Origin: a virus
Strand: one strand, 5' to 3'
DNA length: 25,272 nucleotides
Virus record (IMG/VR): IMGVR_UViG_3300009474_000011
Location: 1 to 25,272 of that record
In this document: piece after piece, positions 1 to 25,272 of the stretch
How the letters are laid out: the number at the start of each line of letters is the position of its first letter
Numbering within the stretch: position 1 is the first letter of the stretch
Notes under the pieces: generated by a model
The model's database searches: none
Seen by the model: the letters and a program-made list of their open reading frames with translations, nothing else
What the model was told of the DNA's origin: nothing
Translations under genes and position numbers: made by a program

Positions 1-418
1 TCTTGGTAGCATTATGTGCCTCGTCGTAGTAAGCAACATCAATTCGGATATTAGATTCGTTGATACGACGAAGAGAGTTGTATGTAGTAAAGATGAGTTT
101 GTGGTTATTAATAATTTGATCCCAACGGGCAATCTGATCAGGTTTAGTGGTGCTCTTATGGTGAGTTTCGCCACTGTGAACATGAAGTACGTTGGCACAA
201 TCAATATGCTCAAGAAACTCACTGGATAGTTGCTCAGCCAGCAAAATACGAGGAGCACACACAAGAATGGTAAGTGGTGTGGTAGATTCCTGAAAGCGAC
301 GGAGAGCATCAAGAATCATCACAAGAGTTTTGCCGCCGCCAGTTGGGACGATGATTTGGCCACACGAATGAGTGGCGAGAGCAGTCAGGGCACGTTCTTG
401 GTGTGGGCGGAGTTTCAT
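1..418 (-). CDS. SF2 DEAD/DEAH-box helicase, N-terminal part (runs off window)
   Basis: The minus-strand frame is open from an ATG at 418 to the window edge (139 codons). The protein begins MKLRPHQERAL, a Q-motif-like start, followed by the Walker A motif PTGGGKT (about residues 24-30), a motif Ia region with CAPRILLAEQL, and motif II DEAH near residue 134. This order is that of the ResIII/superfamily 2 helicases, which use ATP to translocate on or remodel DNA; T4 UvsW is the best known phage member. UvsW carries extra sequence before the helicase core, whereas this protein starts almost directly at the core, so I name only the family. The start is uncertain: the frame stays open upstream to a GTG at 451 inside the terminator tail, and no clear Shine-Dalgarno precedes the ATG. 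The gene is separated from the oxygenase operon by a terminator and its codons are visibly richer in G and C than those upstream. Confidence 0.85.
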   Translation of the reverse strand, partial: MKLRPHQERALTALATHSCGQIIVPTGGGKTLVMILDALRRFQESTTPLTILVCAPRILLAEQLSSEFLEHIDCANVLHVHSGETHHKSTTKPDQIARWDQIINNHKLIFTTYNSLRRINESNIRIDVAYYDEAHNATK

Positions 419-451
419 GGCAAAGGCGTGTCGATACAAATAGTATGACAC

Positions 452-476
452 AAAAAAGGGGGCTCGTCAAGCCCCC
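452..476 (-). terminator. Rho-independent terminator of the oxygenase operon
   Basis: On the minus strand a perfect 7-bp stem (GGGGGCT with AGCCCCC, loop TGACG) at 476-458 is followed directly by six T residues (457-452). It lies 31 bases after the stop codon of the oxygenase gene ending at 507 and before the helicase start at 418. A second weaker stem (GACAGTT with AATTGTC, about 497-480) precedes it. Confidence 0.9.
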
Positions 477-506
477 TGAGACAATTTCAAAACTGTCCCC
501 CCAATT

Positions 507-1022
507 TCAATTTTCTATTTTTATTTTAAAAGCAATTGTAGTTCTCAAATCATAAAAATCTCTAGATGGAGATTTTGCATAATGAAATATATTCCCTGGG
601 AAAAATAATGCCGTATTTGGTTTTGGAACAAAAGAGATTATATTATTGTTTGTATTAAATACCGTTTCTCCATTCCACGTTACTTTCCAATCTGGATTAG
701 CATAATATAAAAAAGTAAATTCATCGGCATTTTCTGAATCTAAATGCCAATAACCATCTTGACCATAAGTTTGTCCATTTGCGTATGTACGAACTAAAGA
801 CCATTTTCCTGGTAATAAAGAACATATTTTATTGAAACAATGAGTAGTGAAAAAATCATTACTCATTAAATCCATGAACCAAAATTTTTTATGCGTGTCG
901 GTAGTTTTATTACTATACTGACCGTATTGCCAAGTTGCAGATTTTAATTGCTGGTGGATTTCCTGTATTTCTATTTCAGTAAATACATTTTCAAAAATGT
1001 TTATTCCAACGTGTTGTCCCAT
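507..1022 (-). CDS. 2-oxoglutarate/Fe(II)-dependent oxygenase (prolyl-4-hydroxylase-like)
   Basis: A 171-residue protein with the double-stranded beta-helix pattern of 2OG-Fe(II) oxygenases. The facial triad is visible as WHLDS (H93, D95) and a distal H147 in FFPGNIFHYAKS, with R160 placed to bind 2-oxoglutarate. Family members hydroxylate protein side chains or small molecules using O2 and 2-oxoglutarate; the substrate here cannot be read from sequence. The ATG at 1022 overlaps the end of the 112-residue gene by 22 bases and has a strong Shine-Dalgarno (GAGGGGAG) at good spacing, which supports this start. It is the last gene before the terminator at 452-476 and the third oxygenase in the operon. 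Similar proteins are common in T4-like cyanophages near tail fibre genes. Confidence 0.85.
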   Translation of the reverse strand: MGQHVGINIFENVFTEIEIQEIHQQLKSATWQYGQYSNKTTDTHKKFWFMDLMSNDFFTTHCFNKICSLLPGKWSLVRTYANGQTYGQDGYWHLDSENADEFTFLYYANPDWKVTWNGETVFNTNNNIISFVPKPNTALFFPGNIFHYAKSPSRDFYDLRTTIAFKIKIEN

Positions 1023-1339
1023 ACATATCTCCCCTCATTATCATAAACACTACAAAAAACATAAAAAAGTTCATTTTTATATTGGCCGACTATTTCTCGT
1101 TTAGTTGGGAATGCAATTTCCGCAAATTGTAAAGCGGTATTTAAATTGTTATAAGAAAAAAAGCAATCATCATCATTTCTCATTGCATTAATGTATTCAG
1201 AATCTAATTTATCATCATAAAAATCACAGATTTTTTTTCTTTCTTCTGACGTAGAAAATTTAATTTCATAATAAACAACTGCTTCATTGTTGGTGATGCA
1301 GTGTTCACTAATTAAGTCAGATATCCTTAAATTTTTCAT
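1001..1339 (-). CDS. Hypothetical protein in the oxygenase operon (112 aa)
   Basis: I do not recognise this protein. It is 112 residues, has no signal peptide or membrane segment, and is rich in charged and aromatic residues (for example NELFYVFCSVYDNEGRYVWD near the C-terminus). Its ATG overlaps the stop of the upstream PKHD-type gene as ATGA, and its end overlaps the next gene by 22 bases. This tight coupling argues that it is a real, cotranslated gene and may work with the oxygenases, but no catalytic motif is visible. Confidence 0.75.
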   Translation of the reverse strand: MKNLRISDLISEHCITNNEAVVYYEIKFSTSEERKKICDFYDDKLDSEYINAMRNDDDCFFSYNNLNTALQFAEIAFPTKREIVGQYKNELFYVFCSVYDNEGRYVWDNTLE

Positions 1340-2016
1340 TTGTTCATTCCCTCAAAATGTCCGAAATTTCTTTGTAAATTAAATTTTATTTTAACAAATC
1401 TATCATATAGTTCTCTGTCTTCGTATTTCCACTTTTCTCCGTAATCTTTCAAAATTGAAAACATATCAGAATTCATTTGCCGTAAAGAAATATTTTGTAA
1501 TGTAGATTCAACCCAAAATACACAAACTCTGCGTTTTCCGGAAGCAACTTTATTTACCCGATGAGTAAATCCAGTTGGATAAACTACAACCTCCCCTGCA
1601 TTTAATTTATAAGGAATTTCTCTATCGCCAATATCCAACATCAATTCTCCACCTTCATAATCTTCTTTATTTGACAAAAATAAAGTACAACTATAATCGG
1701 TTCTTACTGATTGCATTTTATAAAAATCATTATGAGTATGATAAAACATTCCTTCTTGATATTCAGAAAATAATATTGGTCCGTATTTTCTCAGAGAAGT
1801 ATATTCAAGAAATTCAAATGATTTTTTTATTGCGTTGGTGACAATTTCTTCACATTTCAAAAAATATCCCGCATCACGAATCATTTCATTATTATTTTTT
1901 ATATGAGAAACAACTTCAGTTGCATTCATTTTACCTGCATCAAATTCAGCTTTATTATAGTGATCATTAATTTTTTCTATTTCTTGATCATTTAAAAGAT
2001 TTAAAGTGTAAATCAT
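1336..2016 (-). CDS. PKHD-type 2OG-Fe(II) hydroxylase
   Basis: A 226-residue protein resembling the PKHD-type hydroxylases (PiuC/YbiX-like, prolyl 4-hydroxylase alpha subunit fold). Iron ligands appear in FYHTHNDFY (H95 and D97) and the distal H152 in YPTGFTHRV; the basic cluster at 161-163 (KRR, before VCVFW) fits the 2-oxoglutarate carboxylate contact. The run TLFLSNKEDYEGGEL is typical of the family core. It begins one base after the chaperone-like gene's stop and ends in a 4-base overlap with the next gene, so it belongs to one transcription unit. The substrate is unknown; the context suggests a virion or fibre protein, or a host metabolite (inference). Confidence 0.88.
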   Translation of the reverse strand: MIYTLNLLNDQEIEKINDHYNKAEFDAGKMNATEVVSHIKNNNEMIRDAGYFLKCEEIVTNAIKKSFEFLEYTSLRKYGPILFSEYQEGMFYHTHNDFYKMQSVRTDYSCTLFLSNKEDYEGGELMLDIGDREIPYKLNAGEVVVYPTGFTHRVNKVASGKRRVCVFWVESTLQNISLRQMNSDMFSILKDYGEKWKYEDRELYDRFVKIKFNLQRNFGHFEGMNK

Positions 2017-2017
2017 A

Positions 2018-2971
2018 TCAATTTATCAAATCGCTATATGGTAATTCTACGGGTGAATTGTTAATTAATTCTGCAAGAACTTCTCTTGCTTCTGGGGTTA
2101 ATCCAGATTGTAAATTTGTTCCAGAATCGGCACACGCTCCAGAAGAAGCTTGACGATATGCAACATTGATTTCAATTGTTGGGTCAATTTTTTCCAATGC
2201 TTTATCAATTCTTTCTTTCAATTGCTCGTAAGAAAGTTTGTCAATTTCTTTATCATCAAGTAAAGAAGGAAGACCAACAAATCCAACAAATTTTAAAAGT
2301 CTCAGTTTGGTTGCCATTGCAGCATGATTTTCAAACTGATCTTGCGTTGAAAGATATTCAATTTCTTTATTGGGATATCGTAATAGATAATTTTCTGGAT
2401 CAATTGGAAAATCTACTTTTAAAATATCATTTCTTGTCCAATTTGGTTCGTTAGTAATATCTCTAAGTTTTTGTCTGTATTGTTTCCATAGTTCTTTAAC
2501 TTCAGGATCAAGAGGAACATCAGCAACTTGAGTCCAATCTGATTTGGAAAGAAATGTAGATCTAAGTCCTCTCAAATTAGAAACTATAAGATTAAATTCT
2601 TCAAATAATTTTTGTTTTACTTGTTCCTTAGAATTTTTTAATAATTCAATTCTACAAATTTCATATAAACCAGAAAATTGATCGTAAAGTTCTGCAATTT
2701 GTTTTTCTGATACCTCATAAAAATTATATAAAACCGGCACCTTTTTTTGGAGTTTATAATCATAAACTATTTTTTGTTTTTCGCACGAAAAAGTTCCATC
2801 TTCGTAATAAGTAAAGAGAACAATTTTATCATTTTCATTCCACCAAAAAGGGGATAATTTTGAAGTAAATTCGGCCAATATGTTGTCTTCTATTACGATA
2901 CTTCTACCCTTATAATATAATTTACTTTCAAAAAGGTAGAACTGTAAGGAAGGAATTTTTTCGTTTTCCAT
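2018..2971 (-). CDS. Tail-fibre-assembly-chaperone-like protein (PF16778-like region)
   Basis: From the ATG at 2971 the protein has 317 residues. The segment at about 137-170 (RSTFLSKSDWTQVADVPLD, then ELWKQYRQKLRDIT) matches the phage tail assembly chaperone family that carries a DW...W..YRQ.LRDI signature, usually encoded next to tail fibre genes. The N-terminal half is an unrecognised beta-rich region, and the C-terminus has a helical section ending PYSDLIN. I chose 2971 rather than the in-frame ATG at 3004. The later start lies 2 bases after the upstream stop and has a GAG-type ribosome site 6 bases ahead, whereas 3004 overlaps the upstream gene by 31 bases and has AGG touching the ATG. 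It probably helps fold or attach the collar fibres encoded upstream (inference). Confidence 0.75.
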   Translation of the reverse strand: MENEKIPSLQFYLFESKLYYKGRSIVIEDNILAEFTSKLSPFWWNENDKIVLFTYYEDGTFSCEKQKIVYDYKLQKKVPVLYNFYEVSEKQIAELYDQFSGLYEICRIELLKNSKEQVKQKLFEEFNLIVSNLRGLRSTFLSKSDWTQVADVPLDPEVKELWKQYRQKLRDITNEPNWTRNDILKVDFPIDPENYLLRYPNKEIEYLSTQDQFENHAAMATKLRLLKFVGFVGLPSLLDDKEIDKLSYEQLKERIDKALEKIDPTIEINVAYRQASSGACADSGTNLQSGLTPEAREVLAELINNSPVELPYSDLIN

Positions 2972-2973
2972 TT

Positions 2974-3615
2974 TTATCTCAATAAAGGGGCGTTGATATA
3001 CCATCCTGTCAAAATATATTTATTCTGACTATAAACTGTCAATCCTCTATGCACATGAGAATATGCGGCGGGCCAGATGACACAAGTTCCACGTTTTGGA
3101 GAAATTCTTCTTTTTTGATATAAAAATTCAGTTTCTGCTTCATTTTCTGGCATATCATTTAAATAAATCATCCAAGTTAAAACTCGTTGAGCCATTTCAA
3201 ATCCAGCATTTTCATAATGCCAAACATGGTATCCGCCCGTTGGCTCGGTTCTTTGTAATTTAGAATCCGTAGAAATTAAAGGAGCTTGTGAAAGTTGACC
3301 ATATTCTCTAACATAATCTAAAAAACATGCATGTAGATATTGATTAAATTCGTAGCATAATGGGGGATTAGTATAATTTAACATCAGGCTAAAATCTTTT
3401 CTTCCCAGATTTTTGCTGTTAAATTGAGTATCCCCCTCCATAATATTGATTTCGGGTGCATCATTTTGATTATGAGAAGATTCATCTAATGCAGAATCAA
3501 TTAAAGAAATAGCTTTATCACAAACAAATTTAGGAACATGATCTTCCCAGACACCAATAAACTCGGTAAATTCGCCATTCATCATCTCAGCTGGTTTAAT
3601 CGGAATAATAGACAT
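2974..3615 (-). CDS. 2OG-Fe(II) oxygenase superfamily protein
   Basis: A 213-residue protein with the pattern of the 2OG-Fe(II) oxygenases found repeatedly in cyanophages. GGYHVWHYENAG holds an HxE variant of the metal motif (H133, E135). The distal histidine is in AAYSHVHRG (H187 or H189), and NKYILTGW supplies a lysine (K199) suited to bind 2-oxoglutarate. It starts 10 bases after the last collar fibre gene and is followed 2 bases later by the chaperone-like gene. No Shine-Dalgarno is evident, suggesting translational coupling. It differs clearly from the other two oxygenases of the operon, so the three are not recent duplicates. Substrate unknown. Confidence 0.85.
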   Translation of the reverse strand: MSIIPIKPAEMMNGEFTEFIGVWEDHVPKFVCDKAISLIDSALDESSHNQNDAPEINIMEGDTQFNSKNLGRKDFSLMLNYTNPPLCYEFNQYLHACFLDYVREYGQLSQAPLISTDSKLQRTEPTGGYHVWHYENAGFEMAQRVLTWMIYLNDMPENEAETEFLYQKRRISPKRGTCVIWPAAYSHVHRGLTVYSQNKYILTGWYINAPLLR

Positions 3616-3625
3616 AGTGTATTTT

Positions 3626-4744
3626 TTAATAAGCCTTTATTATATATTTAAGTCGGAAATATGGACTCATGAGAGGAATTTCTTCCGCTGCTTCAAGCCT
3701 AACACTCAAAGCATTATCAAAATCAGTTCTAGAACTATTTTTGAGAGTAAATGTTCCTGGATTTAAAGTAACCCCAGCTTGATTTACCAAATTAATTGTT
3801 TTATTAATTGTAGCACCAATGTTATTACTGAAATTAGCTACAACACTATCATGTGCAAAGCCAGTTGAAGGATTTATAAGTCCATTAACTAAACTTCCGC
3901 CAGGTCCTTCATCATTTCCAAAAGAAGAAGCGGAAGGAGCAACTCCCCAACAAATATAATGAGAATGTTGTCTAATTGCAGAACCACTTCTGTCATAAGA
4001 TATTACAGAACCATTCGCATCATTTAAAAATCCAACTCTACCCTGAAAAGCATATGGTGTACCTTCAGCTGCAGATGAATTTCCTCTCCTCACATGACGC
4101 ACATAATGATCGTGTGCGGGTGCAGTGGACACAAACCTTTGTTCAGTTCCATTTGAAGAACCAGCACTAATTGAAACATTACCAATAAAATTTGGTTGAA
4201 CATCAGTTGTAATTGAAGAAAATCCAGCTGATATAAAAGTTCCTAGTGTAAATGTATCTTGTGCATCGCCTCCAATAGAAGCTGGAGAGCCTGGAATTGA
4301 TGGAGTAATTTCCGAACTTGGTGGTAACTGTCTGACTGTACTTACTGAATACAATCCACCCTGAGATCCTGGTTCAGATATAGCACCACCACTAATTCCT
4401 GTCGCTGCTATATTTGGAGTAATAGAAAGACCGGCTCCAATATTACCGTTTAGAACACCAGTTCCCATCAATTTTTTTGATCTATAATCAGGCAATTTAA
4501 ATGTGGAGCCAACAGTTCCTCCATAAGTATTTCCTATAACGGAATATAATGCACGATAATCCGAAACATTTAATGTTCTTCCATCACATTCCAACCATCC
4601 TGGATAATTATTTTCTATATTCCAATTCAAAGATTCTGTTGCTAAATTAGCAGAATCTACCCAAGTTGTTGGTTTCGGAATAGAAATAACCGTTCCAATA
4701 GAAGCCCCTGTTTTTACAATTTGTTTAGAGTATCTTACTGGCAT
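3626..4744 (-). CDS. Tail collar domain fibre protein 3 (short-tail-fibre-like)
   Basis: A 372-residue member of the phage tail collar family (PF07484; T4 gp12 is a relative). The collar signature lies near the N-terminus: IGTVISIP (16-23), then PGWLECDGRTLN (48-59), YRALYSVIGNTYGG (63-76) and FKLPDYR (82-88). The central part is Gly/Ser/Thr-rich and beta-structured. HxH motifs occur at 211-213 (HDH) and 260-262 (HSH), and a further His-Asp at 298-299; in related trimeric fibres such pairs bind metal along the fibre axis (family knowledge). The C-terminus SPYFRLKYIIKAY resembles those of the two fibres upstream. The start is one base after the preceding stop, with no clear Shine-Dalgarno, implying coupled translation. 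Confidence 0.88.
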   Translation of the reverse strand: MPVRYSKQIVKTGASIGTVISIPKPTTWVDSANLATESLNWNIENNYPGWLECDGRTLNVSDYRALYSVIGNTYGGTVGSTFKLPDYRSKKLMGTGVLNGNIGAGLSITPNIAATGISGGAISEPGSQGGLYSVSTVRQLPPSSEITPSIPGSPASIGGDAQDTFTLGTFISAGFSSITTDVQPNFIGNVSISAGSSNGTEQRFVSTAPAHDHYVRHVRRGNSSAAEGTPYAFQGRVGFLNDANGSVISYDRSGSAIRQHSHYICWGVAPSASSFGNDEGPGGSLVNGLINPSTGFAHDSVVANFSNNIGATINKTINLVNQAGVTLNPGTFTLKNSSRTDFDNALSVRLEAAEEIPLMSPYFRLKYIIKAY

Positions 4745-4745
4745 G

Positions 4746-5621
4746 TTATGTTTTAATTAAATACTCCACTAAAATAAATTTATGCTGTAGATCATCCATT
4801 TTAAAAGTATTATCAACATTCATTTTAGTAGTTGTAACTATTTGATCAGCTTCTATACTGAAAGAACTAAGATTAGATGTAGTAGCTCTAGTAGGCGCAG
4901 TTCTCTGTAATGAGTGGTTATGGGAAGTTCCTGTGGGACTTCCACCTATAGATGTAAAACTAAGTTCTTCATCAACATCATATCCAGTTTTAGTAGAACC
5001 ACCACCAACTGAAAGATTTAAAGTAAATGGGCCTGATCTAACAACTGCTGCGTTTGAATAATGCCCGTGTGCTAAAATATTATCGGAATTAAAAGAAGCG
5101 GAAGGAATTTGTCCACTTAAAGTACTTCCGAAATTTTGCGTGGCAGGAAAATCAACAGATGTTACAGGAACAGCAAAACTTCCCGAATAATTAGTGTCAA
5201 TAACATTTCCTCTATTTAATGATAGTTCAACTTGCAAACCAACACGTTCTACTAAATTATTCGTAGCTGGATTTAATACAAATAAATTGTTATACGTCCC
5301 ATTTGCTGAAGCGGCATTAATATATTTTGAGCCCAAATCAGGAAGTTGAAATTGGCCTAAAGTAAAACTTTCATTCAATTCTTCCAATTCTATTTCTTCT
5401 TTACGAAATTTGCATTCGGCACCAACCCCAACAATATCAGCTAATGCTCTAAAATCTCTTGCTTTGTAGACAAAACCATTACATCTTAAAAATCCAGCTG
5501 GAACATAATTAATCCAATCTGTTCCTTCTGGATCAGTGCCATCTAAATATCTTCCAAAAGGTATAATTGTTCCGGTCATAATGCCGAATTTTCCTTTTTC
5601 AAAAGAATAATTTTTTGCCAT
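4746..5621 (-). CDS. Tail collar domain fibre protein 2 (divergent)
   Basis: A 291-residue paralogue of the flanking fibres. The collar signature is stretched but visible: TGTIIPFG (16-23), VPAGFLRCNGFVY (40-52), FRALADIVG (57-65) and FQLPDLGS (91-98). A charged insertion, RKEEIELEELNE (73-84), sits before the FQLPDLG motif. HxH motifs are at 185-187 (HGH) and 234-236 (HNH). The C-terminus (KFILVEYLIKT) is a variant of the YIIKAY/YIIRAY ending of the neighbours. It starts 5 bases after the stop of fibre 1 and runs into fibre 3. Likely a trimeric virion fibre that contacts the host surface (inference). Confidence 0.83.
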   Translation of the reverse strand: MAKNYSFEKGKFGIMTGTIIPFGRYLDGTDPEGTDWINYVPAGFLRCNGFVYKARDFRALADIVGVGAECKFRKEEIELEELNESFTLGQFQLPDLGSKYINAASANGTYNNLFVLNPATNNLVERVGLQVELSLNRGNVIDTNYSGSFAVPVTSVDFPATQNFGSTLSGQIPSASFNSDNILAHGHYSNAAVVRSGPFTLNLSVGGGSTKTGYDVDEELSFTSIGGSPTGTSHNHSLQRTAPTRATTSNLSSFSIEADQIVTTTKMNVDNTFKMDDLQHKFILVEYLIKT

Positions 5622-5626
5622 TTGTC

Positions 5627-6691
5627 TTAATATGCCCTTATAATGTAAATAATTGACAAAGATGCCGTAGCAACATCATCTACTCGTATACTAGCTATTC
5701 CAACATTTGCTGAATTTATCGGTTGCACATTTCCAGTGCTAATTGTATTTATATTTATAGTGTTAGGTGCTCTCATGCTACCAATAGTAATATCAAAATC
5801 AACAGAATCATGAGCATGACCCAATGCTCTACCCACAAAATTAGTTTCTGGAGTATTTAATAAAACAGGATATCCAAAATACTGACTACTAGTATTACTA
5901 AAAGTACTTTGTTCTATACAATCATCTGCCGGCAGTATAAAGTTTTTTACTGGAGTATTTAAAGGAGCTAATTGTCCGGTTGCATATGGATTGCGGACTT
6001 GAGCTGCTAAAGTTGCACCTAAATTACTTTCAGATACGTCAAGGGGTATGATAAATGAAGAACCTTCAAAGGTGGGGTTGCCATTTGATTCCGAAGCATA
6101 AAAAGAAATATTACTACAATCATCGGGACATCCTAATACACAATTTGTGAATGTGCCATTTTGGCATTCTTCTGCCCATTGACCTGGAGGGCCAACTGAA
6201 GGAATGGCTCCAGGATGACTATGAGTTCCCATATGGTGATCACCCAATAATCTAGGAATAACAGAAACACTATCAGTATATGATGGGGGATTAATAGAAA
6301 TTTCTTTTACCGCAGCAGAATAATTATTCTGCGTAGTAATAAGAAATCGCAAATCTATATTAGAAACAGTTCCCGAAGTAGTATTAGCTGTATTTGTACC
6401 TATTCTATTTTTAAAATTATCTGGCATTCCTATACCAGATATATTTTGATGACTTGGATGAAAATCCGCAATTGCTTTTCCCAAAACATTTGGTGTGTTA
6501 AAAGAGATAGTATCTCCCCCATAACTATTTCCAATTACTTCATATAATATTGGATAATCTTGTGTAGATACAGAAGATCCATCACATTTAATCCAGCCCG
6601 CTGGAATACTGGTAATGTTTCCAGACCAAGGTAGAATAGTACCTATTGCAAGTGATCTAGTTGATTTTGCTCTGTTGTAATGTCTTGCCAT
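5627..6691 (-). CDS. Tail collar domain fibre protein 1
   Basis: A 354-residue protein with the most canonical collar domain of the three: GTILPWSGNITSIPAGWIKC (17-36), DGSSVSTQDYPILYEVIGNS (37-56) and FNTPNVLGKA (64-73). HxH motifs are at 157-159 (HSH, preceded by H152 and H153) and 292-294 (HAH). A four-cysteine cluster lies at 176-192 (C176, C184, C188, C192), unusual for a fibre and possibly a metal site or disulfides. The C-terminus is YIIRAY. A Shine-Dalgarno GGAGAT lies about 7 bases before the ATG, inside the last codons of the giant virion gene, so the fibre is expressed from the same late transcript. Confidence 0.9.
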   Translation of the reverse strand: MARHYNRAKSTRSLAIGTILPWSGNITSIPAGWIKCDGSSVSTQDYPILYEVIGNSYGGDTISFNTPNVLGKAIADFHPSHQNISGIGMPDNFKNRIGTNTANTTSGTVSNIDLRFLITTQNNYSAAVKEISINPPSYTDSVSVIPRLLGDHHMGTHSHPGAIPSVGPPGQWAEECQNGTFTNCVLGCPDDCSNISFYASESNGNPTFEGSSFIIPLDVSESNLGATLAAQVRNPYATGQLAPLNTPVKNFILPADDCIEQSTFSNTSSQYFGYPVLLNTPETNFVGRALGHAHDSVDFDITIGSMRAPNTININTISTGNVQPINSANVGIASIRVDDVATASLSIIYIIRAY

Positions 6692-6694
6692 TTG

Positions 6695-9600
6695 TTAGAT
6701 CTCCATTAACCACCAACCCCTAGCCACATTTGGTACAGAAGTTCCCCCGCCATCAGTAGCACCAAGATATATCAATCCAAAAGCTACATTTGGAGTATTG
6801 ATAATCAATTCTCCTCCAGCATATGTTCCAGAAGTAAGACCAATATTAGTACCAGTAGAATCTCCTTGAATTGCAATACCAGCAGGTGCTCTAACAATTA
6901 GTTGGCAGTTATATTTAATATTTCCACCAACATCAACAAGTCGTATCATGTCTCCAGATTGTGCATTGCTAGGTAGTTTTACAATTAGATTTGCATTAGA
7001 ACCAGTTGGTCTTACAAAATAATTTACATTAGCTTGCAATAATTCAGAAGCATTAATTGAAGCTTCACTGTTAGAATCAGTATTAATGTATAACCATTTT
7101 CTACCACCAGTAGGTGTAAAGTATTGTGTAATACCACCCAAATCAATAGCACCAGTAGAATTAACTACAAATTTTTCTACACCAGAGGAATTAACTACTA
7201 AAACTCTTGGGTCCTCATTCATGCCATTTATAATAAGATCACCAGTTACAGATAAACTATCAGCAAATGTAGCATCATTGTTACCTAAAGTAAGTACAGT
7301 TTGACCACTGCTTGACTTAATATCATTACCAGTAATTGTTAGATCACCACCAACTGTTAAATTGCCAGGAATTCCAGTATTACCAAAATTATCCAGTAAA
7401 CTAAGTGTTCTTACAATAACATTATCTGTTGAATATTGATTGACTACTACACTATCAGCTATTCCACTACCAGCATTATTTCCATTGTCGCCAATGGCAA
7501 TCTCTAATTGTGATGGAGGAGCATCATCACTTGTAGAATTAAATCTAATGAATGCATAATCAGTATTTCCATCCCAACGAAGGTAAGTATTTGGAGTGGC
7601 GAGATTTATATTACCAGTTGTTGTTACATCACCAGTTGTTGTTACATCACCAGTTAAATTTGTTGGGCCATATGCAGTCAAACCACCATTTGAAATAGAA
7701 TCACTGATTGTTGTTTCGCCAGTTACACTATCAATTTCAAATTTAGTAACATTTGATCCATTATTTACAATAAATTTCTTAGAAATTTGACCAACCGAAG
7801 TGCCGATTTCAACTGCTTCTCCTGATGTTCCAGAAGAATTTCTACTGACAAAAATATAATCTCCCGTATTTAAAGAACCACCAAATTCAGCTAAATTAAA
7901 TTGATCACTTGTTCCGGATCCATCAACATTAGAGGTTATCCAAGTAGTATCAAGAGCTACATTTATTTTTCTTACCGCAGTATTATCTGGGTGATTTGTT
8001 TTAGTTGGCAAGAATGATCCATATGGTTGACGCTCAACAATGATAAAATATGGAGCAGTTTGTACTCTAACTAATCCACCCGAAGCGATTCTTACAATTT
8101 CTGGGTGAGTAGTTCCAGAAACAGTTGTATCAATTAATAAATCATCATTTTCAGAATATGTGGGTAAATTTACTAGAGGTAAATAATACTTATTTCCAGT
8201 TAATGCTACTAAAGCTAAACCAGAATCTGAAATATATGTAGAAATTGCTTGTTGGAAGAAAGTTCCTCCCCATGATCCAGCACCAGCAGTATCAACTAGA
8301 TTATTAAATCCAGGTACAATTGTTACGAAATCAACATTTTTATCTAGTGGCACAGAAATTGTTCCTGTATGAGCAGAAATTGTAGATCCTAATTGTGCCC
8401 TAGTGCCATTAAAGTTGAATGATGCCGTTCCTCCATTAAGAATACTATTTCCTTTAACAAGTAAAGTAGCATCCACAGTAAGGCTATTTCTTATCCTGGT
8501 GGTTCCTCCTTGACCAGCAATGCTAACATCTGATGCATTGGCTGCAAAATTAAGAGAAGATGCTGCTCCGGAATTAGAGAAGAAACTTACCGAACCAGCA
8601 GAAGTTGTTATTGCTACTTCTTCAGTAACTAATTTATTACTACCTACTTGCAAATCACCCCAAAGTTTTATAGATTTTGTTTTAATTTCTACAAAACTAT
8701 TAGTTTCGTTATTACCGTAAGCACCACCAATGGTAATTTGGGAACTATTGGCAGATGTAGATGATGGATTACCAATATTAATAATTTGAGACGTTGCTGA
8801 ATTACCAATATTAATAATTTGAGATGCTGCTAAATTACCAAAATTAATTTCCGAAGCATTTCTAGTTAAATTTACGGTGCTGGCACTATTGGAAATATTT
8901 AATGTTCCTGTAAATGTAGTGTCATTTAATAAATTAAACGAATTATTGGTAACGGTTGTTGTAATATCACCACCATTAACTGCTAAATCCCCAGTAATTG
9001 TAGTATTTCCAATTAGAGATGAAGTTCCACCGACTCTAAAATTTTGACTAATTGCCGAACTTCCAATTACAGCAAGAGCAACATTATAAATGGCGCTATC
9101 AGCAGTACCATTTAATTGAGCATTAGTTGTATTAATACCAACTCTTCCACTATTAGTTGTGGATACTCGTAATGTTGAGACATTATCTGGTGTTAAGCTA
9201 TCACCGCCAACCAAAAATGCATTGTTGAGATTAGTGGCGGTTTTAGTTTGAATACCTGATTGATTTACAACAATAGAAGTATTCGTACCACTAATAAAAG
9301 CGTCACCAACAACATCAAGATTAGCTCTGGGCTCAGTATTGAGTTCAACAAACCCAGTTTTATATGCTAAATCAGATGCTCTAGCAAGTGTATTGATACC
9401 AAGTTTGTAATCTCCCCAAGTTTCTGTTTCTGTGCGTAAAGCTTCAGCCCCAATTAATCCAGTTTCTTTCCAATTCGCTTGACCAACTTCCATTTTGGCG
9501 CCAGCTACGGTAGACCAAGTGTAAATAACTCCTACTGCTGGAGTAGAGAAGATTTGAATTTGGCACGATGTTCCGGAAGAATTAAACCCATTTGATAAAA

Positions 9601-12600
9601 CTGTCCAAATACCATTTACATTAGGGTTAGCTATAAAATTAGTAATTTTTAATTCAGATCCAGCAGAAACATTCACATCGGCATTTGTAATACCAGGAAC
9701 CCATTCTATAGTTAATCTAATTCCATCACTAACTATACTTTGAATATTAGAATTACCAATTATAGTGTAATAATTTGCATAAATCCACCCAAGAGAACCA
9801 GAACGCTCAACAGAACTTCCTTTTAGAAGAATATCACCTGCTTTTGGATTTTGTGTCGTACTATATGATACTATTTGTAAAGAACTAAACAACCCAGATT
9901 GATTTGGGGTTATATTAGATGGACCAGCACCATTTACAAAATGAGTTCTGAGCGAATATCCCTGTCCATTAAGTCCAAGTAATTGTCTGGGAGTGATTCC
10001 ATACACCGCAGAATCAATTCTATTTTTGCCTAAAGTAATATCACCATCATTGGATCTAGCGAATTGTTGTCTACCAAGAGTAACATCATCACCAAGATCA
10101 GCATCAAGAACACTGAAAATTCTTAGTGGTGTTCCTTCATCAGGAGAAACATTAATTTCAACAGGATTATTGAAGTTAGCATTACCTTCCACAGTAATTC
10201 TATCATTAAATGTAACTGGAATGTCAAATGTTGTTACAAGGCCACCAAGATCATCTCCACTATCATCTTCCGATTCTTCAAGAGAAGCTCTTTCAAGGAA
10301 TGTTTCTTCTCCGGTAATAGCGTTGATTTTCCTATTACCAATATAAAGATCTCCATTAGAGTTAAGACCCGTATAGAATACAAGGCCACCATCTTCTTTC
10401 TTAGATTGAGCATAAGAATCTTGAATGTCACTAAGAACAACTTCTTGACGTAATGGGAAACCAGTTGAATAGTTACCAGGACCAAATCCAAGATATTCAA
10501 ACGTATGGTTGCCAGAACGAGCAATAGAAGGTCTACGTAGTTCTACATATAATTTGCGTTCTGTAGGAAAATTAGAGTCGCCAGCGATAGGAATAAATCT
10601 ATCTTCAGAACCAGAAGTAGCATTACCTTCTTGAGCTTCAAGAACATTAGATCCACCAACTGGATTTAAAGTTATTGATGTCAGTGATTCGGCAGGAACA
10701 AAGTTGTAATTTTGTAAAGCAGGTTGTTTAATTAAATCCTGAACTAATTCTTTAGTTTCGCTGTTTTTAACATCATTAACTGTAACTAAACCATGAATAT
10801 AATTATCTGCAGCCGAAATAGATGATGGAGCATCATTAAACGCAGGATTAATTTGCTTAAACCATACTGGATCATTTTTGTAATTTTGTGGATATAATTG
10901 AGAAATTGGTTGAGAGAACTTAAAGTTTCTAAAGTTCACCCCAACACCAGCACCTGTCGGGAATGGCGAAATATTTCCTCTTAGGCAAGTTAAGTAGTAT
11001 ACTCCATCTTGTTGCCCAGCAATTCTTTGTTGAATTGTATCAATATCAAAAATATAAAAACTATCTTCAAGATTGCCAGCATCACGAACATTTTCAATTC
11101 TATACTGATTATTAGCATCATCAGTAATAATGTCACCAGGAACTAATGTATAAACATTTGCACCTTCAACACGATAAAGATAATCTCTACGATCTGATTT
11201 ATCCTTGCCCTGAGGATCTCCTACGCTGTTTGGTTTAGCTAATAAATCAGCAAATACATCACCTTGAGTAAATCTAGTATCTACAATATTATTATATTTA
11301 AGCTCACCAGTAATATTTTTGAGAACTAAGTAATAATTTCCATTTTCTACAAAATATCCTTGAATATAACCACTTCCACCAGAGAATCCACTCCAGGTTA
11401 CTAAGTTGGAGGCTCCCGCACCTATTGGATTTACTCCAAAAGTTCCTCCTTGAGGAAAATTAATCTCAACTATCGTAAAGATTTCATTTTTTAATGCTTC
11501 GTTAGTAATTTGATAATCAAAAGCAGTTATTTCAAGATTTTGATTATTTCCACCAATATCATCAATTTTTCTTGCTGATTGAATAGTAAAAGCAATTTCA
11601 CTTTGAGTTTTTTCACTACCAATTATTTTTGGTGATAAGTATGGATCATATGTGGGATTGACGATTCCGAACGTACTGAGAAGTTCTTGTGCGGTGTAAC
11701 CAATTCTTTCATTAGTTTGCTCTGGATTATCAAATCTGGCTACTGACGGAGCACCACCAATTGGTTTGAGCACAAACTTTTGTGGAAGCAATCTTCTCCT
11801 GTCATCAGTTCTTAGTTTAATTGTAAATCCATTCAATGGATCTCTAACAGTTTCAAGATATTTCGGAATTACATAACGTAATCTATAAACACGATCTTCT
11901 TTAAGTCGTTTATCTTCTAATCTGTTAAACCAAGAGTCAAGAGTTCTAATTTTTCCTGATCCAGGTCCATATGCAGAAACATCTTTAAATCTCAATAAAA
12001 TGCTTTCTTGATTTGGGTTATTAGAGGTTTCATCCCTGACCTGCAAATACCACAATCCACTTGAATTTAATGTACTTCCACTATTATCAGATGGAGCAAT
12101 TTCAAATCTTAGTGGACTAATTCTCTTATTTGCAAATACATAAAAATTTTGTCCACTTCCAGGAACAAAAGAAATAGCATTTACTCCAGCGATGGCATCA
12201 GCATGTGATGTATGAATACTAAACTTCTTGGGCGTAACAAATCTAGCAAAGTAATATGTCTGCGTATTAATTGTACCAGAACCAGCAATTTCTGGTAAGT
12301 CAGATCCAAGAATATCTTCGGCAAGACGGAAGAAAACTTGTTGTGGCGTTATGGATACGTTAGGAGCATCAAAAATATGCGATACATCAGTTTCAATTTC
12401 TCCGGCGCCGGCAATATTACATCTATATCTGTGTAGGTCATAACTTTCATCTAAAACATAACGCTGAATCTGAATTTCTACATCAGGATGAACCGAATCT
12501 GTTTCTGGGGAATAGATGTAAATACCAGCGGCAGCGTTTTCTTTAGTGGAAGAAAGCATTAATTTAGTTTGATCCGAACCATCAAAAATAGTAGTTCCAG

Positions 12601-15600
12601 AATAATCTTCTGGTTGCGTAAATCTACCAGGAGCAATTACATAATACTTAGTATTCGTACTAAAGCCATTAGGCAATCTAATTACTCTCTTATCTGGATT
12701 AGTTCCTGCTTTTGCTTTTGGAACAAGACGAACAATTGTACCAGTTTCAAATTGATGTGGGTTTGAAGTAGCACCACCAGTATTAATTGTAAACACAGTC
12801 GCTCTTTTAGCTAATCCAGCAAAGTCAATATTTGGCTCAATTTTAGATACTGAAGAAGAAGTTGTTAAAATTATAAAAATATCACTAAAATATTGAGAAA
12901 TAGTGGTTGCAATATTAGCACATTCTGGATAGTTTGTATCTTGAATTAAGCTATTGTCTTTTGTTGGTTGTACAGCAGACCAAGCAGAAAATACAAAATC
13001 AAAATATAAAAATGCAGTTGTAGATGTTTGCTGAGCTTGTACAGTATTTCCTTGCAATAATTTAGACCCGACTTCACCAAGTTCAATTGTTTGGTCATCA
13101 ATAATTCTCTTAATATAAGTATTGGATGGAATATTTGTAATAATGGAAGTAGAGCCAGAAATTAATTTGTTGTTAACAAAATTAGAAGGAATATACTCGG
13201 CAACACTCATACCAATAAGTAATCCGGTAGTGTCACCAACATTAACAATAGCAGATCCTGTATTTGTTTGGCAATTTCTAATTAATACATCAAAATTACG
13301 CATCGCAGAGATGCACATATTTTTAACATAATCCAAAGCTTCAACAGTTTCGTCAAGTTCTTCAGCGATATAAGCTAATGAACCACCAACGTAATACCCT
13401 TCAGCAGCTTGAATTGTGTTTACGTTCCCACCAAGACGTAAATCTTGTACGACAGCATCTACATAATAACCAATATCTCTTTCGCATTTGGTAATAGTAA
13501 TATTTTGATTAGTTAAAAGATTTGGATACTTAGAAATAATATAATTATATGCTTCATTTTGAATTAATGCTTTATTATCTTCAATTCTGTTAGCAGCATC
13601 TTGAGCAACATTATCAATTTGAATGCCAGCAGGATTTAAAGTTTCTAAGGAAGTAGTATAGGATACAAATCCGTTTGGTTCAAGTGTTGAGTAATATACA
13701 CCATCATCTAACTTTACATAAAGCTTCTCATCAGTTCGGGAACCAAGACGAAATCCTTCAATTGTAGCAGCTGGTCTGTCATTTGGATCCGTGGCGTCAT
13801 CAGAACCAATGTATAATCTGGTGTGATTTGTTTGACTATTTGAAGCTTGAATATCTAAAGTATAATATTGAATTTTTGTTTCATTAACTAAAGAAGTATT
13901 AATTGTTCTTGGTGGAATAATATCAGTAATATACCCGCCCTTATCTTGGTTGAAAGAGAATCCTTTGAAGCCAATAGCGTGAAGTGAGGTATTACCAAAG
14001 TTAGAGTTGGAGTTGGTGATGGACATGTCCCCACCAGATTCCATCAAGAAGTGGTCAAAAAAGCCTACAGCGAATACCGAAACACACTGAACGAAAGCAT
14101 CATCTGAGGCACGAATGTGGAAGTTTCTCCAGTCATCCTTCCAATAAGCATCACCTTTGGTGTGATAAGGAACTGTAGCAAAAGCATCTGTTAGTGATGC
14201 TTGATTCCAAGTATTGGTAAACCTATCATAACGAATAAAAGCACGATCATCTTTTTGTAGAGATACACCAGTGTACTGGGCAACAACCATTGATTTGAAA
14301 CCAGTGGCCTTAGATCCATCTGCCCACATGCCACACAGACCCCATGTGGAGCGAATGGAGCAGTTAAATACATAGGGAGAAGCAGACTCAACAGAATCAA
14401 TCTCTGCCTGGGCTACAGCATTTGTGCTAAGGCCATTATCATTTCTGTAAATCTGTCCACTAATAAGACCAAGAGCAGAAGTAGTAGTTTCTACTTGATA
14501 TTCAAAAACTCTTGAGTTTTGATTATCAATAGCAGTTACTTTTATAGTACCATTAATCGCTTGATTTAGCCCAGTATTTAAAACTGCAATATACTGATCT
14601 ACAAAATAACCGTGATCAATTTTAGTAGTTACTCGGACAGTTAATCTTCCTGGAGGAGCGGAATCAAATACTTGAATGCTATCAAGTCTTCTTGTATCAG
14701 AAAGAGGACCAACAATTCTATTTTCTTGAACAAGAGCATCAAATTCGCCGTCATCATCAATTTGTGGTTGAAACTTAACAAAAGCTCTTCCAACTTTAAT
14801 GTAATACTCAGTAAGATCATCACTATCTGCATATGTCATGATGCAGATCTTGTGGTGAGAATACTCAGGAATAGCAAGATTTACTGTATTTCCTTTCTGA
14901 AAATAAACCTTACCAACTCCAGCATTTTCATCAAAAAGAGGAGAGTTAGCAGAAAGATCGCCATCTTTAATAGTAAACTGCCATAAGTAACAACCACCAG
15001 TTAGATTAAAGATGGATGTTCTTTGTTGTGTGCCATCGGCAGGATCAGGAACATAAAGTGGTCTGATGACAGTTCTACGAAGGTCATAGCCAATAAGTGA
15101 ACAACCTCTGGGAACAATAGCACCGCCAGAAGCGGCGTTGAATTTGTAAAAAATGTTATCTGGATTACTTAAATCAAGAATAGAGGTATCATTCCACTGC
15201 TCTAACGCTTGATCATAATTAAATACAGGAACATCACCAATAATTTCAACATCAGCTAAGCTGTTTAGATTTCCATCAGTAATTACAATAGTGACAATAG
15301 ATACTAACGTTTCAATAGTATTTTGTACATCTACACAAGTTAATTCATTACCTGATGTTAGATTTGGTTGAATTTGCCCGCCACTACCAGCAATTGAAGG
15401 TCCTTCAAGTAAAGTTAAATCTTTGTTATAAAGCTGATTGGTTACAGCTTTTTTCATCATTTCTTTCGCTGCATCAAATGCTATAATTGACTGGGACTCT
15501 TCACCAAACAAACCATTTAATATGGGTACACCATTTCTGTCAAAATATGTTCGGGCAGCCTGAACAGAATTACTATTTCCTCCAGTTTTGAGGTCGGCAA

Positions 15601-16585
15601 CAACAGCATCAACAATATAACCAATATCACGCTGACAAATTGATTGTCCTGGTCCAGCTAAAATACCGCTGGTTTCTGAAGGAAGACCAGATACCGAATT
15701 AGCAGAAATAGCATCAGTTACAATTAAAGTAAGGCTAAAGATAGCAGATCTAACATTAGCACACGAGTTTACATTGACATTAGAACCAGTTGCCGAATCT
15801 GCGGTAATTGTTAAATCTTTATATGTTAATTGATTTACGACCGCTTGCTCCATCAAATCTCTGGCAGCATTAAATGCTTGCCTTGATTGATTTTGCTCAC
15901 CTAATAAAGTGTTCGCAAGCCAAGCAGTTCCAGATGAATTAAAGTAATTTTGAATAAACTTACGAGTATACTTATTAGCTCCACCTAAGAAAATGTCAAG
16001 AGATACGGCATCTATAAAATAACCGATATCTCTCTTGCACTTTTCGTCACCATTAGGAACAACAAATCCTGGATTCAATTCAACCATTGTGTTGAAAGCA
16101 TCATCAATGATTTCTTGACGATTTCGTTGAATTAATCTATAAGCATCACAAAATCTTGAAATATCTGTAGTAATTTGATCTCCAGGAACTACCCAATCAA
16201 CTCCCCACGAAGCTTCGTTATACTCAATAGCAATTTCAGCAAATGCTCTATCAACAATTTCTTGACGGTTTCTTTCAATTAAAATCGCACCATCTTGATA
16301 TCTTGGCTCTGGATTCGTAATACCAACAACACCTGGGCGGTTGTCAATATAGTGATTACCAGGCATCAGCATGATGCTAAACTGGTCAAATCTATCGTTA
16401 TTTCTTCCTGGCAAGTAGGAATAACGAGCTACTTCAATAAAGGCTCTCTGGATTGTTTTAAATGGACGTAGAGGAGAATTACCCCGATTATCTAATTCGT
16501 CGGTGGCGTTAAAATCGTCGGGGGAAACGTATAGATATCTTCCAGTTTTACTTGAATACAGATTATCAAGTCTTGTAAGAGCCAT
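6695..16585 (-). CDS. Giant virion structural protein (3296 aa), tail-fibre-like
   Basis: This single frame covers nearly 40% of the window. The N-terminus (MALTRLDNLYSSKTGRYLYV, then SPDDFNATDELDNRG and PLRPFKTIQRAFIEVARYS) resembles a conserved large structural protein of T4-like cyanophages and suggests a parallel beta-helix start. A module with the core C.RDIGY..DAV..D....GGN occurs at residues 183, 317 and 1034; the first two copies form a tandem of about 110 residues each, ending in NQL..KDLT. Each copy at 183 and 1034 is preceded by a helical N(R/K)..I...A segment. From about residue 2250 on the protein is a fibre of low-complexity beta repeats rich in N, G, T and S, including TGDVTT and SQIINIGN repeats. 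The last 120 residues form a separate compact domain ending RGWWLMEI. A late promoter lies 41 bases upstream, and GAG precedes the ATG. Its exact place in the virion (baseplate fibre or adhesin) is inference. Confidence 0.88.
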   Translation of the reverse strand: MALTRLDNLYSSKTGRYLYVSPDDFNATDELDNRGNSPLRPFKTIQRAFIEVARYSYLPGRNNDRFDQFSIMLMPGNHYIDNRPGVVGITNPEPRYQDGAILIERNRQEIVDRAFAEIAIEYNEASWGVDWVVPGDQITTDISRFCDAYRLIQRNRQEIIDDAFNTMVELNPGFVVPNGDEKCKRDIGYFIDAVSLDIFLGGANKYTRKFIQNYFNSSGTAWLANTLLGEQNQSRQAFNAARDLMEQAVVNQLTYKDLTITADSATGSNVNVNSCANVRSAIFSLTLIVTDAISANSVSGLPSETSGILAGPGQSICQRDIGYIVDAVVADLKTGGNSNSVQAARTYFDRNGVPILNGLFGEESQSIIAFDAAKEMMKKAVTNQLYNKDLTLLEGPSIAGSGGQIQPNLTSGNELTCVDVQNTIETLVSIVTIVITDGNLNSLADVEIIGDVPVFNYDQALEQWNDTSILDLSNPDNIFYKFNAASGGAIVPRGCSLIGYDLRRTVIRPLYVPDPADGTQQRTSIFNLTGGCYLWQFTIKDGDLSANSPLFDENAGVGKVYFQKGNTVNLAIPEYSHHKICIMTYADSDDLTEYYIKVGRAFVKFQPQIDDDGEFDALVQENRIVGPLSDTRRLDSIQVFDSAPPGRLTVRVTTKIDHGYFVDQYIAVLNTGLNQAINGTIKVTAIDNQNSRVFEYQVETTTSALGLISGQIYRNDNGLSTNAVAQAEIDSVESASPYVFNCSIRSTWGLCGMWADGSKATGFKSMVVAQYTGVSLQKDDRAFIRYDRFTNTWNQASLTDAFATVPYHTKGDAYWKDDWRNFHIRASDDAFVQCVSVFAVGFFDHFLMESGGDMSITNSNSNFGNTSLHAIGFKGFSFNQDKGGYITDIIPPRTINTSLVNETKIQYYTLDIQASNSQTNHTRLYIGSDDATDPNDRPAATIEGFRLGSRTDEKLYVKLDDGVYYSTLEPNGFVSYTTSLETLNPAGIQIDNVAQDAANRIEDNKALIQNEAYNYIISKYPNLLTNQNITITKCERDIGYYVDAVVQDLRLGGNVNTIQAAEGYYVGGSLAYIAEELDETVEALDYVKNMCISAMRNFDVLIRNCQTNTGSAIVNVGDTTGLLIGMSVAEYIPSNFVNNKLISGSTSIITNIPSNTYIKRIIDDQTIELGEVGSKLLQGNTVQAQQTSTTAFLYFDFVFSAWSAVQPTKDNSLIQDTNYPECANIATTISQYFSDIFIILTTSSSVSKIEPNIDFAGLAKRATVFTINTGGATSNPHQFETGTIVRLVPKAKAGTNPDKRVIRLPNGFSTNTKYYVIAPGRFTQPEDYSGTTIFDGSDQTKLMLSSTKENAAAGIYIYSPETDSVHPDVEIQIQRYVLDESYDLHRYRCNIAGAGEIETDVSHIFDAPNVSITPQQVFFRLAEDILGSDLPEIAGSGTINTQTYYFARFVTPKKFSIHTSHADAIAGVNAISFVPGSGQNFYVFANKRISPLRFEIAPSDNSGSTLNSSGLWYLQVRDETSNNPNQESILLRFKDVSAYGPGSGKIRTLDSWFNRLEDKRLKEDRVYRLRYVIPKYLETVRDPLNGFTIKLRTDDRRRLLPQKFVLKPIGGAPSVARFDNPEQTNERIGYTAQELLSTFGIVNPTYDPYLSPKIIGSEKTQSEIAFTIQSARKIDDIGGNNQNLEITAFDYQITNEALKNEIFTIVEINFPQGGTFGVNPIGAGASNLVTWSGFSGGSGYIQGYFVENGNYYLVLKNITGELKYNNIVDTRFTQGDVFADLLAKPNSVGDPQGKDKSDRRDYLYRVEGANVYTLVPGDIITDDANNQYRIENVRDAGNLEDSFYIFDIDTIQQRIAGQQDGVYYLTCLRGNISPFPTGAGVGVNFRNFKFSQPISQLYPQNYKNDPVWFKQINPAFNDAPSSISAADNYIHGLVTVNDVKNSETKELVQDLIKQPALQNYNFVPAESLTSITLNPVGGSNVLEAQEGNATSGSEDRFIPIAGDSNFPTERKLYVELRRPSIARSGNHTFEYLGFGPGNYSTGFPLRQEVVLSDIQDSYAQSKKEDGGLVFYTGLNSNGDLYIGNRKINAITGEETFLERASLEESEDDSGDDLGGLVTTFDIPVTFNDRITVEGNANFNNPVEINVSPDEGTPLRIFSVLDADLGDDVTLGRQQFARSNDGDITLGKNRIDSAVYGITPRQLLGLNGQGYSLRTHFVNGAGPSNITPNQSGLFSSLQIVSYSTTQNPKAGDILLKGSSVERSGSLGWIYANYYTIIGNSNIQSIVSDGIRLTIEWVPGITNADVNVSAGSELKITNFIANPNVNGIWTVLSNGFNSSGTSCQIQIFSTPAVGVIYTWSTVAGAKMEVGQANWKETGLIGAEALRTETETWGDYKLGINTLARASDLAYKTGFVELNTEPRANLDVVGDAFISGTNTSIVVNQSGIQTKTATNLNNAFLVGGDSLTPDNVSTLRVSTTNSGRVGINTTNAQLNGTADSAIYNVALAVIGSSAISQNFRVGGTSSLIGNTTITGDLAVNGGDITTTVTNNSFNLLNDTTFTGTLNISNSASTVNLTRNASEINFGNLAASQIINIGNSATSQIINIGNPSSTSANSSQITIGGAYGNNETNSFVEIKTKSIKLWGDLQVGSNKLVTEEVAITTSAGSVSFFSNSGAASSLNFAANASDVSIAGQGGTTRIRNSLTVDATLLVKGNSILNGGTASFNFNGTRAQLGSTISAHTGTISVPLDKNVDFVTIVPGFNNLVDTAGAGSWGGTFFQQAISTYISDSGLALVALTGNKYYLPLVNLPTYSENDDLLIDTTVSGTTHPEIVRIASGGLVRVQTAPYFIIVERQPYGSFLPTKTNHPDNTAVRKINVALDTTWITSNVDGSGTSDQFNLAEFGGSLNTGDYIFVSRNSSGTSGEAVEIGTSVGQISKKFIVNNGSNVTKFEIDSVTGETTISDSISNGGLTAYGPTNLTGDVTTTGDVTTTGNINLATPNTYLRWDGNTDYAFIRFNSTSDDAPPSQLEIAIGDNGNNAGSGIADSVVVNQYSTDNVIVRTLSLLDNFGNTGIPGNLTVGGDLTITGNDIKSSSGQTVLTLGNNDATFADSLSVTGDLIINGMNEDPRVLVVNSSGVEKFVVNSTGAIDLGGITQYFTPTGGRKWLYINTDSNSEASINASELLQANVNYFVRPTGSNANLIVKLPSNAQSGDMIRLVDVGGNIKYNCQLIVRAPAGIAIQGDSTGTNIGLTSGTYAGGELIINTPNVAFGLIYLGATDGGGTSVPNVARGWWLMEI
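7614..7655 (-). repeat. 18-bp tandem repeat, 2.3 copies, inside giant gene
   Basis: The plus-strand unit CCAGTTGTTGTTACATCA occurs twice exactly (7614-7631, 7632-7649) and continues for six bases. It encodes TGDVTT repeated in the fibre shaft. Exact nucleotide identity points to recent slippage or duplication. Confidence 0.85.
8766..8850 (-). repeat. 33-bp repeat, about 2.6 copies, inside giant gene
   Basis: Units begin at 8766, 8799 and 8832 with the shared plus-strand core ATTACCAATATTAATAATTT; the third copy is partial and diverged. They encode an 11-residue repeat, NIGN(S)A(T)SQII-like, in the shaft of the virion protein. Confidence 0.85.
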
Positions 16586-16625
16586 AATTACTCAGACCTA
16601 CGGATTGTTTTTTTCTTCTTAAGTG

Positions 16626-16633
16626 TATTTATA
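16626..16633 (-). promoter_or_regulatory. T4-type late promoter (TATAAATA) for the giant virion gene
   Basis: The minus strand reads TATAAATA, the exact T4 late promoter element recognised by the phage late sigma factor (gp55 in T4). It lies 41 bases before the ATG at 16585 and 4 bases after the T-run of the preceding terminator, so the fibre operon begins a new late transcription unit here. Confidence 0.85.
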
Positions 16634-16637
16634 CAAT

Positions 16638-16663
16638 AAAACCCCCCTATAATGGGAGGTTTT
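16638..16663 (-). terminator. Rho-independent terminator closing the tRNA island
   Basis: On the minus strand AAAACCTCCC and GGGGGGTTTT form a 10-bp stem (one G-U pair) around loop ATTATA, ending in TTTTATTG. On the plus strand the same pair would be a C-A mismatch, so it is better formed in minus-strand RNA. Confidence 0.82.
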
Positions 16664-16667
16664 ATAT

Positions 16668-16690
16668 TGCACTATGGAAGTGCATCTTCC
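16668..16690 (-). promoter_or_regulatory. Two mutually exclusive stems upstream of the island terminator
   Basis: On the plus strand TGCAC/GTGCA (16668-16672 with 16680-16684) and GGAAG/CTTCC (16676-16680 with 16686-16690) overlap, so only one 5-bp stem can form at a time. They lie between tRNA-Asn and the terminator. An attenuator-like or processing role is possible but unproved. Confidence 0.35.
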
Positions 16691-16700
16691 TTCACACGGA

Positions 16701-16773
16701 CTCCCTGAGTAGGGCACGATCCTACAACTTTCGTGTTAACAGCACGACACTCTACCAATTGAGTTATCAGGGA
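16701..16773 (-). tRNA. tRNA-Asn(GTT)
   Basis: 73 nt cloverleaf: acceptor TCCCTGA/TCAGGGA, D stem ACTC/GAGT, anticodon stem TCGTG/CACGA with loop CTGTTAA, T stem GTAGG/CCTAC, discriminator G, no encoded CCA. The T loop is ATCGTGC: the normal T54 and A58 are exchanged to A54 and T58, while T55 and C56 are kept. It follows the 47-residue ORF and precedes the island terminator. Confidence 0.9.
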
Positions 16774-16780
16774 ATAAAAA

Positions 16781-16924
16781 TCAAAAATGTTCTTTTGATT
16801 TAAGTTTTACCCAATTTAATAAATTGAGATATTGAAATTTGTCGTCAGTTTCCTCCTTTTTTTGAATTAGGGTTTCTAATGCTTCAATGACCATTTCGTG
16901 ATCTTTTTTGGAAAGTAAGCTCAT
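16781..16924 (-). CDS. Small hypothetical protein, 47 aa
   Basis: A short minus-strand frame starting MSLLSKKDHEMVIEALETLI and ending KLKSKEHF. A good Shine-Dalgarno (GAGGGT) stands 6 bases before the ATG at 16924. The sequence is polar and predicted helical (alternating E, K and hydrophobics, LETLIQKKEE), with W38 near the C-terminus and no membrane segment. It lies between tRNA-Leu(TAG) and tRNA-Asn, 7 bases before the latter, and an ACTAAATA late-promoter-like box lies 59 bases upstream. I do not recognise a family. The codon pattern and ribosome site make it more likely real than chance. Confidence 0.7.
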   Translation of the reverse strand: MSLLSKKDHEMVIEALETLIQKKEETDDKFQYLNLLNWVKLKSKEHF

Positions 16925-16932
16925 TTTTTACC

Positions 16933-16975
16933 CTCAACTTTTTTGACGATTTTTTGTCGGGATTTTTTTTCCCGA
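16933..16975 (-). repeat. A-tract repeat, copy 1
   Basis: The plus-strand core at 16933-16961 begins CTCAACTTTTTTGACG and continues with a second T-run and TCGGG; about 26 of 29 positions match 20227-20255. It continues into a 6-bp inverted repeat, TCGGGA/TCCCGA (16957-16962, 16970-16975), around a T7 loop. T-runs are spaced about 11 and 14 bases, which may bend the DNA. It lies just upstream of the ribosome site of the 47-residue ORF. Confidence 0.6.
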
Positions 16976-16982
16976 TTTCATG

Positions 16983-16990
16983 TATTTAGT
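16983..16990 (-). promoter_or_regulatory. Late-promoter-like box ACTAAATA
   Basis: The minus-strand octamer matches TATAAATA at six of eight positions, including the TAAATA core. It follows the hairpin at 16998-17019 and precedes the 47-residue ORF by 59 bases; the same variant occurs before the cpeT operon. Confidence 0.35.
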
Positions 16991-16997
16991 TTTTAAA

Positions 16998-17019
16998 TTT
17001 CAAATCACAGGATTTGAAA
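16998..17019 (-). terminator. Perfect 9-bp hairpin abutting tRNA-Leu(TAG) 3' end
   Basis: The plus strand reads TTTCAAATC, ACAG, GATTTGAAA: a perfect 9-bp stem with a 4-base loop. On the minus strand it begins at the base after the tRNA discriminator and is followed by TTTAAAAAC. The T-run is short and the stem AT-rich, so it may be a weak terminator or a 3'-trailer processing signal. Confidence 0.5.
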
Positions 17020-17101
17020 TGCCCAAGAGAGGACTTGAACCTCCACTCTTTACAGAACAAGTGCCTAAAACTTGCGTGGCTACCAATTACACCACTTGGG
17101 C
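17020..17101 (-). tRNA. tRNA-Leu(TAG)
   Basis: 82 nt, acceptor GCCCAAG/CTTGGGC, anticodon stem CAAGT/ACTTG with loop TTTAGGC (anticodon TAG), T loop TTCAAGT, discriminator A, no CCA. The long variable region (about 14 nt) is as expected for a class II leucine tRNA, in contrast to the short Leu-TAA at 19213. Confidence 0.92.
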
Positions 17102-17147
17102 AGTGACCCCTCTGTTTGAGCATCGTTGAGAGGCTTGAGGGGTGTTG
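17102..17147 (-). other. Hairpin leader before tRNA-Leu(TAG)
   Basis: ACCCCTC (17106-17112) pairs with GAGGGGT (17137-17143) around a 24-base loop, ending 4 bases before the tRNA 5' end. It could be a 5'-leader structure or the remains of an acceptor stem; no T-run follows, so it is not a standard terminator. Confidence 0.4.
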
Positions 17148-17277
17148 ATAATTGGGCGAGGGTGTCCACCTACGTTAAGCGACTTAGCGACTTATGCTGA
17201 AGCAAGTTTCGCTTGTTCTACGATGTGGCCTACGGGACCCTTCGTTTAATACAACGTTCCTTGTTGTACCCAATTAT
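17148..17277 (-). ncRNA. Candidate structured RNA of unknown function
   Basis: A 130-base segment without a supported ORF is closed by a perfect 9-bp inverted repeat, ATAATTGGG (17148-17156) and CCCAATTAT (17269-17277). Directly against the closing helix lies a 6-bp hairpin TACAAC/GTTGTA (17250-17268). A second stem, GAA(G)CAAG/CTTGTTC, is at 17199-17218, and a short duplicated motif AAGCGACTT/AGCGACTT is at 17177-17193. In minus-strand RNA its 5' end would begin one base after the 3' end of the tRNA-like element at 17279, so tRNA 3' processing could release it. The segment is more G+C-rich than neighbouring spacers. It has no T-loop of its own, so it is not a tRNA; function unknown. Confidence 0.4.
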
Positions 17278-17278
17278 T

Positions 17279-17350
17279 ACCTCAGATCGGGAATTGAACC
17301 CAAACTCCAACTGCATTGTCTGCGTGTCCTGACCACTAGACTACCTGAGG
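17279..17350 (-). pseudogene. tRNA-like element with broken anticodon arm
   Basis: 72 nt with a good acceptor (CCTCAGG/TCTGAGG, one G-U), a D stem GTCT/GGAC with D loop containing GG, and a T arm TTGGG-TTCAATT-CCCGA. The middle (ACACGCAGACAATGCAG) cannot form a 5-bp anticodon stem in any register I tried and has no T33. The D arm resembles Glu/Asp-type tRNAs. It sits 4 bases downstream of tRNA-Met. Most likely a decayed tRNA; a deliberate tRNA mimic is an alternative. Confidence 0.6.
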
Positions 17351-17354
17351 TTGG

Positions 17355-17426
17355 GAGCGGGAGCTGGAGTCGAACCAGCAACCTGAGGCTTATGAGACCT
17401 CTGTGCAACCACTACACTTTCCCGCA
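17355..17426 (-). tRNA. tRNA-Met(CAT), initiator-like acceptor end
   Basis: Anticodon stem GAGGT/GCCTC with loop CTCATAA (anticodon CAT), D stem GTGT/GCAC, T arm GCTGG-TTCGACT-CCAGC. The acceptor pairs GCGGGA with TCCCGC, leaving T1 opposite T72. An unpaired 1:72 position is a hallmark of bacterial initiator tRNAs, but the three G-C pairs at 29-31/39-41 are incomplete (T31-G39). CAT could also be read as Ile2 after lysidine modification. Confidence 0.85.
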
Positions 17427-17430
17427 ATGA

Positions 17431-17490
17431 TGGAAGGGGTAACCTGCATATTTAATCTCGATTTAAAATCAAGCGGCTGATTTCCCTTCC
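17431..17490 (-). pseudogene. Truncated tRNA relic with UUA-type anticodon loop
   Basis: A perfect 7-bp acceptor-like stem GGAAGGG/CCCTTCC encloses an anticodon-like hairpin CTTGA-TTTTAAA-TCGAG; the loop places TTA at positions 34-36. Only 10 nt separate acceptor and anticodon stems (19 expected), and the T arm is cut down to GCAGGTTAC with no TTC loop. The 60-nt element is therefore too short for a normal tRNA and looks like a deletion derivative, perhaps of a class II Leu or Ser tRNA. Confidence 0.5.
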
Positions 17491-17514
17491 CAATTCCAAT
17501 TTATTACTGAGCAC

Positions 17515-17591
17515 TTCACTACAAAATTGGCAAAACTGTTGTGAAATACTTTTGGCGTCTTTCTAGGCTATCTGCCTAACGACTACCAAAG
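17515..17591 (-). other. Two consecutive stem-loops between tRNA-Ile(GAT) and the relic
   Basis: First stem: TTCAC.ACA with TGT.GTGAA (17515-17545, one mismatch). Second: an outer CTTTTGG/CCAAAG (17549-17591, one bulge), a short GTC/GAC step, and an inner TAGGC/GCCTA hairpin. The second stem's end is the last paired base of tRNA-Ile. They may be spacers guiding tRNA processing or remains of former tRNAs. Confidence 0.4.
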
Positions 17592-17661
17592 CCCTTAGTG
17601 AGAATCAAACTCGCAATTTCATTCTTATCAAGAATGCGTTCTATCACTAAACTATAAGGGC
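17590..17661 (-). tRNA. tRNA-Ile(GAT)
   Basis: 72 nt, acceptor GCCCTTA/TAAGGGC, D stem GTTT/GAAC, anticodon stem CATTC/GAATG with loop TTGATAA, T stem GCGAG/CTCAC (one C-A mismatch), discriminator T, no CCA. The D loop is AGTGATA and the T loop TTTGATT: the universal G19-C56 tertiary pair is replaced by A19-T56, a matched double change. It starts 2 bases after the stop codon of the HNH gene. Confidence 0.9.
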
Positions 17662-17663
17662 GA

Positions 17664-18254
17664 TTAATTAAATTTAATTGTCGAGTTTACTCTTCTGCAA
17701 TTTCTTCCATTTCCTTTATTTTTTGCTTTATATGTATCAGTTTGAGAATGGCAATTGGGACAAATAATTCTCAAATTATCTGGCGAGTTATTTGTATGTA
17801 TTCCATCTATATGGTCAACCTCTAATGATAAAGATTTACCATTCCATTCGCTTATACCACAAATTTCGCAAATTTCACCTCTATCCTCAAAAAGAATAGA
17901 TTTAATATATCTCCATCCTGGAGAATTACCATTGACATACCAATCTTGTCTTGTTGATTCTCGTTCAAAACATTTTTGACACGTAGAACTACAATATTTC
18001 ATTGTATTTCTTCCTACCAATTCTTTAGTACAGAAAAGACAATTTCTTTTTGGTCTTAATCTTCTTCTAATATTGGAATAGGTAGCAGAACAAGAACTAG
18101 AGCAAAATTTATTAGCATTTCTTTTTTCATATGGAATAGGAGTTTCACAATTTTTACACAATTTTGGTGTCTTATTATAATTTAATTGATTTTTTAGAGA
18201 AAATTGTTTTCCCCATTCTTTCATTGACTCTTTGTGTGTATTAGAGGTTCCCAT
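17664..18254 (-). CDS. HNH endonuclease with two zinc fingers (probable homing endonuclease)
   Basis: A 196-residue protein. Two CxxC...C(x3)C fingers come first (C33/C36/C51/C55 and C72/C75/C88/C92). An HNH nuclease domain follows: CEICG (129-133), VDHIDG (146-151, catalytic D147-H148), SPDNLRIICPNCHS (157-170, with N160, C165, C168, H169). Such free-standing HNH nucleases cut DNA and spread by homing, often near tRNA genes. The ATG at 18254 is preceded by a TATAAATA late promoter 33 bases upstream and a 5-bp hairpin (ACTTG/CAAGT) in the leader. No clear Shine-Dalgarno is visible, so translation may be weak or controlled. The stop codon is only 2 bases from tRNA-Ile(GAT), consistent with insertion into the tRNA array. 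Confidence 0.9.
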   Translation of the reverse strand: MGTSNTHKESMKEWGKQFSLKNQLNYNKTPKLCKNCETPIPYEKRNANKFCSSSCSATYSNIRRRLRPKRNCLFCTKELVGRNTMKYCSSTCQKCFERESTRQDWYVNGNSPGWRYIKSILFEDRGEICEICGISEWNGKSLSLEVDHIDGIHTNNSPDNLRIICPNCHSQTDTYKAKNKGNGRNCRRVNSTIKFN

Positions 18255-18286
18255 ATGACTTGAACTACAAGTAATTTAGTTTTTAT

Positions 18287-18294
18287 TATTTATA
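18287..18294 (-). promoter_or_regulatory. T4-type late promoter (TATAAATA) before the zinc-finger HNH gene
   Basis: Exact TATAAATA on the minus strand, continuing ATAA, 33 bases before the ATG at 18254 and downstream of tRNA-Thr. It would make the endonuclease a late gene inside a tRNA array that has early-type promoters. Confidence 0.75.
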
Positions 18295-18314
18295 AAAGTT
18301 CAACTCTATAAATA

Positions 18315-18385
18315 AGCCCCCAGACAGAATCGAACTGTCGTATCCACTTTACAAGAATGGCGCATCACCACAATGCTTTGGGGGC
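18315..18385 (-). tRNA. tRNA-Thr(TGT)
   Basis: 71 nt, acceptor GCCCCCA/TGGGGGC, D stem GCAT/ATGC, anticodon stem CCATT/AGTGG with loop CTTGTAA, T arm GACAG-TTCGATT-CTGTC, discriminator T, no CCA. Positions 8 and 14 are A and T rather than the near-universal T8 and A14, and position 21 is G. It follows cpeT by 11 bases. Confidence 0.92.
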
Positions 18386-18396
18386 AAGATGTTATG

Positions 18397-18921
18397 TCAG
18401 GAGGGCATTCTAACAAATTCAAACCTACCACATTTAGAACCCCAGAGTTGATGCTTATGTTTAGCACAAAATCCACGATCCATGACGTAATAGTGAGTTG
18501 GAGTCAATTGAATTTCATTTTGAAGATATGTTTCCCGACCATTCCATTCTACCATACATTCACAGCCTGTCAACCCCCCTTTGAAAGAATCACCAACTTG
18601 TTTCATAATTACATCACATCCAGTATTTAATTCTATATCGTTAAATGATAATGTGCCTAAATTTTTAAAATTTACAAATGTTGATCGGTCTTTTAATTTA
18701 TAATTTAAAATTCGTATTTGATCTTCTTCTAATTTAGGTTGTAATACAAATTGACGATATGGTTTATTCAATTGATAATTATATGCCTGTTCTCCATAAA
18801 TCAATCCATCACCCAAATTTACATGTGTCACTCTAATCATAGCATACTTTGAAGGATGTGACATCGCTTGAACTTTATTTTCAAAGCGCCCTTCAATTAA
18901 TCTAAAAAATTCATTAATCAT
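18397..18921 (-). CDS. cpeT: CpeT/CpcT-type phycobiliprotein bilin lyase
   Basis: A 174-residue protein matching the CpcT/CpeT chromophore lyase family, which attaches phycobilins to cysteines of phycobiliproteins in cyanobacteria. Recognisable family positions include GRFENKVQA (11-19), EQAYNYQLNKPYRQFVL (44-60), ILNYKLKD (71-78), GCDVIMK (101-107), FKGGLTGCECMVEWNGRETY (113-132) and a C-terminal LWGSKCGRFEF (159-169). Phage copies are known auxiliary metabolic genes of cyanomyoviruses, expected to maintain or remodel light harvesting during infection (family knowledge). The ATG overlaps the end of the 88-residue gene by 8 bases (GATGATTAATGA), showing coupled translation. This gene is the strongest evidence that the host is a phycobilisome- or phycoerythrin-containing cyanobacterium. 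Confidence 0.9.
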   Translation of the reverse strand: MINEFFRLIEGRFENKVQAMSHPSKYAMIRVTHVNLGDGLIYGEQAYNYQLNKPYRQFVLQPKLEEDQIRILNYKLKDRSTFVNFKNLGTLSFNDIELNTGCDVIMKQVGDSFKGGLTGCECMVEWNGRETYLQNEIQLTPTHYYVMDRGFCAKHKHQLWGSKCGRFEFVRMPS

Positions 18922-19180
18922 CTTTAGGTAGTAATTCAGGATTTTCTAAGTCAAGTTCAAACATAAGTGGGTGAACTGCTTCCATAATCAAATAATTTGA
19001 CCAAGTATACATATCTTCATCATCAAAATCTCGGTTGCTAAGGGCCTCCATTTGTATTTCAGGATGATTTTGAATTATTTCGGGAAGTTCGTCAAAAGTA
19101 TATGGCATACCTTGAATAAAATACATTCTCACTACTTCACCCATATAAAAACAATATGATTGTGAAAGTGTGTATTTCAT
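18914..19180 (-). CDS. Hypothetical protein cotranscribed with cpeT (88 aa)
   Basis: I do not recognise the family. The protein starts MKYTLSQSYCFYMGEVVRMY and has an acidic C-terminal third (DFDDEDMYTW, then ELDLENPELLPKDD); it has no membrane segment or signal peptide. It lies 33 bases after tRNA-Leu(TAA) and overlaps cpeT by 8 bases, so it is very likely a translational partner of the lyase. GGA 7 bases before the ATG is its ribosome site, and it lies in the arm of an 8-bp inverted repeat (19183-19214). An ACTAAATA late-like box and a sigma-70 promoter farther upstream could both drive it. Confidence 0.8.
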   Translation of the reverse strand: MKYTLSQSYCFYMGEVVRMYFIQGMPYTFDELPEIIQNHPEIQMEALSNRDFDDEDMYTWSNYLIMEAVHPLMFELDLENPELLPKDD

Positions 19181-19182
19181 AA

Positions 19183-19214
19183 CATTTCCAACTATGATTT
19201 ATTTAGTGGAAATG
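19183..19214 (-). promoter_or_regulatory. 8-bp inverted repeat covering the cpeT-operon ribosome site, with ACTAAATA in its loop
   Basis: CATTTCCA (19183-19190) and TGGAAATG (19207-19214) form a perfect stem with a 16-base loop. In minus-strand RNA the 3' arm contains the GGA ribosome site of the 88-residue gene, and the 5' arm includes the last two bases (CA) of tRNA-Leu(TAA). The loop region carries ACTAAATA (19200-19207), six of eight matches to the late promoter. Transcripts starting at that box would lack the 5' arm, leaving the ribosome site open. Confidence 0.5.
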
Positions 19215-19285
19215 CCCGTGGTCAGATTTGAACTGACGCTTGCAAAATTTTAAGTTTTGTGCCTCTTCCGCTGGGCTACACGGGC
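19213..19285 (-). tRNA. tRNA with TAA anticodon (Leu by anticodon), short variable loop
   Basis: 73 nt, acceptor GCCCGTG/CACGGGC, anticodon stem CAAAA/TTTTG with loop CTTAAAA (anticodon TAA), T arm GTCAG-TTCAAAT-CTGAC, discriminator A, no CCA. The variable loop is only five bases (CAAGC), while bacterial leucine tRNAs normally have a long class II arm. A73 is the leucine discriminator, so charging by LeuRS is possible but not certain. Confidence 0.88.
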
Positions 19286-19299
19286 TTGTGTATGAGACA

Positions 19300-19328
19300 A
19301 TCATAGCAGGGATTGCTAAGATTGTCAA
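19300..19328 (-). promoter_or_regulatory. Sigma-70 promoter (TTGACA-17-TATGAT)
   Basis: Minus-strand TTGACA (19328-19323), exactly 17 bases, then TATGAT (19305-19300) with TGC just before it (extended -10 like). It lies between tRNA-Lys and tRNA-Leu(TAA), starting 1 base after the Lys 3' end, and would transcribe tRNA-Leu(TAA), the 88-residue gene and cpeT using host RNA polymerase. Confidence 0.88.
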
Positions 19329-19329
19329 G

Positions 19330-19401
19330 TGGGTCATGTTGGATTTGAACCAACGACTAATCGGTTAAAAGCCGAATACTCTACCGCTGAGTTAATGACC
19401 C
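19330..19401 (-). tRNA. tRNA-Lys(TTT)
   Basis: 72 nt, acceptor GGGTCAT/ATGACCC, D stem ACTC/GAGT, anticodon loop CTTTTAA in stem TTCGG/CCGAT (outer T-T mismatch), T arm GTTGG-TTCAAAT-CCAAC, discriminator A, no CCA. Confidence 0.92.
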
Positions 19402-19404
19402 AAA

Positions 19405-19434
19405 GGTGCTCGTTCGCTATTTGCGAATAGCAAA
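19405..19434 (-). other. Spacer hairpin between tRNA-Ile(TAT) and tRNA-Lys
   Basis: GCTATT/AATAGC (loop of 4) and the alternative TTCGC/GCGAA overlap in this 30-base spacer, so one of two stems can form. Probably a processing spacer. Confidence 0.35.
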
Positions 19435-19506
19435 TGGTTCTGCAGGGAATCGGACCCCGTTCAGACACTTATAAGGTGTCGGCCTTAACCAATAGGCGAC
19501 AGAACC
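19435..19506 (-). tRNA. tRNA-Ile(TAT)
   Basis: 72 nt, acceptor GGTTCTG/CAGAACC, anticodon stem GACAC/GTGTC with loop CTTATAA (anticodon TAT, codon AUA), T arm CGGGG-TCCGATT-CCCTG (one G-U), discriminator A, no CCA. AUA is a codon favoured by AT-rich phage genes and rare in many hosts. First tRNA of the island after its promoter. Confidence 0.92.
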
Positions 19507-19513
19507 AGAAATA

Positions 19514-19532
19514 GATACCAATCTATGGTATC
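19514..19532. promoter_or_regulatory. 7-bp palindrome over the tRNA promoter -10 box
   Basis: GATACCA (19514-19520) and TGGTATC (19526-19532), with a 5-base loop, overlap the -10 element TACCAT. It could be an operator for a repressor or a hairpin at the start of the tRNA precursor. Confidence 0.4.
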
Positions 19533-19554
19533 ATATTCGCCCAGTAGCTGTCAA
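19525..19554 (-). promoter_or_regulatory. Sigma-70 promoter for the tRNA array (TTGACA-18-TACCAT)
   Basis: Minus-strand TTGACA at 19554-19549, an 18-base spacer, then TACCAT at 19530-19525 preceded by TGA (extended -10, TGnTACCAT). The -35 box lies inside the last codons of the 43-residue ORF. It would start transcription just ahead of tRNA-Ile(TAT). Confidence 0.72.
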
Positions 19555-19662
19555 GCGGTTCTTGAGCGCCTGTCTGCGGCGTCTGGCGTCTCTCATAGCT
19601 TGAGGTTTGAGAGACCGCTTCTGTTCTTTACTGCTGTGGTGGTAACGGTTAGGGACTAGCAT
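19531..19662 (-). CDS. Small, strongly basic protein, 43 aa
   Basis: A minus-strand ORF beginning MLVPNRYHHSSKEQKRSLK and ending LTATGRI, with four consecutive arginines at residues 27-30. It has 13 Lys/Arg and only two acidic residues. AAGG stands 8 bases before the ATG at 19662, and a near-perfect sigma-70 promoter lies 26 bases upstream, which supports expression as an early gene. The composition suggests nucleic acid or ribosome binding (inference); no family is recognised. It looks richer in G+C than its neighbours and contains a 7-bp inverted repeat (19588-19594/19609-19615), so a structured RNA instead of, or as well as, a protein remains possible. Confidence 0.62.
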   Translation of the reverse strand: MLVPNRYHHSSKEQKRSLKPQAMRDARRRRQALKNRLTATGRI

Positions 19663-19687
19663 GATTTTGACCTTAGAACCAAACTTT

Positions 19688-19716
19688 ACTATAGCACAAT
19701 CCTATTTATTTGTCAA
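19688..19716 (-). promoter_or_regulatory. Sigma-70 promoter (TTGACA-17-TATAGT)
   Basis: Minus-strand TTGACA (19716-19711), 17 bases, TATAGT (19693-19688) with TGC directly before it. The -35 box overlaps the last codons of the HNH gene ending at 19702. It would drive the 43-residue ORF and the tRNA array with host RNA polymerase. Confidence 0.88.
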
Positions 19717-20121
19717 GTGTCCATAGTAACCCATTTTTTTCATTAAAGCAACTGCTTCATCATATTTTTCTGGTTTTACTGCTATGTATAAATGTTTACC
19801 AATTTTATCTCTATTATTATCAGAAACACTACCTATCTGCAAATGGTTTGGATTTACACATAGTTTATTATCACATATATGACGAATAACTTTTCCTTCT
19901 GGAATAATTCCTTTGTGTAGTTCATAGGATATTCTATGTGCTTTTTTCTGTTTATAATTGTCTCTTATAACTCCATATCTTTTATTGACTACACCACATA
20001 TAGTTCCAGTCCATTCCCAACACTCACACTTATTACTTTTTTTTACATTTTTCCAAAATCTCTCTTCTAAACTTCCTTGATAATTTCCACCAACATGATT
20101 ATTATGTACACCTTTAGGCAT
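19702..20121 (-). CDS. HNH endonuclease, HNH_3-type (probable homing endonuclease)
   Basis: A 139-residue protein with the pattern of the HNH_3 nuclease family: CWEWTGT (34-40), YGVIR (49-53), AHRISYELHKG (61-71), then HICDNKLCVNPNHLQIGS (81-98), which supplies the HNH histidines, the asparagine and zinc-binding cysteines. After the nuclease core comes a short C-terminal extension (VKPEKYDEAVALMKKMG) that may bind DNA. Such proteins are usually free-standing homing nucleases. It lies at the boundary between the hub genes and the accessory island and has an exact TATAAATA late promoter 21 bases before its ATG. No Shine-Dalgarno is obvious. It is unrelated in detail to the zinc-finger HNH at 17664, so two independent invasions are likely. 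Confidence 0.88.
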   Translation of the reverse strand: MPKGVHNNHVGGNYQGSLEERFWKNVKKSNKCECWEWTGTICGVVNKRYGVIRDNYKQKKAHRISYELHKGIIPEGKVIRHICDNKLCVNPNHLQIGSVSDNNRDKIGKHLYIAVKPEKYDEAVALMKKMGYYGHLTNK

Positions 20122-20141
20122 TTTTTAGCAGCAGTTATATT

Positions 20142-20149
20142 TATTTATA
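20142..20149 (-). promoter_or_regulatory. T4-type late promoter (TATAAATA) before the HNH_3 gene
   Basis: Exact TATAAATA on the minus strand (continuing AATA), 21 bases before the ATG at 20121. Same arrangement as at the other HNH gene. Confidence 0.75.
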
Positions 20150-20168
20150 AAAGTAACACTTCTGCTTT

Positions 20169-20201
20169 ATAATAGCACCCACAGACCAATCAGCTTGTCA
20201 A
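20169..20201 (-). promoter_or_regulatory. Weak or degenerate sigma-70 promoter
   Basis: Minus-strand TTGACA (20201-20196) and TATTAT (20174-20169), with TGC before the latter as in the two good promoters. The spacer is 21 bases, too long for efficient use. It may be a former promoter altered by a small insertion. The rest of the 172-base gap from 20122 to 20293 holds the late promoter and the A-tract repeat; I see no gene in it. Confidence 0.3.
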
Positions 20202-20226
20202 CCCCCTGTGCCACTCAAAGTTCTGG

Positions 20227-20275
20227 CTCAACTTTTTGACTGATTTTTTGCCGGCGAATTTTTTCCAATTTTTTT
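20227..20275 (-). repeat. A-tract repeat, copy 2
   Basis: The plus-strand core at 20227-20255 begins CTCAACTTTTTGACTG and continues T6-GCCGG; it matches copy 1 at 16933 except for about three positions. Further T-runs follow at 20259-20264 and 20269-20275. Located between the spike gene end and the HNH_3 promoter. The spike gene stop is also followed by a 6-bp AACTGA/TCAGTT hairpin without a T-run. Confidence 0.6.
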
Positions 20276-20293
20276 GTAACTGACTTAGCAATT

Positions 20294-21376
20294 TCAGTTT
20301 AAGAAAATTGATGCACCAGTTATAGTAACAACAGAACCTTTCATGTCAATGGGAGCAGCAGTAGACAAAGACCATCCACCCACTGCTTTGTTTTCAATCT
20401 TCTGCATCGCTCGTAAAGCATAAGCAACTGGAGCAGCCCCAGCAATAGTTTGAGAAAAAGTTTCTGTTGGTGGATCAATTCCAGACAACGGTTTACCCAT
20501 GATCACACTTTTTTTATTACCGCCCACAAATTCATATGACTTTCCAATAATTCTCGTACCCAATCCACCTGTGAGTGACCCAAATAAAATATTTCCTTTT
20601 GCTGCTACATTATAGTCACCCAGAATACCAACATTATATTCTCCCCTAACAAGATAGTTTACTCCACCAAGAGTATTAACTGCAGTTACTGTGCCGGGAA
20701 CTATTTGGTTAACACAAACTTCCCCAGCATTATCAGTATAATGCCCACCAGTAATTGTGTTATTAGAGAACGCAGCATTGATATTATAATCTCCAGTGAG
20801 AACATTAACTTTACCTCCACCTTGCCCAGCCTCTAAATTAATCGCCTCCCCTGCTCGTAAAGTAAGAACATTAACAGCATTTAAAGTAATGTTGTCTGCT
20901 TTGATTGAAACTTCACCTCCCTGAGATTCAATAGCAATATCTCCTTCAACAAACAAAGAATATGGAGGATATTCTTCTACTGTCTCACCACCTTCTCCAT
21001 CTTTAACTCTTGTTTTTTGATCATCGTTACCAGTGATATGAATGCTAGTAGTTTTTGCTTTCTCCTGTTTATCTTCTGCTCTTATAATAACTTTACCCCC
21101 ACACCCAGCTTGAGCTGGCTTGCCAGTAGAAAGAATAATATTACCAGCAGTATCAAGATGAAATATAGATGTGCCATTAGTTAAAATGTAACCAGACGTA
21201 CCATCGTTATTTGTGTACGTTCCCATCGTCCAGCCATGTTTGGTCTGCATGACATTAAAATCAGCATTACAAAACTGACCGCCTTCTAATTCTCCAGAAC
21301 CTTCTGGTCTGGGGGCACCTGTTTCTTGAAATTTTTGTTGGTTTGGCGAAGCCTTTGGTACGTTAGAATTACTCAT
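20294..21376 (-). CDS. Baseplate spike / beta-helix protein (gp5 C-terminal-like)
   Basis: From the ATG at 21376 the protein has 360 residues. The centre (about 140-200) has short repeats of the type seen in intertwined beta-helix needles of T4 gp5 and VgrG (IAIESQGGEVSIKADNITLN, then AVNVLTLRAGEAINLEAGQG). Later parts keep a G..Y.V rhythm (YLVRGEYNVGILGDYNVAAK). A disordered N-terminus is rich in P, N, Q and E. In T4 the needle is the C-terminus of gp5; here it is its own gene immediately after the gp5-like gene, with stop and start overlapping as TAATG. The longer reading from 21385 would use TTG and is not needed. It probably trimerises below the hub to form the membrane-piercing tip (inference). 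Confidence 0.75.
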   Translation of the reverse strand: MSNSNVPKASPNQQKFQETGAPRPEGSGELEGGQFCNADFNVMQTKHGWTMGTYTNNDGTSGYILTNGTSIFHLDTAGNIILSTGKPAQAGCGGKVIIRAEDKQEKAKTTSIHITGNDDQKTRVKDGEGGETVEEYPPYSLFVEGDIAIESQGGEVSIKADNITLNAVNVLTLRAGEAINLEAGQGGGKVNVLTGDYNINAAFSNNTITGGHYTDNAGEVCVNQIVPGTVTAVNTLGGVNYLVRGEYNVGILGDYNVAAKGNILFGSLTGGLGTRIIGKSYEFVGGNKKSVIMGKPLSGIDPPTETFSQTIAGAAPVAYALRAMQKIENKAVGGWSLSTAAPIDMKGSVVTITGASIFLN

Positions 21377-24303
21377 TATGGACAATCAATATATTTACCA
21401 GTACCGATCTTCGTAGATCCTCTACGCTCAAGTTCTTGTATATCTAGGCAGAATAGATTTGGTAGTACTCGTGCTCCAGCACCTTCGCCCCCAATGATTA
21501 AAATTTCAGGCATTTTTTCATACACTTTAGTTCTATCAAGAACTTCTACACTTATAAGATAACCATTTTCAACAATTGCTTTAGCAATATTAGGAATGCC
21601 ATCAATATATACAGTTGGAGAAGATGTATATCCAACACCAGGAGAAATTAACGTAAAAGAATCAATAACACATTGAGTATTAGAATTTTTGGGTGTATTA
21701 ATTTTGTAATTTGTTCCTGTTCTGGTTACTCTAACTTCAGAAACAAATCCTTTGTCGTCCAACAAAGCGATAGCAGTAGCTCCATATCCTTTCCCAGTTA
21801 TAATAACCTGGGGTGCTTTTTGAAAAGGATCTCCTGAATTGATGATAGGTATACTAATAATAACACCATTTTCATCAGTAATTGGAGTTCCTGCTATTGG
21901 TTTTTCAATCTTAGGTTCTGGTCTCGTACCATCACCACCACCAATAATAGTGTCTGGGGTGATAGTATCCGCAGTTTGTTCTGCTTCCAAAAGAACATCA
22001 ACAAATGCTCCTGTTCCGTTAAGAATAAAAGAAAGAGTATAATTACTTTCCCAATTAAGATTATCATTAATACCAACAATAACTTGAGCCGTATTGTTTT
22101 GTACAATAAATGTTCCAATCAAACTATCATTAATAAAAAATTCTGGTACTATTCCAGAACCAGTTAATGTATAGTTATATTCAGTACCATCATCTACATT
22201 AGTTGTAGTGATAGTATACACGATATTCTCTCCTTCTTTGTAGCTTGGCTTATCTGATTCAACAACATATGTTCTTGGAGTTACGATGTCATCATTTATA
22301 CCAGGAACTAATTCAAACTCAGAGTCAATAACAACAGTTGCAGAAGCAGTTGTTCCATCAATAGTTAATGTCAGTGTCTGAGGAACCGTTTCAATGATGT
22401 CATCCTCAGCAATACCAACATTAACTGTTTCTGTGTCACTTTCCATAGTAACAGATCCAGTTAACTCTCCGCCAACAATATCATCTGCAGTAATACTAGA
22501 ACCTGATAATGTATAATTAAGAACAGTACCAATAGGAACGTTGAGTGTTTTGATAGTAAATACTACAGTATCTCCTTCATTTACTGTAGATTTATCAGCT
22601 TGAACAGAATAAAATGGTTCTGTGGTTGTTTCTGAATCGGGAAAAGAATCTGGTACAAATGTTGGTAGATCATCATCATTAAATGGATCATCATACTCTG
22701 GAGGAGTACCAATCTCAGCAAAAGTATCTGATGGAATGTCTGTACCACCAGGAAAAAATGAGGGTGGAGTATTTTCTCCACCAGGAGGTTCAGATGGAAC
22801 ATTTGGCGATGGTTCTAAAAATACGCCACCAATAAAAGTGATTTCGGTTGGTACAGGAGGCGGCACTTGTTTAGATTCATCACAAAGACCACCACCAAAA
22901 TCCAATTCCCCATCTTCAATCGCTTTAATTAATCTATCAAGATCATCTTCTTTATTTTGACCACAATCAGTACATTTTTTTTGAATTGTTTCGCAGTTTG
23001 CTGACGGACCTGAGCAAGAAATGCCAAGAAGACTCAGGACACGATTAAGAAGACCACCAATTAAATTAAATGGCGAAGCTAATAGACCCAGCAATTCTTG
23101 TATTGGTCCTAGAATTGCTGATATAAGGCTATCAAATAATGAAAGTAGTTCATTTAATATGCCTTGAATAATTGTATCTATGGCACAAGTTGCTTGGTAA
23201 AAAAGATCAGATAAAAAACCAAAAATAAGATCAGTAATAAACTGAACAAGTCTATCAGTAAGATCTTCTATAGCACAACCAAGTTCTTTAAATATTTCAT
23301 CAAAGATTTTTTTAATAACTTTTAATCTATTGCCTTTTGCTCTGACAGGTTTGAATGCTTTTTCTGGATCTTTTAAAGGTCCGGTGTTCCCGATAATTTC
23401 TCCGGCAGGATCTTCAAACAGTATTACTGATTTAATTAATTTGTCAATACCATCCTTAACATATTTTATAATCTCTCCTTTAATTCTAGCAATAAAACTG
23501 GTGATCAATCTTGTAACTCTACCAATATGATAGCGAGCAATCGCTACCCCATCATATAAAAATCCATTCACTTTACCTATGTAATAGTCTCCTAATTGTC
23601 CACCAGAGTTTTGATTTGCTGCCAGAAGATCACCAAGAATAGTAGTCAAACTATTCTTCAAATTCTTTTCCTGTCCACACTTAGGATTCGCAATAATGTT
23701 ACAACTTTTACCTCCAATTGGATTGGTTTCACTATATTCAGCAAGAGCAGCAAGAATAATTGGAGGTGCTCCATCTACTTTTGTAGCTCCGTCTGCTGCT
23801 GTAGGACCGGCAGCGGATACATTTGCTTTTGTTTTTTTATCTACTCCACTCTGAGCACTTGTGGGATAATGTGCTTGAGGAATTACATTTTGTGATGTAA
23901 ACGTAGTAAATGATTTGCATTTTCCTGTTGGATTTGGATCATCCTTTTTTAGAATAGTCGCATACTTTGTATGGCCGATAGAACCCATTATAATGGGCTT
24001 TTGTTTATCGCTATCTAAGTAGAACCCCAGCACCCAACAGCCTGGTTCTAAGCCCACAGAGGCACCTGTAGTCAAGCCATCTGTGTATGGTGTCGTCACC
24101 GGCATCATTACATTAGCCCACGGCAATTCATTTGTTGGTGTTGCATCGCAATCTTTAAGATGCTGACCTACAACACGAACACGATATCTACCAGAACTTT
24201 TTGGATCATCACTTTTCTTTGATTCAATCTGGCCAACCCACCAGTTGAAACCATCAGATCCTATTTGATTTACTGGAAATAATGATGATAATACCGGATC
24301 CAT
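21376..24303 (-). CDS. 5: gp5-like baseplate hub subunit with Calx-beta-like domains
   Basis: A 975-residue protein. The first 120 residues look like the gp5 OB-fold (FNWWVGQIESKK, YRVRVVGQHLKD, LPWANVMMPVTTPYTDG, PGCWVLGFYLDSDKQKPIIM). A linker leads to a long amphipathic, hydrophobic helical region (about 215-430) with cysteines at 343, 373, 430, 437, 444 and 447, then a proline- and acid-rich stretch (480-565). Two domains follow at about 565-663 and 679-775 (VNEGDTVVFTIKT and YKEGENIVYTITT) that resemble Calx-beta repeats. The C-terminus (830-960) carries SPGVGYTSSPTVYIDG-type beta repeats. I see no lysozyme domain like that of T4 gp5, so the enzymatic role may be lost or placed elsewhere. 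It follows the hub gene by 23 bases. Confidence 0.82.
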   Translation of the reverse strand: MDPVLSSLFPVNQIGSDGFNWWVGQIESKKSDDPKSSGRYRVRVVGQHLKDCDATPTNELPWANVMMPVTTPYTDGLTTGASVGLEPGCWVLGFYLDSDKQKPIIMGSIGHTKYATILKKDDPNPTGKCKSFTTFTSQNVIPQAHYPTSAQSGVDKKTKANVSAAGPTAADGATKVDGAPPIILAALAEYSETNPIGGKSCNIIANPKCGQEKNLKNSLTTILGDLLAANQNSGGQLGDYYIGKVNGFLYDGVAIARYHIGRVTRLITSFIARIKGEIIKYVKDGIDKLIKSVILFEDPAGEIIGNTGPLKDPEKAFKPVRAKGNRLKVIKKIFDEIFKELGCAIEDLTDRLVQFITDLIFGFLSDLFYQATCAIDTIIQGILNELLSLFDSLISAILGPIQELLGLLASPFNLIGGLLNRVLSLLGISCSGPSANCETIQKKCTDCGQNKEDDLDRLIKAIEDGELDFGGGLCDESKQVPPPVPTEITFIGGVFLEPSPNVPSEPPGGENTPPSFFPGGTDIPSDTFAEIGTPPEYDDPFNDDDLPTFVPDSFPDSETTTEPFYSVQADKSTVNEGDTVVFTIKTLNVPIGTVLNYTLSGSSITADDIVGGELTGSVTMESDTETVNVGIAEDDIIETVPQTLTLTIDGTTASATVVIDSEFELVPGINDDIVTPRTYVVESDKPSYKEGENIVYTITTTNVDDGTEYNYTLTGSGIVPEFFINDSLIGTFIVQNNTAQVIVGINDNLNWESNYTLSFILNGTGAFVDVLLEAEQTADTITPDTIIGGGDGTRPEPKIEKPIAGTPITDENGVIISIPIINSGDPFQKAPQVIITGKGYGATAIALLDDKGFVSEVRVTRTGTNYKINTPKNSNTQCVIDSFTLISPGVGYTSSPTVYIDGIPNIAKAIVENGYLISVEVLDRTKVYEKMPEILIIGGEGAGARVLPNLFCLDIQELERRGSTKIGTGKYIDCP

Positions 24304-24323
24304 ATCACACAGGATTTATTTAT

Positions 24324-24331
24324 TATTTATT
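24324..24331 (-). promoter_or_regulatory. Late-promoter-like AATAAATA before gp5
   Basis: The minus-strand octamer matches TATAAATA at seven of eight positions and lies 21 bases before the gp5 ATG, overlapping the stop of the upstream hub gene, within a short AATAAATAATAAATAAA tract. Low complexity makes a chance match possible. Confidence 0.35.
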
Positions 24332-25272
24332 GTGTTTTAGATGAATAATCTTTCATCCCATAAGAATCCCTAATCAAAGTTAAAAATGTATAGCATCTTC
24401 TTTGTTTGGGATTAAACACATGATTGACTTCAGAAATTAAATATGTTCCACTGTGTTCTGGATCATACTTCTCAACAATTTTTTGTTCTCCGGTAACTTG
24501 ATTTGGAATCATGATGTCAATGCTATCCCCAACCTTCATTGATGGAGTACCATTGATTTTAATTTGTACTTTCTGATTAGTTAATGAGTTCAATCTAGAA
24601 ATAGATTGTGCCATGTAATATTTTTGGTAGTCAGGAAACTGAGTTGCTCCATCACCACCATCCTTTTTTTCAGGTGATGCTATATCTTCTCCGTCATACC
24701 AAGTTTCATGATCTAATATCATACTCATCACACGAGTAGGGTACTTAGCCAACTCTTTTTGACCGTAAGGTAATCCCTTTTGTGATCCCATGTGCTTCAT
24801 ACTATCATAAGATTTATCCAAAGAATAAACATACTCTTCGTAAGCACCAGTACTAAAGTTATAATAACAAATTACAGAAGAGAAAGCACCTGTTCTTAAT
24901 TTTGTAAGAATGTCAATCTCATTTAGAAAATCAATTGACAGAATCTTTTTATTCGGAGGAGAGTTTACATCAATGGGTTCTTGAAAGTATGTGCCAGCAG
25001 AATTTTTTCCTTCACACAAAGTATCAATTGATTTGAAAACATATCCATCTTTATTTTCAAAGAAGAAGTATCCAGCACTTCCGGTTACACTACTATATTC
25101 AGAACTATCGGTTGGTTTTAAAGAAGATACACTTGAGTTTGTTGAAGTTGTTTTGTCGGTTCCTTTGCTTTCTGTTACCTTAGCAGTGCTAGAATTAGCA
25201 ACAGATTTTGATTGTATACTATTAATAACAGCAAATGGACTTCTTTTACCAGCGTTAAAAATTATATTAAAT
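24327..25272 (-). CDS. Baseplate hub protein, gp27-like, C-terminal part (runs off window)
   Basis: The frame is open from the window edge to the stop at 24327 (314 codons visible); the TTG at 25019 is internal and not a start. Near the visible N-terminus is a serine/threonine-rich linker. The segment GSAGYFFFENKDGYVFKSID, followed by TLCEG, is the kind found in tail hub proteins of the gp27/gpD/VgrG fold of T4-like marine phages. The C-terminal half has a beta-rich section (KVQIKINGTPSMKVGDSIDI) and YLISEVNHVF, also typical of hub domains that form a trimeric ring around the tail tube end. Its position directly upstream of the gp5-like gene supports a hub partner. Family identity is from pattern memory, not a search. 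Confidence 0.7.
   Translation of the reverse strand, partial: FNIIFNAGKRSPFAVINSIQSKSVANSSTAKVTESKGTDKTTSTNSSVSSLKPTDSSEYSSVTGSAGYFFFENKDGYVFKSIDTLCEGKNSAGTYFQEPIDVNSPPNKKILSIDFLNEIDILTKLRTGAFSSVICYYNFSTGAYEEYVYSLDKSYDSMKHMGSQKGLPYGQKELAKYPTRVMSMILDHETWYDGEDIASPEKKDGGDGATQFPDYQKYYMAQSISRLNSLTNQKVQIKINGTPSMKVGDSIDIMIPNQVTGEQKIVEKYDPEHSGTYLISEVNHVFNPKQRRCYTFLTLIRDSYGMKDYSSKTQ

Follow-up and report, generated by a model that had tools for sequence, protein, structure and literature searches.

Matched exchanges of tertiary base pairs in three tRNAs of a putative cyanophage and in the tRNAs of other phages

The tRNA cluster of a 25 kb virus record (25,272 nucleotides; the whole analysed stretch is called the window here) raises two questions. 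Are tRNAs in which both partners of a nearly invariant tertiary pair have been exchanged decaying genes or working molecules, and where do such exchanges come from? The window carries tail, baseplate and CpeT genes resembling those of T4-like cyanophages, and its relatives point to cyanobacteria as hosts. Its tRNA genes lie on the minus strand, eight being recovered by ARAGORN and nine by Infernal, and HNH endonuclease genes adjoin them. The array also contains an orphan abiF antitoxin RNA. The tRNA genes are:

16701..16773, minus strand, tRNA-Asn(GTT); A54 (16720) with U58 (16716), and C60 (16714); RF00005 score 59.6 bits
17020..17101, minus strand, tRNA-Leu(TAG); canonical elbow; ARAGORN and Infernal
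17279..17350, minus strand, tRNA-like gene, the ninth of the cluster; degenerate anticodon arm; RF00005 score 37.1 bits, above gathering
17355..17426, minus strand, tRNA-Met(CAT)-like; A8 with A14, a one-sided change
17590..17661, minus strand, tRNA-Ile(GAT); A19 (17644) with U56 (17607); RF00005 score 58.5 bits
18315..18385, minus strand, tRNA-Thr(TGT); A8 (18378) with U14 (18372), and G21 (18366); RF00005 score 55.4 bits
19213..19285, minus strand, tRNA-Leu(TAA); canonical elbow; ARAGORN and Infernal
19330..19401, minus strand, tRNA-Lys(TTT); canonical elbow; ARAGORN and Infernal
19435..19506, minus strand, tRNA-Ile(TAT); C55 in place of U55, T-loop UCCGAUU

A sequence-only reading had proposed A54-U58 in tRNA-Asn, A19-U56 in tRNA-Ile(GAT) and A8-U14 in tRNA-Thr(TGT), and both ARAGORN and Infernal placed the exchanges at these positions. 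A shifted numbering of the D- or T-loops was rejected, since the Infernal alignment to Rfam RF00005 and ARAGORN were concordant and each residue was located by its coordinate. The D-loop of the window tRNA-Asn is AATTGGTA and its T-loop reads A54-U55-C56-G57-U58-G59-C60. In tRNA-Ile(GAT) the D-loop reads A14 G15 U16 G18 A19 U20 A21 and the T-loop UUUGAUU. The secondary structures are otherwise intact, as had also been proposed: stems are fully paired in all three tRNAs bar a C50/A64 mismatch in the T-stem of Ile, and the anticodon and T loops all have 7 nt. Their cloverleaf scores (59.6, 58.5 and 55.4 bits against a gathering threshold of 29 bits) place them in RF00005. They thus resemble canonical bacterial elongator tRNAs in cloverleaf, loop lengths, anticodon, intact stems and a score far above the cut-off, and differ in that each exchanges both partners of one near-invariant tertiary pair.

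The canonical bacterial elbow (G19-C56 with T54-A58) is lost in two of the three, G19-C56 being absent in Ile and T54-A58 in Asn. With A54, U58 and C60, the window tRNA-Asn falls within a recurrent alternative elbow class that combines A54 with a changed position 58 and a base other than U at position 60. The canonical core pair U8-A14 is present in six of the eight ARAGORN genes, the exceptions being Thr (A8-U14) and Met (A8-A14). G21 in Thr, A8-A14 in Met(CAT) and the ninth tRNA-like gene, detected by Infernal and not by ARAGORN, were additions to the sequence-only reading. The A8-A14 of Met(CAT) is also present in two relatives (L076 and L226), while same-locus relatives of tRNA-Ile(TAT) have U55 against its own C55.

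The tertiary positions were then compared in 1,482 unique viral tRNAs, excluding the Asn genes that had been retrieved by their T-loop. The loci were retrieved via particular markers, unique sequences do not equal independent events, and ARAGORN may overlook the most deviant tRNAs. Positions 54-58 were T-A in 1,381 tRNAs, A-U in 67, A-A in 23, C-A in 5, G-G in 4 and U-U in none. The 67 A54-U58 instances compare with about 4 expected from single-site frequencies (Fisher 1.6e-96, phylogeny ignored). Likewise A8-U14, often accompanied by G21, was observed 26 times against 2.4 expected (2e-26, phylogeny ignored). Random change of one side only, the pattern that would speak against compensation, was found in part at 8-14, which tolerates many one-sided changes (U8-U14 45, A8-A14 14), and hardly at 54-58 or 19-56.

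All four Watson-Crick pairs (G-C, A-U, U-A and C-G) occurred at 19-56. The alignment of D-loops lacking GG is partly ambiguous, and is nearly fixed in 7-nt loops, where the result for 19-56 holds: noncanonical Watson-Crick pairs were observed 14 times against 0.5 expected, a count reached in none of 2,000 shuffles. Most viral tRNAs with G55 had A18. Position 60 was coupled as well. U60 was found in one of 90 A54 tRNAs against 1,172 of 1,381 T54-A58 tRNAs; purines occupied the position in 66 of the former and in 20 of the latter. This position was retested without Asn genes from the Asn-pattern sets, because those loci fix C60. On a simple reading, a U at 60 might pair with A54 and so close up the T-loop. 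A54-U58 is not isosteric with T54-A58. Scans of viral stretches with the Asn pattern gave 90 matches for A54-U58, one for A54-A58, none for U54-U58 and at least 120 for the canonical form. A coupling of A54-U58 with 15-48, suspected from the Asn genes, was absent overall (41/115 vs 522/1,492, p 0.92). Coordinated changes at the paired and the extra positions therefore indicate selected, folded tRNAs. These couplings, which extend to positions 60 and 21, lend strong support to the proposal that the tRNAs evolved by compensation and are not decaying.

The sequence-only reading had also implied that three new double changes arose in this phage, and here the comparison of loci pointed elsewhere. 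Using an 88-aa protein encoded next to the window's tRNAs, 80 loci were collected. In the same-locus relatives (L061-L079) the Asn, Thr and Ile genes were mostly canonical. By contrast, the ten top matches of the window tRNA-Asn were all swapped, being A54-U58 tRNA-Asn genes from other, distant phages. With the T-loop masked, the nearest neighbour was also swapped for 42 of 51 swapped Asn genes. The A8-U14-G21 type of tRNA-Thr was common to the window, three other loci (L077, L213 and L290), Vibrio phage QD01 and Pseudomonas phage PaP1. Since the relatives of the locus are mostly canonical while swapped kin sit in unrelated phages, the Asn and Thr exchanges most likely arrived together with their genes. 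No close relative of the window tRNA-Ile(GAT) was found among the loci compared. Canonical elbows prevailed in most isolated phages sampled (CcrSC, AN9, Wakanda, STG2, PVA8 and others); Caulobacter phage CcrSC, which was matched by a fragment of a swapped tRNA-Thr, had canonical elbows only.

The Asn A54-U58 pattern was found four times in 84,980 cellular genomes, against 90 viral stretches. Misbinned phage contigs were considered as the source of these four matches. This is wrong for one of them, contig C18 of a 1.1 Mb Bacilli MAG (G002), which bears prolyl-tRNA synthetase, transketolase and MgsA-type ATPase genes beside the A54-U58 tRNA-Asn. The other three matches were contigs with several closely spaced tRNAs, one of them also with replication-relaxation genes. 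The Bacilli MAG, which may be incomplete, had 42 tRNA matches representing 41 distinct tRNAs, and its sole detected tRNA-Asn was of the A54-U58 type; tRNA-Ile(GAT) was not seen among the 42. That the only tRNA-Asn detected is of this type and lies on a chromosomal contig suggests that an A54-U58 tRNA-Asn serves a cell. The same MAG had A19-U56 in its tRNA-Thr(CGT), one of two chromosome-like cases of this pair in 81 small genomes, the other being a tRNA-Ala (G062); A19-U56 is thus not phage-specific. A broader swapped D-arm/T-arm pattern had no match beyond this MAG among the 295 genomes of its phylum. Among 121 genomes of the phylum of a Chloroflexales MAG, it matched only contig C435 of that MAG. 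The canonical form of the pattern matched in 31 of 31 genomes, mostly several times each.

We suggest, with a probability of about 0.7, that the three tRNAs of the window are working translation tRNAs with different but matched tertiary bases, drawn from a mobile phage pool and received with their genes. In Asn, the reverse-Hoogsteen pair T54-A58 would be replaced by A54-U58, accompanied at 60 by C or a purine. The pair G19-C56, which joins the D- and T-loops, would be replaced by A19-U56 in Ile, and the triple U8-A14-A21 by A8-U14-G21 in Thr. The L-shape would be retained, and the tRNAs would be charged and used. A standing pool of such alternative tRNAs would pass between phages, the cyanophage having acquired the swaps along with the genes. 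In some phages the swapped forms may also have been favoured, if they are less affected by a host factor that reads the elbow, be it a nuclease directed at tRNAs or an enzyme of tRNA modification or decay; this adaptive step is a tentative one, for which we would give less than even odds.

Matched swaps recurred across many phages and isotypes, and some phages had altered elbows in nearly the whole set. In a 199 kb virus (G005, of which G007 is a near copy and was left out of the counts) the elbow was altered in 34 of 38 tRNAs. The types included A54-U58, A54-A58 with a purine at 60, U19-A56 (Arg), C19-G56 (Arg, Ala, Ser and Met) and C55 (two). A 238 kb virus (G006) had altered elbows in 20 of 21 tRNAs, mostly A18-G55, and contig C435 in 19 of 25. 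The latter is probably a mobile element, because it carries replication-relaxation genes. The altered share across these three sets was 76-95%, against a background of 138/1,399. Altered elbows clustered by genome, with 349 same-locus pairs observed against a mean of 112 and a maximum of 179 in shuffles. Phages thus seem to maintain functional tRNAs whose elbow has been rebuilt.

Neutral compensatory drift offers one account of how the exchanges arose. Short infections would need only adequate tRNAs, pairs could wander through tolerated intermediates (A54-A58, U8-U14, G19-U56) and re-pair, and horizontal transfer would spread them. Such intermediates exist among the viral tRNAs (A54-A58 23, U8-U14 45, A8-A14 14), and the swaps form a minority in most phages. 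In the window only three of the eight tRNAs are clearly swapped, so no elbow-wide selection is visible there, and one further tRNA has the one-sided A8-A14. For the three genes of the window, neutral compensation with transfer is possible and would suffice. This account fits poorly with the three extreme sets, where almost every elbow is altered but changes at 8-14 are not significantly raised and 53-61 is intact; general relaxation does not explain them. Clustering by genome also persisted without these three loci (113 pairs observed, shuffle maximum 111). The earlier proposal of weaker constraint can thus be kept for the window and fails where nearly all elbows, and elbows alone, are changed. 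We regard drift as a serious but uncertain candidate, at less than even odds.

Among adaptive readings the leading one is escape from host enzymes that dock on the elbow, either tRNA-depleting nucleases of defence systems or enzymes of modification and decay; we give it less than even odds. Phages would alter the elbow by several compensated routes while keeping their tRNAs. One phage combines several solutions that have nothing in common except that the canonical elbow is gone. Change that is confined to the elbow, spread over the genome and reached in different ways is in keeping with escape from a factor specific for the canonical form. There are precedents in phage tRNAs predicted to evade nucleases through changes in the anticodon loop (PMC10264068) and in phages that provide tRNAs of their own and thereby evade defence (PMC11555353). 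The T-arm is also contacted by Cas12a3, but at its phosphate backbone (PMC12851939). Known anticodon nucleases, moreover, read the anticodon loop, and a nuclease that reads the elbow has yet to be linked to these hosts. The more specific form of this reading, in which near-complete tRNA sets were rewired in response to recognition of the canonical elbow by an undescribed factor of host immunity or tRNA decay, with the swapped tRNAs of the window as pool members, is rather unlikely as it stands.

Two further explanations fare worse. The T-arm motif GGTTCRANNCC could be a target of integrases or homing endonucleases, and phages might alter it against insertion into tRNA arrays. Integration commonly occurs at tRNA T-arms, and HNH endonuclease genes adjoin the tRNAs of the window. 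Avoidance at the DNA level leaves unexplained both the matching D-loop changes (19 with 56, 18 with 55) and the coupled base at 60, and we consider it improbable. Decaying pseudogenes, or non-translational tRNAs such as the staphylococcal cell-wall tRNA-Gly types, are very improbable: the T-stem mismatch in Ile and the degenerate gene at 17279-17350 would suit them, but the stems are otherwise intact, the RF00005 scores are 55-60 bits, the changes are matched rather than random, and the sole tRNA-Asn detected in one bacterium belongs to the A54-U58 class.

Among known tRNAs, one likeness is to the T-loop of eukaryotic initiator tRNA-Met, which has A54-A58 and A60. Many phage A54 tRNAs also have a purine at 60, and the T-loop AUCGAAA was found in tRNA-Asp of Acinetobacter phage AB2I2. 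Unlike the initiator, phage A54-U58 tRNAs also exchange position 58 and span many elongator isotypes, and the window tRNA-Asn has C60. Mitochondrial and pyrrolysine tRNAs have nonstandard contacts between the D and T loops (PMC7609411) and likewise depart from G18G19/TPsiC. However, they shorten loops or lose contacts, whereas the phage loops are of normal length and have matched bases substituted at the contacts. The phage tRNAs of van den Berg et al. 2023 (PMC10264068), whose anticodon-loop mutations are predicted to let them escape host nucleases, similarly deviate from the host at normally conserved positions, and escape from tRNA-targeting defence was proposed for them. That study treated anticodon loops, and its main text does not deal with the D-loop, T-loop or elbow. 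The literature searched, with most subscription journals outside it and priority therefore uncertain, held no report of A54/U58 or of an elbow or T-loop exchange in phage tRNAs, and phage tRNAs do not appear in reviews covering T-loops or noncanonical tRNAs.

Elbow-swapped tRNAs can score poorly or be missed in annotation. Few structures in biology vary as little as the tRNA elbow, which RNase P, modification enzymes and the ribosome all read. Phage genomes constitute a large natural experiment on it, with all four Watson-Crick pairs at 19-56, exchanged 54-58 pairs with a coupled position 60, and A18-G55. Their tRNAs make it testable which elbow features translation truly needs, and whether antiviral systems that deplete tRNAs recognise the elbow.

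The tRNA array of the window contains an abiF antitoxin RNA (RF03085, 55.8 bits), which adjoins the tRNA-Leu gene. Four features of the array are considered here:

17106-17142, minus strand: abiF antitoxin RNA
17143-17278: block of about 130 nt with the abiF RNA on one side and a tRNA-like gene on the other
17355-17426, minus strand: tRNA-Met(CAT)
17435-17497, minus strand: short set of tRNA-like hairpins

The block was bounded by inverted TAATTGGG/CCCAATTA and had hairpins inside. Its end is included in a span, 17217-17425, over which S-CREM1 was 81% identical. The hairpin set had an acceptor-like stem of 7 bp (GGAAGGG/CCCTTCC) and an anticodon-like arm (CTTGA-TTTTAAA-TCGAG) that would read UAA, with both the D arm and the T arm missing. 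Neither the block nor the hairpin set matched Rfam. The tRNA-Met(CAT) may be an initiator-like phage tRNA. Its U1-U72 mismatch and A8-A14 were common to one locus from another phage (L076) and partly to a second (L226).

Two features were located in other genomes:

L395 (contig C18 of the Bacilli MAG G002) 7684-7759, minus strand: tRNA-Asn with an A54-U58 elbow
L389 (phage G005) 3134-4876, minus strand: Ro60-like protein gene (TROVE plus vWA)

The phage-like elbow was found in the sole detected tRNA-Asn of the MAG, where a phage gene has possibly replaced the cellular one. The Ro60-like gene lies within the tRNA array of G005, a phage with a rewired tRNA set, and relatives of its protein are often encoded by actinobacteriophages.

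An abiF antitoxin RNA has already been annotated once in a phage, S-CREM1. The 23-nt core of the window's RNA was contained in 51 viral stretches, lying at most 400 nt from a tRNA in 22 of them and in the window. An AbiF gene (Abi_2, PF07751) was absent from the window's record, and 39 of the 40 records searched, this one included and many of them fragments, had no Abi_2 match. Phages may carry an orphan antitoxin RNA against host AbiF.
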